A DNA stretch of 64,000 nt from Oscillospiraceae bacterium. GTDB taxonomy: Bacteria > Bacillota > Clostridia > Oscillospirales > Oscillospiraceae. The DNA is taken from the NCBI GenBank assembly GCA_017458065.1, contig JAFTGD010000010.1, positions 108,183-172,182 on the forward strand. The letters are read 5' to 3'. Below, piece after piece: positions 1 to 64,000 of the stretch. A program made the translations under genes and the position numbers. Every line of letters starts with the position of its first letter. Within the stretch, counting starts at the first letter, position 1. The notes under the pieces were generated by a model that was not told where the DNA came from, searched no databases, and was given only the letters and a program-made list of their open reading frames with translations.

Positions 1-438
1 CTTCTCGGGCTCAAGCTCTTCGACTGTGCCGTTGAATCCGGCAAGCGGCCCGTCATTGACCCGCACGGTGTCTCCCAGACCGTAGGCGACTTTGATATCC
101 CGCCGCTCCACTCCGAGGGCGAGGATCTCCTCCTGCGTCAGGGGGATCGCCTTTCCGTCCGCTCCGACAAAGCCCGTAGCGCCGCGTACATTGTGCACCA
201 GATGCCAGCTGTCATCTGTCAGGATCATCTTCACCAGCACATAGCCGGGGAAGACCTTCCTCTCTACGGTTTTCTCACCGGAGTCGGTGATCTCCGTCAC
301 GGTTTCCAGCGGGATGTTGACCTCCTGAATCAGGTCGGTCATCCGGCGGTTCTCCGCCGCCTTCATCACTGCCGCCGCGACAGCGTTTTCGTAGCCGGAG
401 TACGTATGTACTACGTACCACTTTGCCTCTTCCGCCAT
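1..438 (-). CDS. nusG: Transcription termination/antitermination protein NusG (3' end outside window)
   Basis: NusG binds RNA polymerase and adjusts pausing, Rho action and transcription-translation coupling. The visible 146 residues begin MAEEAKWYVVHTYSGYE, the typical start of the NGN domain, and include the FPGYVLV and GATGFVG motifs. The chain is entering the KOW domain (VNDGPLAGFNG) when it reaches the window edge, so the last few dozen residues are missing. The ATG at 438 lies 5 bases after the secE stop, behind a weak GGTGGG. The rpmG-secE-nusG order is the standard Firmicutes arrangement, and the three genes share the promoter at 1008-1036. Identification is secure; only the 3' end is unseen. 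Confidence 0.96.
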   Translation of the reverse strand, partial: MAEEAKWYVVHTYSGYENAVAAAVMKAAENRRMTDLIQEVNIPLETVTEITDSGEKTVERKVFPGYVLVKMILTDDSWHLVHNVRGATGFVGADGKAIPLTQEEILALGVERRDIKVAYGLGDTVRVNDGPLAGFNGTVEELEPEK

Positions 439-443
439 GGTGT

Positions 444-719
444 TTATCCCACCAGGGTGAAGAGCGCACGAACCAGCATCTGTGCCAGTTCATCAAAGCC
501 CCAGAGAACGACAGCGGACACGATCATCACGGCAACGGAGATCGCGGTGTTCTTCGCCAGAACCTCGCCCGTGGGCCAGATGACCTTTTTCAGCTCGCTT
601 CTCATCTCACGAAACCATTTGCCTACGCGCTGAAAGAAGCCGGGCTTGGTATCGTCCTTTTTGACGGCGACCGCCGCCTTGGCAGGAGCTGCTGCGTTGA
701 CTTTCTTTTCTTCAGCCAT
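444..719 (-). CDS. secE: Preprotein translocase subunit SecE
   Basis: SecE is the small clamp subunit of the SecYEG channel in the cytoplasmic membrane. The protein has 91 residues: an Ala/Lys-rich N-terminus, the conserved amphipathic stretch ending in RSELKKVIWPT, and one transmembrane helix (AISVAVMIVSAVVLWGF). A GTG two codons upstream sits only one base from the ribosome site, while the ATG at 719 is 7 bases from GGAGGG, so the ATG is preferred. The gene lies between rpmG and nusG and is probably co-transcribed with both. Confidence 0.95.
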   Translation of the reverse strand: MAEEKKVNAAAPAKAAVAVKKDDTKPGFFQRVGKWFREMRSELKKVIWPTGEVLAKNTAISVAVMIVSAVVLWGFDELAQMLVRALFTLVG

Positions 720-737
720 GTTCACACCCTCCTGTCC

Positions 738-899
738 TTACTTGGTCTCTACGTGCTTTGTGTGCTTTCTGCAGAATGGGCAGTACTTGCTCCGCTCCAA
801 ACGATCCGAGGTATTTTTCTTGTTCTTGATCGTGTTGTAGTTTCTCTGCTTGCATTCTTCGCATCTGAGTGTAATTTTTACTCTTGCGCCTGCAGCCAT
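738..899 (-). CDS. rpmG: 50S ribosomal protein L33
   Basis: This is a 53-residue large-subunit ribosomal protein. It begins [21 protein letters not shown] and ends [14 protein letters not shown]. Two CxxC pairs (CEEC and CPFC) mark the zinc-binding form of L33. The start has a clear AGGAGG nine bases upstream. It is the first gene of the rpmG-secE-nusG unit; secE follows 18 bases after its stop. Many relatives carry tRNA-Trp near here, but I see no tRNA in this window. Confidence 0.95.
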
Positions 900-1219
900 A
901 GTTCGGCACCTCCTATTTTATTTACCTGCGCATCCCGCAGGCATTGCCTCCCTGTATAGGACGAAGAGCGCGCAAAAAGAAAACCTCTCGTCCGACAGGT
1001 AATGCAGACTATACCATAGTTCGGCCGAAAGGTCAAGTGTTGTTTTGCCGTTTTTTGCGGGTTCGGGCAGGATTTTTCTGTGCTTTCTGACAGCGGGATC
1101 CGGGCTTTTTCCGGTACGGCGTTTCGTCCCGGCGCCGCGATGCCCTCTGCAGGGCGGAAGCCCTCGGAAGCGGCGTCTGATCACGGCTTTGGAGGGCTTC
1201 TGAGTTGTCGCTTATGATC
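900..1219. other. Intergenic region between mgtE and rpmG
   Basis: This 320-base gap holds the rpmG promoter. Between about 1140 and 1210 there are short GC-rich inverted repeats (AAGCCCTC with GAGGGCTT, and GCCCT with AGGGC) after the mgtE stop. They could act as a terminator, but no T-run follows on the minus strand. I see no RNA gene or convincing small ORF. Confidence 0.5.
1008..1036 (-). promoter_or_regulatory. Sigma-A promoter of rpmG-secE-nusG
   Basis: On the minus strand, TTGACC (1031-1036) is followed by a 17-base spacer and TATAGT (1008-1013). It lies about 110 bases upstream of rpmG. Confidence 0.8.
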
Positions 1220-2596
1220 TCAGCGGAATAGCAGCGCGCTTGCAATGCCGAAGTACACCAGCAGCGAGAGCGCGTCGACAATGGTCGTGATGAAGGGGCT
1301 TGCCATCACCGCGGGATCGAAGCCGATCTTTTTCGCCGCAAGCGGGAGGGCGCAGCCCACCATCTTGGCCATCAGCACCGTGACCGCCATCGTGGCGCAG
1401 ACAACAAACGCCGTAAGCACCGTAATGTCCTGGTTGCCCAGCAGCAGCCGGTCCACAAGCATGATCTTTGCAAAGCACAGCATCGAGAGGGCCAGCCCGC
1501 AGAGCACCGCGGTCTGGATCTCCTTCCAGATCACCTTCGGCGTGTCCGTGAAGTCCAGTTCACCCAGACTGAGTGCGCGGATGACCGTGACAGAGGCCTG
1601 AGAGCCGGAGTTGCCCCCCGTGTCCATCAGCATGGGGATAAAGGCCGTCAGCACCACCTGGGCCGCCAGGGCGCTCTCAAAGCCGGTGATGATCATCCCG
1701 GTGAAGGTCGCCGAGACCATCAGCAGGGCCAGCCAGGGGATACGGTGTTTGAACAGGTCCCAGGCATTGGAGCGCAGGTAGGTCTTCTCCGAGGGGAGCA
1801 TACCAGCCATCTTCTCGATGTCCTCCGTGGTCTCTTCCACGAGGACGTCCATCGCGTCGTCAAAGGTGATGATACCGACCATCAGGCCGTCCGTATCCAC
1901 CACGGGCAGGGCCAGGAAGTTATATTTGGAGAGCATCTGAGCGACCTCTTCCTGGTCGGTCATGGTATTGACGGAGATCACATGTTCGTCCATGATCTGC
2001 GAGACGGGCAGACTGTCGTCCCCCGCGAGCAGCAGGTCCTTGACGGAGACCGTGCCGATGAGCTTCCTGCCCTCCGTCACATAGCAGGTATAGATGGTCT
2101 CTTTATCCACGCCGGTTCTGCGGATGCGCTCGATTGCCTGGATGACCGTCATCTGGGGCCGCAGCGAGACATACTCCGTGGTCATGATGGACCCGGCGGA
2201 GTTCTCGGGATAGCGGAGCAGGTCGTTGATCTCCCGGCGCATCTCCGGGTCCGCCTGGGCCAGGATGCGCTTGACGACGTTGGCGGGCATCTCCTCGACC
2301 AGGTCCACCGCGTCGTCGACGTAGAGCTCTTCAATCACGTCGCGCAGCTCGGCGTCCGAGAAGCCCCGGATCAGCAGCTCCTGCTGGTCGGGCTGCATCT
2401 CGACGAAGGTCTCCGCAGCCAGCTCCTTCGGCAGCAGGCGAAAGAGTCGCGGCAGCCTCTCGTCGGCGATCTCCTCGAACAGCTCCGCCACGTCCGTCGG
2501 CTCCATCGTAACGAGGATATCCTTCAGCGTGGAATACTTCTTCTTTTCCAGAAGCGCCTTCATCGTGTTTTCCATGGTTGCTTTGTGTTCTGCCAT
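1220..2596 (-). CDS. mgtE: Magnesium transporter MgtE
   Basis: MgtE is a Mg2+-gated Mg2+ channel of the cytoplasmic membrane. The 458-residue protein shows the family order: an alpha-helical N domain (about 15-125, with acidic repeats such as LVEEMP), a CBS pair (about 135-255) and five hydrophobic segments (about 285-458). The conserved PMLMDTGGNSGSQ motif and the late FDPAVMASPF motif with the ion-binding Asp are present. The frame is open 15 codons further upstream, but the ATG at 2596 has AAGGAG eight bases before it and matches the family start. Upstream is a roughly 270-base leader with a small ORF and its own strong promoter, which suggests leader-level control. The aquaporin gene diverges from the same spacer. 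Confidence 0.95.
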   Translation of the reverse strand: MAEHKATMENTMKALLEKKKYSTLKDILVTMEPTDVAELFEEIADERLPRLFRLLPKELAAETFVEMQPDQQELLIRGFSDAELRDVIEELYVDDAVDLVEEMPANVVKRILAQADPEMRREINDLLRYPENSAGSIMTTEYVSLRPQMTVIQAIERIRRTGVDKETIYTCYVTEGRKLIGTVSVKDLLLAGDDSLPVSQIMDEHVISVNTMTDQEEVAQMLSKYNFLALPVVDTDGLMVGIITFDDAMDVLVEETTEDIEKMAGMLPSEKTYLRSNAWDLFKHRIPWLALLMVSATFTGMIITGFESALAAQVVLTAFIPMLMDTGGNSGSQASVTVIRALSLGELDFTDTPKVIWKEIQTAVLCGLALSMLCFAKIMLVDRLLLGNQDITVLTAFVVCATMAVTVLMAKMVGCALPLAAKKIGFDPAVMASPFITTIVDALSLLVYFGIASALLFR

Positions 2597-2689
2597 CGGT
2601 TTTTCTCCTTTTTGTTTGGTTCTGCCGCGTTTCTGCGGCATTCTCTGGGCGGAAAAACCGACACACCGGTCAAAGCTTCTGTTCCTGAT

Positions 2690-2782
2690 TTAAGTTTTCA
2701 TCCTCAATCCGGAAACGTCATCCGACGCATCCGAATCGAAACTTCGGCCGGGAGCTGTGCCGGTACTGTTTCCGTCGTCCAT
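2690..2782 (-). CDS. Putative leader peptide upstream of mgtE (30 aa)
   Basis: This is a short ORF starting MDDGNSTGTAPGRSFDSDAS and ending GLRMKT. An excellent ribosome site (AAGGAGG, seven bases before the ATG) precedes it, stronger than the one before mgtE. The peptide is rich in Asp, Ser and Gly. Its stop is 93 bases upstream of the mgtE start, inside the transcribed leader. I do not recognise a family. By analogy with MgtL of enterobacteria it could be a regulatory leader read according to Mg2+ level, but that is inference. It could also be a chance ORF. Confidence 0.45.
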   Translation of the reverse strand: MDDGNSTGTAPGRSFDSDASDDVSGLRMKT

Positions 2783-2874
2783 GACGTTTCCTCCTTGATG
2801 TCAGACTTGGCTTCTGAAGCCTCCCCCGCCCCATGTCGGGACGCCTTCCGGGGGACGTCAGAGCCTGTGACAGG

Positions 2875-2903
2875 ATTATAACAAATTTGACTGAACATGG
2901 CAA
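2875..2903 (-). promoter_or_regulatory. Sigma-A promoter of mgtE leader
   Basis: TTGCCA (2898-2903), a 17-base spacer and a perfect TATAAT (2875-2880) on the minus strand. Transcription would start near 2868, giving a leader of about 270 bases before mgtE. Confidence 0.85.
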
Positions 2904-2992
2904 TAAAAACCGTGGAAATATCTTCTTCTGCAGCTTGTTTTTTTCTCATTAAAGTGTTAAACTGCTGACATAACAGAAGGGAGGATTTCTGT

Positions 2993-3679
2993 ATGAAAAA
3001 ATATCTTGCTGAATGCATCGGCACCTGTACTCTGGTCGTCCTCGGCTGCGGCACCGCCATGCTGGTCGGCTGCGACGCGGCGGCCGGCGGCGGCTATATC
3101 CTGACCGCGCTGGCCTTCGGCCTCTCCATTGTCGCGATGGCCTATTCCATCGGCAACATCTCCGGCTGCCACATCAACCCCGCCGTGTCCCTGGGCGTCC
3201 TGCTCTCCGGCGGCATGAGCATGAAGGACTTCTGGTCCTATGTGATCGCGCAGTGCATCGGCGCTTTCATCGGCTCCGGCATTCTGGCCCTCATTTTCAG
3301 CCTCGGCGGCGTGACGGATATGACCGGTGGCTTCGGCACCAACGGTCTTGCCGGTGTCGGCGGCAGCGCCTTTGCGGGTCTGCTGGTTGAGATCGTCCTG
3401 ACCTTTATCTTCGTGATCTGCATCCTCGGCGTCACCTCCTCCAAAGCCGGCCACGGCTCCTTCGGCGGACTGGTGATCGGCCTGACCCTGACCGGCGTGC
3501 ACATCCTCGGCATCGGTCTGACCGGCACCTCCGTGAACCCCGCCCGCAGCTTCGGCCCGGCGCTGGTCGCGGCCATCTCAGGCAACGCCGCTCCGCTGGC
3601 GAGCCTCTGGGTCTTCATTGTCGGCCCGCTGGTCGGCGCAGCCCTCGCCGCCGTGGTCTACAAGGCACTGGAGCAGTAA
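2993..3679 (+). CDS. aqpZ: Aquaporin, AqpZ-type MIP channel
   Basis: This 228-residue, six-helix major intrinsic protein carries both NPA boxes (HINPAVS near residue 60 and SVNPARS near 180). The residues that line the selectivity filter in E. coli AqpZ appear to be kept: Phe in ALAFGLS, His in TGVHILG, Thr in GTSVNPA and the Arg of NPAR. This predicts a water channel rather than a glycerol facilitator. GGGAGG precedes the ATG by about nine bases. The gene is divergent from mgtE and ends at a strong bidirectional terminator. The symbol rests on the filter residues; a GlpF-like role is less likely. Confidence 0.9.
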   Translation: MKKYLAECIGTCTLVVLGCGTAMLVGCDAAAGGGYILTALAFGLSIVAMAYSIGNISGCHINPAVSLGVLLSGGMSMKDFWSYVIAQCIGAFIGSGILALIFSLGGVTDMTGGFGTNGLAGVGGSAFAGLLVEIVLTFIFVICILGVTSSKAGHGSFGGLVIGLTLTGVHILGIGLTGTSVNPARSFGPALVAAISGNAAPLASLWVFIVGPLVGAALAAVVYKALEQ

Positions 3680-3712
3680 GCGCTCCCCGCCCCCTCCGGG
3701 GCGGAATATGAC

Positions 3713-3765
3713 AAACCGCGAGTCTCATCGGCATTCTCTGCCGATAAGGCCCGCGGTTTTTCTTT
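3713..3765 (+). terminator. Terminator between aquaporin and DUF3990 genes
   Basis: The outer stem AACCGCG/CGCGGTT encloses an inner hairpin ATCGGCA/TGCCGAT, and TTTTTCTTT follows. It lies between convergent genes and could serve both. Confidence 0.85.
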
Positions 3766-3779
3766 ACGGATTCTTCGAT

Positions 3780-4358
3780 TCAGGATTCTGTCATGGCTTC
3801 CATCTCTGCGGAGAGCAGCTTCTGGTATTCTTTCTCCTCTTCCGCCAGGAGTGCGCGGAACTGCCGGATCGACTGCGCCGGGATCTCCTCCACGGAGAGC
3901 CAGCGGAGCTGCGCCGCCGCCTTCTCGGTCTTCAGCGCGTACTGCACGTATTCCGGTCCGATCCGGAGCAGGCGCAGTGCTTCTTCCGGCTGCAGCAGTC
4001 CGCTGGTCAGAATGCCGTAGGTGTTGTAGATGGTGTCGTTCGCGATCGGTCCGACGACGATGTCCGCATCGGGGATGCTGTCGGCCCTCCCGGCGCGGTT
4101 GCTGCGGATGTAATCATACCACGCTGCGTTCCGCTCTTCAAAGCGGTAAATCCGCAGTCCCCTCAGATCCAGCTCATAGCTGTTCATCCAGGCGGAGGCG
4201 CCCTTCTGCTCCGTTGCCCAGCGGCTGGCAAAGGCCTTCTCGGCCGTCATATAGAAGCCCTGGCCGAAGTCCGCGTTTTTCCGCCCGTAGTGCACGTCCG
4301 GCTCCCGGATCTCCTGAAAACCCGTATGATAAAGAAACATGGTATCGGTATTGCTCAT
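3780..4358 (-). CDS. DUF3990 family protein
   Basis: The 192-residue cytoplasmic protein begins MSNTDTMFLYHTGFQEIREP. The segment LYHTGF...DVHYGRKNADFGQGFYMT matches the opening of DUF3990, a family with a fold related to ADP-ribosyltransferases. Some members are paired with small partners in toxin-antitoxin loci. No separate small partner is seen here; the gene starts 4 bases after a PNPOx-fold gene and is probably co-transcribed with it. The frame opens upstream at a TTG, but the ATG at 4358 fits the spacing better. The C-terminal part is Glu-rich and helical. Enzymatic activity cannot be claimed from sequence alone. Confidence 0.75.
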   Translation of the reverse strand: MSNTDTMFLYHTGFQEIREPDVHYGRKNADFGQGFYMTAEKAFASRWATEQKGASAWMNSYELDLRGLRIYRFEERNAAWYDYIRSNRAGRADSIPDADIVVGPIANDTIYNTYGILTSGLLQPEEALRLLRIGPEYVQYALKTEKAAAQLRWLSVEEIPAQSIRQFRALLAEEEKEYQKLLSAEMEAMTES

Positions 4359-4362
4359 GGTC

Positions 4363-4833
4363 TTATCTCTCGTTGACAAGCTTGCCGGAGATATGCTCCG
4401 GCGTCAGGCAGAACATCAGGGTGCCCGGAGCGGAAGTCCGGATCTCGTCTTCGATGTACTGCTCGTCCTGGGTGAACTTGTGGCAGAGTCTGCGGGTGAC
4501 GGCGATCATCTTCTCGTAGTCGTCCACGAATTCCACCGTTCCAAAGACGATCACGCTGCGGATCTTCAGGTACCAGTCCTCCGAGGTTCCCCCGTCGTAC
4601 ACGCAGAAGGAGACCTTGCTGTTCCTCTTCAGGGCGTCGATCTTATGTCCCGCCTTTCCGCCGTGGAAGTAGAGTTTTCCGTCTTCTTCATTATAATACT
4701 GATTGATCGGCATGCCGTAGGGATACCCGTCGTCTCCGATGACCGACAGCACCCCGCGCGGCTCTCTCTTCAGGATCTCGATGCACTCTTCTTCAGAGAG
4801 CGCCTGCTTTTTCCGCATCATCTCACGAAACAC
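4363..4833 (-). CDS. Pyridoxamine 5'-phosphate oxidase-fold flavin-binding protein
   Basis: The 156-residue protein opens MFREMMRKKQALSEEEC, typical of the clostridial branch of small PNPOx-like split-barrel proteins. Members bind FMN and are annotated as flavin reductases or nitroimidazole-resistance (NimA-like) proteins. Supporting segments are PRGVLSVIGDDGYPYGMPIN and LYFHGGKAGHKIDAL. It is probably a small FMN-dependent redox enzyme; the substrate is unknown. Its own promoter lies upstream at 4867-4895, and the DUF3990 gene follows directly. Confidence 0.85.
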   Translation of the reverse strand: MFREMMRKKQALSEEECIEILKREPRGVLSVIGDDGYPYGMPINQYYNEEDGKLYFHGGKAGHKIDALKRNSKVSFCVYDGGTSEDWYLKIRSVIVFGTVEFVDDYEKMIAVTRRLCHKFTQDEQYIEDEIRTSAPGTLMFCLTPEHISGKLVNER

Positions 4834-4866
4834 CGTGTTTTCCCTCTTTCTTTTTCAGATGCTCAG

Positions 4867-4895
4867 AGTATACCAGCGACGGCGTTCTGTTGCAA
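4867..4895 (-). promoter_or_regulatory. Sigma-A promoter of the PNPOx-fold gene
   Basis: TTGCAA (4890-4895), a 17-base spacer and TATACT (4867-4872) on the minus strand. Confidence 0.7.
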
Positions 4896-5015
4896 GCATG
4901 ATTATTGCCTTCTGGCGTGAGAATCCCGCTTCACAGCGTTGTGATGCCCGTCTCTGCAGCCTGTTATCTTATATGCTGATGCGGTTATGATGCTCCGCCC
5001 CTCGGCAAGTATTGG

Positions 5016-5044
5016 TTGACATTCCGCCCCGTTTGGTTTTTAAT
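5016..5044 (+). promoter_or_regulatory. Sigma-A promoter of the ABC importer operon
   Basis: TTGACA (5016-5021), a 17-base spacer and TTTAAT (5039-5044), about 70 bases before the first gene. Confidence 0.75.
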
Positions 5045-5110
5045 GATCCATAAGCGAAATACCCGCTCCGGTACATGATATCTATAAACAGACAGAAGGG
5101 ATGATGCCCT

Positions 5111-6211
5111 GTGAAAGTCGTACTGCAGAACCTGACCAAGAAGTTCCCAAACCGCAACAAAAAGGGCGACGACGTCATCGCCGTCAATGACTTTACATTT
5201 GAGATTCCCGACGGCAAGCTCATCGGCCTGCTGGGGCCCTCCGGCTGCGGCAAGAGCACCACGCTGAACCTGATCTGCGGTCTGGAGAAGCCCACCAGCG
5301 GCAGGATCTTTTTCGGCGAGGACGATGTGACCAATCTCCCGCCCGAGAACCGCGGCGTGGGGCTGGTGTTTCAGAACTACGCGCTCTATCCCCACCTCAC
5401 CGTCCGGCAGAACATTCTCTTCCCGCTTCAGAACCTGAAGGGCGCGGCGAAGCTCTCGAAGGCCGAGATGCTGCGCAAAGCGGACGAGGCGGCGAAGCTG
5501 GTGCAGATCGACGGGCTCATGGACCGCAAGCCCAGCGAGATGTCCGGCGGCCAGCAGCAGCGTGTGGCCATCGCCCGGGCACTGGTGAAAATGCCGAAGG
5601 TCCTGCTCCTCGACGAGCCGCTCTCGAACCTGGACGCGCGCCTGCGCCTGCAGACCAGGGAGGAGATCCGCCGCATCCAGCGGGACACCGGCATCACCAC
5701 CATTTTTGTCACCCACGACCAGGAAGAGGCCATGAGCATCTCCGACATGATTGTCGTGATGAAAGACGGCATTGTCCAGCAGATCGGCAAGCCTCAGGAC
5801 GTCTATGACAATCCCATCAACCTCTTTGTCGCAAAGTTTCTGGGCACGCCGCCCATCAACGTGTTCGAGGGTCGTGTCTCCGGCGGCAGACTGTATGTCG
5901 GCGACGACGAGGTCCTGCGTGTGAGCGGAGCGGAGGATCAGCCCGTCTATGTCGGCATCCGGCCCGAGGGCTTTATTCCCCAGGAGGCGGGGCCCCTCTG
6001 CTGCCTGCTCTCCGGCGTGGAGGTCATGGGCCGCGACACCAGCGTCGTCTCCTCCCATCCCGCCGCCGTCAGCGTCAATGTCCGCTCCATCATCGCCGCC
6101 GATTATCCCATCAACCGCGAGGCGGAGACCGTGCGCTTCGCGCTCAAGCCGTACAAGGTCTATCTCTTCCGCAAAGACACGGAAGAGCGGATCCCCTTTG
6201 AGGCGGTCTGA
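5111..6211 (+). CDS. ABC transporter ATP-binding protein, MalK/UgpC type
   Basis: This is the ATPase of a CUT1-type importer. The 366-residue chain has Walker A GPSGCGKST (about 40-48), signature SGGQQQR (about 138), Walker B VLLLDEP (about 158-165), and the switch His in VTHDQEEA (about 193). A C-terminal regulatory region of about 120 residues resembles a TOBE domain. The start is GTG at 5111 with GAAGGG about ten bases upstream. The two permease genes and the binding protein follow in the same direction, so this is a dedicated ATPase. The substrate, probably a sugar or related polyol, cannot be read from sequence. Confidence 0.93.
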   Translation: MKVVLQNLTKKFPNRNKKGDDVIAVNDFTFEIPDGKLIGLLGPSGCGKSTTLNLICGLEKPTSGRIFFGEDDVTNLPPENRGVGLVFQNYALYPHLTVRQNILFPLQNLKGAAKLSKAEMLRKADEAAKLVQIDGLMDRKPSEMSGGQQQRVAIARALVKMPKVLLLDEPLSNLDARLRLQTREEIRRIQRDTGITTIFVTHDQEEAMSISDMIVVMKDGIVQQIGKPQDVYDNPINLFVAKFLGTPPINVFEGRVSGGRLYVGDDEVLRVSGAEDQPVYVGIRPEGFIPQEAGPLCCLLSGVEVMGRDTSVVSSHPAAVSVNVRSIIAADYPINREAETVRFALKPYKVYLFRKDTEERIPFEAV

Positions 6212-6228
6212 CCGAAGAGGAGCGCGGT

Positions 6229-7119
6229 ATGGAAAACAAGAACTGGAAGGCCTGGCTGTACCTGCTGCCGGCCATTGCGTTTCTCGGGGTGTTCATGGTC
6301 TATCCGCTGGTGGACGTGCTGGTGTATTCCTTTGAAGAGGGCTACAACTCCGCGTCCCAGACCTTCTTCGGTACCGGCCTGTATAACTACTCCTACGTCC
6401 TGCACGATCCCTACTTCCTGCAGGCGGTGAAGAACACCTTCATCCTCGTCATCATCACGGTCCCCGTCTCCACGGGCATCGCCCTGCTCATTTCCCTGGG
6501 GCTCAACTCGATCAAGGGCCTGCGGGATCTGTACCAGACGGTGTTCTTCCTTCCCTATGTGACCAACACCCTCGCCGTCGGCCTGGTGTTCATGATCCTC
6601 TTCAAGAAGACCCCCTATTCCGACGGTCTGGTGAACCTGCTGATCAACTGGTTCGGCGGTGAGAGCGTGGACTTCATCGACGGCCCCTACTGGGCCAAGA
6701 TGTTTGTCATGTGCTTCTATACGGTCTGGGTGGTCATGCCCTTCAAGATCCTGATCCTGACCTCGGCCCTGGCCTCGGTGAACCAGGACTACTACAACGC
6801 CGCCAAGATCGATGGCACCTCCCGCTGGCGCACCTTCACCCGCATCACGCTGCCGATGATCTCCCCGATGATCTTCTACCTCATCATCACCGGCTTCATC
6901 GGCGCCTTCAAAGCCTACAGCGACGAGGTCGCCCTCTTTGGCACGGACCTGAACGCCGCTGGGATGAACACCATCGTCGGCTATGTCTACGACATGCTCT
7001 ACGGCGACAGCGGCGGCTATCCCTCCTATGCCTCGGCCGCGGCGCTGATCCTCTTCGCCATCGTTTTCACCATCACCGTCATCAACCTGCTCATCAGCAG
7101 GAAGAACGTCCATTACTGA
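6229..7119 (+). CDS. ABC transporter permease, MalF/UgpA type
   Basis: This 296-residue membrane permease begins MENKNWKAWLYLLPAIAFLGVFMVYPL, the usual first helix of the family, and has about six hydrophobic segments. The EAA loop that contacts the ATPase is recognisable as YYNAAKIDGTSRWRTFTRITLP (in two parts near residues 188-208). It starts 17 bases after the ATPase stop, behind GAGGAG, and is followed by the second permease. It forms the heterodimeric channel of the importer. Confidence 0.93.
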   Translation: MENKNWKAWLYLLPAIAFLGVFMVYPLVDVLVYSFEEGYNSASQTFFGTGLYNYSYVLHDPYFLQAVKNTFILVIITVPVSTGIALLISLGLNSIKGLRDLYQTVFFLPYVTNTLAVGLVFMILFKKTPYSDGLVNLLINWFGGESVDFIDGPYWAKMFVMCFYTVWVVMPFKILILTSALASVNQDYYNAAKIDGTSRWRTFTRITLPMISPMIFYLIITGFIGAFKAYSDEVALFGTDLNAAGMNTIVGYVYDMLYGDSGGYPSYASAAALILFAIVFTITVINLLISRKNVHY

Positions 7120-7134
7120 GGGAGGTGACGCACT

Positions 7135-7998
7135 GTGGAATACGAACAGATCGAACAGCGTGCCCGCCGTCGGGAGCAAACCCGCAAAACCCTCACCTAC
7201 TTTTTCCTGAGCATCTGGGCGCTGATTGTGCTCTTCCCGTTCTACTGGATGGTCCTGAGCTCGCTGAAAAGCTACAGCGCCTATAACTCGGAGTACATCC
7301 CGAAGTTCTACACCTTCGCGCCGACCTTCCAGAACTACAGGGACGCCTTCACCGCCGTCCCGCTGGGCCGGTATTTTACCAACACCCTGATCTTCACCCT
7401 CGCGACCACGGCCATCATGCTGGTGGTAATCCTGTTTGCGGCCTTCGCCTTTGCAAGGCTGGACTTTCCGGGGAAGAACGTGGTCTTCGCGCTGTTCCTC
7501 GCGCTGATGATGATCCCGAACGAACTTGTCATCATCACCAACTTTGTCACCATTACCGACTGGGGGCTGCGCAACACCTTCACAGGTCTGATTCTCCCCT
7601 CGGTCACCTCGGTGTTCTATATCTATCTGCTGAAGGAAAACTTTGAGCAGATCCCGGACGAGCTCTACAAAGCGGCCAAAATAGACGGCACCTCGGACCT
7701 CAAGTACCTCTTCAAGGTCATGCTCCCCATCTGCCAGCCCACCATGGTCACCATCACGATCCTCAAGGTCATCGAGTGCTGGAACTCCTACGTCTGGCCA
7801 CGGCTCATCACCGACGACGAGGCCTACTTCCTGGTCTCCAACGGCATCCAGGAGATCCGGGAGAACGGCTTCGGCCGCGAGAACATCCCCGCCATGATGG
7901 CGGCGGTGGTGGTCATCTCGGTGCCGCTCATTGTCCTCTTCCTGATCTTCCGCAAGAAGGTCATGGCGGGCGTGTCGAGAGGAGGGACCAAGGGATGA
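7135..7998 (+). CDS. ABC transporter permease, MalG/UgpE type
   Basis: This is the second permease subunit, 287 residues. It has a basic cytoplasmic start (EQRARRREQTRKT), a first helix FFLSIWALIVLFPFYWMVLSSLK and an EAA loop containing LYKAAKIDGTSDLKYLF (about 180-196). The start is GTG at 7135 with GGAGG nine bases upstream. Its stop overlaps the ATG of the binding-protein gene by four bases, showing tight coupling. Confidence 0.93.
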   Translation: MEYEQIEQRARRREQTRKTLTYFFLSIWALIVLFPFYWMVLSSLKSYSAYNSEYIPKFYTFAPTFQNYRDAFTAVPLGRYFTNTLIFTLATTAIMLVVILFAAFAFARLDFPGKNVVFALFLALMMIPNELVIITNFVTITDWGLRNTFTGLILPSVTSVFYIYLLKENFEQIPDELYKAAKIDGTSDLKYLFKVMLPICQPTMVTITILKVIECWNSYVWPRLITDDEAYFLVSNGIQEIRENGFGRENIPAMMAAVVVISVPLIVLFLIFRKKVMAGVSRGGTKG

Positions 7999-9584
7999 AA
8001 AAGTCTCTGCTCGCGCTCCTTCTCCTCGCCGCGCTGCTCCTGACCGGCTGCCACGGCTCCAGAGAGCGCAACGCCTTTGCTGTGCCCGAGAGCTTCGACA
8101 CCAGCCGGCACTACGACATCACTTTCTGGGCCAAGAACGACACCAACAAGGTCCAGACCGCGATCTACCAGAAGGCCATCGCGGATTTCCAGGCGCTGTA
8201 CCCCAACATCACGGTGAACATGCGCCTCTACACCGACTACGGCCGGATCTACAACGATGTCATCACCAACATCGCCACCAACACCACGCCGAATGTCTGC
8301 ATCACTTATCCGGACCACATCGCGACCTATATGACCGGCGCAGACGTCGTCGTCCCTCTGGACGACCTGTTCGCCGACAGCAAGTACGGCCTCGGCGGGT
8401 CGGAGCTCCGCTTTGACGCGCCCGCGGTCGACGAGATCATTTCTCAGTTCCTCTCCGAGTGCAGCATCGGGGAAACCCACTACGCCATCCCCTACATGCG
8501 CTCCACCGAAGCCTGTTTTGTGAACAAGACCTTGGTGGAGAAGCTGGGCTACACTCTGCCGGAAGTCCTGACCTGGGACTTTGTCTGGGAGGTCTCGGAC
8601 GCCGCCACGGCGCAGGATGCCGCCGGCAACTATCTGCTCAACGGCCAGAAGGTCATGATCCCCTTCCTCTATAAGTCCACCGACAACATGATGATCCAGA
8701 TGCTGCGCCAGAAGGATGCGGGCTATTCTACGGAAAACGGAGGGATCCTGATCTTCAACGACACTACAAGAGAGCTGCTCTCCGGCATTGCCGGCCATGT
8801 GAAGAAGGGCGCCTTCTCTACCTTCAAGATCTCCAGCTACCCGGCAAACTTCCTGAACGCGGGGCAGTGCGTCTTTGCCGTGGACTCGACCGCCGGCGCC
8901 ACCTGGATGGGCTCGGACGCGCCGCTGCTGGATATCAGCGCGGATAAGGTCGTGCAGTTTGAGACCGCGGTGCTCCCGATCCCGCAGTTTGACCCGGAGC
9001 ACCCCGCCATGATCTCGCAGGGCCCCTCGGTCTGCGTGTTCAACAAGTCCGACCCGCAGGAGGTGCTCGCCTCCTGGCTCTTCGCCCAGTACCTGCTGAC
9101 AAACGACGTGCAGATTGCCTATGCCGAAACCGAGGGCTATGTCCCCGTCACGGCCAAGGCGCAGAACAGCGAGGAGTATCAGGACTATCTGAGCCGCGCC
9201 GGCGAGGACAACGACACCCATTACGATGTCAAGATCGCCGCCTCCAGTCTGCTGCTCTCGAACACCGAGAACACCTTTACCACGCCTGTGTTCAACGGCT
9301 CCACCTCGCTGCGGGACGCCGCGGGCCAGATGATCGAGGACGTGACCAAGTCTGTCCGCCGGAAGCAGACCGTGAACGACGCCTACCTCGACAAGCTATT
9401 TCACGACGTCAATTCGCTCTACCGCCTGGACCAGATCAGCGTCTCGGCCTCCGGCGGCAGGGCGGACCTCGGTCCCCTGCCCTCCACGTCGGTCGCCCTG
9501 CTCACGACCCTCGCCGCGGTCTGGACGCTGATCCTCGTCTATGTCGTCTTCGACCGGCTCTGGAAGAAGCGCAGCAGGAAATAG
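7995..9584 (+). CDS. Extracellular solute-binding lipoprotein with C-terminal membrane anchor
   Basis: This 529-residue family-1-like binding protein is the last gene of the importer operon. The N-terminus MKKSLLALLLLAALLLTGCHG is a signal peptide with lipobox LTGC. The body carries the usual features (WAKNDTNKVQTAIYQKAI, then a hinge region). Unusually, the C-terminus has a second hydrophobic span (VALLTTLAAVWTLILVYVVF) followed by a basic tail RLWKKRSRK, so the mature protein would be fixed to the membrane at both ends. It overlaps the preceding permease gene by four bases. The open frame runs upstream, but only this start gives a signal peptide and a good ribosome site. Confidence 0.9.
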   Translation: MKKSLLALLLLAALLLTGCHGSRERNAFAVPESFDTSRHYDITFWAKNDTNKVQTAIYQKAIADFQALYPNITVNMRLYTDYGRIYNDVITNIATNTTPNVCITYPDHIATYMTGADVVVPLDDLFADSKYGLGGSELRFDAPAVDEIISQFLSECSIGETHYAIPYMRSTEACFVNKTLVEKLGYTLPEVLTWDFVWEVSDAATAQDAAGNYLLNGQKVMIPFLYKSTDNMMIQMLRQKDAGYSTENGGILIFNDTTRELLSGIAGHVKKGAFSTFKISSYPANFLNAGQCVFAVDSTAGATWMGSDAPLLDISADKVVQFETAVLPIPQFDPEHPAMISQGPSVCVFNKSDPQEVLASWLFAQYLLTNDVQIAYAETEGYVPVTAKAQNSEEYQDYLSRAGEDNDTHYDVKIAASSLLLSNTENTFTTPVFNGSTSLRDAAGQMIEDVTKSVRRKQTVNDAYLDKLFHDVNSLYRLDQISVSASGGRADLGPLPSTSVALLTTLAAVWTLILVYVVFDRLWKKRSRK

Positions 9585-9619
9585 CCGCCGGGCCATTTCC
9601 TTAAAAATGCGATATCATC

Positions 9620-9647
9620 TTGATTTTCCCGCCCGTTCGGCTATAAT
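9620..9647 (+). promoter_or_regulatory. Sigma-A promoter of the 9.7 kb lipoprotein
   Basis: TTGATT (9620-9625), a 16-base spacer and TATAAT (9642-9647), about 70 bases upstream of the start. Confidence 0.75.
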
Positions 9648-9719
9648 GTGCATGTTCCGAAAGGGACAGAACCGGGTGTCCGCACCCAGACTTCATTCTG
9701 ATTGAGGAGGAAGAAAAAC

Positions 9720-10544
9720 ATGAAAAAATATCTTGCACTGATCCTGGCGCTGGTCATGGTTCTTGCCCTGGCTGCCTGCGGCCAGACTGCGCAGCCTGCA
9801 GCCACAGAGGCCCCTGCCGCGTCTGAAGCGCCCGCCGCTGAAGAACCGGCCGCCGAAGAAGCCGCTCCCGTTGAGGAGCCCGCCGCTGAGGAAGAGCCCG
9901 CTGAGATCGAAGTCAGCCCCATGAGCTATGCCGAGTTTGAGGCCGCCGCCATTGACGATCCCGTCTGTGTCGAGACCTATGTCCAGGCCAAGCAGAGCTG
10001 GTGGGACGACAAGGCCACCGTCTATACCCAGGACGGAGACGGCGCCTACTTCCTGTACAACATGGCATGCTCTGAGGAAGACTTTGCCAAGCTCGTTCCC
10101 GGCCAGAAGATCCGCGTCACCGGCTACAAGGCCGAGTGGTCCGGCGAGGTCGAGATCGTAGACGCGAGCTTTGAGCTGCTGGACGGCGACAGCTTTGTCG
10201 CCGAGCCCGTCGATGTGACCGACCTGCTGGGCAAGGATGAGCTCATCGCGCATCAGAATCAGCTGGTCGCCTTCAAGGGCATGACCGTCGAGGCCTATGA
10301 CGAAAACGGCGCCGCCTTCGCCTACAAGAACGAGGCGGACAAGACCGACGACCTGTACTTCAAGGTCTCCAAGGACGGCCAGACCTACGACTTCTGCGTG
10401 GAGTACTATCTCTGCAACGAAGAGACCGAGGTCTACAAGGCAGTCGAGAACCTGAAGGTCGGCGACACGGTCGATCTTGAGGGCTTCCTCTACTGGTATG
10501 AGGGGCCGAACCCCCACATCACCAGTGTGACCGCCGCAGCCTGA
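9720..10544 (+). CDS. Lipoprotein with two OB-like halves
   Basis: This 274-residue secreted lipoprotein has the signal sequence MKKYLALILALVMVLALAACG with lipobox LAAC. Residues about 22-68 form a low-complexity Ala/Pro/Glu linker, a spacer away from the membrane. The rest seems to be two related beta-rich units: one around VCVETYVQAKQSWWDDKATVY...GQKIRVTGYKAEW, the second around LVAFKGMTVEAYDENGAAF...GDTVDLEGFLYW. Both end in a pattern of the kind KVGDxVxVxGxxxW seen in OB-fold lipoproteins of gut Firmicutes. Ligand unknown. The gene is monocistronic, with its own promoter and a terminator at 10560. Confidence 0.75.
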   Translation: MKKYLALILALVMVLALAACGQTAQPAATEAPAASEAPAAEEPAAEEAAPVEEPAAEEEPAEIEVSPMSYAEFEAAAIDDPVCVETYVQAKQSWWDDKATVYTQDGDGAYFLYNMACSEEDFAKLVPGQKIRVTGYKAEWSGEVEIVDASFELLDGDSFVAEPVDVTDLLGKDELIAHQNQLVAFKGMTVEAYDENGAAFAYKNEADKTDDLYFKVSKDGQTYDFCVEYYLCNEETEVYKAVENLKVGDTVDLEGFLYWYEGPNPHITSVTAAA

Positions 10545-10559
10545 TCACAAGATCACCAG

Positions 10560-10585
10560 TCCACCGGCCCCGCCGGTGGATTTTT
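10560..10585 (+). terminator. Terminator of the 9.7 kb lipoprotein
   Basis: Stem TCCACCGGC/GCCGGTGGA with loop CCC, followed by TTTTT. Confidence 0.9.
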
Positions 10586-10591
10586 CATATC

Positions 10592-10632
10592 TAAAGCGAA
10601 ACTGAGGCCCATGCGCGATGCGCATGGGCCTC
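10592..10632 (-). terminator. Terminator of the pyruvate:ferredoxin oxidoreductase gene
   Basis: A perfect 13-bp stem at 10604-10616 and 10620-10632 has a three-base loop. On the minus strand it is followed by AGTTTCGCTTTA. The same 12-base tail sits beside a hairpin at 63884. Confidence 0.75.
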
Positions 10633-10681
10633 GTTGCTATCGGTATGGTATTTGCTGTTTTTCCGTCTCGATATTCGGAAC

Positions 10682-13600
10682 TCAGTCAGCCATGGCCTTG
10701 TAGGTGGCAAAGCGTTTGGCGCACTGCTCCTCAGCCAGCTTGAACAGCACCTCGGCGCGCTCGGGGAAGGTTCTGGTCAGCGCAGCGAAGCGGACCTCGC
10801 CCATCATGAACTCACGCAGCTTGCCGTTGGGCTCGCGGCTGTCCAGCACGAAGGGGTTCTTGCCCTCGTCGATGTTCTCGGGGATGTAGCGGTACAGCGG
10901 CCAGTATCCGCACTCCACCGCCAGCTTCTCTTCCAGCTGGGCCTTGCCCATGCCGTTGGAGATGCCGTGGTTGATGCAGGGCGCGTAGGCGATGATCAGG
11001 GACGGACCCTTGTGGGCTTCGGCTTCCTTCAGCGCGGTGACGAGCTGGGCAGGGTTCGCGCCCATGGCGACCTTGGCGACATAGACGTTGTCGTAGGCCA
11101 TGGCGATGCGGCCCAGATCCTTCTTCGCGGTCTCTTTGCCGGCGTTGGCAAACTGCGCCGTAGCGCCGATGGCCGTCGCCTTGGAGGCCTGTCCGCCGGT
11201 ATTGGAATAGACCTCGGTGTCCACAACGAGGATGTTGACGTCGATGCCGGAGGCCAGGACGTGGTCCAGACCGCCGTAGCCGATGTCATAGGCCCAGCCG
11301 TCGCCGCCGTACATCCAGATGGCCTTCTTCACGAGGGCGTCGGTGCGGTCCTTGAGGAACTTGACATCGGCGCTGTCGTCGGCCGTCGCGGCCAGGACAT
11401 CCTTCAGCGCGTCGGAGACCTCTCGGGTCTGATCGGGGTCGTCGCCCTTCTCGAGCCAGGCGGCGAGCGCCTGCTTCAGCGCCTCGTCCTCGGTCGCGGC
11501 CAGCGCGGCCTCGGCGTGCATCTTTGCCTGGCGGCGCATCTGCGCCACGGACAGGTACATGCCCATGCCGTACTCGGCGTTGTTCTCAAACAGGGAGTTG
11601 GAGGGGGCGGGGCCGTAGCCCTTGACGGTCTTGGCATAGGGGAAGGCCGGTGTGGAAGAGCCGACAACATAGGTGCAGCCCGTGGCGTCGGCGATGTACA
11701 TTCTCTCGCCGAAGAGCTGGGTCATCAGCTTCATGTACGGGGCCTCGCCGCAGCCGGCGCAGGAGCCGTTGAACTCGTAAAGCGGACGCTCGAACTGGCT
11801 GCCCTTGACGGTGAACTTGTTCATCGGGTTCTTCTTCTCTGGCAGCGCGATCAGGTAATCCCAGTTCGGCTGCTCGTGCATCTGGCTCTCCAGCGGCTCC
11901 ATCACGAGGGCCTTGTTCTTGGCCATGCAGACGTTGGCGCAGGAGGAGCAGCCCTGGCAGTCGACCGGGTCGACCTGGATGCGGTAGGTGTAGCCCTCAA
12001 AGCCCTTGCCGACGGCCTTGTTGGTGACCATGCCCTCGGGGGCGGCGGCTTTCTCTTCCTCCGTCAGCAGGAAGGGACGGATGGCTGCGTGCGGACAGAC
12101 AAACGAGCACATGTTGCAGCCGATACAGTTCTCGGGGATCCACTTCGGCACGTTGGTGGCGATGCCGCGGCGCTCGTACTTGGAGGTCTCGACCGGGGAG
12201 ACGCCGTCGGCGTAATCCATGAAGCAGGAGACGGGGATCTTGTCGCCGTACTGGTTGTTGACCGGGATCTGGATCTCGCGGATGTACTTCGGCAGCGTCG
12301 GGTCGATGACGATCTCCTCATCCTTCAGCTCGGCCCAGCCTGCGGGCACCTGGACCTCATGGACATAGTCGAGGCCGGCGTCCACGGCGGCGCAGTTCAT
12401 GTTGACGATCTTCTCGCCCTTCTTGGAGTAGGTCTTGACGATGGCGGCCTTCATGTACTCGACGGCCTCGTCAATGGGCATGACGCCGGAGAGCTTGAAG
12501 AACGCGGACTGCAGCACGGTGTTCGTGCGGTTGCCAAGGCCGATCCTGGCCGCGATGTCCGTGGCGTCAATGGTGTAGAACTTGATATTGTTCTGAGCAA
12601 TGATGCGCTTTGCGCGGTTCGGCAGATGCTCCTCGAGACCGGCCATATCCCAGTCGGTGTTCAGCAGGAAGGTGCCGCCCTTCTTGATCTCGCTGACGAT
12701 GTCAAAGCTCTTCATATAGCTCTGCTTGTGGCAGGCGACAAAGTCCGCCATCGTGACATAGTAGGTGGAGCGGATGGGCTCGTGGCCGAAGCGCAGGTGG
12801 CTCTTGGTCACGCCGCCGGACTTCTTGCTGTCGTACTCGAAGTAGGCCTGGGCGTACTGGTCGGTGTTGTCGCCGATGATCTTGATGGAGTTCTTGTTGG
12901 CGCCGACAGTCCCGTCAGATCCGAGACCCCAGAACTTGCAGGAGATGATGGACTTACCGGAGGTGACGATGTTCTCGCCGACCGGCAGGGAGGTGAAGGT
13001 CACGTCGTCGTTGATGCCGACGGTAAAGTGGTTCTTCTGCTCGCCGGTCATGTTGTCGAAGACGGCTTTCACATGGGCGGGGATGGTGTCCTTGGAGGAG
13101 AGGCCGTAGCGTCCGCCGAGGATCTTCACCTTGCGGTCCGACTCGGAGAAGGCGGTGCAGACATCCTCGAACAGAGGCTCGCCGGCGCTGCCGGGCTCCT
13201 TGGTGCGGTCGAGGACGGTGATGGTCTTCACGGTCTCGGGCAGGGCCTCCAGCAGATGAGAGGCGGAGAACGGACGGTACAGATGGACCTGCACCATGCC
13301 GACCTTCTCGCCCTTCGCGGTCAGGTAGTCCACGACTTCCATCATGGTCTCGCAGACAGAGCCCATCGCGATCACGACGCGCTCGGCATCGGGTGCGCCG
13401 TAGTAGTTGAAGAGCTTGTAAGTCCGGCCGGTGAGAGCGCTGATGGCGTCCATCTGCTCCTGCACGATGGCGGGCAGGGCGTTGTAGGCGGTGTTGCAGG
13501 CCTCGCGGGACTGGAAGAAGGTGTCCGGGTTCTGCAGAGTGGAGCGGATGGTCGGGTGCTCGGAGTTCAGCGCGTGGTCCTTGAAGCGCTTCACGGCGTC

Positions 13601-14197
13601 CCAGTCAAGCAGCTTGCCCAGGTCCTCATAGTCCAGGACCTCGATCTTCTGCAGCTCGTGGGAGGTGCGGAAGCCGTCGAAGAAGTGCTGGAACGGGATG
13701 GATCCCTTGATGGCCGACAGGTGGGCCACCGCCGCCATATCCATGCACTCCTGTACGCTGGAGGAGGCCAGCTGGGCAAAGCCCGTCTGACGACATGCCA
13801 TCACGTCGCTCTGGTCGCCGAAGATGGAGATCGAGTGTGTACCGACGGTACGGGCGGAGACATGCATCACGCCCGGCAGCATGGAGCCCGCAATGCGGAA
13901 CATCGGCGGGATCATCAGCATCAGGCCCTGGGAGGCGGTGAAGGTGGTCGCCAGAGACCCTGTCTCGAGCGCGCCGTGCATGGCGCCGCAGGCGCCGGCC
14001 TCGCTCTGCAGCTCAACCAGCTGGACCGGCTGACCGAAGAGGTTCTTTCTCCCGTGGGCAGCCCAGTCGTCGACATGGTCCGCCATGGGGCTGGACGGGG
14101 TGATCGGATAGATTGTGGAGACCTCGGTAAACGCATACGCGACATATGCGGCGGCCTCGTTGCCGTCCATGGTTTTCATGACTTTTTTCGTGCTCAT
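10682..14197 (-). CDS. nifJ: Pyruvate:ferredoxin (flavodoxin) oxidoreductase
   Basis: This homodimeric 1171-residue enzyme oxidises pyruvate with CoA to acetyl-CoA and CO2 and reduces ferredoxin. All domains sit in one chain: N-terminal domain beginning MSTKKVMKTMDGNEAAAYVAYAF with the YPITPSSPMAD motif, the transketolase-like and gamma domains, a two-cluster ferredoxin domain (CIGCNMCSFVCPHA at about 690 and CQGCSSCANVC at about 745), an outer CxxC pair (CAGCGEAPY) for the third cluster, and the thiamine-diphosphate domain (GDGWAYDIGYGG at about 970). The ATG at 14197 is preceded by AAGGAGA. A strong promoter and a 13-bp terminator hairpin make it monocistronic. It points to anaerobic metabolism. 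Confidence 0.97.
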   Translation of the reverse strand: MSTKKVMKTMDGNEAAAYVAYAFTEVSTIYPITPSSPMADHVDDWAAHGRKNLFGQPVQLVELQSEAGACGAMHGALETGSLATTFTASQGLMLMIPPMFRIAGSMLPGVMHVSARTVGTHSISIFGDQSDVMACRQTGFAQLASSSVQECMDMAAVAHLSAIKGSIPFQHFFDGFRTSHELQKIEVLDYEDLGKLLDWDAVKRFKDHALNSEHPTIRSTLQNPDTFFQSREACNTAYNALPAIVQEQMDAISALTGRTYKLFNYYGAPDAERVVIAMGSVCETMMEVVDYLTAKGEKVGMVQVHLYRPFSASHLLEALPETVKTITVLDRTKEPGSAGEPLFEDVCTAFSESDRKVKILGGRYGLSSKDTIPAHVKAVFDNMTGEQKNHFTVGINDDVTFTSLPVGENIVTSGKSIISCKFWGLGSDGTVGANKNSIKIIGDNTDQYAQAYFEYDSKKSGGVTKSHLRFGHEPIRSTYYVTMADFVACHKQSYMKSFDIVSEIKKGGTFLLNTDWDMAGLEEHLPNRAKRIIAQNNIKFYTIDATDIAARIGLGNRTNTVLQSAFFKLSGVMPIDEAVEYMKAAIVKTYSKKGEKIVNMNCAAVDAGLDYVHEVQVPAGWAELKDEEIVIDPTLPKYIREIQIPVNNQYGDKIPVSCFMDYADGVSPVETSKYERRGIATNVPKWIPENCIGCNMCSFVCPHAAIRPFLLTEEEKAAAPEGMVTNKAVGKGFEGYTYRIQVDPVDCQGCSSCANVCMAKNKALVMEPLESQMHEQPNWDYLIALPEKKNPMNKFTVKGSQFERPLYEFNGSCAGCGEAPYMKLMTQLFGERMYIADATGCTYVVGSSTPAFPYAKTVKGYGPAPSNSLFENNAEYGMGMYLSVAQMRRQAKMHAEAALAATEDEALKQALAAWLEKGDDPDQTREVSDALKDVLAATADDSADVKFLKDRTDALVKKAIWMYGGDGWAYDIGYGGLDHVLASGIDVNILVVDTEVYSNTGGQASKATAIGATAQFANAGKETAKKDLGRIAMAYDNVYVAKVAMGANPAQLVTALKEAEAHKGPSLIIAYAPCINHGISNGMGKAQLEEKLAVECGYWPLYRYIPENIDEGKNPFVLDSREPNGKLREFMMGEVRFAALTRTFPERAEVLFKLAEEQCAKRFATYKAMAD

Positions 14198-14255
14198 GTT
14201 TCTCTCCTTTTCCAAATGTATTGTTCCCTTTCCGGGATGATGAGCATGATATGTT

Positions 14256-14284
14256 ATTATATACAAGAATAAGAAAAATGTAAA
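14256..14284 (-). promoter_or_regulatory. Sigma-A promoter of nifJ
   Basis: TTTACA (14279-14284), a 17-base spacer and TATAAT (14256-14261) on the minus strand, about 60 bases before the start. Confidence 0.8.
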
Positions 14285-14315
14285 TAAAACAAGCATAAAA
14301 AATGCTGCATTCCGC

Positions 14316-14345
14316 TTGTCAAATCTTTCTTCTCTGTGCTATCAT
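14316..14345 (+). promoter_or_regulatory. Probable promoter of the lipoate ligase gene
   Basis: TTGTCA (14316-14321), an 18-base spacer and TATCAT (14340-14345). It is back to back with the nifJ promoter. Confidence 0.55.
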
Positions 14346-14383
14346 GTGCTTTGCCAAGTCGAAAAATGAAGGATGTGATTCTG

Positions 14384-15373
14384 ATGGCTGTCCATTATCT
14401 GGAAACAGGCTCCACCGATCCCTGTTATAATCTTGCCCTGGAGCAGGTTGTTCTGGAGCACAGGCGCGAGGGTGAATGGCTGCTGCTCTGGCAGAACGCC
14501 AACACCATCGTCGTCGGGCTCAACCAGAACACCGCCGAGGAAATCAACGCCGCCTTTGTGGCGGATCACGATATCACCGTCGTCCGGCGCATGACGGGCG
14601 GCGGCGCGGTCTATCACGACCTGGGGAACCTCAACTACTCCTTTATCACCGATATCGGCGATGCGGAGCAGCTCAGCATCCGCCGCTTTTCCGAGCCGGT
14701 CTGCCGCGCGCTTGCCGCGATGGGTGTCCGTGCCGAGATCGGTGGCCGGAACGACATTCTGGTCGACGGGAAAAAGATCTCAGGCGTGGCCCAGCGCATC
14801 GTCGGCGGGCGGATTCTGCATCACGGGACGCTGCTGTTTCGCTCTGACCCCGGGATGATTGCCGGTGCGCTGCATGTCGATCCTGAGAAGTTTCAGTCTA
14901 AGAGCGCCAAGTCCGTCCGCGCCCGCGTCGGCAACCTGTGCGATTATCTTCCGGACGAGATCAGCCTGCGGACGTTCTGGGACCGGATTCTGCAGGAGCT
15001 GACCCGGGACGGCATCATCCGCGAGGAACTCGCCGCACCCGAGCTGCGCGAGATCCGGAAGCTGGCGGATGAGAAGTACCGCAGCTGGGACTGGACTTAT
15101 GGCCGCAGCCCCGACTATGCCTTCCGCAGCCGGCGGCGTTTCCCCGGCGGAACGCTGGAGGTGCGGATGAACGTGCACCGCGGCAGGATTGAAGACATTG
15201 TCTTTTTCGGCGATTTTATGGCCACGGTCTCTCAGCTGCCTCTGACCTCGGCCCTCCGCGGGACCGCGTTGTCAGAGGATGAACTTCGGGCCGTTTTCTC
15301 CTATTTTGATTTTTCCTCTGTCTTTGGCGGGATCTCGGAAGCCGAGATCCTGGAGCTGATGCTGAACGGATAA
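14384..15373 (+). CDS. lplA: Lipoate--protein ligase
   Basis: LplA activates lipoate with ATP and attaches it to lipoyl domains. The 329-residue protein has the biotin/lipoate transferase core with RRMTGGGAVYHDLGNLNYSF (about 68-87), NDILVDGKKISG (about 125-136, including the catalytic Lys) and HHGTLLF. A C-terminal accessory domain follows, with KYRSWDWTYGRSPDY. The ATG at 14384 is preferred, with GAAGGA ten bases upstream; the frame is open a little further. The MATE gene starts 7 bases after the stop. No lipoyl-dependent complex is seen nearby. Confidence 0.93.
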   Translation: MAVHYLETGSTDPCYNLALEQVVLEHRREGEWLLLWQNANTIVVGLNQNTAEEINAAFVADHDITVVRRMTGGGAVYHDLGNLNYSFITDIGDAEQLSIRRFSEPVCRALAAMGVRAEIGGRNDILVDGKKISGVAQRIVGGRILHHGTLLFRSDPGMIAGALHVDPEKFQSKSAKSVRARVGNLCDYLPDEISLRTFWDRILQELTRDGIIREELAAPELREIRKLADEKYRSWDWTYGRSPDYAFRSRRRFPGGTLEVRMNVHRGRIEDIVFFGDFMATVSQLPLTSALRGTALSEDELRAVFSYFDFSSVFGGISEAEILELMLNG

Positions 15374-15380
15374 AACTGCC

Positions 15381-16742
15381 ATGATGAAAAAACGGCTTAC
15401 CAGCGAAGAAATCTTTAAAACCATGACCGTCCCGCAGGCCGTGCGCACCATGGCGGTGCCCGCAGTGATGAGCCAGCTGATCGTGCTGATCTATAACCTG
15501 GCCGACACCTACTTTATCGGCCAGACCAACAACCCCTATATGGTTGCGGGCGTTTCGCTGATCCTGCCGCTCTTCAATGTCTCCCTCGCGATCGGCTCCA
15601 TGTTCGGCGTCGGCGGCGGAGCGCTGATTCCGAAGCTGCTGGCCGTCGACGACAGAGAAGAGGGCTCGCGCGTCGCCGCCTACTGCATCCGGCTCGGTCT
15701 GCTGGTCGCGTTTGCGTTCTCCGTCCTGGTCCTGCTCTTCATGCGGCCGCTTCTGTCGCTGCTCGGGGCGGGGCCCAACACCTATGCCTACTCTCGGACC
15801 TATGTCCTCATGGTGCTGGTTGCCGGCGGCATCCCCACCATCACGGCGAACGTCCTCTCCAACCTTCTCCGCAGCCTCAGTCTCTCCCGGGAAGCGGGGA
15901 TCGGCGTTGCGCTGGGCGGCGTGCTGAATATCTTCCTCGATCCGCTGTTCATGTTTGTCCTGCTGCCGCCCGGGAACGAGGTGCTGGGCGTCGGCATCGC
16001 CACATTCCTCTCCAATGTTGTGTCCTGTCTCTACTGTCTGGCCGTTTTCTGCCGCCGGCAGAGAGAGATCCCGGTCAATTTCCTCGCGCCGTCTCCGGAA
16101 GTGCAGAACCGCTCTCTCATCTTCACCGTCGGCATCCCGGGCACGGTCGGCGCGCTGCTCTTTGACCTCGACTATATGGTTCTGGACAAGCTCGCCGCAG
16201 GCTATGGGGACATCGCCCTTGCCGCCATCGGGATCGTCCTGAAGGCCGAACGCTTCCCCCAGCAGGTGGGCATCGGGCTCTGCCAGAGCATGGTCCCGCT
16301 GGTCGCCTACAGCTGGGCGCTGAAGGACTATAAGCGCGTCAAAGAGATCATGGCCTGCATCCTGAAAACCGGCGCTGTAATCGCCGTCGTCAGTATTGTG
16401 CTGTATGAGCTCTTCCCCGGGCAGATCATCCGCTTCTTCATCGCCGAGCCCGAGACGCTCCTCATCGGGACCAATTTCCTGCGCATCCGTTCCATGGCCG
16501 CGGTCATCATGTTCTTCTGCTTCTTCGTGGTGTTCCTGTTCCAGGGCTTCGGCATCGGGAAGGTGTCCTTCTGGCTGGCGATGCTGCGCTGGGCCGTTCT
16601 GAATATCCCGATGCTCTTTATCCTGCGTCACTTTCTCGGGATGTACGGTCTCGTCTGGTCCCAGTTCATCTCGGACCTGACCACCGTCGTCATCTCGTAT
16701 CTCTACCTCTGGCGATATATGAAGACCTGGGAGGCGCAGTAG
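15381..16742 (+). CDS. MATE family efflux transporter
   Basis: This 453-residue polytopic membrane protein has about twelve hydrophobic helices. The N-terminal stretch IYNLADTYFIGQTNNPYMVAGVS and the repeat LDYMVLDKLAAGYGD in the second half are typical of the MATE family of cation-driven drug or metabolite exporters. It directly follows lplA and is likely co-transcribed, although the ribosome site is weak. Substrate unknown. A second, distinct MATE gene lies at 48184-49527. Confidence 0.92.
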   Translation: MMKKRLTSEEIFKTMTVPQAVRTMAVPAVMSQLIVLIYNLADTYFIGQTNNPYMVAGVSLILPLFNVSLAIGSMFGVGGGALIPKLLAVDDREEGSRVAAYCIRLGLLVAFAFSVLVLLFMRPLLSLLGAGPNTYAYSRTYVLMVLVAGGIPTITANVLSNLLRSLSLSREAGIGVALGGVLNIFLDPLFMFVLLPPGNEVLGVGIATFLSNVVSCLYCLAVFCRRQREIPVNFLAPSPEVQNRSLIFTVGIPGTVGALLFDLDYMVLDKLAAGYGDIALAAIGIVLKAERFPQQVGIGLCQSMVPLVAYSWALKDYKRVKEIMACILKTGAVIAVVSIVLYELFPGQIIRFFIAEPETLLIGTNFLRIRSMAAVIMFFCFFVVFLFQGFGIGKVSFWLAMLRWAVLNIPMLFILRHFLGMYGLVWSQFISDLTTVVISYLYLWRYMKTWEAQ

Positions 16743-16842
16743 ACGGCACCCGCCTGTTTTGCCTATTTTGCCCCGCTCACGGACATGCATCCGGTCGTAG
16801 ACAGTTTCCGGCTTTTGTCGCCCCCATCCGTCGTTTTGCGTA

Positions 16843-16872
16843 TTGCCTGGGGCGGCTGATCTATGCTATACT
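16843..16872 (+). promoter_or_regulatory. Probable promoter of larB-larE-larC
   Basis: TTGCCT (16843-16848), an 18-base spacer and TATACT (16867-16872), 30 bases before larB. Confidence 0.6.
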
Positions 16873-16901
16873 TTCCCTATCCGATTCATAGGAGAACCGC
16901 C

Positions 16902-17666
16902 ATGGATAAAGTTGAACTGAACGAACTGCTTCAGCAGGTGGCAGCCGGGGCTGTGAGTCCCGAGGATGCCTCCCTGAAGCTGAAAATGGAACCGATCAAA
17001 GAAGTCGGCGAATACGCCAAGGTCGACATGCACCGCGGCATTCGCCAGGGCGTCCCCGAGGTCATCTATGGGGCCGGCAAGACGCAGGAGCATATCCTCG
17101 GCATTGCGAAAACCATGCTGCAGAACGGGCAGAAGACCGTCCTCGTCACCCGGATCTCGAAGGAGACCGCGGACTTTATCCGGGATGGCCTCGCCGGGAC
17201 AGCGCCGCTCGATTATAACGACATGTCCCGCACCGGGGTCATCGGCGAGATGCCTTCTCCCACCGGCGTGGGGAAGGTCGTGGTCGCCACCGGCGGCACC
17301 AGCGACATCCCGGTGGCCGAAGAGGCCGCCATCACCGCCGAGGTGCTGGGCAACGAGGTCATCCGCCTCTATGACGTGGGCGTCTCGGGCATCCACCGCC
17401 TGCTCTCGCACATGGACGCCATCATGAGCGCGCGCTGCATTGTCGCCGTCGCTGGAATGGAGGGGGCCCTCCCCTCGGTCATCGGGGGCCTGGCCGACTG
17501 TCCGGTCATCGCCGTCCCCACCAGCATCGGCTACGGCGCTTCCCTGGGCGGGATCGCCGCCCTGCTCTCGATGCTGAACTCCTGTGCCAGCGGCGTCTCG
17601 GTCGTGAACATCGACAACGGCTTCGGCGCCGGCTATATGGCCAGCATGATCAACCACCTGACATAA
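16902..17666 (+). CDS. larB: Nickel-pincer cofactor biosynthesis protein LarB
   Basis: LarB carboxylates and hydrolyses nicotinic acid adenine dinucleotide to the dicarboxylated pyridinium mononucleotide, the first step of the nickel-pincer nucleotide cofactor. The 254-residue protein has the AIR-carboxylase-like C-terminal half with GGTSDIPVAEEAA (about 131-143), VAGMEGALPSVIGGL (about 185-199) and VPTSIGYGASLGG (about 206-218). AGGAG lies seven bases before the ATG at 16902. larE follows after 11 bases. The enzyme that uses the cofactor is not in the window. Confidence 0.93.
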   Translation: MDKVELNELLQQVAAGAVSPEDASLKLKMEPIKEVGEYAKVDMHRGIRQGVPEVIYGAGKTQEHILGIAKTMLQNGQKTVLVTRISKETADFIRDGLAGTAPLDYNDMSRTGVIGEMPSPTGVGKVVVATGGTSDIPVAEEAAITAEVLGNEVIRLYDVGVSGIHRLLSHMDAIMSARCIVAVAGMEGALPSVIGGLADCPVIAVPTSIGYGASLGGIAALLSMLNSCASGVSVVNIDNGFGAGYMASMINHLT

Positions 17667-17677
17667 GGGTATCTCAT

Positions 17678-18490
17678 ATGGATCAGCTGCACGAAAAATA
17701 CACCGCGCTCCAGACCCGCCTGCGGGAACTGGGCAGCCTTGCGGTCGCCTTCTCCGGTGGGGTGGACTCCACTTTTCTGCTGCGGGCCGCCCACGACGTG
17801 CTCGGCGACCGGGCCATCGCGGTGACGGCGGCCCCGCCCTTTGTCCCGGTGCGGGAACAGAACGAGGCCGCGGACTTCTGCCGCAGCGCCGTCATCCGGC
17901 AGCTCGTCATCCCGGCGGAAGAGCTGGACATCGACGGCATCCGCCATAACCCGCCCGACCGCTGCTATCACTGCAAGCGCATGATCTTCGGGAAGATCCT
18001 CGAAGCGGCGGGCCGAAATGGGATCATATATGTCGCCGAGGGCTCCAATACCGACGACACCGGCGACTACCGCCCCGGTATGCGTGCCATCCGGGAACTG
18101 GGCGTCCTGAGCCCTCTGCTGGAAGCTGGCCTCAGCAAGGCCGATATCCGCGCCCTGTCGAAGGAACTGGATCTGCCCACCTGGGACAAGCCCTCCTTTG
18201 CCTGTCTGGCCTCCCGCTTCGTCTACGGTGAGACCATCACGGACGAGCGGCTCGCCATGGTCGACCGGGCGGAGCAGCTTCTGATGGACCTGGGTTTCCG
18301 CCAGTTCCGGGTCCGGATCCACGGCGACCTCGCCCGGATTGAGATTCTGCCGGAGGATTTCGAAAGGATCGTGGCCGGGGAGTGCCGGAAGCGGATTTAT
18401 TCCGCCCTGAAGTCTTTTGGCTTCTCCTATGTGACACTGGATCTCGCCGGTTACCGCACCGGCAGCATGAATGAGGTGCTGAAGAAATGA
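17678..18490 (+). CDS. larE: ATP-dependent sacrificial sulfur transferase LarE
   Basis: LarE adenylates the carboxylates made by LarB and inserts sulfur, in the classical form taking it from its own cysteine. The 270-residue protein has the PP-loop SGGVDSTFLLRAAHD (about 26-40) and the motif KPSFACLASRF near residue 170, whose Cys is a good candidate for the sacrificial residue. A further pair, CYHCKR, is present near residue 95. It starts 11 bases after larB, and its last four bases overlap the start of larC. Confidence 0.92.
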   Translation: MDQLHEKYTALQTRLRELGSLAVAFSGGVDSTFLLRAAHDVLGDRAIAVTAAPPFVPVREQNEAADFCRSAVIRQLVIPAEELDIDGIRHNPPDRCYHCKRMIFGKILEAAGRNGIIYVAEGSNTDDTGDYRPGMRAIRELGVLSPLLEAGLSKADIRALSKELDLPTWDKPSFACLASRFVYGETITDERLAMVDRAEQLLMDLGFRQFRVRIHGDLARIEILPEDFERIVAGECRKRIYSALKSFGFSYVTLDLAGYRTGSMNEVLKK

Positions 18491-19671
18491 GAACACTCTA
18501 TCTGGACTGCGGCATGGGCGCCGCCGGCGACATGCTGACCGCCGCCCTGCTGGAACTGCACGACGATCCGGATGCGGTGCTGGAGACGCTGAACCGTGCC
18601 TTTGCCGGGAAGGCCGTTCTTTCGCTTCGGAAGGATGAAAAGTGCGGCATCTCGGGCAGCCACCTGACCGTCACCGTCGACGGCGAGGTCGAGGGGGAAG
18701 ACCCCGGGGATCACGGCCACGGTCATCACCATTCCCACACTTCCATCACCGAAGTGCGGGATTTCATCGGCGGTCTCGATCTCCCTGCGGATGTGATCCG
18801 GGACGCGCTCTCGGTCTACGACCTCATTGCCGCGGCCGAGGCAAAGGTCCACGGTCATTCGATGGAGAACATCCACTTCCACGAGGTCGGCACTCTCGAC
18901 GCCATGGCGGACGTGGTCTCGGTCTGCACTCTGATCCACGCGCTGAAGTCGGAAAAGATCCTCGCCTCCCCCGTCCATGTGGGCAGCGGCACCGTCCGCT
19001 GCGCTCACGGCCTGCTCCCCGTCCCCGCTCCTGCGACGCAGGAGCTTTTGAAGGGCATCCCCATCTATTCCGGGGACATCCGCGGCGAGCTCTGTACCCC
19101 GACGGGCGCCGCGCTGCTGAAGCACTTTGTGAATGCCTTCGGCAGCATGCCGCCGCTGCGTGTCTCCAGAATCGGATACGGCACCGGCTTCAAGGACTTC
19201 CCACGGGCCAATGTCGTCCGCGCCCTGCTGGGCGAGAGTGAGGAAGACGCGGAACAGATCCTTGAGCTTGCCTGCAACATCGACGACATGACCGCCGAGG
19301 AACTGGCTTTCGCCCAGGAGTGGCTTTTTGCCGCCGGCGCGCTGGATGTGTACTTTACCAGTATCGGCATGAAGAAGAACCGCCCCGGCGTCATGCTGGC
19401 CTGCATGTGCCGGGCGCAGCAGCGGGAGGAGATGCTCGCCTGCCTGTTCCGGCACACCACCAGTCTCGGTGTCCGGGAGTATGTCTGCAACCGGTATAAG
19501 CTCTCCCGGGAATTCGAGACCCGGAAAACCCCTTACGGACCGGTGCGGATCAAGCGCTCTTCCGGTTACGGCGTCGTCCGGGAGAAGGCGGAGTTTGAGG
19601 ACCTGAAAAAAATCGCGGAAGAACAGAACCTGTCCCTCCGCGAAGTCAAAGAGCTGATCGCAAAATCATAG
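18487..19671 (+). CDS. larC: Nickel-pincer cofactor nickel insertase LarC
   Basis: LarC is the CTP-dependent nickel insertase that completes the cofactor. The 394-residue chain begins MRTLYLDCGMGAAGDMLTAALLEL and carries a His-rich stretch DHGHGHHHSHTS (about 77-88) suited to nickel binding, then HFHEVGTLDAMADV and TPTGAALL. In some lactobacilli larC is split by a programmed frameshift; here it is one uninterrupted frame. It overlaps larE by four bases and ends before a large palindromic terminator. Confidence 0.93.
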   Translation: MRTLYLDCGMGAAGDMLTAALLELHDDPDAVLETLNRAFAGKAVLSLRKDEKCGISGSHLTVTVDGEVEGEDPGDHGHGHHHSHTSITEVRDFIGGLDLPADVIRDALSVYDLIAAAEAKVHGHSMENIHFHEVGTLDAMADVVSVCTLIHALKSEKILASPVHVGSGTVRCAHGLLPVPAPATQELLKGIPIYSGDIRGELCTPTGAALLKHFVNAFGSMPPLRVSRIGYGTGFKDFPRANVVRALLGESEEDAEQILELACNIDDMTAEELAFAQEWLFAAGALDVYFTSIGMKKNRPGVMLACMCRAQQREEMLACLFRHTTSLGVREYVCNRYKLSREFETRKTPYGPVRIKRSSGYGVVREKAEFEDLKKIAEEQNLSLREVKELIAKS

Positions 19672-19692
19672 CTTATACTGCCATTTTCGACA

Positions 19693-19722
19693 CAGGGGCG
19701 GTGGAAATTTCCACCGCCCCTG
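19693..19722. terminator. Palindromic bidirectional terminator between larC and the aldo/keto reductase
   Basis: A perfect 30-base palindrome, 15 bp per arm, lies between two convergent genes. T-rich bases follow on the plus side (CCGCTTTGTCC). Confidence 0.75.
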
Positions 19723-19744
19723 CCGCTTTGTCCTGATCCGATTT

Positions 19745-20944
19745 TTATGCTTTGGCCTCTGCCGCTGCGATTGCCGCGCGCTCGCGGCAGACCTCTTCCC
19801 AGCTTTTCTGGGCAGCGACTGCGTCGACGAGCTTGCCCATCTCGGCGGGCACATCGATCTTCTGCGGACATGCTTCACGGCACTGACCGCAGCCGATGCA
19901 GTCTCCTGCGCGTTTTCCGTCTCCAAGACCGCTGTAGCGCATCATGAGGTTCAGAATATTGCCGCCCACCTGCATCTCGTTTGCCATGTTCATCAGCAGC
20001 GGAATGTCCAGCTCCATCGGGCAGCCGGCGCAGCAGTAGCGGCAGCCCGTGCAGGGGATGGTGCCCAGCATGCCCTGGGCAATTTTGTCCAGAACGGCGA
20101 TCTCCTCCGCGTTCAGCGGCTTTTCCTCCGAGAAAGTTTTGAGGTTGTCCTGCATCTGCGCGAGGTTGGACATGCCGCTCAGCACCATGGTCGGCTTCGG
20201 CACTGTCTGCAGCCAGCGGAAGGCCCACGCAGCGCAGCTCTCCTCCGGCCGAAGGGCGTGCATCTCCGCTTCTGTCTGCTCTGCGAAGGAGGCGAGTTTT
20301 CCGCCCCGCACCGGTTCCATCACCCAGACGGGCAGCCCCGCTTCCCGCAGGATTTCGCACTTCCGCTTGGCATCCTGCAGCTTCCAGTCCACATAGTTGA
20401 GCTGGATCTGGCAGAACTCCAGGTCTTTTCCGTACTGATCCACAAACTGCTTCAGCGCGTCCGGACCTCCGTGACAGGAGAAGCCGAGATGCCGGATGCG
20501 CCCCTTTGCCTTCTGCTCGAGGAAGTAGTCCAGACAGTGCTTCTCCGGGTTGCAGTAATAGCGCATGGAGCTCTCGTTCACGTTGTGCAGCAGGTAGAAA
20601 TCGAAGTAGTCGACGCCGCAGCGTTCCAGCTGTTCCTCGAAGACCTGTTCCGGCTGCAGCTCGGTGACCCCATGGACGTTCTGATGCCCGGGGAACTTGT
20701 CCGCCAGGTACCAGCTCTCGCGCGGATAGCGCGCGAGGGACTTGCCGATCGCACCCTCGGACTTCCCCCCGTGATAGGGATGGGCCGTGTCGAAGTAGTT
20801 CACGCCTGCGGCCATCGCCGCGTCCACCATCCGGTCCAGCTCCTCCTGGTCGATGGTTCCGGAGTCGTCGGACAGCAGCGGCAGGCGCATCGTCCCAAAG
20901 CCGAGCGCCGAGAGCTGCAGATCCTGAAATTGATTGAATAACAT
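19745..20944 (-). CDS. Aldo/keto reductase with C-terminal ferredoxin domain
   Basis: The 399-residue protein has an aldo/keto reductase barrel beginning MLFNQFQDLQLSALGFGTMRLPL, with the catalytic Asp/Tyr motif FDTAHPYHGGKSE and Lys in YLADKFP. The C-terminal 80 residues hold two cluster motifs, CTGCRYCCAGCP (about 297) and CIGCGQCREACP (about 348). This combination is common in anaerobic Firmicutes and suggests electrons from ferredoxin-like clusters. Substrate unknown. Its GGGGGG ribosome site lies about eight bases upstream. It follows the sbcC stop by 38 bases on the same strand and may be the last gene of the birA-sbcD-sbcC unit. Confidence 0.9.
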   Translation of the reverse strand: MLFNQFQDLQLSALGFGTMRLPLLSDDSGTIDQEELDRMVDAAMAAGVNYFDTAHPYHGGKSEGAIGKSLARYPRESWYLADKFPGHQNVHGVTELQPEQVFEEQLERCGVDYFDFYLLHNVNESSMRYYCNPEKHCLDYFLEQKAKGRIRHLGFSCHGGPDALKQFVDQYGKDLEFCQIQLNYVDWKLQDAKRKCEILREAGLPVWVMEPVRGGKLASFAEQTEAEMHALRPEESCAAWAFRWLQTVPKPTMVLSGMSNLAQMQDNLKTFSEEKPLNAEEIAVLDKIAQGMLGTIPCTGCRYCCAGCPMELDIPLLMNMANEMQVGGNILNLMMRYSGLGDGKRAGDCIGCGQCREACPQKIDVPAEMGKLVDAVAAQKSWEEVCRERAAIAAAEAKA

Positions 20945-20982
20945 GTTGATTCCCCCCAAAATGATTCTCTGCCGGTGGCAGT

Positions 20983-23748
20983 TTATACGACGATGCTGAG
21001 GCGGCTTCCTCCGCTTTTTTCCTTGGTGACCACAACCTGCCGGTCGATCCGCTCCTTCAGCTCCGAGACGTGGGAGATGATCCCCACCAGCCTGTTGCTC
21101 TCGGTCAGGCTGCTCAGCGCCCGGATTGCCTGCTGCAGCGACTCTTCATCCAGTGAGCCGAAGCCCTCGTCCACAAACATCGTGTCCAGCCGGATCCCGC
21201 CCGCCGAGGACTGGATCTCGTCCGAGAGCCCCAGCGCCAAGGAGAGCGAGGCCTTGAAGGACTCGCCGCCCGAGAGCGTCTTCACGCTGCGCTCGGTACC
21301 GTTATAGTGGTCGATGACGTTCAGCTCGAGACCGCTCTGCGAGCGGTTGTTCTCCGCCACGGTGCGCCGGGTCAGCTCGTACTGGCCGCCGGACATCACC
21401 ATCAGCCGCGTGTTGGCCCGCGCGATGATCCGGTCGAAGTAGGTCATCTGGACATAAGTCTCCAGCATGATCTTCTCCTTGCCGGAGATGTTGCCGTTTG
21501 CGGTGTTGGAAAGCGCCCTCATCCAGGTGAGGCGCTTCTCCTCCCCGTCCAGCTCGCTCCCCCGTTCCCGGATGCCTGAGACGGCGCTGCGGTTGGCGTT
21601 CAGGCGGAGAAGGAGCTCCGCGTTCCGTCTGGTAGCGTCTTCCTTCTGTACGCTGATCTGCCGGAACTCTTCCTGCAGCGCAGCTTTGTCGACGGCCTCT
21701 GCTGAGGCAAGCTGCTCTTTCATCTGCGCGGCGCGCCCTTCCAGGGCGGCGTACTCGCTCCTTTCCTTCTTCTGCGCGTCCTCCGCCCTGTCGAGCGCCT
21801 CCCGGATCTTCCCCTGCTCTTCCCGCAGGGCGGCACGGCGGTTCAGGGCTTCCTGCTTTGTCGCATAGGGCAGTCGGCGGCTGTACTCGTCCAGCAGGCT
21901 GTCAAGCTGCTTTTTCCGGGTCTCGAGCGCCGCCATGCGCTCTCGCCCTGCCTGCAGCTGCTCCTGCAGGCGGCGGCTCTCCTGCTCGGCCTTCGGGATC
22001 TGCTTATCCAATTCTTCTTTCCGCTGGATGTTCTGTTCCTCTGCGGCGATGCTGCTTTTCAGCTTCGCGTATTCCTTGCGCAGGCGGTCCCGCTCCGCTT
22101 CGGCGGTGGCTCTCATGGTCTCCCGCTCCGCGTTCTGCCAGAGCTCTCGCGCGCGGTGCAGCAGTTCCCTCTCCTGGACCTCTTTTTGTCCGCGCAGACT
22201 CTGGGCTTTCCCGCTGGCACTCTCTGCCGCCTCCCGGCACTGTCTGGCGGTCTTCTCTGCCTGCTTCAGCTGTTCCTCGGTCGGCGCGTCTTCGGACAGG
22301 CCTGCGGGGTCCGGATGCTCGACGGCGCCGCAGACCGGGCAGGGCACTCCGTCCCGAAGGGTCTGCGCCAGGACGCCCGCCTGCTCGCTCAGGAAGGCGC
22401 GGTTCAGGCTGTCGTAGCGGTTCTGGGCACGGTCCAGCTGTTCCTGCGCTGTGAGGTAGTCCAGCTGCGCCTTCCCGAGCTTCTTTTCGAGCTCGTCGCA
22501 GTCGTCCGCCGCCTTCACCAGCTGGGAAATCTGTTTGCCCCTCGCCTCGATCACGTCCTGCTCCCGCAGCAGCGCTTCCCGCTGGACCCCGGCGGTTTCC
22601 AGCGTCTTCTGCTCCGCCCGGTCCTGTTCCAGCTGCTTTGCCTGTGTATCGAGCGTCGCCCGGCCCTGGGTCTGGGCTTTCTCCTCCGCCTGCAGTTGCA
22701 GCGCAGCACTTCTCTGATCGGTCCGGGCTTTGTCCCGGGCGTCGTAATCCGGCAGGATCGCCTCCAGTTTCGCAGTCTCCGCGCCGAGGCGCTCCGCTTC
22801 CGGCTGCCGGTCCCGCGCCAGCTTCAGGGCCTCTTCCAGGCTGAGGAGCTCTGCGCTCTTCCGCTGCAGTTCTTCCTCAGTCTTCATCAGTGCTGTCCGG
22901 GTCCGCTCCAGCTCCTCCGCCTTGCCGAGCCCCGCATTCACAAGGCCGAGCCTGCGGTCCAGCTCGCTGAGCTCCGCACCGGTCAGGTCCAGCGCCGCCC
23001 TGTCTCTCGCCAGCATGCCGTCCAGCAGGGTCAGTGCCTCCGCGATCGGCAGCTTCCCCTCCTTCGCGCGGGCCAGCTCCTGTGCGCCGGGGTCATCCTC
23101 GTCGGCCATCGTCCCGCGGAGATACTGGTCGATGCTGCGTCTGAGCTCATCGCACTCTCGGGCAAGCTTCACGGTCTCGTCCTTCACCCTGTCCTGGAAG
23201 GTCTGATAAGTCCCGGTGTGGAAAAGCTCCCGGAAGATCTCCTGCCGGTCCCGGGTATCCGCCAGCAGCAGCCGCAGAAAGTCCCCCTGCGCGATCATCG
23301 CAATCTGGGAAAACTGGTTCCGGTCGATCCCGAGGATCTCCTTCACGGCGTTGTTGACATCCCGGACCCTGGTGACGACGCGCCCGTCCGGATAGCGCAG
23401 CTCCGCGTCCGCCGCCTGGCGGGTCATTCCGCCGCCGCGCCGGGCGGGCCGCTCATAGTCCGGGTTCCGCCGGACCGTATAGCGCTTCCCGGCACAGGCG
23501 AAGACCAGCTCCACCTCGGTGGGCGTTTCGGGATCGGCGTACTTGGAGCGCAGCATCGAGGCGTCCCGGCTGCTGCCGCTCGCCTCGCCGAAAAGCGCGT
23601 AGGTGATGGCATCGAAGATGGTCGTCTTCCCCGCGCCGGTGTCGCCGGTGATGAGGTACAGCCCGCTCTCGCCCAGTTTCTCAAAGTCCACTTCGGTCCG
23701 GGAGGCATAAGGCCCGAAGGCCGATATGGTAAGCAGGATCGGTCTCAT
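20983..23748 (-). CDS. sbcC: Nuclease SbcCD subunit C
   Basis: SbcC is the SMC-like ATPase of the SbcCD (Rad50/Mre11) complex, which opens hairpins and processes blocked DNA ends. The 921-residue protein has Walker A GDTGAGKTT (about 35-43), two long coiled-coil arms rich in Glu/Arg/Ala, a zinc hook CPVCG (about 473-477) at the apex, and a C-terminal ATPase half with LSGGESFKASL and Walker B LDTMFVDEGFGSLD. It overlaps sbcD by four bases (ATGA). Confidence 0.96.
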   Translation of the reverse strand: MRPILLTISAFGPYASRTEVDFEKLGESGLYLITGDTGAGKTTIFDAITYALFGEASGSSRDASMLRSKYADPETPTEVELVFACAGKRYTVRRNPDYERPARRGGGMTRQAADAELRYPDGRVVTRVRDVNNAVKEILGIDRNQFSQIAMIAQGDFLRLLLADTRDRQEIFRELFHTGTYQTFQDRVKDETVKLARECDELRRSIDQYLRGTMADEDDPGAQELARAKEGKLPIAEALTLLDGMLARDRAALDLTGAELSELDRRLGLVNAGLGKAEELERTRTALMKTEEELQRKSAELLSLEEALKLARDRQPEAERLGAETAKLEAILPDYDARDKARTDQRSAALQLQAEEKAQTQGRATLDTQAKQLEQDRAEQKTLETAGVQREALLREQDVIEARGKQISQLVKAADDCDELEKKLGKAQLDYLTAQEQLDRAQNRYDSLNRAFLSEQAGVLAQTLRDGVPCPVCGAVEHPDPAGLSEDAPTEEQLKQAEKTARQCREAAESASGKAQSLRGQKEVQERELLHRARELWQNAERETMRATAEAERDRLRKEYAKLKSSIAAEEQNIQRKEELDKQIPKAEQESRRLQEQLQAGRERMAALETRKKQLDSLLDEYSRRLPYATKQEALNRRAALREEQGKIREALDRAEDAQKKERSEYAALEGRAAQMKEQLASAEAVDKAALQEEFRQISVQKEDATRRNAELLLRLNANRSAVSGIRERGSELDGEEKRLTWMRALSNTANGNISGKEKIMLETYVQMTYFDRIIARANTRLMVMSGGQYELTRRTVAENNRSQSGLELNVIDHYNGTERSVKTLSGGESFKASLSLALGLSDEIQSSAGGIRLDTMFVDEGFGSLDEESLQQAIRALSSLTESNRLVGIISHVSELKERIDRQVVVTKEKSGGSRLSIVV

Positions 23749-24881
23749 ACGCTTCCCTCCCAGATGCTCTCCATCAGTCCGGCGGAAAAGGCCTTCTGCT
23801 CCTCGGAGAGCGGCGCGCCGTTCTGCTTTTCATACAGCTCGCCGAGGAGTTCCAGCGGCGTCTTCCGCTCCACATCCTCCGCAGCGCCGACAACGCTCCG
23901 GCTCCGGGTCCGGCGGTTGTCATAGTCCAGCTTCATCAGATTGGGATAGATCACGCGAAGCTTGGCCGCCACATCCGGGATGTCCTCCTCGTCGGTCAGG
24001 GTGATGTGCAGATAGTCCTCCGTGTTGGTCCCCTCATAGTTGGACCTTGCCGTGAGCTCCATGTAGCTGCCGCGCAGCTCTCTCAGATCGCGCTTCGGCA
24101 CAAGGGGGACGGTGCGTAGTTCGAGCGCGCCCTTCTCCCGCAGCTCGACGACCGTGACGGACTTGATATGCGCCGCTTCGGAGAAGGAATACTTCAGCGG
24201 AGTCCCGCAGTAGCGGATCCGCTCGGTATCGATGTTCTGGGGCCCGTGGATATGGCCCAGCGCCACATAGTCGATCCCGTCGAAGACCGAGGCGTCCACG
24301 TTGTCCGCCCCTCCGACCGAGACCTCCTCTGACTCCGAGCGCTCCGCACCGGTCACAAACTGGTGCGTGATCAAGACGTTCCGCTCCGCCGGGTCCATGT
24401 GCATCTGCTCGATCGCGACCTGCACCGCGTCCGTATACGAGGCGATCTCCCGTTCGGGGAAGAAGCGGCGCACATGGGCGGGCTTCACAAAGGGCAGCAT
24501 GTAGAAGTGCACCGGGCCGAAGGCGTCCTGCAGCGTGACCGGCTCAATCACACCGCTGTAGACCGGCGAGAGATGGACCCCGCAGGGCTCGATCAGCCTG
24601 CTTGCAAAGGCAATGCGCTCCGGGGAATCGTGGTTGCCGCTGATGGCAAAGACCTGCAGGCTGCGCCGGACCAGCCGGACCAGAAAATGATCCAGCAGCG
24701 TGACCGCCTCCGCCGGCGGCACGGACTTGTCATAGAGATCCCCGGCCAGGATCACCGCATCCGGCTTCTCGCCGTCGATGATGTTGATAATCCTGGTCAG
24801 GATAAACTCCTGATCCTCCAGCATGCTGAACTCGTTGACCCGCTTGCCGAGATGCAGGTCCGAGAGGTGAATCAGCTTCAT
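23745..24881 (-). CDS. sbcD: Nuclease SbcCD subunit D
   Basis: SbcD is the Mn-dependent Mre11-type nuclease subunit. The 378-residue protein shows the calcineurin-like phosphoesterase motifs in order: LSDLHLGKR (about 5-13), LAGDLYDK (about 45-52), ISGNHDSPERI (about 79-89), THQF and GHIHGPQ. It overlaps both neighbours by four bases: the birA stop overlaps its ATG, and its stop overlaps the sbcC ATG. The three genes are therefore translationally coupled. Confidence 0.96.
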   Translation of the reverse strand: MKLIHLSDLHLGKRVNEFSMLEDQEFILTRIINIIDGEKPDAVILAGDLYDKSVPPAEAVTLLDHFLVRLVRRSLQVFAISGNHDSPERIAFASRLIEPCGVHLSPVYSGVIEPVTLQDAFGPVHFYMLPFVKPAHVRRFFPEREIASYTDAVQVAIEQMHMDPAERNVLITHQFVTGAERSESEEVSVGGADNVDASVFDGIDYVALGHIHGPQNIDTERIRYCGTPLKYSFSEAAHIKSVTVVELREKGALELRTVPLVPKRDLRELRGSYMELTARSNYEGTNTEDYLHITLTDEEDIPDVAAKLRVIYPNLMKLDYDNRRTRSRSVVGAAEDVERKTPLELLGELYEKQNGAPLSEEQKAFSAGLMESIWEGSV

Positions 24882-25861
24882 GCCCTGTCCTCCCTCTGCC
24901 GGATGCTGACCTCGCCGGAATTGAGCCGCCGGAGTTCCCCTGCCTCGGTCCGGACGATCAGGGCAAAGTCCCCGTCCAGATCCAGCGCCTCCGCCTTCTC
25001 CGGCTCCCGGCCGGGGCTGAGGATGTTGACAGGCTTTCCCAGCACCAGCGAGCGTCTCCGGTATTCTTCAAACCAGGCTTTGTCCGCAAGCTTTTCGTAA
25101 TAATGCATCAGGCGGTCCAGCACTCCGGCCGCGAGGCGGCAGCGCAGCTCCGGGATCGGCTTGTCGCCGAAAGCGGAGCCCGCGATATTCCGCAGCTCTT
25201 CCGGGAAATACGCATCCGGGACGCGGGTGTTGATGCCGATGCCGACGATCAGGTAGTTCACCTGTCCGCTCTCGCAGTCCAGCGAGGCCTCTGTCAGGAT
25301 GCCGCAGACCTTCCTCCCGTCGACGTAGATGTCGTTGACCCACTTGATCCCGGCCTCCACCGGCGCCAGGCTCTCGATGGCCTCGGCCACGGCGACCGCG
25401 GCGCAGGCTGTGATGCTTGTCGCGTCCACGGCCTGCATGGCGGGGCGAAGCAGAATGCTCATATAGATCCCGCTGTTCGGCGGGGAATAGAAGCTGCGGC
25501 CGCGCCGCCCTCTCCCCGCGGTCTGCTCGCCGGCAATGAGGCATAGCCCCTCTCCGGCCCCCTCCTCGGCCATGCCCTTCAGGACCGTGTTGGTGGAGCT
25601 GATGCTGGGATAGACCTGCAGGTTCAGTCCCCCGGTCTTCAGATGCTTCCGGACCCCGCTCTCGCTCAGCACGTCGCTGCCGGAGGAGAGCCGGTGCCCC
25701 TTGTTGGTCACGGAGTCGATGGCGTACCCATCGTCGCGGAGCTGCTCGATCGCCTTCCAGACCGCGGTCCTGCTCACGCCAAGCCGCTTCGCAAGCTCCG
25801 CCCCCGAGACATAGCTATCCGCGTTCTGCCACAGCAGCTCCAAAATTGCGTCTTTTGTCAT
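24878..25861 (-). CDS. birA: Biotin--[acetyl-CoA-carboxylase] ligase / biotin repressor BirA
   Basis: This bifunctional protein has 327 residues. The N-terminal winged helix (AKRLGVSRTAVWKAIEQLRDDGY, about 23-45) binds DNA; the central ligase domain carries the biotinyl-AMP motif GRGRRGRSFYSPP (about 115-127) and KWVNDIYVDGRKVCGIL (about 171-187, with the catalytic Lys); a short SH3-like C-terminal domain follows. ATG at 25861 is supported by GGTGG upstream and a good family start (MTKDAILELL). It leads the birA-sbcD-sbcC operon. A 15-base dyad lies upstream. Confidence 0.94.
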   Translation of the reverse strand: MTKDAILELLWQNADSYVSGAELAKRLGVSRTAVWKAIEQLRDDGYAIDSVTNKGHRLSSGSDVLSESGVRKHLKTGGLNLQVYPSISSTNTVLKGMAEEGAGEGLCLIAGEQTAGRGRRGRSFYSPPNSGIYMSILLRPAMQAVDATSITACAAVAVAEAIESLAPVEAGIKWVNDIYVDGRKVCGILTEASLDCESGQVNYLIVGIGINTRVPDAYFPEELRNIAGSAFGDKPIPELRCRLAAGVLDRLMHYYEKLADKAWFEEYRRRSLVLGKPVNILSPGREPEKAEALDLDGDFALIVRTEAGELRRLNSGEVSIRQREDRA

Positions 25862-25896
25862 CTCATACCACCCGGCTGTTCTTGTTCTATAAAATA

Positions 25897-25911
25897 AAGT
25901 ATAACATACTT
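25897..25911. promoter_or_regulatory. Dyad AAGTAT-N3-ATACTT between birA and moaA
   Basis: A perfect short inverted repeat in the A/T-rich part of the divergent spacer, 36 bases upstream of birA. It overlaps TATACT on the minus strand. It could be a BirA operator by position, but it does not match the known GTTAAC-type operator. Confidence 0.35.
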
Positions 25912-25943
25912 CCGCCGCCGCCGCCACAGAAAGATGACGCCTC

Positions 25944-25972
25944 TTGACAGAATCCCCCGCTTGTGGAATAAT
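25944..25972 (+). promoter_or_regulatory. Sigma-A promoter of moaA
   Basis: TTGACA (25944-25949), a 17-base spacer and AATAAT (25967-25972). The short leader contains a hairpin ACGGAC/GTCCGT. Confidence 0.75.
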
Positions 25973-26029
25973 CCGGGGTGTAAAGTTTCAACGGACGGTG
26001 CTTTCGTCCGTAAAGTGAGAGGAACAGCC

Positions 26030-26983
26030 ATGATCGATACCTACGGACGGCAGATCAGCTATCTGCGCCTTTCCGTCACAGAGCTCTGCAATCTGCGCTG
26101 CCGATACTGCATGCCGGAGGACGGTGTCTGCAAAAAGCGCCATGAGGAGATGCTGACCCAGGAGGAGATGGTCACCGCGGTCCGCGCGGCAGCCGCCCTC
26201 GGGATCACGAAGCTCCGCATCACGGGCGGCGAGCCGCTGGTCAAGGCCAATATTGTCGAACTCTGCCGGGAGGCCGCGGCGGTCGAGGGCATCCGCGAGG
26301 TCTGTCTGACCACCAACGGAACGCTGCTGCCGAAGCTCGCCGCCCCTCTGCGCGAGGCCGGCGTCAGCCGTCTGAATATCAGCCTGGACACGCTGGACGC
26401 GGACAAGTTCCGCTACATCACCCGGGTCGGGGAGCTCTCCGACGCTCTCCGGGGGATCGAGACCGCGCTGGAATGCAGCTATGACAAGGTCAAAATAAAC
26501 TCCGTGCTGATCGGCGGCTTCAACGACGGGGAGATCGCCGCTCTCGCGGAGCTGACCCGGCGCTATCCGGTGGATGTCCGCTTTATTGAGCTGATGCCCA
26601 TGTACGACAGCGGGGACTTCGGCCCTGAGGCCTTCATCCCCTATACCATCGTGACGGAAACGCTGCCCGAGCTGGAGCCGCTTCCCGCCGACGGCGGCGT
26701 TGCGAAGCTTTACCGCCTTCCCGGCGCGCAGGGGAATATCGGGCTCATCAGCCCGGTCAGCGCCCACTTCTGCGCCGACTGCAACCGCATCCGCATCACG
26801 GCCGACGGCAAGATCAAACCTTGCCTGCACTCTTCGGACGAGATCTCCATCAAGGGCCTGGACTATGACGGCATGCTGGAGACCATCCGCTCGGCGATCC
26901 TCTCCAAGCCCAAGTGGCACGGGGAGCTGTCGTATTCCGAGCGCAGTCACGCAAACCGCAACATGAACCAGATCGGCGGTTAA
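26030..26983 (+). CDS. moaA: GTP 3',8-cyclase MoaA
   Basis: MoaA is the radical SAM enzyme that starts molybdopterin synthesis from GTP. The 317-residue protein has the N-terminal cluster motif CNLRCRYC (about 22-29), the GGEPLV motif (about 66-71) and the C-terminal second-cluster motif with CADCNRIRIT and KPCLHS. ATG at 26030 follows AGAGGAA; the frame is open upstream through the promoter and is not used. It is monocistronic with a strong terminator. It is the only molybdopterin gene here, and a Mo hydroxylase needing the cofactor is at 59-62.8 kb. Confidence 0.95.
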   Translation: MIDTYGRQISYLRLSVTELCNLRCRYCMPEDGVCKKRHEEMLTQEEMVTAVRAAAALGITKLRITGGEPLVKANIVELCREAAAVEGIREVCLTTNGTLLPKLAAPLREAGVSRLNISLDTLDADKFRYITRVGELSDALRGIETALECSYDKVKINSVLIGGFNDGEIAALAELTRRYPVDVRFIELMPMYDSGDFGPEAFIPYTIVTETLPELEPLPADGGVAKLYRLPGAQGNIGLISPVSAHFCADCNRIRITADGKIKPCLHSSDEISIKGLDYDGMLETIRSAILSKPKWHGELSYSERSHANRNMNQIGG

Positions 26984-26999
26984 TCCTTCCCGCGACATT

Positions 27000-27032
27000 C
27001 TGCTGTCGGAGATGCTCCGGCAGCAGTTTTTT
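27000..27032 (+). terminator. Terminator of moaA
   Basis: Stem CTGCTG(T)CGGAG / CTCCG(G)CAGCAG with loop ATG, followed by six T residues. Confidence 0.9.
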
Positions 27033-27041
27033 CTTTCCGGC

Positions 27042-27067
27042 TGAAACTTTTTGTTCTTTTCTGCGTC
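27042..27067 (+). promoter_or_regulatory. ECF-type promoter of the sigma factor gene
   Basis: TGAAAC (27042-27047), exactly 16 bases, then CGTC (27064-27067), the classic Firmicutes ECF sigma pattern. It sits directly upstream of an ECF sigma gene, so autoregulation is likely. A 20-base near-palindrome follows at 27073-27092. Confidence 0.7.
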
Positions 27068-27107
27068 GAATGGGTTGAGAACGTTCTTAACCTGATGGAG
27101 GAACCCG

Positions 27108-27665
27108 ATGGACGATGAGGCAATTCTGAATCTGTACCGACAGCGGCAGAACAGCGCGCTGGCGGAGACCGAGGCAAAATACGGTCGGCTGTGCTTCTCG
27201 GTGGCGGACAACATCCTGCAGAACCGCGAGGACGCGGAGGAGTGTGTCAACGACACCTGGCTGCACGCCTGGAACGCCATCCCCCCGGAGCATCCGAGCG
27301 TCTTTTCCGCCTGGCTCAGCCGCGTGACGAGAAACCTCGCGATCTCCCGCCTGCGGGAGATCCGCGCGCTGAAGCGCGGCGGGGCGGAGATCCCGCTGGT
27401 GCTGGAGGAGCTTAGCGAGTGCATCCCCGGCGGCGTTGACCCGCAGAAGCAGGCGGAGCTCCGGGAGCTCTCCGAGGCGGTCAACCGCTTCCTCGCCGGG
27501 CTGAAGCCCGCAGAGCGGGATGTCTTTGTCGCGCGCTACTTCTACGCCGCGTCTCATGCCGAGCTCAGCGCCAGGACCGGCTGGACCCTCGGGAAAACCA
27601 AAACCGTGCTTCGCCGTACCCGGCTGAAGCTGCAGAAAAGCTTGAAGGAGGAGGGCTTATGCTGA
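27108..27665 (+). CDS. ECF-type RNA polymerase sigma factor
   Basis: The 185-residue sigma-70 family protein has region 2 (about 25-85: LCFSVADNILQNREDAEECVNDTWLHAWNAIP spans 2.1-2.3) and region 4 (about 125-180, ending with the helix SARTGWTLGKTKTVLRRTRLKL). There is no region 1 or 3, as in ECF sigmas. A spacer ending in GGAGG lies before the ATG. The next gene overlaps its 3' end by seven bases and encodes a membrane protein that probably restrains it. Its own promoter is of ECF type. Target genes unknown. Confidence 0.92.
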   Translation: MDDEAILNLYRQRQNSALAETEAKYGRLCFSVADNILQNREDAEECVNDTWLHAWNAIPPEHPSVFSAWLSRVTRNLAISRLREIRALKRGGAEIPLVLEELSECIPGGVDPQKQAELRELSEAVNRFLAGLKPAERDVFVARYFYAASHAELSARTGWTLGKTKTVLRRTRLKLQKSLKEEGLC

Positions 27666-28561
27666 ACCGCGACCAACTCTTCGATGCCATGGACGGCATC
27701 CGGGACGAGTATCTCTCATCCGCGGTGGACCTCCTCGGCTATGCAAAGGAGGACAATCTCATGATTCTTGAACAACACAAAAAAGCTGCCCGCGCCAGAA
27801 AGGCCGGCAGAATGATCCTGATCGCCGCGGTGATCGTCTGCCTTTTCACCGTGACCGCGTTTGCCGCCGGGCTCTTCTCGATCTCCACCCGGGTCCCCGA
27901 CGCCAAGGAGACCTTCCAGATCCACTGGGACGAGAGCGATTCCGGCTATCTCGAATGGTCGGACGCCAAACTGGTGCTGACCTTCCCAGAGGTCACGGAG
28001 AGCCGGGAGATCGAATTCCGCCCCGGCTGGCTCCCCTTCGAGCTGCCCGAAACCCTCGCCGGCAGTTCCCCATGGGACGGCATCACCGCGGAAACCTGGT
28101 TTCGGCGCTTCTCTTCCGAATCTCTGAGCTGGCCCGAGAACGCGGACCATTATCCGTCAGAGTACGGAGATATCATGCAGCCGATCATGATCGAGACCTA
28201 TTCCATGGCCCAGTTCAGCGACGGCGGCGCTATGCTGATGCTCTACCAGACGCCCGGAGAGATCACGGAAGAACATTGGGACAAGCTGGACGCGGACGTG
28301 CTGAGCTTCCACGGGAAGCAGCACTTTGACGAGCGGGACATTCCCGAACTGGACATGCACCTTGACGCCTATGACATAGACTATGACTATGTTCTCCTCT
28401 CCAACGAGGAGCAGGGCTGGGTCATCGAGGTCTGCGGCCAGCTTGGGATGGACACGGCGCGAAAAGTCGCCGAGAATCTCGAGATCCGCGAGACGGGAAG
28501 CACGCTGAGACAGGAAGACTTCCAGAACAAATACCTGTTCATCGACGGCGGCGTCGGCTGA
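27659..28561 (+). CDS. Predicted membrane anti-sigma factor with extracellular sensor domain
   Basis: This 300-residue protein has a single transmembrane helix (about 52-72, MILIAAVIVCLFTVTAFAAG), with about 50 residues inside and 230 outside. The inner part has a helical start (DQLFDAMDGIRDEYLSSAVD). The outer part has no Cys zinc motif and resembles the DUF4367-like sensors that follow sigma genes, though I cannot assign it firmly. The start overlaps the sigma gene by seven bases, with GGAGGAGG upstream, so the two are coupled. The role as anti-sigma is inferred from context. Confidence 0.7.
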   Translation: MLNRDQLFDAMDGIRDEYLSSAVDLLGYAKEDNLMILEQHKKAARARKAGRMILIAAVIVCLFTVTAFAAGLFSISTRVPDAKETFQIHWDESDSGYLEWSDAKLVLTFPEVTESREIEFRPGWLPFELPETLAGSSPWDGITAETWFRRFSSESLSWPENADHYPSEYGDIMQPIMIETYSMAQFSDGGAMLMLYQTPGEITEEHWDKLDADVLSFHGKQHFDERDIPELDMHLDAYDIDYDYVLLSNEEQGWVIEVCGQLGMDTARKVAENLEIRETGSTLRQEDFQNKYLFIDGGVG

Positions 28562-28586
28562 CACAGGCGCCATATTGACAGCACAG

Positions 28587-28621
28587 TCGGGCATCCCGCA
28601 GAACCGGGATGCCCGATTTTT
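28587..28621 (+). terminator. Terminator of the sigma/anti-sigma operon
   Basis: A 12-bp stem, TCGGGCATCCCG/CGGGATGCCCGA with a six-base loop, followed by five T residues. Confidence 0.92.
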
Positions 28622-28646
28622 GAAAATTCATTTTCAGAATCATTTA

Positions 28647-28682
28647 GAATTCGAGAGATTTTAAGAGAATTTGAGAGATTTT
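28647..28682. repeat. Tandem 20-bp direct repeat upstream of rplM
   Basis: GAATTCGAGAGATTTT at 28647-28662 recurs as GAATTTGAGAGATTTT at 28667-28682 (15 of 16 identical, period 20). It sits 22 bases before the rplM -35 box. Confidence 0.8.
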
Positions 28683-28704
28683 GATTTGTTTGAAAAGTTT
28701 TTCG

Positions 28705-28733
28705 TTGACAAGCTTCCGCCCTTGTGATATAAA
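28705..28733 (+). promoter_or_regulatory. Sigma-A promoter of rplM-rpsI
   Basis: TTGACA (28705-28710), a 17-base spacer and TATAAA (28728-28733). The leader of about 70 bases contains a CGGGG/CCCCG hairpin, which may be the ribosomal-protein leader, although I could not match a known family by eye. Confidence 0.85.
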
Positions 28734-28811
28734 GATGAAGCGCGTTCGGGGAAGCCCCGTTCTCCGGCGCCCTGAAACTGTCAAACAAACTGTTATTATC
28801 GGAGGAAGAAC

Positions 28812-29246
28812 ATGTCTACTACCCTGGTAACCAAGGAGCAGGCCGCAGCGGCCCGCAAGTGGTACGTTCTTGACGCCGCCGGCAAGCCCATGGGCAAGAC
28901 GGCAGCCCTCGCCGCCGATCTGCTTCGCGGCAAGCTCAAGACCGACTACACCCCGCACGTTGACTGCGGCGACTACGTCATCATCATCAACGCCAAGGAC
29001 GCCGTCCTCACCGGCAAGAAGCTGGAGCAGAAGTACTATCGTACCCACTCCGGTTATCCCGGCGGACTGAAGGAAACCCAGTACAAGACCCTGATGGAGA
29101 AGAAGCCTGACCTGGCCATGCGTCTTGCCGTCCGCGGCATGCTGCAGAAGAATACCATTGCCCAGTGGCAGCTCAAGCGCCTTCGCATCTTCGCTGGCTC
29201 CGAGCACACCCATGCTGCCCAGAAGCCCGAAGTCTGGGAATTCTGA
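28812..29246 (+). CDS. rplM: 50S ribosomal protein L13
   Basis: This is a 144-residue large-subunit protein. It contains WYVLDAAGKPMGKTAALAADLLRGK (about 17-41) and the family signature with THSGYPGGLKE (about 77-87), and ends AAQKPEVWEF. An AGGAGG site lies seven bases before the ATG. rpsI follows 15 bases downstream, the near-universal pairing. Confidence 0.97.
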   Translation: MSTTLVTKEQAAAARKWYVLDAAGKPMGKTAALAADLLRGKLKTDYTPHVDCGDYVIIINAKDAVLTGKKLEQKYYRTHSGYPGGLKETQYKTLMEKKPDLAMRLAVRGMLQKNTIAQWQLKRLRIFAGSEHTHAAQKPEVWEF

Positions 29247-29261
29247 AGGAGGTAAACGAAT

Positions 29262-29672
<411 letters not shown>

Positions 29673-29695
29673 TCGATATCCCAATATGGCATTTG

Positions 29696-29727
29696 CAGGC
29701 ACTCACTTCGGTGGGTGCCTGTTTTTA
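29696..29727 (+). terminator. Terminator of rplM-rpsI
   Basis: Stem CAGGCACTCAC/GTGGGTGCCTG with loop TTCG, then TTTTT. Confidence 0.92.
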
Positions 29728-29879
29728 ATAAGCCGCGATCTGATTGAAGAGCACATTCGGACTATCCGGGAGCATGAAGCCTATGAAAAACAGCCGCGCA
29801 AACAGGCGCACAGGAAACGTGAAATAGGAACGAGATGATAAGGAAGGCCGGAAATTTTGTCATGGCCTTCTTTCTATCT
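29728..29879. other. Left edge of the accessory island
   Basis: On the plus strand, an open stretch without a start reads SRDLIEEHIRTIREHEAYEK and continues to a stop at about 29837. It looks like the 3' remnant of a truncated gene of unknown kind. A hairpin (AAGGAAGGCC with GGCCTTCTTT, about 29841-29875) follows and could end transcription from either side. Base composition drops in GC from here on. Confidence 0.4.
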
Positions 29880-31090
29880 TTATATCATGATTTGACATTG
29901 AAAGCCATGAGGCATGCAGTTGGAGAAACAGACACTCCAAGAATGATACCGTGCAATCTGTTTTACGAGACGCAAGCCGATTCCGTGCTCACTCAGTTTG
30001 CCTTTACCAAAATATTTGCGGTTAAGAGTTTTCAATTTTTCTACTGAAGCTCCTTGACCATTATCAGTAATCCGCAGGACACACCTGCTTGGCCTCGTTT
30101 GATCAGCTTCAAGCCTGATGATGATCTCGCATCCATCAGGATTATGCTGAATGGAGTTGTTGATCAGGTTTTCGAGCATCCGCTGGAACAGCTCTTCATT
30201 TGCATTGGCCGTTATATTATATAGGTCATCCGGGATATCCAAAGAAAGCCCATACCTATCATCAGCATTGCCATTTAGAAAATCAGCTGCTGTTTTCCGA
30301 ATCAAGCTGCACACTTTTATTGGAGATTTCCTATAATTGCCCATCCCGAAGTCCAGCTTGCTGGCGGTGTTCAGATTGGCAACCAGAGTGCGGATTCTAA
30401 TCCCTTGTCTGCGGATGGTATCCGCCCTTCCCATCACTGAAGTATCATCTGGATTCTGTCTGATATAATCGGCGTTGCCTAAAATCAGCGTGAGTGGAGT
30501 GCGTATGTCGTGGGAAACGCCTGCAATCCACTCCGTGCGTTCCTCTTCGCGTCTCCGAAGCCACTTCCTCTGGATGAAGAGTGGGACAGAAATCAAGAGA
30601 GCAATATTGACGAGTAGAATAATAGGCATCTGCCGTATAAACTGTCGCACCATTCCCTCTTTGTATTCCAGCGTATATTTCCATGTCGTGTGCTTCTGGC
30701 TTCCGATGACAAGCAGTCCTTCCGGGACGATATAGGTATGCACCGGATAATCATTCAGATAGTATCGGGCGAAGGATGCCACATCCTGCAGGGTATATTC
30801 TTTTCAAGTTCTTTCGGGAGTCGTTCCTGCCACAGAATGTGACCTTCCTGGGATATTAGCATCGCAAAAAGATCATCCTGCGTAAGTGCCGTTTTTACAT
30901 CTTCAGAAAGACTGTAACTTCCCTGGTCTTTGGTCAGGTTATCCATGATGGTCTGGGAAGCAAAAGGAATGTCCTCTTTCCATTTCGCAAATAATCCCAT
31001 AAATACGGCAATATTTGCAATCAGAAGAACGAAGGCAGTAACGAGCACCAAAAGAATAAAATGTGCGGCGTTTCTTTCTTTTCTTCTCAT
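29880..31090 (-). pseudogene. Sensor histidine kinase, interrupted by a single-base frameshift
   Basis: Two overlapping frames together give a full kinase. The N-terminal part (31090 to about 30800) starts MRRKERNAAHFILLVLVTAF, one membrane helix plus an extracytoplasmic region. The C-terminal part (about 30800 to 29880) continues EYTLQDVASFARYYL, a second helix, H-box SHDIRTPL, N-box NLINNSIQHN, DNGQG and HGIGL. The break lies at the run of four A residues (minus strand) at 30801-30804; one extra A restores a frame of 404 codons. The start overlaps the response regulator stop (TAATG). It may be a real inactivation, slippage or an assembly error. Confidence 0.85.
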
Positions 31091-31794
31091 TACCGTTTCT
31101 CCAGTTTGTAGCCAAGCCCGCGCACGGTAACCAGATATTTCGGACTCGACGGGTCAGCTTCGATTTTCTCTCGGAGATGCCTGATGTGTACGACCAGGGA
31201 ACTTTCCAGCCCGTAGCTGCCGTCCGGCCACAAAGCATCACAGAGGGCGTCTATCGTTACGATTTTTCCACGATTCTCAGCTAGTTTATGCAGGATGGCA
31301 TATTCCTTGGCGGTCAAGGTCTGAACTTCACCACGATTTTCTACCGTGCCGGAATCAAATGACACGACCGCTTCTCCCAAGCGCAGCGCCTCTCCTGCTT
31401 CCTGAAAGCGGTATGTCCTGCGCAGTACAGCCTTGATGCGCAAGAGTAGTTCTTCCGGCAGGAACGGCTTTGTAATGTAGTCATCTGCGCCGAGTCCAAG
31501 CCCACGAAGCCTTGCGGAATCTTCGTCACGGGCAGACAGGAACACCACAGGGATATCAAAGAGAAAGCCTTCCTCTTTCATATTTTGATAGAGTTCAAAT
31601 CCGCTGCCATCAGGAAGCATGACATCCAGGAGAATCAGGTGCCATGTTTTCCCTCTAATCTGGTTCTCAGCCTCATGGCAGGTGGCTGCCGTTTCAGTAC
31701 ACAGGAAGTTCTCTCTGAACAGAAGCTCCTTGACGAGCGTGAGAAGCTCCGGTTCATCATCGATGATGAGTATCTTACTGTTTTGCATTTCCAT
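31090..31794 (-). CDS. OmpR/PhoB-family response regulator
   Basis: The 234-residue two-domain regulator has a receiver domain with acidic pocket IDDEPELL, phospho-acceptor Asp in ILLDVMLPDGSGFE (about 52-65), and Lys in DYITKPFLPEELL. The C-terminal winged helix (about 135-232) includes TAKEYAILHKLAENRG and VHIRHLREKIE, ending VRGLGYKLEK. It is translationally coupled to the kinase. It faces a bacitracin/lantibiotic-type ABC exporter operon, the usual target of such systems. The shared spacer has 11-bp-spaced direct repeats that could be its binding site. Confidence 0.93.
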   Translation of the reverse strand: MEMQNSKILIIDDEPELLTLVKELLFRENFLCTETAATCHEAENQIRGKTWHLILLDVMLPDGSGFELYQNMKEEGFLFDIPVVFLSARDEDSARLRGLGLGADDYITKPFLPEELLLRIKAVLRRTYRFQEAGEALRLGEAVVSFDSGTVENRGEVQTLTAKEYAILHKLAENRGKIVTIDALCDALWPDGSYGLESSLVVHIRHLREKIEADPSSPKYLVTVRGLGYKLEKR

Positions 31795-31887
31795 GAGATT
31801 TCATCTCCTCAGTTTCGCGAAAAATGTACTCCGACACTTTATAGTATAGTCCTCCGTGCCTCTGTTTTCTATATAATCGACGCATTC

Positions 31888-31905
31888 TTAATGTAACTTT
31901 AATGT
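31888..31905. promoter_or_regulatory. Direct repeat TTAATGT-N4-TTAATGT, candidate response-regulator box
   Basis: Two identical heptamers spaced 11 bp lie between the divergent regulator and exporter operons. On the minus strand they overlap the -35 position relative to a TATATA at 31870-31875. The 11-bp period is that of OmpR-family boxes, for example the SpaR pentamer repeats. Confidence 0.5.
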
Positions 31906-31964
31906 GCGCACAAGGTCTCCTTAAGCGAAACAGTTTATTCTTCAGGCATAAGGAGGCAAACGCT

Positions 31965-32690
31965 ATGAACTATATTCTTGAAACCAACCATCTTGTCAAA
32001 AAACACGGAACCGCATACCGGGTAAAAAACGTGAATCTTCGTGTGCCGGAGCATTCCGTTTACGGATTCTTGGGTCCGAACGGTGCAGGAAAAACCACCA
32101 CTCTCAAGCTTATCCTCGGTCTGATCAAACCGGATGAGGGAGATGTATCTGTTTTCGGGCAGAAGGTGACAGCGGCAAACAGGCTGGCTGTTCTACATCA
32201 GACAGGAAGCCTAATTGAAAATCCTGGCGGTTACGGGCACCTTACCGGACTGGAAAACATGCAGATTGTCCAGAAACTGAAAGGCGTGTCCGAAGAAGAA
32301 ATTTTGCGGTCGCTGAAAACCGTCCGCCTATATGAGCAGCGAGATAAAAAACTAAAAAACTACTCTCTTGGTATGCGCCAGCGACTTGGGCTGGCGATGG
32401 CACTTCTCGGTGATCCGAAGCTTCTGATTCTCGATGAACCAACAAACGGGCTCAATCCTGCCGGCATTCAGGAAATCCGCGAACTGATCCGAAGCCTGCC
32501 AAAAGAGCGCGATATGACGGTCATCGTTTCCAGCCATTTATTAAACGAGGTCGAGCAAATGGCAGACCATGTCGGCATCATCCACCACGGAGAGATGCTG
32601 TATCAGGGACCTCTTTCCGAACTGGAGAAAAAGGGCAGCAATCTTGAGGACGTGTTCCTGCTGATGACAGGAGGAGGTGAATCTCTTTGA
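31965..32690 (+). CDS. ABC transporter ATP-binding protein, bacitracin/lantibiotic exporter type
   Basis: The 241-residue ATPase resembles BcrA/LanF: Walker A GPNGAGKTTT (about 36-45), Q-loop HQTGSLIENPGGYGHLTG (about 77-94), signature YSLGMRQRLGLA (about 131-142), Walker B LLILDEPTNGLNP (about 150-162) and switch SSHLLNEVE. AAGGAGG precedes the ATG by eight bases. It is coupled to the fused permease gene, whose TTG start overlaps its stop. Probable role is export of, or protection from, an antimicrobial peptide or antibiotic, controlled by the adjacent two-component system. Confidence 0.92.
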   Translation: MNYILETNHLVKKHGTAYRVKNVNLRVPEHSVYGFLGPNGAGKTTTLKLILGLIKPDEGDVSVFGQKVTAANRLAVLHQTGSLIENPGGYGHLTGLENMQIVQKLKGVSEEEILRSLKTVRLYEQRDKKLKNYSLGMRQRLGLAMALLGDPKLLILDEPTNGLNPAGIQEIRELIRSLPKERDMTVIVSSHLLNEVEQMADHVGIIHHGEMLYQGPLSELEKKGSNLEDVFLLMTGGGESL

Positions 32691-34216
32691 GTGCCATAAG
32701 CCCATTTCAAAGCTGTCGGCTTGAGTTTCAGAAAGCCAAAAGAAAATGCACATGGCTCTTGTTCCTCGCCCTCTTGGGAATTAATCTTGCTTATATGTTT
32801 TGGAGCATGAAGCGTGCAGATGCCGGAACATTGCCTTTTGCCTGGGAACAGACGCTCTTCTGTGTTCCTCTGGTCAATACGCTGTTTTTGTCCGTCGTTA
32901 TAGCGGTTCTGTCGAGCAGGACGATGGATATGGAACATAAAGCCGGAACATGGAATCTTTTACAGACGTTGCAATCGAGACCGTCCATTTTTCTCGGAAA
33001 GACGCTTTATGGTTTCGTATGGGTGCTTCTGTTTGGCGTTCTGCAAGGTATATCGATTCTCGGCATCGGTAAATGTCTTGGATTTAGGGGTACGATGCCG
33101 ATCCCTAAGGTTCTTGCGGTCGTTTGCGGTGAGATTGTTTCCGGCATGCTGGTTTACCAGATCGGATGCCTATTGGCGCTTCTATTTTCCAGCCAGTTTG
33201 CGGCACTCTCTATCAATCTCGGCGGTACGCTCGCCGGACTTTTCCTGATGTTCGTCACCGACCTTCCCGTAACGCCGTGGTCGCTTCTGGTGGCACTCCG
33301 TGTCGTAGATATGAATTATCAGGAAGGAGATGCATCAGCTTCTTATGAATGGTTTGCTGCTCCCACATCCTCTTGGATCATCGCTTTTCTGCTCTTTGCC
33401 GCAGCTCTTATTTGGGGAATATGCCTTTATGCGCATATGGAAGAGGGAACCTTGTCAATTTTTCATGATAAACGCATTCGGTCAGCTGATACACATTCGT
33501 CTCTTCCTGTGGAAATGATCAAATTGAAACGATCCCCGGTATGGATTGCGTTTTTTATCATACCGATTATCTCGGCAGCCATCGGAACCTTCAACTTCCT
33601 GGGTAATCAGGGGGTACTCAGTTTCACATGGGAGTCGCTCTGGACGCAACACTCGCTGTTTCTTGGTGTTTTCTTCCTTCCTCCGCTCATCGGGGTTTTG
33701 TGCAGTCTCCTCTGGCGCATGGAACATACGGGTACGAACTGGAACCTGACGCTCTCTCTGGAATCGCCTTGGAAGCTCGTGAAGGATAAGCTGCTGGCAG
33801 CATCCGGAATGTCCATTCTGTGCGTTTTATGGATCGGTATTCTTTTCGTTGGATGTGGCGTTGGGATCGGGCTGCCGTCAGTGCTGCCCACGGTGTTCTA
33901 CGAATGTATGCTCTGCGGATCGATTTCCTGTGTGGCGATTTCCGCTGTCCAAATATTTCTGTCCTTGATTATTCGCTCTTTTGCCATCCCCGTCGGAAGC
34001 GCAGTAGTCGGAAGCGCAGTAGGAATCGCATTTGTCGTTAAAGGTTGGATTTATGCATTGCCCTACGCAATGCTTCAAACAGGGTTAAAAAGCACCACGC
34101 TGGAGTGGGAGACAAACCTTGGAGGCTTTATCATGGCTGCGGCTGCCTATATTGCACTATTCTATCTGCTCAGCGTCTTGTATCTGAAGCGGAGCGATGT
34201 TAAAACACTTGTATAA
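32687..34216 (+). CDS. Fused ABC-2 type permease of the antibiotic/lantibiotic exporter
   Basis: The 509-residue membrane protein has about twelve hydrophobic segments in two related halves of about 250 residues. Each half begins with a basic amphipathic stretch, a helix and an outer loop ending in a WExxLWxxHSLF-like segment (first AWEQTLFCVPLVNTLF, second TWESLWTQHSLFLGVFF), followed by RTMDMEHKAGTWNL in the first and RMEHTGTNWNLTL in the second. This matches two LanE/LanG-type permeases joined in one chain. The start is TTG at 32687 overlapping the ATPase stop, with GGAGG nine bases upstream. A terminator follows. Confidence 0.88.
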   Translation: MSAISPFQSCRLEFQKAKRKCTWLLFLALLGINLAYMFWSMKRADAGTLPFAWEQTLFCVPLVNTLFLSVVIAVLSSRTMDMEHKAGTWNLLQTLQSRPSIFLGKTLYGFVWVLLFGVLQGISILGIGKCLGFRGTMPIPKVLAVVCGEIVSGMLVYQIGCLLALLFSSQFAALSINLGGTLAGLFLMFVTDLPVTPWSLLVALRVVDMNYQEGDASASYEWFAAPTSSWIIAFLLFAAALIWGICLYAHMEEGTLSIFHDKRIRSADTHSSLPVEMIKLKRSPVWIAFFIIPIISAAIGTFNFLGNQGVLSFTWESLWTQHSLFLGVFFLPPLIGVLCSLLWRMEHTGTNWNLTLSLESPWKLVKDKLLAASGMSILCVLWIGILFVGCGVGIGLPSVLPTVFYECMLCGSISCVAISAVQIFLSLIIRSFAIPVGSAVVGSAVGIAFVVKGWIYALPYAMLQTGLKSTTLEWETNLGGFIMAAAAYIALFYLLSVLYLKRSDVKTLV

Positions 34217-34256
34217 AACATCTCATAACGCAAAGCAGGTCTTCACCTCAAAGTAG

Positions 34257-34293
34257 CCCGGTTGCTGTACGAAATCAGTGACCGGGTTTTTTT
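34257..34293 (+). terminator. Terminator of the exporter operon
   Basis: Stem CCCGGT/ACCGGG followed by seven T residues. Confidence 0.85.
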
Positions 34294-34304
34294 CATTATG
34301 GGTC

Positions 34305-34333
34305 TTCTCAAAATCGGTCAACGGCTATAGAAT
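34305..34333 (+). promoter_or_regulatory. Probable promoter of the TetR operon
   Basis: TTCTCA (34305-34310), a 17-base spacer and TAGAAT (34328-34333). It overlaps a CGGTCAA half-site, and a dyad operator lies just downstream. Confidence 0.5.
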
Positions 34334-34338
34334 GAGCA

Positions 34339-34355
34339 TTGACCGAAACGGTTAA
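34339..34355. promoter_or_regulatory. Candidate TetR operator
   Basis: TTGACCGAAACGGTTAA is a near-perfect dyad (TTGACCG/CGGTTAA, six of seven matched). A further CGGTCAA half-site lies at 34315-34321 within the promoter. The position, 13 bases before the TetR start, fits autorepression. Confidence 0.65.
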
Positions 34356-34367
34356 CAGAGGTGGCAT

Positions 34368-34994
34368 ATGAATCCGAAATTTCTTTCTCTTCCTGAAGAA
34401 AAACAGCAGGCAATACTGAATGCAGGCTACCATGTCTTCTCCCAGAATACATATAAGAAAAGTCCGATGAGTGAGATCGCAGAAGCGGCAGGCATCAGTA
34501 AGGCCCTCCTGTTTCACTATTTCCACAATAAAAAAGAGCTTTATCTTTTCCTCTGGGATACCTGCGCCAGGGTCACGGTTGAAGAGATGGAGAAAAGCGG
34601 CTGCTACGAGCAGACGGACCTTTTCGCCGGCATGAACTATGGCATGCAGGCGAAGATGCGGATTACCCGGAGGTATCCGGACATGGCGCTTTTTGCCGTG
34701 AAAGCCTTCTATGAAAAGGATCCGGAGGTATCCGGCGAGATCCAGAAAAGCATGGAAGGCTATCTTTCCGTCCACGCCAGGCGAAAGCTCCAGGAAGTCG
34801 ATCCCGATGACTTCATTCCTGGTATTGACCTGAACATGATGTATATGGAAATGTACTGGGCGTCTGAGGGGTATCTCTGGGAATTCCTTCAGCGCGGAAG
34901 CATGGACTTTGACGAAATGGAATGTGGTTTTCAGAAGCTCCTGGACTTCTGGAAGTCCGTCTACCTTAAGAAGCCTCAGGAGGAAGCACAATGA
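34368..34994 (+). CDS. TetR/AcrR family transcriptional regulator
   Basis: The 208-residue regulator has the N-terminal helix-turn-helix QAILNAGYHVFSQNTYKKSPMSEIAEAAGISKALLFHYF read across about 14-52, followed by KKELYLFLWD, as in the family. The C-terminal ligand domain has no recognisable subfamily. The last four bases overlap the start of the hydrolase gene (ATGA), so it leads a three-gene operon. A dyad operator directly upstream suggests that it represses itself and the two enzymes. Confidence 0.92.
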   Translation: MNPKFLSLPEEKQQAILNAGYHVFSQNTYKKSPMSEIAEAAGISKALLFHYFHNKKELYLFLWDTCARVTVEEMEKSGCYEQTDLFAGMNYGMQAKMRITRRYPDMALFAVKAFYEKDPEVSGEIQKSMEGYLSVHARRKLQEVDPDDFIPGIDLNMMYMEMYWASEGYLWEFLQRGSMDFDEMECGFQKLLDFWKSVYLKKPQEEAQ

Positions 34995-35812
34995 CGGAAA
35001 AGACTTATCCCGCTTCCTGCGGGACGATCCATTACTGGACAAACAAAATCCTGCCTGGCCAAAAGACACTGGTTCTCCTTCCTGGGCTTACGGCGGATCA
35101 TCATCTTTTCGATAAACAGATCGATGCCTTTGAGAACGAATTCAATCTCTTCACCTGGGATGCCCCTGGGCATGCTGCATCCCGCCCGTTTGAGCTGACC
35201 TTCTCCTTGGCGGATAAAGCAGACTGGCTGCATGACATTTTGGAAAAGGAAGACATCCATCAGCCGATCCTGGTCGGACAATCCATGGGCGGCTATGTCT
35301 CGCAGAGCTTTCTTCAGAAATATCCGGGAGAAGCTGCCGGCTTCGTTTCCATTGATTCTGCCCCGCTTAAGCGGTATTATGTTACAGCTGCTGAGATCTG
35401 GCTCCTGAAAAGAACTGAACCTATGTACCGTGCCTATCCATGGAAAAGTCTGAAGAAGGCCGGTGCGAAAGGCTGTTCTGAGACGGATTATGGCCGTTCC
35501 CTTATGAAAGATTTTATCGATTCATACACAAAGGATGAATACTGCAGACTTGCTGGCCATGGGTTCAAGATGCTGGCGGATGCGATGGAAGCGGGTCTTC
35601 CCTATTTAATCGATTGCCCTGCAATCCTGATCTGCGGTGAGAAGGATCGGGCCGGTTCAGCAAAAAGTTATAACCGCAGATGGGCAAAAACAGAAAAACT
35701 GCCGATCTTTTGGATTGAAGACGCGGGACACAACTCCAATACCGATAAACCCGAAGAGGTGAATCGGATCATTCGTGATTTTGTTCAGGAGCTCCCGGAG
35801 GTGTTGTCATGA
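34991..35812 (+). CDS. Alpha/beta hydrolase
   Basis: The 273-residue serine hydrolase has the nucleophile elbow GQSMGG (about 96-101), oxyanion segment LLPGLTADHHLF (about 28-39), acid residue in CGEKDRAG (about 216-223) and catalytic His in DAGHNSN (about 244-250). No signal peptide, so it is cytoplasmic. It overlaps both the TetR gene and the methyltransferase gene by four bases each. Substrate unknown; the regulator suggests a small-molecule inducer. Confidence 0.88.
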   Translation: MTEKTYPASCGTIHYWTNKILPGQKTLVLLPGLTADHHLFDKQIDAFENEFNLFTWDAPGHAASRPFELTFSLADKADWLHDILEKEDIHQPILVGQSMGGYVSQSFLQKYPGEAAGFVSIDSAPLKRYYVTAAEIWLLKRTEPMYRAYPWKSLKKAGAKGCSETDYGRSLMKDFIDSYTKDEYCRLAGHGFKMLADAMEAGLPYLIDCPAILICGEKDRAGSAKSYNRRWAKTEKLPIFWIEDAGHNSNTDKPEEVNRIIRDFVQELPEVLS

Positions 35813-36480
35813 ACAAAGAACTATTCAAGCAGGCGCTGATCAAGTTTTTTGCAGGATTGATCCTTGTCGGGCTCCTGCTGTTTCTCCCGGCATGGACGAT
35901 TCGGTATCCTCAAGGCTGGCTTCTGATCATCATCCTTTTTGTGCCGATGTTCATCGCCGGGATGATTATGATGAAAAAGAATCCGGAGCTTTTGAAAAAA
36001 CGGCTGCAGGCAAAAGAAGAGGAGTCCGAGCAGCGTACAGTAATCCTTCTATCCGGTATCATGTTTCTTGCTGCTTTCATTGCTGCCGGCCTTAGCTTCC
36101 GGTTTCATTTCCTGATGATGCCTTGGGCGGTCAGTATGATCGGTGCCATCTTGTTCCTGGCAGCTTATGCGCTTTACGCAGAGGTGCTGCGGGAGAACAC
36201 CTATCTTTCACGGACAATCGAAGTCCAGGAGGATCAGAAGGTGATTGATACGGAACTTTATGGGGTTGTCCGCCACCCCATGTACATGGCGACGGTACTG
36301 TTGTTCCTTTCCATGCCTTTGGTCCTGGGTTCGGTGATTACATTTGTGATCATGCTTGCCTATATTCCTATCATTGTGAAGCGGATTCGGAACGAGGAAG
36401 AGGTTCTCACTGAAAGACTTCCTGGATATGCGGACTATAAGGAAAAAGTGAAATACAGATTGATCCCTTTTATCTGGTGA
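35809..36480 (+). CDS. Isoprenylcysteine carboxyl methyltransferase (ICMT) family membrane protein
   Basis: The 223-residue protein has about five hydrophobic segments. The C-terminal half carries the family signature with VVRHPMYMA (about 150-158) and a later RIRNEEEVL segment, which form the SAM pocket in ICMT and phospholipid methyltransferases. Bacterial members have no prenylated-protein partner known here, so the substrate is open. It is the last gene of the TetR-hydrolase-ICMT operon and is coupled by a four-base overlap. Confidence 0.85.
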   Translation: MNKELFKQALIKFFAGLILVGLLLFLPAWTIRYPQGWLLIIILFVPMFIAGMIMMKKNPELLKKRLQAKEEESEQRTVILLSGIMFLAAFIAAGLSFRFHFLMMPWAVSMIGAILFLAAYALYAEVLRENTYLSRTIEVQEDQKVIDTELYGVVRHPMYMATVLLFLSMPLVLGSVITFVIMLAYIPIIVKRIRNEEEVLTERLPGYADYKEKVKYRLIPFIW

Positions 36481-36504
36481 GAGGGTTTCAAAATCCAATC
36501 CGGA

Positions 36505-36546
36505 GTCAGACATCAGTTTTTACCGTTGTCTGACCCAGTTTTTTCT
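36505..36546 (+). terminator. Terminator of the TetR operon
   Basis: Stem GTCAGACA/TGTCTGAC, then CCAGTTTTTTCT. Confidence 0.85.
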
Positions 36547-36722
36547 TTCTCGAGAGTTTTGCCGCATGGCATAATCAGCTTTTTGTAAAAACGCACAGCC
36601 GCACAAAGCGCGATCTTAAAGGGTTGGGATAGTCCCTCATGTTTTCAGATTTGCTGCGCCTGTTATTGTCTGTAGCCTTGGGCTGCCTTAGGACAAGAAT
36701 GCGTGAACTTTTGTTGAACACC

Positions 36723-36752
36723 TTGATTATCCACACCTAATTGTGGTATCTT
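36723..36752 (+). promoter_or_regulatory. Probable promoter and dyad of the UPF0175/DUF3368 pair
   Basis: TTGATT (36723-36728), an 18-base spacer and TATCTT (36747-36752). A dyad CCACA-N6-TGTGG (36731-36746) fills the spacer and could be where the antitoxin binds. Confidence 0.5.
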
Positions 36753-36791
36753 ATATGTGCAAGCATAAGGTGTCATGAGAGGAGGATCATT

Positions 36792-37046
36792 ATGTGTCAG
36801 GTATTGGTTGATATCCCCAATGAAGTGCTGTATGACACGCACATGACCACCACAGATGCCGCGACCTTTGTGAAACAGATGGTCGCTCTTGGATACTATA
36901 CACATAACAATGTGTCTATCGGCTATTGTGCGAAAATAGCTGGGATGACCGAAGAGGAGTTTGTTTCCTTCTTGGGCCAGAATAAGGTGAGTATCTTCCA
37001 GTTTGAAAGCGAAGAAGAACTGGCGCGGGATTTCGCCAATGCGTAA
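36792..37046 (+). CDS. UPF0175 family antitoxin
   Basis: The 84-residue protein begins [20 protein letters not shown], with a small ribbon/helix start and then a helix-turn-helix-like segment [38 protein letters not shown] (about 32-69 in parts), as in UPF0175. Such proteins are found directly upstream of DUF3368 genes and act as their antitoxins. GGAGG lies six bases before the ATG. The toxin gene overlaps its 3' end by eight bases. Confidence 0.85.
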
Positions 37047-37521
37047 AGTCATTGTCAATTCCACTCCGCTGATTGCGCTGTGCAAGATCGACCGCCTTGA
37101 ACTGCTCAAAGAGCTCTATGGGGAAATTACGATCCCCGAAGCTGTTTTTCATGAGGTCACAGCCAAAAATGACGGTGTAAAGCGGAAGCTGCTCGAAAGT
37201 GGAGCCTGGGTTCATATCCAGCACATCTCAGACACCGGTGACAAGCGTATGTATAAGGCCAAGCTCCATGACGACGAAGTAGAAGTTATGATCTTGGCTC
37301 AGGAAATCAAGGCAGATCTTGTCATCATCGACGATAACGCAGCGAGAAAGACCGCTATTTATCTTGGCTTGCCCTTAACCGGAACCATTGGCGTTTTGCT
37401 TAGGGCAAAACAAAAGGGGCTGATTCCCAAGGTTATGCCTCTTGTTGAAAATCTTGAGCAAAACGGTCTGTATGTCAGCCCTCAGTTGAAAGCATGGGTA
37501 CGCAGCCAGGCTCACGAATAG
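37039..37521 (+). CDS. DUF3368 family PIN-like toxin
   Basis: The 160-residue protein begins [23 protein letters not shown], the DUF3368 form of the PIN-domain start. Further acidic positions follow in [29 protein letters not shown] (about 79-107), matching the metal-binding pocket of PIN ribonucleases. The first catalytic acidic residue usual in PIN domains is replaced by Asn/Ser here, as is common in this family. It overlaps the antitoxin gene. Function as an RNase toxin is inferred from family and pairing. Confidence 0.85.
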
Positions 37522-37903
37522 CCACTTCACGCCAGCCAAACCTATTAGGCTGGCATTTCTATAACCATGAACTAAACAATCTTATATTGGCATGACGCCA
37601 GTTGCTTAACTGCGGCTGGCTTTTCTATGCTCAAATTCATCTCTTCGGTGCGGTGAGAGAAATCTATCAGGAAGGTAGTTTAATATTTACTGCTCCGCGC
37701 TCCGAAGTCTTTCTACTACGCTTTGTTTTGTCGCACTTCTATAGAACAACGCCGGAATCAACCAGCCGAGCAGCGCAAACATGGGAATGGCATAAATACA
37801 GTAAATTAAATGTTTCGATGAAGAGAATCTTTACAATGAAAGCGAACCCCGGAATCAATTCGTTTCAAAAGATCGCGAATAACACGAAAGGACGATTTTC
37901 GTA

Positions 37904-38017
37904 ATGGGTCAATTCATTCAAGATCAAATCCTCGGCATGAAGTGGCTCAACGCACTCATTGGCAGGGCGCTGAACGCATTCGGCCTTGACCTCGCCTCAC
38001 GCTGGGGCGGGTACTGA
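37904..38017 (+). pseudogene. Truncated DUF318-type permease (N-terminal 37 codons only)
   Basis: The fragment begins MGQFIQDQILGMKWLNALIG and runs to DLASRWGGY before a stop. This matches, from memory of the family, the conserved cytoplasmic N-terminus of DUF318/YraQ-type permeases, whose next residues would enter the first membrane helix. Everything after Gly-Gly is lost. It therefore marks a deletion or element junction near 38012. Confidence 0.6.
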
Positions 38018-38166
38018 AAGCAAAAGAAGTATCAAAATATCTTTAAGGCAACATCTTTATCTATATTCATTATAAATCTGCTGATACTATGTCGAGAAAT
38101 GCTGTGGAGAACTATGCGCTTTACAGCTTGGCACTTTGTGGCTGAAATGCAAAAAGCCCGGGATCC

Positions 38167-38194
38167 TTGACTTTTTCAGAGATTTTGATATGCT
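38167..38194 (+). promoter_or_regulatory. Probable promoter of the HAD phosphatase gene
   Basis: TTGACT (38167-38172), a 16-base spacer and TATGCT (38189-38194). Confidence 0.5.
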
Positions 38195-38231
38195 TAGGTA
38201 AATCTTCGAAAAAATAATCAGGGGGCGAAAC

Positions 38232-39047
38232 ATGTACAGAGTTGTTGCGACAGACCTTGACGGGACTCTGCTCAGAGCGGACAAGACAATATCGGAAGAA
38301 ACGATCGCCGAGCTTGAGCGGATCACGGCGAAAGGCGTCTTTTTCATCCCTTCCACCGGAAGGACCCATCGGGAGCTGCCCGATGTGCTGAAAAACCTGC
38401 CTTTTTTGCGTTACGCCCTCTGCTGCAACGGCGGAGCGGTATACGATTTCCGGGAAGAACGCTATATCTATGAGGAAGTCATTCCCTATGATCTGTCGCT
38501 GGCTCTCCTGGAGCACACCAAAGGCCTGCCGGTCTATGAATCGGTTGTGATCAACGGCGAGAGAATCTGTAAAGGCGACGACGAGGGAAACATCTGCGAA
38601 TACATTCAAAACAGAGCGGTCAAAGGGATCCTTTTCAACTTTACCGGCGCTTACGATGTCAAGGCAGCCTTCGCTGAGAAAAGAATGGGCGCGCAGAAGT
38701 TCCTGCTGTATCTGGACGACAGGGCCGACAAGGAAACGGTCATAAATGATTTGAGAGAGCATTTTCCGCAGCTGGCGGTCTCATCCTCCGGGCCGATCTA
38801 TATCGAAGTCAACGTGAAGGGCGTCGACAAGGGCAAAGCCCTTGCCAATTTCTGCAGGATGCAGAATATTCCGATTGAAGAGTCGATCGCCTTCGGCGAC
38901 GCCGAGAACGACGTGACGATGCTGGATGCGGCAGGCCTGGCAGTCGTCATGGAAAACGGGACGGAAGAAACCAAAAAGCACGCCGACATGATCTGTCCCT
39001 CCAACGATAACGACGGCGTACGGATTGCTTTGCAAAAACTGATCTGA
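38232..39047 (+). CDS. Cof-type HAD-IIB family phosphatase
   Basis: The 271-residue hydrolase has motif I VATDLDGTLL (about 5-14, both catalytic Asp present), motif II STGRTH (about 40-45), and motif III/IV FGDAENDVTML (about 219-229). The cap between motifs II and III is of the IIB type. Such enzymes dephosphorylate sugar phosphates or flavin/pyridoxal phosphates; the substrate is not predictable. GGGGG lies upstream of the ATG. It sits just outside the accessory island and returns to GC-rich codon use. Confidence 0.92.
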   Translation: MYRVVATDLDGTLLRADKTISEETIAELERITAKGVFFIPSTGRTHRELPDVLKNLPFLRYALCCNGGAVYDFREERYIYEEVIPYDLSLALLEHTKGLPVYESVVINGERICKGDDEGNICEYIQNRAVKGILFNFTGAYDVKAAFAEKRMGAQKFLLYLDDRADKETVINDLREHFPQLAVSSSGPIYIEVNVKGVDKGKALANFCRMQNIPIEESIAFGDAENDVTMLDAAGLAVVMENGTEETKKHADMICPSNDNDGVRIALQKLI

Positions 39048-39075
39048 CCGAGGAGCAAAAAGAGCAGCTCCGGAA

Positions 39076-39118
39076 CAAACGGGCAGCCCGAAATGAGGCT
39101 GCCCGTTTGTTCTGTTTC
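39076..39118. terminator. Terminator between the HAD gene and the 562-residue lipoprotein
   Basis: A perfect 13-bp stem (39076-39088 with 39097-39109) between convergent genes, with T-rich sequence on the plus side. Confidence 0.85.
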
Positions 39119-39128
39119 CCGTTATTGC

Positions 39129-40808
39129 TCAGTAGATCTTTGTCAGAGGCGGGACATAGATACTGCTTTCCATCTGTTCCACGCGGGTTCGGAACTCCTC
39201 GTCCGAGATCGCGATGCTCTTCTCGCTGGGGAGGGTCTCGCTGTGTCCCTGCTGATAATAGCAGCCGGTGTAATACTCGCCCGAGGCATTCTGATCCGCG
39301 TTGGTGAAGACCATCTCTGTCTCCTCGAGAGTGCTGCCGTTCAGACGGTGCACCGTGAAATACGAATAGGAAGCGCCGCTGGAGCCTTCGGAGAGGATGG
39401 TGCTGTCGGTGCGGACATAGTAGCGCAGCCTCGCGCGGGAGGTCGCGATGTTCACGGGCATCCCGTTCACCAGCGTATAGAGGTCATAGGCCATCTGCTC
39501 AGAGAAATTATCGGTCCCCATCCCTTCGATGATGAGCTCCGGGATGCCGTTCTTGTCCAGATCCTTCAGGGCATAGCCCACGCCGCCGGAGTAGGAGATC
39601 ATCTCGGAGATCTCATGGTTCCAGGCGTATTCCATGCTCCCGCTGTTCCCGCTGGAATAGGCGACCCGGTACTTCTCGATCACGCCGCTGTAGGCGGAGA
39701 TAAAGTCCCCGACATAGAGATAGGCGGGTTCCGTGACGGCGGAGTTCCCCTGCCCGTCGAATCTGGCCTGTACGCCCCAACCGTTCATTGAGAGGGGGAC
39801 GTTGCTCACGGCGATCGTGTCGCCCTCCAGCGCTTCCAGCGCGAGACCGGGGTTTGCCGCCATGGTCTCTTCCAGGCTGTACACGAAGCCGTCCGGACTC
39901 ACCATCTGCCAGGTCAGGCTGAGGGCGTTATCCGCATGGGCGATGAACCAGGTCTTCCCTCCGATTGCCAGCGCCTCGCTGGAGGGGTTCTTGGTGATGA
40001 CTACCTGCGGACCTGTCGGTTCCTCCGCAGGAATCGCCGGCTCGTCCATCCAGCTTCCGGACTCGACGTCTTCTTCATAGGGGATCTCCTCCTGCGTCCA
40101 GGCAAGCTGCAGGGTGGATCTTTCCAGCCCGCCGAAGCGCCGCTCCACGGCGATGTCGTAATCCTGCTCGGTGATGCTGTTGCCCTGTGCGTCCCGACAC
40201 ACGACACTCTCGGTCCCCTGCTCGTCCCAGTCCATGTTCTTGGACGCGATGAGCTCCCATTCCGCCGCGCCGTCCTTCAGGCAGAGCGCGTACCAAGCGT
40301 AATACTGGTGGGCGTACCCGGACCGGGTGACGCCTTCGCAGGCGTAGTAGTAACGGTTGTTCGCCCGGTCATAATAACAGGGCAGCGAATCCCGCACGAT
40401 CTCGGGCCAGTCGTCCTGTCCCTCGATCTCCGCATAGGCATGATAACAGTTTTCGATCCCAGAGCCGTCGGCGCGGACTTCATAAAAGTTGGCATAGGTG
40501 AAGACGCCGGTGCCCTGGGTGGACGCCGCGATGACCTCCAGCCGGCCGTTGTGGTCCAGATCGGTAAAGGTGTAAAACCACGGGGACTCATAGGCCTCGG
40601 TAAAAGCCCAGAGAGCCCGGTTGTCCTCGAGCAGCTGCTTCTGCATGTCCTCCGGCATCGAAGGCGCCGTGCCCGGCATTGTCGCTGTCAGGTCCGTCCC
40701 CGGCGTCGGTGCGGGTCCCTTCGCGTCCTCGATGACGACGGCGCTCCCGCCGCAAGCGCAGAGAGACAGCGCCGTCAGCACGCAGAGCAGCACAGCGAGC
40801 TTTTTCAT
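39129..40808 (-). CDS. Large lipoprotein with two EF-hand-like acidic loops
   Basis: This 559-residue secreted lipoprotein has signal MKKLAVLLCVLTALSLCACGG with lipobox SLCAC. Two segments look like calcium loops or VCBS-type repeats: DLDHNGRLEVI (about 83) and DLDKNGIPELII (about 410). Each is followed by aromatic-rich beta strands (FYEVRADGSG; YDLYTLVNG), so the protein probably has two related domains joined by a middle Ig-like region (about 265-355). Function unknown; an outside structural or binding role is likely. The ATG at 40808 is favoured, with AAGGAG ten bases upstream. Monocistronic between two terminators. Confidence 0.75.
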   Translation of the reverse strand: MKKLAVLLCVLTALSLCACGGSAVVIEDAKGPAPTPGTDLTATMPGTAPSMPEDMQKQLLEDNRALWAFTEAYESPWFYTFTDLDHNGRLEVIAASTQGTGVFTYANFYEVRADGSGIENCYHAYAEIEGQDDWPEIVRDSLPCYYDRANNRYYYACEGVTRSGYAHQYYAWYALCLKDGAAEWELIASKNMDWDEQGTESVVCRDAQGNSITEQDYDIAVERRFGGLERSTLQLAWTQEEIPYEEDVESGSWMDEPAIPAEEPTGPQVVITKNPSSEALAIGGKTWFIAHADNALSLTWQMVSPDGFVYSLEETMAANPGLALEALEGDTIAVSNVPLSMNGWGVQARFDGQGNSAVTEPAYLYVGDFISAYSGVIEKYRVAYSSGNSGSMEYAWNHEISEMISYSGGVGYALKDLDKNGIPELIIEGMGTDNFSEQMAYDLYTLVNGMPVNIATSRARLRYYVRTDSTILSEGSSGASYSYFTVHRLNGSTLEETEMVFTNADQNASGEYYTGCYYQQGHSETLPSEKSIAISDEEFRTRVEQMESSIYVPPLTKIY

Positions 40809-40869
40809 CCGCTTCACACTCCTTTGCTTCTCTTCCCCGTCATTGTATCACAGTGTCCCGGAGACGGCA

Positions 40870-40886
40870 TCTTAAAGATTCTGAAT
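40870..40886. repeat. 17-bp intergenic repeat, copy 1
   Basis: TCTTAAAGATTCTGAAT, identical to 47876-47892. Here it lies next to the -35 region of the lipoprotein gene promoter (TACAAT at 40842-40847 on the minus strand). Confidence 0.6.
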
Positions 40887-40892
40887 TTCAGA

Positions 40893-40944
40893 TAAAAAAC
40901 CCTCCCGAAGCAGAGCAGCAGGAGTTGTTGTCCGCTTCGGGAGG
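40893..40944 (-). terminator. Terminator of the peptidase / pot operon
   Basis: An 11-bp stem CCTCCCGAAGC/GCTTCGGGAGG with a 22-base loop. On the minus strand GTTTTTTATC follows. Confidence 0.88.
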
Positions 40945-40981
40945 ATTCATATTTCTGTGACAGCCGGTTCGAAATCCGGTA

Positions 40982-41602
40982 TCAAATGACATACTCGACC
41001 GTGTTCTCTTCGGTCAGCATGGTGCGGCTGTTGAAGATCAGGACCGCTTCCCGCGTCTCGTAAGGGCCGAAGGAATAGGGCTTGATCTCCTTCTGTTCAA
41101 AGAGATCCGCCGGGATGATGCGGTTGTATTTCAGCTCCGGGTCGCTCACGGTCTGCACGTTCTCCACGGGAAAGGGGTCCGGGATCAGGTAGGGATCAAA
41201 GGCATAGATCATGTCGTCCTGGACGCCGGTGATCAGGATATAGTGCCAGCATTCCAAATCCACCCGGACCACCGCAACGCCGCCGCGCGCCAGCGCGCTG
41301 CGAAGCTGGCCCTGCTGGCTCCAGTTCACCGCCTCGCCGGTGATGTAGCTGCTCTGGATCTCCAGCTGGCCGGTCTTGCCAAAGCCCTCCAGCCAGTTGG
41401 AGAGGAACATCATTGCCGCGTGCGAGGTCCCGTTCTTTCCGGCTCTCCCGTCGGAGCCGTAGCAGTCCAGACTGTACAGCATGATATTCCGGACGAGCTC
41501 CGGTGGCAGTTCTTCCCGTTCAAACAGACAGCTCAGGGCGTTCAGGAGGGAGGTCGGACCGCAGTCGTATTCCGTGATCTGGTATCTCAGAGGTATTTTC
41601 AT
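40982..41602 (-). CDS. C39-like cysteine peptidase family protein
   Basis: The 206-residue protein begins MKIPLRYQITEYDCGPTSLLNAL. The Gln (YQ) and catalytic Cys (DCGPTSL) are followed by His in ECWHYILITG (about 118-127) and Asp/Asn in YAFDPYL, the order of the papain-like C39 fold. It has no signal peptide or transporter domain, so it is probably cytoplasmic. It may act on an internal peptide or bond rather than on an exported bacteriocin leader. It starts 34 bases after potD on the same strand, with GGGAGG upstream, so it may be the fifth gene of the pot operon. Confidence 0.78.
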   Translation of the reverse strand: MKIPLRYQITEYDCGPTSLLNALSCLFEREELPPELVRNIMLYSLDCYGSDGRAGKNGTSHAAMMFLSNWLEGFGKTGQLEIQSSYITGEAVNWSQQGQLRSALARGGVAVVRVDLECWHYILITGVQDDMIYAFDPYLIPDPFPVENVQTVSDPELKYNRIIPADLFEQKEIKPYSFGPYETREAVLIFNSRTMLTEENTVEYVI

Positions 41603-41636
41603 GCTTTTCGTCCTCCCTTCCCGAAGTCACAGGGTT

Positions 41637-42695
41637 TTATGCGCCGCAGAGGTTCCGGAACTCAATCCAGATCTCTTCCTGCTTGGCTGCGGCTTCCTCG
41701 CCGATGTTGCCGATCATCTCCATGTCCTCGGCCTTGAACTCGGTCGGCAGGACCAGGAACTCCCGGTACTCCTCATTGATCAGATCATCCGCCGGCTTGG
41801 TGGTGCAGTAGTAGCCCAGATATTCAAAGCATCTGGCGCTGATCTCGGGACGGAGAATGAAGTCGATGAACTGGTGCGCAGCGTCCGCGTTGGGTGCGGC
41901 GGAGGGGATGAACATGCCCATGATGCCAAAGCCGATGCCCTCTTTGGGATACTCGACCGCCAGCTCGGGGTTGGCGAGCTTCGCCATCGTCACCTGGGAG
42001 GTGTACATGACGGCCGCCGAGACCTCGCCGGAGATCAGGTCGTCCTGCAGGTTATCGTCCTTGATGAGGCGGATGTTGGGAGCCAGCTTGTAGAGCAGCT
42101 GCGCCGCCTCTTCCAGCTCGTCAAGATCATTGGTGTTGTAGCTGTAGCCCAGGACCTTCAGCGCCATGCCGATGATGACGCGGTAATTTGCGATCACCGC
42201 CAGGTTGTCCTCGAATTCCTCATTCCAGAGGTCTTCGTAGCCCGTAACCTCGGTCTCGACATAAGAGGGGTCATAGACGATGGTCTGCACGCCCGCGCCG
42301 TAGGGTGCGGTGTACTCGTCGGTGGGATCGTAGAACTGGCCCTGATAGATGGGGTTGATGTTCCCGAAGTTCGGGATCTTGCTCAGATCCAGCTTCTGCG
42401 CCAGGCCCTCAGCGATGACGGTCTCAATGATGTAGTCGTCCGCAATCACCAGGTCGTAGTCGCCGCCCTTGGTGGATTCGAGCTTGGCCAGCATGGTCTC
42501 GTCATAGTCAAAGTTTGTGTAGTTGATGGTGATGCCCGTCTCCGCCTCAAACTCCGCCAGCACATCCGGATCGAACATCTCGGCCCAGGTGTAGAGGTTG
42601 AGGGTGTTGTCCGCAGACGCGCTGACGGCTCCGAAGCCGGCAAACAGCGAGATGCAGAGCGTCAGCACAAGAATCTGTGCAAGTACTTTTTTCAT
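41637..42695 (-). CDS. potD: Spermidine/putrescine ABC transporter substrate-binding protein
   Basis: The 352-residue type II binding protein has LNLYTWAEMFDPDVLAEFEAETGI (about 31-54), the family opening around the ligand-contacting Trp, and YDLVIADDYIIE (about 80-91). The N-terminal signal ends FGAVSASADN and looks like a signal-peptidase I site. There is no lipobox cysteine after the hydrophobic core, which is unexpected for a binding protein in a single-membrane cell. It is the last transporter gene of potA-potB-potC-potD and overlaps potC by four bases. Confidence 0.92.
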   Translation of the reverse strand: MKKVLAQILVLTLCISLFAGFGAVSASADNTLNLYTWAEMFDPDVLAEFEAETGITINYTNFDYDETMLAKLESTKGGDYDLVIADDYIIETVIAEGLAQKLDLSKIPNFGNINPIYQGQFYDPTDEYTAPYGAGVQTIVYDPSYVETEVTGYEDLWNEEFEDNLAVIANYRVIIGMALKVLGYSYNTNDLDELEEAAQLLYKLAPNIRLIKDDNLQDDLISGEVSAAVMYTSQVTMAKLANPELAVEYPKEGIGFGIMGMFIPSAAPNADAAHQFIDFILRPEISARCFEYLGYYCTTKPADDLINEEYREFLVLPTEFKAEDMEMIGNIGEEAAAKQEEIWIEFRNLCGA

Positions 42696-43510
42696 GTCTG
42701 GAGTCCTCCTGTGTTTCCATTTTTCTTTTTATATCCCGATCTTCCGATAAGGGAAGACAAGATAACAAGGATCAGCGTCGCCGCAAACATCAGTGTGCAG
42801 AGGGCGTTGATTTTCGGCGTGACGCCGGTTTTGAGCTGAGTATAGATCAGGATCGGCAGGGTGTTGACCTTGACCCCTGTCACAAACACGCTCACGATCA
42901 CATCGTCAAAGCTCATGGCGAACGACAGCATCATTCCCGACAGGATCGCCGGGGCAATCAGCGGCAGCGTGATGTCAAAGAACACACGCGTCCGGTTGGC
43001 CCCGAGGTCCCGGGCAGCCTCTTCGTAGCTCTTGTCCATCCCGGCGAGCCGCGCCTTGACCTGCATGAATACATAGGGGATGCAGAAGGCGGTGTGGCTG
43101 ATGATCAGCGTCGTCATGCCGAAGGGCAGCCCCAGCAGCGAGAAGAAGGCCAGAAAGATCATGCCGAGGATAATCTCCGGCGTCATCATGGGAAGCGTCG
43201 CGATGTATTCCATGAAGCCCCTGCCCCGGAAGCCCGTCCGCACGGTGCCGATGGCGCCGAGGGTGCCGATCGCGGCGGCGGCCAGGCTGGAGATCGCCCC
43301 GAGCAGAAAGCTGTTGAGGATCGCCGTGCCGATGGCCCTGTCCTTGAAGAGCTGGGCGTACCATTTGAGCGAGAAGCCCGACCAGACGGAGCTGATTTTG
43401 CTCTCGTTTACGGAGTAGACCATCACGATCACGATCGGCAGATACATGAGCGCCGTGAGGACGATAAGATAAAGGTCGGGAAAGCGGCTCTGTTTCTTCT
43501 GCTTCCTCAT
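42692..43510 (-). CDS. potC: Spermidine/putrescine ABC transporter permease PotC
   Basis: The 272-residue membrane protein begins MRKQKKQSRFPDLYLIVLTALMYLPIVIVMVYSVNESK and has six predicted helices. The EAA loop SYEEAARDLGANRTRVFFDITLP (about 160-182) contacts PotA. It overlaps potB and potD by four bases on either side, showing tight translational coupling. Confidence 0.94.
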   Translation of the reverse strand: MRKQKKQSRFPDLYLIVLTALMYLPIVIVMVYSVNESKISSVWSGFSLKWYAQLFKDRAIGTAILNSFLLGAISSLAAAAIGTLGAIGTVRTGFRGRGFMEYIATLPMMTPEIILGMIFLAFFSLLGLPFGMTTLIISHTAFCIPYVFMQVKARLAGMDKSYEEAARDLGANRTRVFFDITLPLIAPAILSGMMLSFAMSFDDVIVSVFVTGVKVNTLPILIYTQLKTGVTPKINALCTLMFAATLILVILSSLIGRSGYKKKNGNTGGLQT

Positions 43511-44367
43511 ATCATGCCCTCCATTTCCTTCGCGCCGGTGATGCGGCGGTAGAGCAGGATGAGGATGCTGGTCATGGCCATCATGATCACGGAGAGCGCC
43601 GCCGCAAAGGGCCAGTCATGGACCTTCATCAGCTGTTCCTGGATCACGCTGCCCAGCAGGACGATCTTGTTGCCGCCCAGAATATCCGCGACGAAGAACA
43701 GGCCCATCGAGGGGACAAAGGTCAGGATCACGCCGGTCATCAGCCCGGGCATGGTGAGCTTCAATGTGACGGTGAGGAAGGCCTTTGCCGGGCTTGCGCC
43801 CAGATCCCTGGCCGCTTCCACCAGCGTCCAGTCCATCTTCTCCACGCTGGAATAGACCGATAGCATCATAAACGGCAGCAGCGCATATACCATTCCCACC
43901 GCCACGGCGGGATAGGTGTACAGCATCTTCAGAGGCTTTCTGATCAGGTGCAGCGCCATCAGCAGCTTATCCAGCAGGCCGTTGGCCCGGAAGATGATGA
44001 TCCAGCCGTACAGCCGCATCAGCGAGCTTGTCCAGAACGGGATCATCACCAGCAGCAGAAGCAGCGCGCGCCTCTTCGGCGGCAGCTTCGCCATAAAGTA
44101 GCCGAAGGGATAGCCCAGCAGGCTCACCAGCACCGTCACCAGCAGCGCCAGCTTCAGGGATTCGATCAGGGTGTTGTAGTAGAGCGGTTCCAGAATCCGG
44201 GCGTAGTTGCGCAGGGTGAACTCCTGTACCACGCCCCAGGTCTCGGCCCGGGTCATGAAGCTGAGCACCAGCATGTAGACAAAGGGACCGATGAGGAAAA
44301 CCAGCGTGAACAGATAGAGCGGCGCGAGGAAGACCGCATTCTCCCAGCCGCGGCGTTTAGGTTTCAT
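43507..44367 (-). CDS. potB: Spermidine/putrescine ABC transporter permease PotB
   Basis: The 286-residue membrane protein starts MKPKRRGWENAVFLAPLYLF and has six hydrophobic helices. Its EAA loop is VEAARDLGASPAKAFLTVTLK (in two parts, about 190-210). The ATG at 44367 overlaps the end of potA by eleven bases. The frame stays open far upstream inside potA in a different reading frame, which is not coding. It pairs with PotC to form the channel. Confidence 0.94.
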   Translation of the reverse strand: MKPKRRGWENAVFLAPLYLFTLVFLIGPFVYMLVLSFMTRAETWGVVQEFTLRNYARILEPLYYNTLIESLKLALLVTVLVSLLGYPFGYFMAKLPPKRRALLLLLVMIPFWTSSLMRLYGWIIIFRANGLLDKLLMALHLIRKPLKMLYTYPAVAVGMVYALLPFMMLSVYSSVEKMDWTLVEAARDLGASPAKAFLTVTLKLTMPGLMTGVILTFVPSMGLFFVADILGGNKIVLLGSVIQEQLMKVHDWPFAAALSVIMMAMTSILILLYRRITGAKEMEGMI

Positions 44368-45430
44368 CCTCGGCCTCCACACAGAGCGCATGCTCCTTCC
44401 GGAAACGGAAGCGGACGTGTTCCCCGGGGCTGAGGTCAAAGTCGATCCCGTGGCGGCTGGCGATGACTTCTTCCCCTTCTCCGGTCTCCAGGGCGATCCG
44501 CAGCATGCCGGCGGCAAAGCTCTTTTCCTTGACCACGGCCGGGATCCCGCTCTCTGTCTCGGATGCAAAGTCCACATACTCACTGCGGACCGCGACGGTG
44601 AGCACCTCGCCGGCCGCGGGAGGAGCGGCGTTTGCCAGGACGGGCATGCGCACGCCGCCGCTCTCCAGACAGAGCGTGTCGCCCTCATAGGCCGCCCTGC
44701 CGCGCAGAACGTTTGCCGAGCCCACGAAGCGGGCCACATAGGCGTTCTTCGGCCGGTCATAGATCTCGGAGGGAGTGCCGAACTGCTGGAAGACGCCGTT
44801 TTTCATGACGCCGATCCGGTCGGACATGTTCAGGGCTTCCTCCTGATCGTGGGTGATATAGATAAAGGTGATGCCCAACTGCTTCTGCAGGCGCTTGAGC
44901 TCGATCTGCATCTGGCGGCGCAGCTGCAGGTCCAGCGCGCCGAGCGGCTCGTCCAGAAGCAGCACCTTCGGCGCGTTCACAATGGCGCGGGCAATCGCGA
45001 TGCGCTGCCGCTGACCGCCGGAGAGCTCCGTGGGCCTCCGCTCCTCAAAGCCCGGCAGCTGGACCAGCTCCAGCACCTCGGCCACCGCCTTGCGGATCTC
45101 GGGCTTCTTTTTTCCTTTCAGCTTCAGGCCGTAGCCGATGTTTTCGGCGACCGTCATATGCGGGAACAGCGCGTAGCTCTGGAAAACCGTGTTCACGTCC
45201 CGCTTTTCAGGGACCTCGTCCGTCACATCGCGTCCCTCCAGAAGCACCTGACCGCTGTCACAGGTCTCAAGCCCGGAGATGATGCGCAGGGTCGTCGTCT
45301 TCCCGCAGCCGGAGGAACCCAGCAGGGTGATGAACTCCCCTGCCCGGGCGGCAAAACTGATGCCCCGGAGAACTTCCGTATCCCCGAAGCTTTTTCGAAT
45401 GTCCCTGAGTCCCAGAATGGTGTCGCTCAC
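44357..45430 (-). CDS. potA: Spermidine/putrescine ABC transporter ATPase PotA
   Basis: The ATPase has 357 residues: Walker A GSSGCGKTTT (about 38-47), signature LSGGQRQR (about 137-144), Walker B VLLLDEPLGALD (about 156-167), switch ITHDQEEAL, and a C-terminal TOBE region (about 245-357). GTG at 45430 has GGGAGAG eight bases upstream; a TTG 17 codons earlier has none, so the GTG is chosen. It is the first gene of the pot operon and is followed by overlapping potB. Confidence 0.93.
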   Translation of the reverse strand: MSDTILGLRDIRKSFGDTEVLRGISFAARAGEFITLLGSSGCGKTTTLRIISGLETCDSGQVLLEGRDVTDEVPEKRDVNTVFQSYALFPHMTVAENIGYGLKLKGKKKPEIRKAVAEVLELVQLPGFEERRPTELSGGQRQRIAIARAIVNAPKVLLLDEPLGALDLQLRRQMQIELKRLQKQLGITFIYITHDQEEALNMSDRIGVMKNGVFQQFGTPSEIYDRPKNAYVARFVGSANVLRGRAAYEGDTLCLESGGVRMPVLANAAPPAAGEVLTVAVRSEYVDFASETESGIPAVVKEKSFAAGMLRIALETGEGEEVIASRHGIDFDLSPGEHVRFRFRKEHALCVEAEDET

Positions 45431-45498
45431 CGATGCATCTCTCCCGCGGTCTGTCTTGTCGCTCGTCTTAATTCCTACCAATTCGATAGATTATTATG

Positions 45499-45527
45499 TT
45501 TATACTCCATTCCACACCAAATGTCAA
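45499..45527 (-). promoter_or_regulatory. Sigma-A promoter of potABCD
   Basis: TTGACA (45522-45527), a 17-base spacer and TATAAA (45499-45504) on the minus strand. Confidence 0.85.
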
Positions 45528-45539
45528 TAGGAATATATG

Positions 45540-45593
45540 GCAGCGCATAGAACGCATTACCCAAAACCGGTAATATGTCCTGTGCGCTGCTTT
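45540..45593. repeat. Long imperfect hairpin upstream of potA
   Basis: Outer arms GCAGCGCA/TGTGCGCTGC enclose inner arms ATTACC/GGTAAT around CAAAAC. It lies just upstream of the pot promoter and marks the change to lower GC sequence. Confidence 0.5.
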
Positions 45594-45745
45594 GCGGCAA
45601 CGAACATGTCGCTTTGTTCACTCTATGCCATCTTCTGCCGCCATGTTCACTGCAGACGTTCCAGTAAAAGCATTCTCTATGACCCTTATTCCATAAAACG
45701 GTATTGTCATTGGTATTACTCCCGCCGTTAGAGGGAGGCTTAATA

Positions 45746-46081
45746 CTAAATCAGCTGTTCAATCTGTGCGAGGAAAATCGGCAACTCATCAAAGATGACC
45801 TCTACAATAATATTCCAGTTTGTTCCGTCATAGTCATGAACCAAACGGTGTCGAAGCCCAGCAATCATTCCCCATGGAATGTCAGGATGCGCTTCTTTGA
45901 ATTCATCGGATAAATAATATACGTGCTCTCCGACATTGTATAGCGGCGTCGTCACGAGCCACTGGAGAGAGTATTCCGTCAGAAGTGCGCTCCGCTCTAT
46001 ACTGTTGTCCTGGATATACTGAAGCAATTTGGCCGTATTGTCATATATTTTTTGTAATCTCTGCTGGTCCGAGTACTTCAC
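45746..46081 (-). CDS. hepT: HepT-like ribonuclease toxin (DUF86)
   Basis: The 111-residue all-helical protein has the HEPN RNase motif R-x4-H-x-Y in GLRHRLVHDYDG (about 87-98); the Tyr is the residue modified by the partner in studied systems. The start MKYSDQQRLQKIYDNTAKLL is typical of DUF86. Its start overlaps the stop of the nucleotidyltransferase gene by four bases. Together they form a MNT/HEPT toxin-antitoxin module, in a lower-GC patch downstream of no recognised element genes. Confidence 0.88.
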   Translation of the reverse strand: MKYSDQQRLQKIYDNTAKLLQYIQDNSIERSALLTEYSLQWLVTTPLYNVGEHVYYLSDEFKEAHPDIPWGMIAGLRHRLVHDYDGTNWNIIVEVIFDELPIFLAQIEQLI

Positions 46082-46380
46082 GCAACATGCACCCTCTCTC
46101 TCATAATTGTATTGTAAAAGTCACTATTTTCATTTATTTCATGGATTTCAAAGACATCAACGTTCTTCTCAAGCGCTTTTCTCAAATCTTCCGCAAATGC
46201 AAAGATCATAGTGCGTCTGAACTTTTCGCCTCCGTAAACCAAAAAGTCAAGATCACTGCTGCACGTTGCCTCACCCCGTGCATAAGAGCCAAAAAGGTAT
46301 ACTTCACGGATTTGGTATTTGTCCGCAATCGGTTTCACTATATTGCGTATCATTTCTTTTTCATAAACAGAATCTGACAT
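46078..46380 (-). CDS. mntA: MntA-like nucleotidyltransferase antitoxin
   Basis: The 100-residue minimal nucleotidyltransferase has the GSYARGEATCSSDLDF motif (about 31-46), the GSx10DxD signature. A third acidic residue lies in VDVFEI. In the known MntA/HepT pair, such an enzyme adds AMP to the toxin tyrosine and neutralises it. The ATG at 46380 has GGAAGG nine bases upstream; the frame is open nine codons further without a better site. It overlaps hepT by four bases. Confidence 0.88.
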   Translation of the reverse strand: MSDSVYEKEMIRNIVKPIADKYQIREVYLFGSYARGEATCSSDLDFLVYGGEKFRRTMIFAFAEDLRKALEKNVDVFEIHEINENSDFYNTIMRERVHVA

Positions 46381-46465
46381 TTTCTTCTTCCTTCCTATTT
46401 TCTCCAAAGAATGACATTAACGGCAGTTCCGCTGGTTGATTACTCTTGCCGTTTGTGAGAGCACA

Positions 46466-46810
46466 TCATGCCAGCTTATTGTAATCAACAACCTGCTTAC
46501 TTCTTTTTTTCGGAGCCGGGAGCTCCTCATACATTGCCTCCAGTATTTCCTTCAGAAAGTCCCTATTCTCCACATTGTCCACCAACAGCATTTCTTGTGC
46601 GCCTTCATACGGCAGTTCCATACTCGCAGCTGGCATCCTGGCCGCAGCGGTTTTGGTAGGCTTTATGAGAAACCGATCATCATAAACGCCGCCGACAATC
46701 TTACCACGATAGTAAATGATGTATTCACCCATCATTGCCCGGTAGGATACGTCGTCAAGTTCTGAAAGCTGCTCCAAAATGAAATCCAGATATCCCTTAC
46801 TTGATGCCAT
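46466..46810 (-). CDS. TfoX N-terminal domain protein
   Basis: The 114-residue protein matches the stand-alone TfoX N-terminal domain: MASSKGYLDFILEQLSELDDVSYRAMMGEYIIYY (start and the MMGEY motif, about 26-30), then GKIVGGVYDDRFLIKPT. In proteobacteria TfoX promotes competence; lone N-domain proteins in Firmicutes have no known role. It follows the GNAT gene by 11 bases with its own AAGGAG, so the two are probably co-transcribed. Confidence 0.85.
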   Translation of the reverse strand: MASSKGYLDFILEQLSELDDVSYRAMMGEYIIYYRGKIVGGVYDDRFLIKPTKTAAARMPAASMELPYEGAQEMLLVDNVENRDFLKEILEAMYEELPAPKKRSKQVVDYNKLA

Positions 46811-46821
46811 TGTAACGCTCC

Positions 46822-47295
46822 TTATAGATCACACACCATTATGAATTCTTCAGCATTTTCATCAACCGTCCTGAATCCCACTGCCTCATACATCTCGACT
46901 GCATAGTTCATTTTCTGTACCGCAAGAGAGGCTTTTATATATCCCTGCGCTCTGAGCACGTCCAGCATTTCTCTCATCAAAGCTGTTCCGATGCCTTTCC
47001 CTCGATAATCCTTATACAGCGCGATGGCAAAGGATGGAATACCATCGTCTACATGACCATAGTCGTTCATGATCCTTGTCCAGACAGCGCCGACCACCTT
47101 GCCGTCCACTTCTGCCACGAGGCAGTTGTCCGCTGCTCCGTCTCCAAAGCCCTCATAGTACAAAGAAAGCTCTGGCCGCTCTATGATCGATCTATCAGGC
47201 GGTTCCATACCTTCAGGAATGAAGATCGCTTCATACAAAAAGTCTTTTAGTAGTTCAGTTTCATCATCTCTGAGCTTTCGTATCTGCAAATTCAT
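46822..47295 (-). CDS. GNAT family N-acetyltransferase
   Basis: The 157-residue acetyltransferase has motif A with YKDYRGKGIGTALMREML (about 98-115, the acetyl-CoA pyrophosphate loop R/Q-x-x-G-x-G/A) and motif B ASLAVQKMNYAVEMYEAVGF (in parts, about 125-144). Substrate unknown. GAGGTGAA lies directly before the ATG at 47295. The TfoX-domain gene follows. Confidence 0.88.
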   Translation of the reverse strand: MNLQIRKLRDDETELLKDFLYEAIFIPEGMEPPDRSIIERPELSLYYEGFGDGAADNCLVAEVDGKVVGAVWTRIMNDYGHVDDGIPSFAIALYKDYRGKGIGTALMREMLDVLRAQGYIKASLAVQKMNYAVEMYEAVGFRTVDENAEEFIMVCDL

Positions 47296-47463
47296 TTCAC
47301 CTCGTGATCTCGCCGCTTTCTGACGGTGGGATTTGTCCCATTGATCCGCCGGTAGCACGAAACTGCGAGAATCTCTCATCCTCATAAAACCACATTCGCA
47401 TCAGAATCTCTCTGTTTTTTCCGAGTCGCATTTGCCCATCAATTTCAAACGCGAGATACTCGT

Positions 47464-47742
47464 TTAAAGCATTCTTGTATCCTCACGACGGGATTGTGTA
47501 ATCCAATTTGCAACATCTTCTTCAGAGAACAGATGGGCTTTCTCGTCTTTACCTCCCATTTGCTCCTGAAAACGCATTAAGGCATAGCCTGCCGAGTTGA
47601 CTACACGCACGTTATTGCCATCTACAATAAAGGTAACGCGATCACCACTCTCAACTCCTAACGCTGTTCGTACGTTTTTGGGTATTGTGACCTGACCTTT
47701 TGCCATGACCCGTGCATCATTTACAAATGCTGTATTTGCCAT
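47464..47742 (-). CDS. AbrB/MazE-type DNA-binding protein (orphan antitoxin)
   Basis: The 92-residue protein carries a SpoVT/AbrB swapped-hairpin domain: ARVMAKGQVTIPKNVRTALGVESGDRVTFIVDG (about 10-42). The C-terminal tail FSEEDVANWITQSRRED is of the type that contacts a toxin. No toxin gene follows; the next 168 bases hold only an in-frame fragment containing LAFEIDGQMRLGKNREIL, without a start, which I cannot assign and which could be a remnant. It has its own promoter and GGAGG site. Confidence 0.85.
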   Translation of the reverse strand: MANTAFVNDARVMAKGQVTIPKNVRTALGVESGDRVTFIVDGNNVRVVNSAGYALMRFQEQMGGKDEKAHLFSEEDVANWITQSRREDTRML

Positions 47743-47795
47743 ATTTTCTTATACCTCCGATTTCAAAAGCATGGAAGTAGGGATTTCCTGCTTTT

Positions 47796-47823
47796 ATTAT
47801 ACGCAATCGCGGAAAATAATCAA
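47796..47823 (-). promoter_or_regulatory. Promoter of the AbrB-like gene
   Basis: TTGATT (47818-47823), a 16-base spacer and TATAAT (47796-47801) on the minus strand. Upstream, TAAGAATACA (47839-47848) and TGTATTCTTA (47871-47880) form a 10-bp inverted repeat. Confidence 0.7.
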
Positions 47824-47875
47824 CAAGCATCTTTAAGCATAAGAATACACCAGTTTCTACTATTTCATAATGTAT

Positions 47876-47892
47876 TCTTAAAGATTCTGAAT
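47876..47892. repeat. 17-bp intergenic repeat, copy 2
   Basis: TCTTAAAGATTCTGAAT, identical to 40870-40886. Here it ends 16 bases before the -35 box of the small basic protein gene. Confidence 0.6.
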
Positions 47893-47907
47893 CCTCCCGC
47901 CGGAGCC

Positions 47908-47936
47908 TTGCATCACCTTCCGTTTTCCTGTATAAT
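47908..47936 (+). promoter_or_regulatory. Sigma-A promoter of the 60-residue protein
   Basis: TTGCAT (47908-47913), a 17-base spacer and TATAAT (47931-47936). Confidence 0.85.
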
Positions 47937-47968
47937 GTCCCTGCAATACAAAAACGGAAGGTGATGCA
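47909..47968. repeat. Perfect 18-bp inverted repeat around the -10 box
   Basis: TGCATCACCTTCCGTTTT (47909-47926) and its exact reverse complement (47951-47968) flank a 24-base centre with the TATAAT. The right arm contains the GGAAGG ribosome site of the next gene. Confidence 0.9.
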
Positions 47969-47969
47969 G

Positions 47970-48152
47970 ATGGATAAGTTTGTCCCGTACGAGAAGCTCT
48001 CCAAGAAGAAGCGGAGAGAACTGGATGCGCAGCGGCGCGAGACCTGGGCCATCAGCCCGATCACCCGCAGGCCCGAGAATCCGAAAGCGTATAAGAGAAA
48101 GAAGACACAGAACTGGAACGACGATTCCGCTTCTGTGTCTTCTGTTTTCTGA
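47970..48152 (+). CDS. Small basic conserved protein (60 aa)
   Basis: This protein of 60 residues begins MDKFVPYEKLSKKKRRELDA, continues with RRETWAISPITRRPENPKAY and ends in a Ser/Val-rich tail. Similar short Lys/Arg-rich proteins occur widely in clostridia as uncharacterised proteins; this is from memory. The ribosome site GGAAGGTG and a strong promoter support expression. It has no membrane segment. The highly basic first half suggests contact with nucleic acid or ribosomes, which is only inference. The gene is convergent with the MATE gene. Confidence 0.7.
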   Translation: MDKFVPYEKLSKKKRRELDAQRRETWAISPITRRPENPKAYKRKKTQNWNDDSASVSSVF

Positions 48153-48183
48153 CCCTGTATTCCTGCAGGCACAATTCTCTTCG

Positions 48184-49527
48184 CTATACCCGGCTCTGCT
48201 TCCAGCGTCCGCTCGCGATATAAACGCTGCAGATCGCAGCGCTCACAAAGGGCGCCGCGCTGTAGGCGGCGGCAATTCCCTCAAAGCCGAGCGGCGTATA
48301 CCGGCTCAGTATAAAGGCAAACAGATACCGGACCAAGTAGGCCGTAATAATGGCGCAGCACATAGGGACAATCGTATGCCCCGCGCCGGTCAGTGTACCG
48401 AAAAGGCAGAACATGATGTTCTCGACGACAAACCCGATCGCAAACCACCTCAGATAGCGGATTCCCGTCTCCACAACCTGCCGGTCGTCCGTGAAGAGGC
48501 CGAGCATCTGGGCCGGCCACAGCTCGCACAGGAGGGTGATCACCGCAGCGATCCCCGAGACCAGCCCGATCCCGGCGCCGAGCGCTTTCAGGATTCTTCC
48601 GTATTCCCGCCTCGCGTAGTTCTGGGCACACATGCTGATCATGGCCGTCATCATGGCCTGCCCTGCCAGCACGGTGAAATTCCAGAGCTTGGAGACGGCT
48701 CCCGCGGCCGCGGAATGATAGACCCCAAAACGGTTCACAAGTCCGCCTACCAGCAGAAAACTCGTATTGGTCAGCACCATCTGGATCACCTGCGGGGTGC
48801 TGATTTTCATCAGGCGACGCAGCTTCTCCCGGTCGAAGCCGAAGGCCTTCCTCTCAAAGCGGTAATAGCCCGCATGGCAGACGGCTCTGCAGATCAGCAA
48901 GGCGCTTGCCGCCTGGCTCAGGATCGTTGCAGCCGCTGCCCCGGCCGCTCCGGTGCGGAGCACTGCCACAAAAAGCAGATCCAGCACAATGTTCATCAGC
49001 ATGGTGCAGGTGACAATGCGCAGTGGCGTCACGCTGTCGCCGATGCCCCGCAGCACAGCGTAAAAACAGTTATAGGTGTAGACGAAAACCGTTCCGGACA
49101 TGCAGATGCAGAGATAGACCGCCGCTCCGGAAAAGCTTTCCGCCGGCGTGTTCAGGAAAACGAGAATCGGTCTGCAGAACAGGAGCACCAGCAAAGTGAG
49201 GCACAGCGCGATCAGAAGGATCAGGCTGTACATGGTCCCGAGCAAGCTCCGGATGACGTCATGCTCACCCCGGCCAAAGCTTTGCCCGGTCATGGCGGCG
49301 CCGCCGTTTGCGATGGCAACCGCCACCACCAGCACGACTGTCGTCACCTGCCCTCCGATGCTCACAGCGCTCATGCCGTCCGCTCCGGCAAAGTGGCCGA
49401 GGATCACCATATCCGCCACGTTGTAGACCGCCTGCAGGAAGTTGATCAGGATGATCGGCAGGGCAAAGCCCAGCAGCTTCCTGCCCGGATCCCCGACGGT
49501 CAGGTTGCCGCGTTCTTTCCGGTTCAT
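48184..49527 (-). CDS. MATE family efflux transporter (second copy)
   Basis: The 447-residue membrane protein has about twelve helices, with GFALPIILINFLQAVYNVADMVILGHFAGADGMSAV (about 20-55 in parts) typical of the family, and a matching second half around VNRFGVYHSAAAGAV. It overlaps the upstream methyltransferase gene by four bases (ATGA), so it belongs to the trigger-factor-like/TylF/MATE operon. This coupling suggests export of a product modified by the methyltransferase, or simple co-expression. Only weakly similar to the MATE protein at 15.4 kb. Confidence 0.92.
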   Translation of the reverse strand: MNRKERGNLTVGDPGRKLLGFALPIILINFLQAVYNVADMVILGHFAGADGMSAVSIGGQVTTVVLVVAVAIANGGAAMTGQSFGRGEHDVIRSLLGTMYSLILLIALCLTLLVLLFCRPILVFLNTPAESFSGAAVYLCICMSGTVFVYTYNCFYAVLRGIGDSVTPLRIVTCTMLMNIVLDLLFVAVLRTGAAGAAAATILSQAASALLICRAVCHAGYYRFERKAFGFDREKLRRLMKISTPQVIQMVLTNTSFLLVGGLVNRFGVYHSAAAGAVSKLWNFTVLAGQAMMTAMISMCAQNYARREYGRILKALGAGIGLVSGIAAVITLLCELWPAQMLGLFTDDRQVVETGIRYLRWFAIGFVVENIMFCLFGTLTGAGHTIVPMCCAIITAYLVRYLFAFILSRYTPLGFEGIAAAYSAAPFVSAAICSVYIASGRWKQSRV

Positions 49528-50378
49528 CCCCGCCACGGCTTTCGCAGGACCACGCTGCCGTGGAGATCGCAGACCGGCATCGGGAGGATCCCCTTCTCCC
49601 TGCAGAATTCCCGCACGGCCTTACCAGCGCCGGTATACTGCGTGCTGTTCACATCGTGGACCAGCAGCACGCCGCCGGGGGACAGGCGATCCCAGAAAAG
49701 GGGCAGCGCAGCCGCCGTGGGTGCGTACAGGTCCGCGTCGACCGAGACGAAAGCAAAGGTCTTCTCCATGCAGCTGCGGAAGGTCGCCGGGAAGTATCCC
49801 TTGTGGAACACGGCCCGATCCCGATAGAGCAGGCGCTTGTCGACAATGTCCTTGGCCGTCTCGGCAAAGTCCCCTGTCTTCGCTTTGGAAAAGCCCTGTG
49901 CCTGCTCAATCTCCACATCCTTTGCCGGGAAGCCCTCGAAGGTATCAAACAGATGAATGGTCCGATCCGGGAACGCCGCGTTGATAAGCACGGCAAAGTC
50001 GCCCCGAAATACGCCGAGCTCCGCCACATCGCCGGGGATCTTCTCCTCACGGATCTGCTCCGCCAGCAGGCGCATGGTAGCCACACGCGCATCAAAGGTC
50101 TTCAGGGCATCCGGCCGCAGAATCGGTCCGTCAAAGCCCAGTTCACGGATCTGCCGTTCCATCTGCCCTGCTCTTTCAGCATCCAGCACACAGAGGCAGA
50201 AGCAGTCCGGATCAAAGAGCAGACTCTCCTTCGGCGAGACCACGGGGATCCCGGCGAGCATCGTGCCCCATTTTGCCTCATAGTTATCCGCGAAACAGGA
50301 GATGGCATACCCCGTTCCGATCAGCCGGGAAATCATCGCCCCGAACTGTCCCGCGCCAAAGAGTACTACGGTTTTCAT
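49524..50378 (-). CDS. TylF/MycF-type O-methyltransferase with N-terminal Rossmann region
   Basis: The 284-residue protein has two parts. Residues 1-95 form a nucleotide-binding-like unit (VVLFGAGQFGAMISRL, then CFADNYEAKWGTMLAGIPVVSP). Residues 105-280 match the TylF family: VAELGVFRGDFAVLINAAFPDRTIHLFDTFEGFP (about 119-152 in parts), the metal-binding FVSVDADLYAPT, and VHDVNS. TylF-type enzymes methylate sugar hydroxyls using SAM and Mg2+. Target unknown. It is chained by four-base overlaps to the trigger-factor-like gene and the MATE gene. Confidence 0.88.
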   Translation of the reverse strand: MKTVVLFGAGQFGAMISRLIGTGYAISCFADNYEAKWGTMLAGIPVVSPKESLLFDPDCFCLCVLDAERAGQMERQIRELGFDGPILRPDALKTFDARVATMRLLAEQIREEKIPGDVAELGVFRGDFAVLINAAFPDRTIHLFDTFEGFPAKDVEIEQAQGFSKAKTGDFAETAKDIVDKRLLYRDRAVFHKGYFPATFRSCMEKTFAFVSVDADLYAPTAAALPLFWDRLSPGGVLLVHDVNSTQYTGAGKAVREFCREKGILPMPVCDLHGSVVLRKPWRG

Positions 50379-51490
50379 ACTGTCGGCTCCTTTGCATGCT
50401 CCACGATAAAGGCCCTGGCCTTGTCCCGCAGAAGCTGTTCGCGGATGGGCTGTTCCTCTACCTGAGCCATAACCTCTTCCAGTTCAAGGCCGGTCTCATC
50501 GGCGATGTCCTGGTACACCTGCATCAGCTCCGCCTCGCTGAAAGTGAGCTGTTCCTGCTCCGCCACCGCGTTCAGCAACAGGTCAAACCGTGCCGCGTCT
50601 CTCGCCCGCTCGGTGTTGTTCTCCTTCCAGAGGCCCACTGTCTGTTCCACGGAGCCGAGATACGCCTCAAAGGCCTCTTCGATCTTCTCATCATCCGTCA
50701 TAGCGCGTTTTTTCTCGCCGCGCTCGGCAATCAACCGGTCAATGGTTTCATCGAAGCTGCGAGGGACGATGCGGTAGTGTTCCACCAGCTCGCGGATCAA
50801 TTCGTGGAACTTATCCTGAGACAGCTCCTTGTTGTCCCCGGATACGGTCTGCAGCATGACATCCAGCGCCTCTGCCTGGACCTGAGCTTTCGGCCGGTAG
50901 ACGTCCGTCTCTTTATAGGCCTCCTCCAGAACCGCGGTGAAATCCGCCAGCAGATGGTAGATGGCATCCTGGCCGATCTTCATCTTCTCCCGCGCCAGCA
51001 TGGCTTCCAGTTTCTGGCTGACCATGGCCTGAGGCACTTCCGCTTCCATATTGCGGCAGGCCGCGAGCAACGCTTCCGCGGTGAACATCTCTTTATCCTC
51101 GCAGGAGGCTTTTACTTCCACACCCTGATACGCGCCAAGCTTCACCTCCGGGTACACATCACAGCGGACGGTGAACCTTGCCCCGCCCCCTTCCATCCAG
51201 GTGACGGAAGTCAGCTGCGGACGGCCCACCGGACGGATCCCGTGCTCAGAAAGGTATTGGCCGTAGAGCTTCGGGACGCAGAGATCCAGCGCTTCATCGA
51301 AAAGCGCCGTTTCACCGTAGAGCTTTTCAATCTCCGCTCTGGGTGCAAGCCCCGCCGCATAGCCGGGCACAACAATTTTGTCCGTGTTCTCAATATAGGC
51401 TTCTTCCAGCGCTTTCCAGAACTCCTGCGGTTCGATGCGGATCTCCACCGTATGGACTCCGTTCTCCGTATGGGAAGCAAGTATGATCAT
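50375..51490 (-). CDS. Trigger-factor-like chaperone lacking the PPIase domain
   Basis: The 371-residue protein aligns to trigger factor at both ends. The N-domain has PRAEIEKLYGETALFDEALD (about 60-79); the ribosome-contact loop, usually GFRxGxxP, reads GYAAGLAP. From about residue 140 it goes straight into the helical C-terminal chaperone arms (AMVSQKLEAMLAREKMKIGQ), with no FKBP-like PPIase insertion. AAGGAGG lies seven bases before the ATG at 51490. It may chaperone a specific client rather than nascent chains in general. It is followed by overlapping TylF and MATE genes. Confidence 0.82.
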   Translation of the reverse strand: MIILASHTENGVHTVEIRIEPQEFWKALEEAYIENTDKIVVPGYAAGLAPRAEIEKLYGETALFDEALDLCVPKLYGQYLSEHGIRPVGRPQLTSVTWMEGGGARFTVRCDVYPEVKLGAYQGVEVKASCEDKEMFTAEALLAACRNMEAEVPQAMVSQKLEAMLAREKMKIGQDAIYHLLADFTAVLEEAYKETDVYRPKAQVQAEALDVMLQTVSGDNKELSQDKFHELIRELVEHYRIVPRSFDETIDRLIAERGEKKRAMTDDEKIEEAFEAYLGSVEQTVGLWKENNTERARDAARFDLLLNAVAEQEQLTFSEAELMQVYQDIADETGLELEEVMAQVEEQPIREQLLRDKARAFIVEHAKEPTV

Positions 51491-51503
51491 CTCGAAACCT
51501 CCT

Positions 51504-51535
51504 TGAAAAATGGCATCAGCACCGCTGATGCCATT
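51504..51535 (-). terminator. Hairpin terminator or attenuator before the trigger-factor-like gene
   Basis: A perfect 12-bp stem (51509-51520 with 51524-51535). On the minus strand it is followed by a T-run and, immediately, the AAGGAGG site of the next gene. Confidence 0.75.
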
Positions 51536-51545
51536 TGCGATTATA

Positions 51546-51995
51546 TCATGGTTTCCCTGCGCCGACAATCGCTTTTGTCAGGGGGATGCCCGTGAAGATC
51601 CCAACCAGCGCGGACAGATAGACCGTCAGCAGCGCGACCGGATAGCAGGACCACCAGGCTCTGAAATAGTGGGGGCCGATGCCTGCGTTTACCGCCGTCA
51701 TCAGCAGGGTCATGATCGTCCCGAGAAACAGCGCCAGTACAATTGTGGAGACAACCGTGAAGAGCGGCGTGCCGGGCTTCAGGCCGAAGAGAGAGGCAAA
51801 TTTGCCGCCCCAGTTGACAACCGGGATCAGGAACACCAGGATCGTGCTGACGGTAAAGGCAATCAGAAAGCCTTTGATGAATGTGCCGAAGCTCAGCATG
51901 CCGACCAGCGCGGGCAGCACGATGCTGAGGACGACGTTGATGACGAACGAGATCCACAGATTCAGGATCACGTCAAATTTGGAATACTTCTTCAT
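51546..51995 (-). CDS. Four-helix membrane protein of unknown function
   Basis: The 149-residue protein has about four transmembrane segments: LNLWISFVINVVLSIVLPAL (about 11-30), GFLIAFTVSTILVFLIPVV (about 42-60), VVSTIVLALFLGTIMTLL (about 82-99) and LLTVYLSALVGIFTGIPL (about 122-139). The positive N-terminus (MKKYSKFD) and a basic end suggest both termini inside. I do not recognise a family; DUF2798-like proteins are a possibility. A hairpin with a T-run follows its stop at 51504-51535. Confidence 0.75.
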   Translation of the reverse strand: MKKYSKFDVILNLWISFVINVVLSIVLPALVGMLSFGTFIKGFLIAFTVSTILVFLIPVVNWGGKFASLFGLKPGTPLFTVVSTIVLALFLGTIMTLLMTAVNAGIGPHYFRAWWSCYPVALLTVYLSALVGIFTGIPLTKAIVGAGKP

Positions 51996-52153
51996 ATCAA
52001 TTTCCCTCCAATTTTACAATTCGCATTCGAGGTACAAGGATATGGGAGTGAATGCCCTCCCCGGAACCTGCCGCGCGGTCTCCGGGGCCGCGCGCTTGTT
52101 CCCTGTATGGTACAGCATTGTTTTTGTTTGATTCTGTTTCGGCCGATGTCTGA

Positions 52154-52804
52154 TCAGCAGACGAGCTTTTCTTCCTTTCCGCATTCGCACTTGGCGGAGG
52201 CGATCACAAGGACGTCCGGGTGCTTTGCCTTAAAAGCCTCGACGCCCGCTTTCAGGGCGGCTTTTGCCTCATCATCCCTGCAGAGCGCACCGTATTCGAG
52301 GACCTCAGCCCCGCTCTCCAGCATAGAGGTCAGCTTCTTTTCCACACAGCCCTCGCAGAAGCCCTCTTCCGTGCACCAGGAAGCGACGACCAGCTTGTTT
52401 CCGGCATGCGCATGTTCTACGTTGGACTGAGCCGCGTCCAACTCGTCATACCATTCCACGGTGATGAGATCGCCGGCGCCGGAATCAATGGCCAGGTTGT
52501 TCAGTCTGCTGTGATACATGCAGGTGGTGGGATGCGCTCCTCCGATTCTCTTGTCCCGGAAGGTGTACATCAGGATCTTGTCGCCCAGCGCTTTCCGGAC
52601 TGCCGCAATGGCCTCCGGCATCTTCACAAAACGGATTTCGAAAACGTCCTCGTACTCGTCAACGCGCCATTCGACGGCGTCGACTGACGCATCCTTTGCC
52701 AGTTCTTCTGCCTTGGCAATGACGTCCTCAAGACGGTGTTCCCGGATGACAGCGATCCTGCTGCCGGCTCTCAGGCTGTGATTGCGGATTTCGATGCTCT
52801 TCAT
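52154..52804 (-). CDS. Type I dehydroquinate dehydratase-like protein, catalytic residues apparently lost
   Basis: The 216-residue protein keeps landmarks of the type I dehydroquinase barrel: DAVEWRVDEYED (about 43-54, normally the substrate-binding EWRxD) and LMYTFRDKRIGG (about 79-90, normally TFRxxxEGG). The strand that should end in NHDF reads VVASWCTEE (about 139), and the strand carrying the Schiff-base Lys (IIKIA) reads VLEYGAL (about 166). The protein is also Cys-rich and ends CECGKEEKLVC. It may be a repurposed barrel or metal-binding protein. ATG at 52804, 13 bases after the previous gene, with GAGG upstream; last gene of a six-gene operon. Confidence 0.65.
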   Translation of the reverse strand: MKSIEIRNHSLRAGSRIAVIREHRLEDVIAKAEELAKDASVDAVEWRVDEYEDVFEIRFVKMPEAIAAVRKALGDKILMYTFRDKRIGGAHPTTCMYHSRLNNLAIDSGAGDLITVEWYDELDAAQSNVEHAHAGNKLVVASWCTEEGFCEGCVEKKLTSMLESGAEVLEYGALCRDDEAKAALKAGVEAFKAKHPDVLVIASAKCECGKEEKLVC

Positions 52805-52817
52805 TTCTTTCACCTCA

Positions 52818-53180
52818 TCAGTTATTATTGGTATTCGCTCTTCGAAAAACGGTCAGCACATTGCGGCCGTATTTGAATTCAAAGGAAATCTCGTCCATAT
52901 GGGAACGTGTAAAACTCTCCTCCCCGCTTGGACAGGGATTGTAGATCGGTCCCGCGTGCATCATCTGCACGGCGCTCCCCGAGGCGGTGTTTTCAACGCT
53001 TACGATCAGGCTCCCAACGCCGCCGTCGGCCTTCAGCAGTCCCGGCAGCATCTCGTCCAGGGACGCGAGGATGTCCGCCCTGCCCTCTTCGCTGCAGGCA
53101 GAATTTTGCAGTCCGGCGCTGACATATTTCTTTACCCGCGCCGGCATCTCTTCATCGACCGCAGTGTTCAGCTTTTCCAT
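52818..53180 (-). CDS. Unrecognised 120-residue protein in the MoxR/VWA operon
   Basis: Soluble protein beginning MEKLNTAVDEEMPARVKKYV and ending in FEFKYGRNVLTVFRRANTNNN (in two parts). There is no signal peptide, membrane segment or known motif. Two ATG codons in a row occur at the start; the second (53180) has the better distance (five bases) from GGAGG. It lies 10 bases after the preceding gene and 13 before the next. I cannot assign a family. Confidence 0.65.
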   Translation of the reverse strand: MEKLNTAVDEEMPARVKKYVSAGLQNSACSEEGRADILASLDEMLPGLLKADGGVGSLIVSVENTASGSAVQMMHAGPIYNPCPSGEESFTRSHMDEISFEFKYGRNVLTVFRRANTNNN

Positions 53181-53190
53181 CATGCCCTCC

Positions 53191-53700
53191 TCACATGATG
53201 ACAACGACTTCGTTGCCGGTCTTAAAACTCATATATTCCCGGTGTCCGTTCAGCAGCGTTTTGACATCGCTCCCGGCGCAGGGGACTCCGATGGAGATCC
53301 CGTCAAACAGTCTCGCCAGCAGCTGCATGCGGAACTTGTCCTCCGGGTAATACTGGATCAGCGGGATCGTGCTCTCTGTCCCCAGCCGCGGCACCACATG
53401 GACCAGATGCGGCAGCATCGCAAGCTCCGCCAGCGTCAGCTCCTCCGGGTCTCCGTAGACGGTGTCGTCGCCTCCGCGTCGGTTCTCCGGCAGCGGATGG
53501 AAAAAGTGCAGCTCGCCGCCCTCGTTGTATGCCGCGCCGATGATGCGCTGCAGTCGGCCGTATTCCGCCCGGATGAAGGCCGCCTTCTCCTCTTCAATCA
53601 CCGGAAGAAGCATCTCCTTCTGCAGCGCCGCCAGCTCTGCGGGGCTCTTCCCTTCCGCCGCGTTCAGATAATCGCTGTATGCGCTCTGTTTTCCGTTCAT
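53191..53700 (-). CDS. Unrecognised 169-residue protein in the MoxR/VWA operon
   Basis: Soluble protein starting MNGKQSAYSDYLNAAEGKSP, with a helical first 55 residues and a probable beta-rich remainder (LHFFHPLPENRRGGDD, about 64-79; VPRLGTESTIPLIQYYPEDKF, about 102-122 in parts). No known motif or signal peptide. GGAGGAG precedes the ATG. It lies 15 bases downstream of the MoxR ATPase and is likely translated from the same message. It could be an adaptor of the ATPase; this is inference from position. Confidence 0.65.
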   Translation of the reverse strand: MNGKQSAYSDYLNAAEGKSPAELAALQKEMLLPVIEEEKAAFIRAEYGRLQRIIGAAYNEGGELHFFHPLPENRRGGDDTVYGDPEELTLAELAMLPHLVHVVPRLGTESTIPLIQYYPEDKFRMQLLARLFDGISIGVPCAGSDVKTLLNGHREYMSFKTGNEVVVIM

Positions 53701-53715
53701 GGCTCTTCTCCTCCC

Positions 53716-55233
53716 TTATACGTTCCAGTCCATCTCGTCGATGCGCTTCAGGATCTCCTGCTGGCGCTCCTGAAACTGCAGTTCCTTGTTGTGCAGATAA
53801 TACTTGTCACAGCCGTAATGCCCGATGAAGCGCGCGCTGTAATAGTTCACCGTGAGCTCCGTCACAAAAAGCAGCACCTCGTCCCCGTCGGCGAAGGCCT
53901 CCTCGCAGAAGCTGAAGGCGTTCTCCAGCGCCCTGGAACCCGCAGCCGCCTGCGCTTTGAGATCCGCCACCTGCTTCCCAAAGGCCTCCCGCACCAGCTG
54001 GAAAGCGCCTTCGCCTTCCGTGCGGCCCTCTTTCATCAGCAGCGCGCGGAAGTTATCCATCATGCGGAGCATGCGCTTGACCTCGCGCTGTGCCTGCGGC
54101 GAGACGGAGGCTGCCCGCTGGCCGGCGGAGAGCTTCTCTTCCTGCCGTGCGACATGTTCTTCCAGCAGACGCAGGACATCGGTTCTCCCCTCGCCCAGCT
54201 CCTTCTTCACTCCCCGGAGCTCTCCCGTTGTGAGGTCCAAGACATTCTCCTGTTCGCACACTGCGCGCAGCCTTGCCGTCACGCCGTCAAATAGCAGCCC
54301 CAGCAGGCTCAGCCGCTCGTCCATCCCGGCCCTTCCGGCGCGGAGGACGATGCTCTCACTGACCGTCCCGTCCAGGATCTGCTCCACCTGATAGTCGCTG
54401 CGGTATTTGTTGAACAGGTCGTAATAGATGGCAAAATCCTTGGCGATCCTCGGGTCCTGGAGATACTGGACGATGAGCTTCTCATCGACGTCAAGCCCGT
54501 TTTCCTCATAGAGATGGATCATCTCGCTGAGGTCGTCCCAGCCGCGCGCTGTGACGAAGCGCTTGCCGTCAACGGCGTTCTCCACCTTGTAGAAGTCTTT
54601 TTTCCTCGCCGCGAGGTAGGTCATAACCGAGGCGTGTACCCCCTTGCGATAGGCATATTCCTTCCAGACCTCGTAATCCGGCTCAATGTCAATGCGCTTG
54701 AGACGGTCCCAGGTCACCACGTCGAAGTCCCGGACCGACTTGTTGTATTCCGGCGGGTTGCCCGCCGTCACCAGGATCCAACCGGAAGGAACCCTGTGCT
54801 GGCCGAAGACCTTGTACTGCAGAAACTGCAGCATGCAAGGCGCCAGCGTCTCGGAGACGCAGTTGATCTCATCCAGAAAGAGGATTCCTTCCTTCAGTCC
54901 GGTTTCCCGCATCAGGTCATAGATGGCGCCAATGATCTCACTCATGGTGTATTCCGACACCTGATAGCTCCTGCCGCCGTATTCCTTCTCCGTGATGTAC
55001 GGAAGACCCAGGGCGCTCTGGCGCGTATGGTGCGTCATCGAATAGGACACCAGGCCGACCCCAAGCTCTGAGGCAATCTGCTCCATGATGGCCGTCTTGC
55101 CGATCCCCGGCGGGCCGATCATGAAAACCGGTCTCTGCTTCTCAATGGGAATGCGGTAGGCGCCGAACTCGTCCTTGGTGAAATACGCCCGCATTGCGGA
55201 TTTGATCTGCTCCTTTGCCTCTGCGATGTTCAC
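53716..55233 (-). CDS. MoxR-type AAA+ ATPase
   Basis: The 505-residue protein has an N-terminal AAA+ module: Walker A GPPGIGKTAIME (about 38-49), pore-type loop near HHTRQSALGLP, Walker B GILFLDEINCV (about 113-123) and sensor 1 LVTAGNPPEYN (about 149-159), as in MoxR/RavA/CoxD proteins. The C-terminal 230 residues are helical and Glu/Ala-rich and have no known domain. Start is GTG at 55233 after GGGGAAG. MoxR ATPases usually act with VWA proteins in the maturation of enzymes or complexes; a VWA gene is two genes upstream. Confidence 0.88.
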   Translation of the reverse strand: MNIAEAKEQIKSAMRAYFTKDEFGAYRIPIEKQRPVFMIGPPGIGKTAIMEQIASELGVGLVSYSMTHHTRQSALGLPYITEKEYGGRSYQVSEYTMSEIIGAIYDLMRETGLKEGILFLDEINCVSETLAPCMLQFLQYKVFGQHRVPSGWILVTAGNPPEYNKSVRDFDVVTWDRLKRIDIEPDYEVWKEYAYRKGVHASVMTYLAARKKDFYKVENAVDGKRFVTARGWDDLSEMIHLYEENGLDVDEKLIVQYLQDPRIAKDFAIYYDLFNKYRSDYQVEQILDGTVSESIVLRAGRAGMDERLSLLGLLFDGVTARLRAVCEQENVLDLTTGELRGVKKELGEGRTDVLRLLEEHVARQEEKLSAGQRAASVSPQAQREVKRMLRMMDNFRALLMKEGRTEGEGAFQLVREAFGKQVADLKAQAAAGSRALENAFSFCEEAFADGDEVLLFVTELTVNYYSARFIGHYGCDKYYLHNKELQFQERQQEILKRIDEMDWNV

Positions 55234-55254
55234 AGCGTTACTTCCCCTCTGTCG

Positions 55255-57201
55255 CTATATGTCATATTTTTCGAAAATATCCTCATTCTCCAGCCCGCTG
55301 CCGCGGTAGTCCAGCAGCAGGGCGACAATCTCCATCGCGCGGGACCGCTGCGCCTTCTCCAGCACGCTGGCGTGCTCCTCCTGACCGATCAGCCGCTTCG
55401 CCGTAAAGTAGCGGACCGCATCCGGCATATTCCGATCAATGCAGGCTTCCAGAATCCGGACGGTGTTCCCGCGCATCCAGTCCTCATAGGCTGCCGCTTT
55501 TTCCGGCGTATAGCTGTCCGCCCGGCGGCAGTAGCCGATCACCGCCGAGACCCGTTCCTTCTCCGTCTCAAACTGTTCCGGAAGCATGCCCGGCGCTATG
55601 ATGGATTCGAGACTGTCACAGTCCCGGAGCGGGTTGCCGCCCAGCGTGCGGATTCCTTCGGGAAGACGGAGTTCCTTCATTCCCCGGCAGCCTGCAAAGG
55701 CCTTCTCGCCAATTGCTTCCACCGTATCCGGCACCGTCAGGAACAGGATCTGCGGCTTATCTGCAAAAGCGCCCGATGCGACGGCACGGGCAGACCGCGG
55801 AACACGGATATCAGTCCTCGGCTCGATGCAGCCGTAGCAGACTCCGTCCAGGATCACATAGCCCTCTGCGTCGGCGAGGCCCGCACATCCGTCAAAGGCC
55901 CCCGCGCCGATTACTGTCACGTTCTCCGGAACAGTCAGCGTCCGGAGCGACCTGCACCCGGCAAAGGCTTCCCTGCCGATGCGCTCCGTCATCGGCGAGA
56001 GCTTGAGCTCCTCCAGCGCCAGGCAGTTCTTCAGCGCCCGATCGCCGAGCACGGTGAGACTCTCCGGCAGGCGGAGGCGCTTCAGGCTTCTGCAGTCGCC
56101 CAGCGCCCTTCTCCCGAGAGAGACGAGGCCCTCTTCCAGAGTGAGTTCTTCCAGTCCATCGCAGCCAAAGAAGCTGTCGTCCGGGAGCGTTCCGACGGTG
56201 CCGGGCACCTTCATCTGCCGGAGCAGCCTGCAGCCGGAGAAGACGCTCTCTCCCATTGTGCGCAGACTTTGAGGCAGGTCCGCCTGCCGTAGGGTCCTGG
56301 CTCCGGCAAAGGCCCGGTTTTCCAGCGTTGTGAGGCCATCCGGGAGCTTTGCCTCCTCCAGGGAAATGCAGCTGTAAAAGGCGTCCACACCGATCTTTTC
56401 CAGTCGGCTCGGGAATTCGACCTTCCGGAGGTTTTCGCAGCCGGAGAAAGCCCGCTCGCCGATCATGACGGCCTTGTCCCCGATGGTCACGGTCTCGATG
56501 TTGTTGCTGCCGAAGAAAGCCCAGCCGGGAAACTTTCTCAGGCTGTCCGGGAAGCGGACCTGCCTCAGGGAGCGGCAGTTTGCAAAAATGCCGTTCTCGA
56601 TCTCCTCCACGCCCTCTTCAAATTTCGCTTCGTTCAGTCTCGCGCAGCCCTTGAAGCAGTGCCAGCCGATCCGCCGGACCCCCGCCGGGATGTGCGCCGC
56701 GGTGAGGGCGGAACAGTCGGAAAAGGCTCTCCACCCGATATCCGCCACGCTCTCCGGGATTTTCAGCTCCCGCAGCAGAACGCGCTCATTGAAGGCGTCC
56801 GCTGCAATGGACAGGGTCCCCTCCGGGATATCGGCAACGCGGATGTTGCGCCTGGCTTTGAAGAGGACCCTTCCCAGAAAGAGGAAATCCTCCTTCCACT
56901 CGGTCTCGTTTTCGTTGTAGTACCGGTAAAAAGGCGTGCCTGCAAAGGCATCCGGTCCGATCAGGCACAGGCTCTCCGGCGCGGAGACCTTCTTCAGGTT
57001 GGCGCACCACTGAAAGGCTTCGCTCTCGATCCGTTCCAGGTTTGGAGGAAGAATCAGTTCTTCCACATCCCGGCAATCCCGAAAGGCGCCTTCTCCGATC
57101 GCGGTGACCTCTTCCGGGATCTCCGGCCAGGGGCTGTGTCCCCGGTACTTCAGGAGCCTGCCGTTTTCAATTTCAAAATCGTCCGTCATATCCTTGTTCA
57201 T
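55255..57201 (-). CDS. BspA-type leucine-rich repeat protein (LRR_5)
   Basis: The 648-residue protein is made of about 20 repeats of 22-24 residues with the pattern AF-x-GC-x-x-L-x-x-[LV]-x-[LIV]-P-x-x-[LV]-x-x-IG, for example AFRDCRDVEELILPPNLERI, AFSGCENLRKVEFPSRLEKI and AFAGCRSLRTLTVPENVTVI. There is no signal peptide, unlike surface BspA proteins, so it is probably cytoplasmic. The last 110 residues are helical and repeat-free. It overlaps the VWA gene by four bases. As part of the operon it may be a scaffold or recognition subunit. Confidence 0.88.
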   Translation of the reverse strand: MNKDMTDDFEIENGRLLKYRGHSPWPEIPEEVTAIGEGAFRDCRDVEELILPPNLERIESEAFQWCANLKKVSAPESLCLIGPDAFAGTPFYRYYNENETEWKEDFLFLGRVLFKARRNIRVADIPEGTLSIAADAFNERVLLRELKIPESVADIGWRAFSDCSALTAAHIPAGVRRIGWHCFKGCARLNEAKFEEGVEEIENGIFANCRSLRQVRFPDSLRKFPGWAFFGSNNIETVTIGDKAVMIGERAFSGCENLRKVEFPSRLEKIGVDAFYSCISLEEAKLPDGLTTLENRAFAGARTLRQADLPQSLRTMGESVFSGCRLLRQMKVPGTVGTLPDDSFFGCDGLEELTLEEGLVSLGRRALGDCRSLKRLRLPESLTVLGDRALKNCLALEELKLSPMTERIGREAFAGCRSLRTLTVPENVTVIGAGAFDGCAGLADAEGYVILDGVCYGCIEPRTDIRVPRSARAVASGAFADKPQILFLTVPDTVEAIGEKAFAGCRGMKELRLPEGIRTLGGNPLRDCDSLESIIAPGMLPEQFETEKERVSAVIGYCRRADSYTPEKAAAYEDWMRGNTVRILEACIDRNMPDAVRYFTAKRLIGQEEHASVLEKAQRSRAMEIVALLLDYRGSGLENEDIFEKYDI

Positions 57202-58823
57202 CTGTCAGACAGGTTCTCAATGTCCGTCTGGGTCATCCGGATTTTAATTGCCCAAGGCGGGATATCCGGCAGTTCCCGGCCATTGTCAACAAAGACAAAG
57301 GCAGCCTCATACTTGGGCGGCATCGGCGGGAACGTGCCGTAACCGTCAGTAAAGTAGATCAGGCCTTTCAGGTTTGTAAATTCGTGCTGGCGCAGCAGCG
57401 CGGCCACATGGTCGAACACCGGGCGAAAATCCGTCCCGCCGAAGCCCCGCAGCACCATGCGCCGCATATAGGCGTCAAACTCGTCCTGGTTTGTGATCTT
57501 CGCGTCTTCTTCCACCCGGGCTCCGCACTGCAGGATATGGACGTTCACCGTGGTGAAAAAGTTTTCCGTCTGCTTGAGGATGTTCCAGGTCTTGGTTACA
57601 AAGGTCTGGATCAGTTCACCCGCCACCGATTCCGAAGTGTCCAGCGCGATGACAAATTCCCGCACTCTCTGGACCTCTTTGTATTCCAGCGGCTCGATCA
57701 GCGGCATCCGGTCATAAAGCTTCAGACCGTAGGTGTAGAAAATATAGTCAAACTCATCGTCGTTGACCTGCAGGTTCTCACCCAGGACGGCAAAGCGGCG
57801 CAGAAAGGCCGCGTAGTCCACCTTCTCGCGGTTGACCTCCTCCAGTGCGGCCACAAAATCGCCTGCGTTCTCACCGAAGGATGAGGACGCCGTATCCAGG
57901 TCGACCTGGATGCGCTCGCTGATGTCTTTCCACATCTGTTCGGTCTCCTGGGGAGACATGGCTTTTTTCTCTCCGGGGCGGTCGTTTTTGTCCCCGACCA
58001 TCCCCTCGCCGCTGTCGCCGCTGTCCCGCGTCTCGCCGGTGGCTCTGCCTCCGGAGGCGGTCTGCTCTTCCCCGTCCTCCTCTTCGGCATTCTCCGGATT
58101 CAGGCTATCCGTCCCCTCCGTGTCTCCGGGCTCCGGGTTACCGTCCGCGTCCTTCGGGTCGTCGCCGCGTTCGGCATCGTTCCCTCCCCCGACGGCCTCA
58201 GGCGCCTTGTACCAGATGCTGTGGTCGTCGGCATAGAAATAGGAGCGGATGCGGGAAACCTCCTGCGGAGGGAGATCCTGTTCCAGCAGCCAGCGGTAGA
58301 TCCTCTCAGCAGTGAGACGGGGCAGCTCCTCTTTGAGCTTTCGGATCAGCCAGTGCTGTTTTTCCTGCCGCTCGCAGTAGAGCGACTTGATATTCAGCTC
58401 GCTGATGACGTGCTCCACCGCAATATCGCAGGCAAGATCCCAGATCTCCGTGTTGATCTTCCTGCCTACAAAAAGATGCCGGAAAATGCAGTGCAGTGTG
58501 AGATGAAGATAATCCCTCGCAACGATCTCCCTCGCCTGGCGGAAGCTGCGGCAGATATGCAGGGAGTTGTAGTACAGAAACTGCCCGTCCGTTGCGATCT
58601 CCGGGGTGACATTCTCATCCCCCGGTACAAAGCGGACCAGGGCGGATTCCAGAAAGCGAAGATGGATGAGCAGCGTATTGCGTGAGAGCTTCAGGATCTC
58701 ACGGGCAAGCTCCGCCGCAGCGTTCGCCTGTTCCGTGTCCCGGTGATAGTCGGTCCGGGCTGCAAAACCGTGGGTTTTGCGCAGCTGCGCCGCGCTGATG
58801 TCCCATTCGTTTGTCCCGGGCAT
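57198..58823 (-). CDS. DUF2201/VWA domain protein
   Basis: The 541-residue protein has an N-terminal metallopeptidase-like region of the DUF2201 type (about 40-200) whose expected His-rich helix reads YLHLTLHCIFRHLF, lacking the Glu of an HExxH site. A highly acidic linker follows (about 205-290, rich in Glu, Asp, Gly). The C-terminal VWA-like domain has ALDTSESV in place of the DxSxS MIDAS (about 390-397) and later FTDGYG. ATG at 58823 is nine bases from GGAGG; another ATG two codons earlier is only three bases away. It heads the six-gene operon and is coupled to the LRR gene. Confidence 0.82.
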   Translation of the reverse strand: MPGTNEWDISAAQLRKTHGFAARTDYHRDTEQANAAAELAREILKLSRNTLLIHLRFLESALVRFVPGDENVTPEIATDGQFLYYNSLHICRSFRQAREIVARDYLHLTLHCIFRHLFVGRKINTEIWDLACDIAVEHVISELNIKSLYCERQEKQHWLIRKLKEELPRLTAERIYRWLLEQDLPPQEVSRIRSYFYADDHSIWYKAPEAVGGGNDAERGDDPKDADGNPEPGDTEGTDSLNPENAEEEDGEEQTASGGRATGETRDSGDSGEGMVGDKNDRPGEKKAMSPQETEQMWKDISERIQVDLDTASSSFGENAGDFVAALEEVNREKVDYAAFLRRFAVLGENLQVNDDEFDYIFYTYGLKLYDRMPLIEPLEYKEVQRVREFVIALDTSESVAGELIQTFVTKTWNILKQTENFFTTVNVHILQCGARVEEDAKITNQDEFDAYMRRMVLRGFGGTDFRPVFDHVAALLRQHEFTNLKGLIYFTDGYGTFPPMPPKYEAAFVFVDNGRELPDIPPWAIKIRMTQTDIENLSDR

Positions 58824-58850
58824 CCTCATTCACCTCCTGCTGTCTCCCGC

Positions 58851-58947
58851 ACGGTTCTCCTCCGGGCGCAGCGTTTCTCTGTGCCCGGAGGAGAGCCGTA
58901 CCGGCTTGGGGTGCAGGGGAACCGCTTCCTGAATGCGGTTCCCCTGC
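58851..58947. repeat. Two large hairpins between the Mo-hydroxylase and VWA genes
   Basis: Hairpin A: 58851-58870 with 58880-58899 (20 bases per arm, two mismatches). Hairpin B: 58913-58925 with 58935-58947 (13 bp perfect). No T-run follows either on the minus strand, so simple termination is not assured. Confidence 0.8.
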
Positions 58948-58990
58948 GCTTTGGTTCTGTCAGTTGCTTGCCGGGCTGTGCCGGGGACAA

Positions 58991-61429
58991 TCAGTCACGG
59001 GCGGGCAGCGGTGGCATGTTGGCAAACTTCTCGGGCAGATCCTCTGCGCCGAAAACGGTCTTGCCGGTCTTCTCATGCTCTCGGAGCGCGCGCCACAGCT
59101 TCTCCGGTGTGATGGGCAGCTCTTTCAGCGTGAGGCCGGTTGCATAGTTGATGGCGTTGCCGATGGCGGAGCCGACAGGCGCAGTGGAGCCTTCGCCGGC
59201 TTCCTTTGCTCCCATGGGGCCTTCCGGATCGTACTCGGAGCAGACAAAGGTCTTGATTTTCGGCATATCCAGCGCCGTCGGGAAGTGGTAGTCGCGGAAG
59301 GACGGATTCAGATGCTTGCCGTCCTTGTCATAGACGCATTCCTCATAGCAGGTAAAGCCAAAGCCCAGCAGGACCGAGCCTTCGATCTGGCCTTCCACTG
59401 CGCGGATATTCAGCGGGCGGCCGCAGTCGTGGCCGAAAGCGAAGTCGTCCAGCGTGACCGCGCCGGTCTCCATGTCGACGGTGACCTTGGCTGCGGAGGC
59501 GGAGAAGGAATACGCGGTGGCGTAGTTGCCGACGTTCTTGACATAGATGTCCTTGTCGCCTTCATGCGCGAAGGAACCGACGCCCGCGACGCAGCGGCCG
59601 AAGTTCTTCTCCTCATAGCCGAAGCAGGCTTCATTGTAGGAGATGTTCTTCTCGGGGTCGCCCTTGATGAAGACGCGGTGGTCCTTCATTGTGATATCCT
59701 GCGGCTTGCAGCCCCACTCCTCTGCCCAGTGGGAGAGCAGCTTGAACTTGGCGTCGCCGACGGCGCGGCGGCAGGCGTTGCCGCCCAGGAAGGTGACGCG
59801 GGAGCCGAAGGAACCGGCATCCCAGGGCGTTGCGGTGGTATCGGACTGGACCAGCTTCACTTCGTCCATGCGCAGGCCCAGCTCTTCCGCAACGATCATG
59901 GTCATGACCGTATCGCAGCCCTGACCGATGTCATTCGCGCCGGAGAAGACCACGGCGTAGCCCTCGCGGTTCAGACGGACGATGGTAGAGGAGGAGCAGT
60001 AATGCGGCGTCACAAGGACCGGGAAGCCGGTGCCGGACATGAAGCCGGAGCCGGAAAGGCCCACGCCCTGGCCACTGCCGATGGGATAGCGGTCGCGGTG
60101 TTTCCAGTCGATGTAGTCGGCGACTGCGACCATGCACTCGTCAAACTTGCAGCTTGTAAACTCCAGACCTGTGGGTCCGGTGTAATACGGGGTGATCTCG
60201 TTCATGCGGCGCAGCTCCAGCGGGTCGATGCCGAGGGCATTGGCGACCTCGTCCATGTGAATCTCATGGGCAAAGTGGACCTGGCAGGCGGAATAACCGC
60301 GCATGGCGCCGGAGGCGGGATGGTTGGTATAGGGGCGGCGCGCCGTCATATCGATGTTCTCAACCTTATAGGGGAAGGTCGCGCAGATCAAGGACAGGGT
60401 GTTGGCTGCGATACCGGAGCCGCCGTATGCGCCGCCGTCCAGGATGTGCTTGCAGCGCTTGGCCAGCAGCTTACCTTCCTTGGTAAAGGCCGACTCGATC
60501 TCAAAGGAGATGGGGTGGCGGGTACGCGTGCACATGAAGACCTCGTCGCGCTTCAGGATGCACTTGACCGGGTGTCCGGTCATCTGGGCAAATTTGCAGG
60601 GGCAGAGCTCGTGGGCAAAGACGTCCAGCTTGCCGCCGAAGCCGCCGCCCAGCATGGGCTTAATGACCCGGACCTGACTCTCGGGGACGCCGAGACCCCA
60701 TGCGATCCAATAACGGCTGACATAGGCGCCCTGGGTCGTGGTCCAGACGGTCCACTCGTTGTTCTCGTACTTGGCGACGGCGCCGTGGGGCTCGATGGCC
60801 GCGTGCACCATCTGCTGGGTTCGGTAATAATGCTTGTCGGTGTAATCCGCCTCGGCAAAGACCTTATCCGGGTCGCCGGCCTTCATCGTCGTGAAGATGG
60901 AGAGGTTGCTGGTGCCGGGATAGTGGATGGCAGGTGCGTCCGGCTGCATGGAGTAGAAGGGATCCAGAACAGGCTCGAGGACCTCGTACTCCACCTTCAC
61001 CAGAGCCGCAGCCTGGGTGGCGATTTCTTCGGTCGTAGCGCAGACGGCGGCGACTTCGTCGCCCACCATGCGGACCTTCTTGCGGCAGAGCGGTTCTTTG
61101 TCGGCCAGCTCCTTGAAGGCTTCGGGGTTGCCGAGGTTGTGGCCTTCGGGGAAGTCGGCGCCCGTCAGCACGCCCTTGACGCCGGGGAGCTTCAGCGCTT
61201 CGCTAAAGTCGATGCTCTTGATGAGCGCGTGGGCATAGGGAGAATGGACCAGCTTGCAATAGTACATACCGGGCAGGTCCACGTCGTCCGTATAAACAGC
61301 AGAACCGGTGACCTTGGCCTCGGCGTCGATGCGGATGTAGGCATTGCCCTTACCGGCCAACTCATAATCCTCCGGCTTTTTGTATACGCTCTCGATATCA
61401 GCGTAATACTCTTTCGACATAATCGCCAT
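58991..61429 (-). CDS. Xanthine dehydrogenase-family molybdenum-binding subunit
   Basis: This large subunit of a molybdenum hydroxylase has 812 residues. It contains KVTGSAVYTDDVDLPGMYY (about 40-58, in the entry domain), GGGFGGK (about 257-263, pyranopterin contact), GAMRGYSACQ (about 366-375) and the catalytic Glu in GPMGAKEAGEGS (about 736-747). The Cox-specific active loop with cysteine is not seen, so it is not a CO dehydrogenase. The substrate (purine, aromatic CoA ester, nicotinate or another) cannot be fixed. Its start overlaps the 2Fe-2S gene (TAATG), with AAGGAGG upstream. Molybdopterin cofactor is needed; moaA is at 26 kb. Confidence 0.92.
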   Translation of the reverse strand: MAIMSKEYYADIESVYKKPEDYELAGKGNAYIRIDAEAKVTGSAVYTDDVDLPGMYYCKLVHSPYAHALIKSIDFSEALKLPGVKGVLTGADFPEGHNLGNPEAFKELADKEPLCRKKVRMVGDEVAAVCATTEEIATQAAALVKVEYEVLEPVLDPFYSMQPDAPAIHYPGTSNLSIFTTMKAGDPDKVFAEADYTDKHYYRTQQMVHAAIEPHGAVAKYENNEWTVWTTTQGAYVSRYWIAWGLGVPESQVRVIKPMLGGGFGGKLDVFAHELCPCKFAQMTGHPVKCILKRDEVFMCTRTRHPISFEIESAFTKEGKLLAKRCKHILDGGAYGGSGIAANTLSLICATFPYKVENIDMTARRPYTNHPASGAMRGYSACQVHFAHEIHMDEVANALGIDPLELRRMNEITPYYTGPTGLEFTSCKFDECMVAVADYIDWKHRDRYPIGSGQGVGLSGSGFMSGTGFPVLVTPHYCSSSTIVRLNREGYAVVFSGANDIGQGCDTVMTMIVAEELGLRMDEVKLVQSDTTATPWDAGSFGSRVTFLGGNACRRAVGDAKFKLLSHWAEEWGCKPQDITMKDHRVFIKGDPEKNISYNEACFGYEEKNFGRCVAGVGSFAHEGDKDIYVKNVGNYATAYSFSASAAKVTVDMETGAVTLDDFAFGHDCGRPLNIRAVEGQIEGSVLLGFGFTCYEECVYDKDGKHLNPSFRDYHFPTALDMPKIKTFVCSEYDPEGPMGAKEAGEGSTAPVGSAIGNAINYATGLTLKELPITPEKLWRALREHEKTGKTVFGAEDLPEKFANMPPLPARD

Positions 61430-61917
61430 TATGCTTCAGCCTCCTTTGCCTTTGCGAGTTTCTTGGCGGCACAGTCGATCGCTTCCACGATCTTCACGTA
61501 ACCGGTGCAGCGGCACAGGTTGCCGGCGATGCCGTCGCGGATTTCTTCTTCGGTGGGGTTGGGATTCTCGTTCAGAAGGGACAGGGCGGACATGATCATG
61601 CCCGGAGTGCAGAAGCCGCACTGCAGAGCCCATTTGTCCATAAACTCCTGCTGCACCGGATGCAGAACGCCGTTCTTCTTCACGCCCTCAATGGTCGTGA
61701 TTTCATGTCCGTCCGCTTCCATAGCCAGCATGATGCAGGAGGGAACCGCTCTGCCGTCCAGGAGGATCGTGCAGGCGCCGCATTCGCCTTCTTCACAGCC
61801 ACGCTTGGTGCCGGTCAGATGCATCTCCTTGCGGAGGAAGTCCACCATCGTCATATTGACAGGGGCGAGAGCTTCCACAGGCTCTCCGTTGAGCGTGAAA
61901 TGAATGATTTTCTTCAT
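61429..61917 (-). CDS. Molybdenum hydroxylase 2Fe-2S subunit
   Basis: The 162-residue small subunit has two 2Fe-2S clusters. The N-terminal plant-type cluster motif is CEEGECGAC...C (about 41-62), and the C-terminal helical domain carries CGFC (about 101-104) and CRC (about 136-138). It passes electrons from the Mo centre to FAD. It sits between the FAD and Mo subunit genes and overlaps the latter. Confidence 0.95.
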   Translation of the reverse strand: MKKIIHFTLNGEPVEALAPVNMTMVDFLRKEMHLTGTKRGCEEGECGACTILLDGRAVPSCIMLAMEADGHEITTIEGVKKNGVLHPVQQEFMDKWALQCGFCTPGMIMSALSLLNENPNPTEEEIRDGIAGNLCRCTGYVKIVEAIDCAAKKLAKAKEAEA

Positions 61918-61935
61918 TGCTTTCGTCCTCCTTCC

Positions 61936-62817
61936 TTAGGCCTTCATGGTCTCAACCGCTTTGTTGATAGCGCGCTTGGTATAAACGCGGATCATATCAT
62001 AGCGGTACTCCGCCGAGGCACGCAGACTGCTTCTGGGGTTCATCTCCGCAGAGGCCTGCTCTGCGACCTTCTCGATGAGCTCATCCGTGAGCTCCCGGCC
62101 GATGATCATCTCTTCGGCCTTCTTCCCGCGGACGATGGTCACATCACCGCCGGCGACCGCAATACGGCAGTCGGCAACTTTTTTGCCGTCCATCTTCACC
62201 CAGGCCGCGACGCCGATGATGGCAAGGTCCATGGCTTTGCGGACCGCATGCTTGAAATAGGCGGAGCCCTCGCCGGACTTGAGCTCGGGGATGAAGATCT
62301 CGGTCACAAGTTCGCCTTTTTTCTTATCGGCGGCAATCTTCTTGAAGCCGGGCCAGAAGTCGTCCATGGCGACTTCGCGGGTCCCTTCTGAACTCTGGAT
62401 TTTGACCTTGGCGTTCATCGCAAGCAGGATCGCGCCGCAGTCGCCTGTGGGAGAGGCATTGCAGATGCTGCCAACCATCGTTCCCTTGCGGCGGACCTGG
62501 TTGGAACCCACATAATGGGCCGCCTGCGCCACGGCGGGCATCTTGTCCAGCACCACGGGAGAGGACTGGATATCAAAGAGCTTGGTATTGGCGCCGACAT
62601 AGAGGCCTTCTCCATCCACGAAGTCCAGTCTGGTGAGACCGGGGATCGTCTTGAGGTCGATGACCGTCTTCATTCCTTTTGCCACGTTCTTGGGGATCTG
62701 CAGGATCACATCGGTACCACCGGACATGACGACGCACTCGCTGCCCATGGAGACCATCAGTTGGGATGCCTCTTCCAGGGATTTGGCAGCGATGTAGTCA
62801 AATTCAGGTAATGCCAT
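61936..62817 (-). CDS. Molybdenum hydroxylase FAD-binding subunit
   Basis: The 293-residue medium subunit has VMSGGTDVILQIPKN (about 30-44) and GTMVGSICNASPTGDC (about 112-127), the two FAD-contacting motifs of the CoxM/XdhB family. It lacks the extra cysteine loop that carries a 4Fe-4S cluster in 4-hydroxybenzoyl-CoA reductase, which argues against that identity. GGAGG precedes the ATG. It is the first gene of the operon, downstream of a promoter with a dyad. Confidence 0.94.
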   Translation of the reverse strand: MALPEFDYIAAKSLEEASQLMVSMGSECVVMSGGTDVILQIPKNVAKGMKTVIDLKTIPGLTRLDFVDGEGLYVGANTKLFDIQSSPVVLDKMPAVAQAAHYVGSNQVRRKGTMVGSICNASPTGDCGAILLAMNAKVKIQSSEGTREVAMDDFWPGFKKIAADKKKGELVTEIFIPELKSGEGSAYFKHAVRKAMDLAIIGVAAWVKMDGKKVADCRIAVAGGDVTIVRGKKAEEMIIGRELTDELIEKVAEQASAEMNPRSSLRASAEYRYDMIRVYTKRAINKAVETMKA

Positions 62818-62895
62818 ATCATTTCCTCCTTTTTATCGTACCCTTTTTATTTGATACGCATTTTCCTTTCGGGAACTCGCGTTCCCGGCTTTGCC

Positions 62896-62915
62896 TGTTT
62901 ATTATGTCACAAACA
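62896..62915. promoter_or_regulatory. Dyad TGTTT-N10-AAACA at the Mo-hydroxylase promoter
   Basis: A symmetrical 20-base dyad overlaps the probable -10 (CATAAT on the minus strand, with TTGAGT 18 bases upstream). The gene of a Crp/Fnr-family regulator lies upstream on the same strand. Confidence 0.55.
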
Positions 62916-62941
62916 ATCTCCTGTACTCAATGCGCATAAGC

Positions 62942-62969
62942 AACCGCAGGTGCAAATGCACCTGCGGTT
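62942..62969. terminator. Palindromic terminator between the Crp/Fnr gene and the Mo-hydroxylase operon
   Basis: A near-perfect 28-base palindrome (AACCGCAGGTGCA/TGCACCTGCGGTT). The clearer T-run is on the plus strand, but its position fits termination after the regulator gene. Confidence 0.7.
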
Positions 62970-63009
62970 TTTCAAAAATATTTTTCTTTTTTGTTGAAGG
63001 ACTTTGTTT

Positions 63010-63747
63010 TTACCCCTCCAGCAGCTCCTGATGCCGCTTCAGCGCCTCCGTGGAGCGTACGCAGAGGAAGCCGTTGATCCGCTCCACCAGGCCCAGATCT
63101 CTCAGGCTGTGCATGGCGCGCACCGCCGTCACCCTGTTGACCCCGAGAAGCCCCGCCAGCATCTGGAAACTGACGCTCTTGCTGATCAGGACCTTGCCGT
63201 CATAGGCGACGCCGTAGCGCTCGCAGAATTCCAGCAGCAGGTGGCAGAGCATCCATTCGGCGCTGTGCCCGCGGGACCCTCTCAGCTCATCCATCGCCAC
63301 GAGAAACTTGTTGGACACGGAGCTGAACATGGAGAAGAACACTCTTCGGTCTTCTTCCAGAGCCTTTATCAGAGCATCCTTCTTCACGCAAATGAGTTCT
63401 GACGGTTCCAGCGTCCGGAAGTTTACCATCGCGGGCCTTGAAAGCAGGATATTTGCCTCCATAAACATAGCGTTGCGGTCCATGAGGTAATAGATAAGCT
63501 CATTTCCGTTGGCCAGCTCTTCATACCCGGCGATCAGGCCTTTTTTTACGATATACAGGCACTTGGGAACCTCATCCGCCGAGATCAGCTTATGGTTCTT
63601 CGGGAAAGTTTTCACCTCTCCGATGCGCTCCCAATCCTCCAGAGTCAGACCGTGTTCCTCGCTGCCGCTCCCGGACTTCCCGCCGGGAATCGTCTCCTGA
63701 ATCGTGTTCCAGAAGTGGACATCGTCGCCGGATATTTTTGTAATCAT
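63010..63747 (-). CDS. Crp/Fnr family transcriptional regulator
   Basis: The 245-residue regulator has a cyclic-nucleotide-type beta-roll (about 45-160, with LYIVKKGLIAGYEELANGNELIYYLM) and a C-terminal helix-turn-helix (about 185-230, VSFQMLAGLLGVNRVTAVRAMHSLRDLGLVERIN in parts). No Fnr-type N-terminal cysteine cluster is present, so direct Fe-S oxygen sensing is unlikely. GGGAGG lies before the ATG. The Mo-hydroxylase genes follow downstream; it is a good candidate to control them through the dyad at 62896. Confidence 0.9.
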   Translation of the reverse strand: MITKISGDDVHFWNTIQETIPGGKSGSGSEEHGLTLEDWERIGEVKTFPKNHKLISADEVPKCLYIVKKGLIAGYEELANGNELIYYLMDRNAMFMEANILLSRPAMVNFRTLEPSELICVKKDALIKALEEDRRVFFSMFSSVSNKFLVAMDELRGSRGHSAEWMLCHLLLEFCERYGVAYDGKVLISKSVSFQMLAGLLGVNRVTAVRAMHSLRDLGLVERINGFLCVRSTEALKRHQELLEG

Positions 63748-63792
63748 GGTGCAATCCTCCCGGAGCAGTACCGTGGTCTGTTATATGACAGG

Positions 63793-63821
63793 ATTTTAAC
63801 ACTATTTACAGGAAAAATCAA
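63793..63821 (-). promoter_or_regulatory. Sigma-A promoter of the Crp/Fnr gene
   Basis: TTGATT (63816-63821), a 17-base spacer and TAAAAT (63793-63798) on the minus strand. Confidence 0.75.
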
Positions 63822-63883
63822 TTCTTCCTTCCTCTCTTGGAACAGACGATCCGATCTGGTATAACCCGAGTTTGCCACTTGGG

Positions 63884-63916
63884 TAAAGCGAAACTCTAAG
63901 CTATGCTTGGGCTTAG
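63884..63916 (-). terminator. Terminator of a minus-strand gene entering from the right edge
   Basis: Stem CTAAGC (63896-63901) / GCTTAG (63911-63916); on the minus strand AGTTTCGCTTTA follows, the same tail as at the nifJ terminator. Confidence 0.55.
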
Positions 63917-63950
63917 GGCGCTTTTTCGCATAATTTTTTGCACCTACAGA

Positions 63951-64000
63951 TCAGAAGATTTTCACGGAAGATTTCAGGGTGCGAAGCTCGCCTCTGGTAT
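63951..64000 (-). CDS. C-terminal end of an unidentified gene (partial at right edge)
   Basis: Sixteen codons are visible, ending in RGELRTLKSSVKIF and a TGA at 63951-63953. The stop is followed by the hairpin at 63884-63916. Too short to identify; it could also be chance. Confidence 0.25.
   Translation of the reverse strand, partial: TRGELRTLKSSVKIF

What the first reader, a model, noticed from the sequence alone, without database searches (positions are those of the whole stretch)
52154..58823. Six-gene operon: DUF2201/VWA, LRR, MoxR AAA+, two unknowns and a dehydroquinase-like protein
Six genes on one strand are separated by -4, 21, 15, 10 and 13 bases, so they are almost certainly one message. 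MoxR ATPases with VWA partners are known chaperone-like pairs, and some MoxR/VWA sets are proposed conflict systems. Adding a cytoplasmic BspA-type repeat protein (a possible recognition or scaffold subunit), two proteins of no known family and an altered metabolic barrel is not a set I recognise. It is the best candidate here for an undescribed system.
Basis: partly seen in the sequence, partly recalled or inferred. Interest (0 to 1): 0.8.

Follow-up and report, generated by a model that had tools for sequence, protein, structure and literature searches.

The report
Three-part ATP motor with swappable sensor
Gut clostridia and some relatives carry a recurring gene trio, an ATP-driven ring protein, its coupling protein and a repeat-rich recognition protein with a shared docking-like domain, that looks like an undescribed protein-remodelling or alarm machine; the other genes noticed beside it are local hitch-hikers.

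Summary
The six minus-strand genes exist as described, with the stated spacings, but are not one conserved six-gene system. The conserved unit is the first three: a DUF2201 pseudo-metallopeptidase/VWA protein, an LRR_5 protein and a MoxR-like AAA+ ATPase. Among the 80 best GTDB loci, 50 are uncut around AAA: all 50 have VWA within four genes, and 46 have a third protein sharing a ~95-residue domain ("CT") that the Pfam scans did not recognise as a family. Gene order varies. CT is joined to LRR_5, ankyrin, DUF4132 or DUF6273 parts or stands almost alone, so it looks like the constant dock and the rest like exchangeable recognition parts. In 150 genomes of the family, CT occurs in 19 of 24 with strong AAA and 1 of 126 without; in this genome it occurs once although eight other LRR_5 frames exist. 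The catalytic Glu of HExxH is gone in 82 of 82 aligned VWA proteins that keep the three His; AAA motifs and MIDAS are intact. The 169-aa gene has relatives only in the nearest three loci, the ~120-aa gene none convincing, and the dehydroquinase-like protein lacks both catalytic residues. Best reading: a MoxR-VWA remodelling machine with a CT-docked recognition subunit; a conflict role is possible, unproven.

The parts
57198..58823 (-). Coupling protein: DUF2201_N pseudo-metallopeptidase domain (HLTLHCIFRH), acidic linker, DUF2201 VWA domain with MIDAS
   Evidence: Pfam; alignment A2; motif counts; VWA beside AAA in 21 of 21 uncut family loci and within 4 genes in 50 of 50 uncut GTDB loci
55255..57201 (-). 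Recognition protein: LRR_5 repeats followed by the CT domain, ending YDI
   Evidence: Pfam; CT HMM E 3.3e-22, residues 550-647; the only CT match in this genome
55258..55578 (-). CT domain (last ~107 residues of the LRR protein), proposed dock
   Evidence: alignment A3; HMM
53716..55233 (-). MoxR-like AAA+ ATPase with a long C-terminal extension (505 aa)
   Evidence: Pfam; alignment A1; motif counts; 24 of 150 family genomes at E<1e-30
53191..53700 (-). 169-aa protein of no known family; clade-specific accessory
   Evidence: relatives only in L064, L065, L080, right after AAA (identities 34% and 31% for the first two); 0 of 149 other family genomes
52818..53180 (-). ~120-aa protein of no known family; local addition
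   Evidence: no Pfam or NCBIfam match; one weak match (E 7e-4) in 149 other family genomes
52154..52804 (-). Degenerate type I dehydroquinase-like protein; local addition
   Evidence: DHquinase_I 68.5 bits; catalytic His and Lys columns hold Cys and Glu; not next to any other triad seen

Best explanation
The first three genes encode a MoxR-VWA machine with a third component. Inferred mechanism: the AAA+ protein forms an ATP-driven ring; the DUF2201 protein couples it to a target through its VWA/MIDAS face, while its peptidase domain, which keeps the metal ligands but has lost the catalytic Glu, serves as a stator or holding domain. The third protein docks on this motor through the shared CT domain (often with a hydrophobic C-terminal end), and its LRR part (elsewhere ankyrin, DUF4132 or DUF6273) selects what is remodelled or sensed. 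Shown here: conserved linkage, rearranged order, motif states, CT constancy with changing partner domains, genome-wide co-occurrence. Inferred: complex formation, docking by CT, remodelling. The 169-aa gene is a clade-specific accessory; the ~120-aa gene and the dead dehydroquinase are local additions.
For: 80 best of 554 GTDB relatives read; 50 have at least 3 kb on both sides of AAA: VWA on the same strand within 3 genes in 48 and 4 genes away in the other two (L082, L114); CT protein within 5 genes in 45 (43 on the same strand), 46 with L064, whose gene my caller missed and which scores E 2e-18. Family sample: 27 loci with the window, 21 uncut, 21 with VWA, 17 with CT. Orders VAC, VCA, CVA and ACV occur. 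Co-occurrence in 150 family genomes, the window's included: AAA (E<1e-30) 24, CT 20, both 19, Fisher p 1.5e-18; the CT-only genome has VWA next door at a contig end. This genome: LRR_5 in nine open frames, CT once. CT nearly alone (120-180 aa) in three loci. Other partners: ankyrin, DUF4132, DUF6273; LRR-CT proteins with BRCT, DUF6273 or DUF4132. One locus (L070) has 8 CT proteins within 5 genes. C-terminal end [FY]x[LI]: 29 of 70 proteins with CT at the end against 10 of 1000 other frames. AAA-VWA distance correlation 0.77 (n=85), AAA-CT 0.69 (n=43), 0 of 999 permutations reach either. HxxxHxxxxH kept in 82 of 85, Glu in 0 of 82; HExxH in 5 of 6 other DUF2201_N loci. NorQD is the mechanical precedent (passages of PMC13036017 and PMC9976466).
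Against: No structure prediction was available, so no interface was tested. The CT model was trained on triad proteins, so its frequency in those loci is partly circular (searches are the genome-wide tests). CT is not always terminal: 73 of 119 matches end within 15 residues of the C-terminus, 46 are internal. Four of 50 GTDB loci (L081, L090, L103, L125) and four of 21 family loci (L046, L057, L058, L060) have no CT found; five of 24 AAA genomes have none. Of three other full-length-AAA genomes in the phylum sample, one has CT adjacent (L210), one about 6 kb away (L211), one none seen (L212). The strict tail is in under half of CT proteins and its columns are part of the model. Part of the distance correlation reflects shared host descent. 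The target is unknown.
Confidence: 0.55

Rival explanations
1. A conflict (defence or self-killing) system of the MoxR-vWA ternary kind: LRR or ankyrin parts sense an invader and the motor sets a threshold for an effector.
For: Same grammar as the published ternary systems: MoxR, vWA and a defining third component (PMC7159879, passages, section 8). Recognition proteins differ more than the motor (medians 39% against 69% in 108 pairs) and are tandemly multiplied in some loci. Patchy distribution: 24 of 150 in the family, 4 of 299 in the phylum sample with the window's own. A SIR2_2 gene lies between LRR and AAA in L078 and a WYL-regulator gene in the same run in L093.
Against: No effector domain found on the window's VWA protein, and no recurring effector among 40 extra genes in the same tight runs; only 12 of those 40 were scanned against Pfam or PADLOC. 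No PADLOC match of the six genes beyond P-loop resemblance. No close relative in IMG/VR or on plasmids. The seven phage-collection records with full-length AAA are unverified fecal contigs; the one read (L206) is surrounded by ordinary bacterial genes.
Confidence: 0.25
2. A maturation chaperone for a metal enzyme, as CoxDE is for CO dehydrogenase: here for the xanthine-dehydrogenase-type molybdenum hydroxylase encoded just upstream.
For: XDH-type genes (58991-62817) lie directly upstream; colinear and 75-85% identical for the Mo and FeS subunits in L064 and L080, with an 89% identical Mo-subunit end at the contig edge in L065. CoxD and CoxE mature such an enzyme (abstract of PMC4240915).
Against: XDH-type sequence is within the fetched flanks of only 8 of 108 loci, several of them distant; in L131 the genes are convergent. 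The trio is common without it. Clade synteny also includes a trigger factor and a methyltransferase gene, so plain inheritance explains it.
Confidence: 0.1
3. The CT/LRR proteins are clients folded or assembled by the AAA-VWA pair, not adaptors that direct it.
For: Same gene linkage would result; a clade-specific divergent trigger factor nearby fits a folding theme.
Against: Partner domains of CT are unrelated to each other and CT can stand almost alone, which suits a docking part better; not decisive.
Confidence: 0.2

Closest known systems
NorQ-NorD, CbbQ-CbbO, RavA-ViaA, CoxD-CoxE (MoxR AAA+ with VWA partner)
   Same: AAA+ ATPase plus a partner with an N-terminal domain, a charged linker and a C-terminal VWA with a DxSxS-T-D MIDAS
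   Different: DUF2201_N as the N-terminal domain, a longer AAA C-terminus, a linked variable third protein, no constant client enzyme gene
MoxR-vWA ternary conflict systems (VMAP, iSTAND, FtsH, beta-propeller, iSTAND2, TERNS3; Kaur et al. 2020, 2021)
   Same: MoxR-vWA core with a defining third component carrying recognition parts
   Different: Third component is LRR_5/ankyrin/DUF4132/DUF6273 with CT; VWA is of the DUF2201 type and bears no effector domain; found here in Clostridia and Coriobacteriia
DUF2201_N/DUF2201 putative metallopeptidase-VWA proteins with a short AAA partner
   Same: Same Pfam domains in the same order
   Different: Catalytic Glu lost in 82 of 82 aligned, AAA about 505 instead of about 335 residues (L062, L063), CT partner added

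Membership tests
MoxR AAA+/VWA couple | AAA+ with intact Walker A, Walker B and sensor 1 | tested here: met
   columns invariant or nearly so in 85 sequences
MoxR AAA+/VWA couple | VWA partner gene nearby, MIDAS kept | tested here: met
   50 of 50 uncut loci; MIDAS columns 83-85 of 85
MoxR AAA+/VWA couple | match to AAA_3 (MoxR-type Pfam model, recalled) | tested here: not met
   no match at this gene; AAA and AAA_5 match instead
MoxR AAA+/VWA couple | helix-2 insert and hexamer with the VWA finger in the pore | not testable with these tools
   structure prediction switched off
MoxR-vWA ternary conflict system (Kaur et al.) | third component is VMAP, iSTAND, FtsH or beta-propeller | tested here: inconclusive
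   Pfam shows LRR_5, ankyrin, DUF4132 or DUF6273 instead; VMAP and iSTAND profiles were not run as such
MoxR-vWA ternary conflict system (Kaur et al.) | effector domain typically C-terminal in the vWA protein | tested here: not met
   in the window the DUF2201 VWA match runs to residue 532 of 541-543 with nothing after it; other loci not scanned
DUF2201 metallopeptidase | Pfam match over the cut-off | tested here: met
   DUF2201_N 34.4 against 23.2 bits
DUF2201 metallopeptidase | HExxH catalytic glutamate | tested here: not met
   0 of 82; present in 5 of 6 other loci
CoxDE-like maturase | constant linkage to a client enzyme | tested here: not met
   XDH-type sequence at 8 of 108 loci
Type I 3-dehydroquinase | catalytic His and Schiff-base Lys (roles recalled) | tested here: not met
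   aligned to Cys and Glu against 4guf and 3m7w
Known anti-phage systems (PADLOC 2.0.0) | model match | tested here: not met
   only weak P-loop matches on AAA among the six genes

The most novel reading that the evidence does not exclude
A new class of ternary MoxR-VWA machine in gut Clostridia and Coriobacteriia, in which a constant, distantly ankyrin-like docking domain (CT) brings exchangeable LRR, ankyrin, DUF4132 or DUF6273 recognition parts to a motor whose peptidase has been turned into a holder: in effect a bacterial LRR-receptor motor that senses intruders or damaged complexes.
Probability: 0.35. Interest if true: 0.8.

Novelty: new variant of a known kind. Interest (0 to 1): 0.6.

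Why it matters
MoxR-VWA couples are common but few have known clients (recalled). This set has a linked, sequence-variable partner with a shared candidate docking domain, so adaptor exchange on an AAA+ motor becomes directly testable. It would also give a cytoplasmic role to some BspA-type LRR proteins, usually thought of as surface proteins (recalled), and it shows uniform conversion of a metallopeptidase domain into a pseudo-enzyme inside a presumed ATP-driven complex.

Tried and rejected
Six-gene system: rejected by neighbourhoods. Active dehydroquinase: rejected on catalytic residues. Weak second hits of the ~120-aa protein (L076, 20% identity, E 5e-5, about 6.5 kb from AAA; one family genome at E 7e-4): treated as chance. 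CT as a general LRR_5 tail: rejected, one of nine LRR_5 frames in this genome has it. Orphan CT proteins as clients in trans: three candidates off the known AAA contigs (G081, G050 contig 124, G042 contig 61) each have VWA beside them. CT against solved structures: nothing significant, best being ankyrin designs at E 0.07; Pfam Ank_2 overlaps the CT region of L094, hence 'distantly ankyrin-like'. VWA profile against solved structures: no hit at E up to 1. AAA against solved structures: only general AAA+ matches at the P-loop. Phage carriage: 493 records match P0001, seven over at least 80% of it, all unverified 'Bacteriophage sp.' fecal contigs; I read one (L206): it has the trio among radical-SAM, DUF4130, NUDIX, M18 peptidase, DegV, Mur-ligase and aminotransferase genes with no phage-structure match except a weak one inside the NUDIX protein, so I take it as bacterial DNA; the other six were not read. 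A neighbour-wide defence-gene enrichment with a control was not done.

Rows dropped before counts: four loci with AAA identical to family-set loci (L073, L075, L116, L122; checked) were left out of the tail, identity and tree counts but not of the 80-locus counts; L062 and L063 (distant AAA) were left out of the family counts; loci with under 3 kb beside AAA were left out of the 'uncut' counts (30 of 80; 6 of 27). Over all 80 loci, cut ones included, 72 have VWA within 3 genes and 65 CT within 5. Rows with short AAA or VWA were left out (85 kept). Five of the 80 listed loci plus L064 have CT missing, wrongly so in L064.

Full report
Observation. Six open frames lie head to tail on the minus strand at 52154-58823 with spacings -4, 21, 15, 10 and 13. 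PADLOC shows only weak P-loop resemblance on AAA. The window lies on contig C63 of an unnamed 3.6-Mb genome in 83 contigs; the nearest named relatives of the AAA protein are clostridial metagenome bins, many from ruminants and other animals.

What is conserved. The AAA protein has strong relatives (E<1e-30) in 24 of 150 genomes of the family, the window's included; 43 of 150 match at E<=1e-3 with distant hits counted. The 169-aa protein is found in none of the other 149. I fetched 28 neighbourhoods and called genes with my own codon-usage script. VWA sits next to AAA and an LRR_5 gene is usually in the same run, in several orders. Of these, 50 have at least 3 kb on both sides of AAA: 48 have VWA on the same strand within 3 genes and L082 and L114 have it 4 genes away; 45 have a protein with the shared domain within 5 genes, 43 on the same strand, 46 with L064, whose LRR gene my caller missed but whose frame scores E 2e-18. 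Without it: L081, L090 (an LRR gene without a CT match), L103, L125. In the family set (27 loci with the window, 21 uncut) 21 have VWA and 17 CT; L046, L057, L058 and L060 do not. Named relatives include Pseudoflavonifractor, Oscillibacter, Ruminococcus, Parablautia and, outside Clostridia, Paraeggerthella and Slackia, where the CT gene is on the opposite strand. In a sample of 299 genomes of the phylum four, the window's included, have a full-length AAA. Of the other three, all have VWA next to AAA; one of another class (L210) has CT adjacent, L211 has it about 6 kb away and L212 shows none.

The third component. Reading the ends of the LRR proteins showed a shared region of about 95 residues, often with a hydrophobic end such as YDI, FDL or YEL (alignment A3). 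Its HMM finds 119 proteins in the fetched loci; 73 matches lie within 15 residues of the C-terminus and 46 are internal. In three loci (L047, L055, L056) the third slot holds this domain alone or with about 80 extra residues. In others it is joined to ankyrin repeats (L077, L087), DUF4132 (L110, L082, L086) or DUF6273 (L097, L112), and some LRR-CT proteins also carry BRCT (L037, L082), DUF6273 (L093) or DUF4132 (L114, L069). L070 holds eight such proteins within five genes of AAA. In this genome CT occurs once while LRR_5 occurs in nine open frames. In the 150 family genomes CT is in 20 and strong AAA in 24, both in 19 (Fisher p 1.5e-18). The exception, G081, has VWA beside CT on a contig that ends inside VWA, so AAA may lie beyond; the two other CT hits off the AAA contigs (G050, G042) also have VWA beside them. 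The end [FY]x[LI] is in 29 of 70 proteins with CT at the end and 10 of 1000 other frames; a looser form in 54 of 70 and 136 of 1000. The model includes these columns, so the contrast is somewhat inflated.

The motor. Walker A, Walker B, sensor 1 and the TxDR columns are invariant or nearly so in 85 sequences. The protein has about 505 residues against about 335 in the distant relatives L062 and L063. The MIDAS columns hold in 83-85 of 85. The DUF2201_N half keeps three histidines in the HExxH spacing in 82 of 85, but the position after the first His is never Glu (0 of 82). In six other loci found with the Pfam model, five show HExxH and L188 shows no such motif. So this is a uniform pseudo-metallopeptidase, probably still metal-binding (inference).

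Evolution. AAA and VWA distances correlate (r 0.77, n=85), AAA and CT too (r 0.69, n=43), with 0 of 999 permutations reaching either value; shared descent of the hosts contributes. In 108 pairs with AAA at least 66% identical the medians are AAA 69, VWA 60, LRR protein 39 and CT 39%. The last two mix paralogues and CT placements, so the faster change is indicative only.

The extra genes. In L064, L065 and L080 a relative of the 169-aa protein follows AAA; identity is 34% and 31% in the first two. In L065 and L064 the next gene is a trigger-factor relative, matching the divergent trigger factor at 50375-51568 of the window. The genome has a canonical trigger factor elsewhere (408 bits; the window copy gives 77 and 29 bits in two pieces). 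The simplest history is VWA-LRR-AAA-u169-TF with the ~120-aa, dehydroquinase-like and 149-aa genes added later in this lineage (inference). The dehydroquinase-like protein aligns Cys and Glu where solved enzymes have the catalytic His and Lys (catalytic roles recalled).

Mechanism. For NorQD, cryo-EM shows a VWA finger in the AAA pore and the NorD C-terminus on the ring, and the MIDAS is suggested to bind the client (passages of PMC13036017 and PMC9976466). Kaur et al. propose that the MoxR-vWA pair of ternary systems helps restructure the complex with the additional component (section 8 of PMC7159879). By analogy I propose that CT docks on the motor and that the repeats choose the target. Docking could be on the MIDAS, the pseudo-peptidase or the AAA extension; nothing here decides which. 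A conflict role is the main rival: the grammar fits, but I saw no recurring effector. Of 40 extra genes in the tight runs 12 were scanned: SIR2_2 lies between LRR and AAA in L078, DUF4760 directly before AAA in L070 (related genes in L074 and L114 by clustering), and a WYL regulator in the L093 run. A maturase role for the upstream XDH-type enzyme fits this clade but not most loci (8 of 108).

In print. Full-text searches for DUF2201, MoxR+vWA+ternary system (28), MoxR+leucine-rich repeat+von Willebrand (52), AAA ATPase+DUF4132 (53), VWA-like domain+MoxR (65), MoxR+LRR+AAA+VWA (66) and MoxR+BspA (82) listed no paper that by title and abstract start describes this set. In the main text of PMC7159879 'LRR' occurs once, in the search a reference-list item with LRRK2, and PF13203/PF09967 do not occur; the passages of PMC8195603 seen (12 of 17 places) name other third components. 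Subscription papers and preprints are not held and supplements were not searched, so this is not proof of absence.

Limits. Many loci come from metagenome bins. Gene calls are my own and missed at least one gene. Only the best 80 of at least 554 relatives were read. No structure could be predicted.

Noticed in passing
50375-51568 (-): Divergent second trigger-factor paralogue downstream of the set; relatives L064 and L065 have one just after the 169-aa gene, and a canonical trigger factor is elsewhere in the genome.
   Followed up: partly
58991-62817 (-): XDH-type molybdenum hydroxylase genes (Mo, FeS and FAD subunits) just upstream, colinear in L064 and L080, with the end of the Mo subunit in L065.
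   Followed up: partly
L078:7090-7995: SIR2-like gene inserted between the LRR-CT and AAA genes, an effector-like insert in the run.
   Followed up: no
L206 (MT835935.1): Unverified 'Bacteriophage sp.' fecal contig holding the CT-VWA-AAA trio among ordinary bacterial metabolic genes; six more such records have full-length AAA.
   Followed up: partly
L080: Record titled Deltaproteobacteria with a locus colinear with the clostridial clade (XDH-VWA-LRR-AAA-u169), so the bin label may be wrong.
   Followed up: no
L082:5926-7320 and L037:3076-5286: LRR-CT proteins that also carry a BRCT domain near the C-terminus, an unusual fusion.
   Followed up: no
L060:5764-10390: Divergent locus with a second AAA gene (IetA/TRIP13-like) overlapping the AAA-VWA pair and no CT protein found.
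   Followed up: no
   Followed up: no
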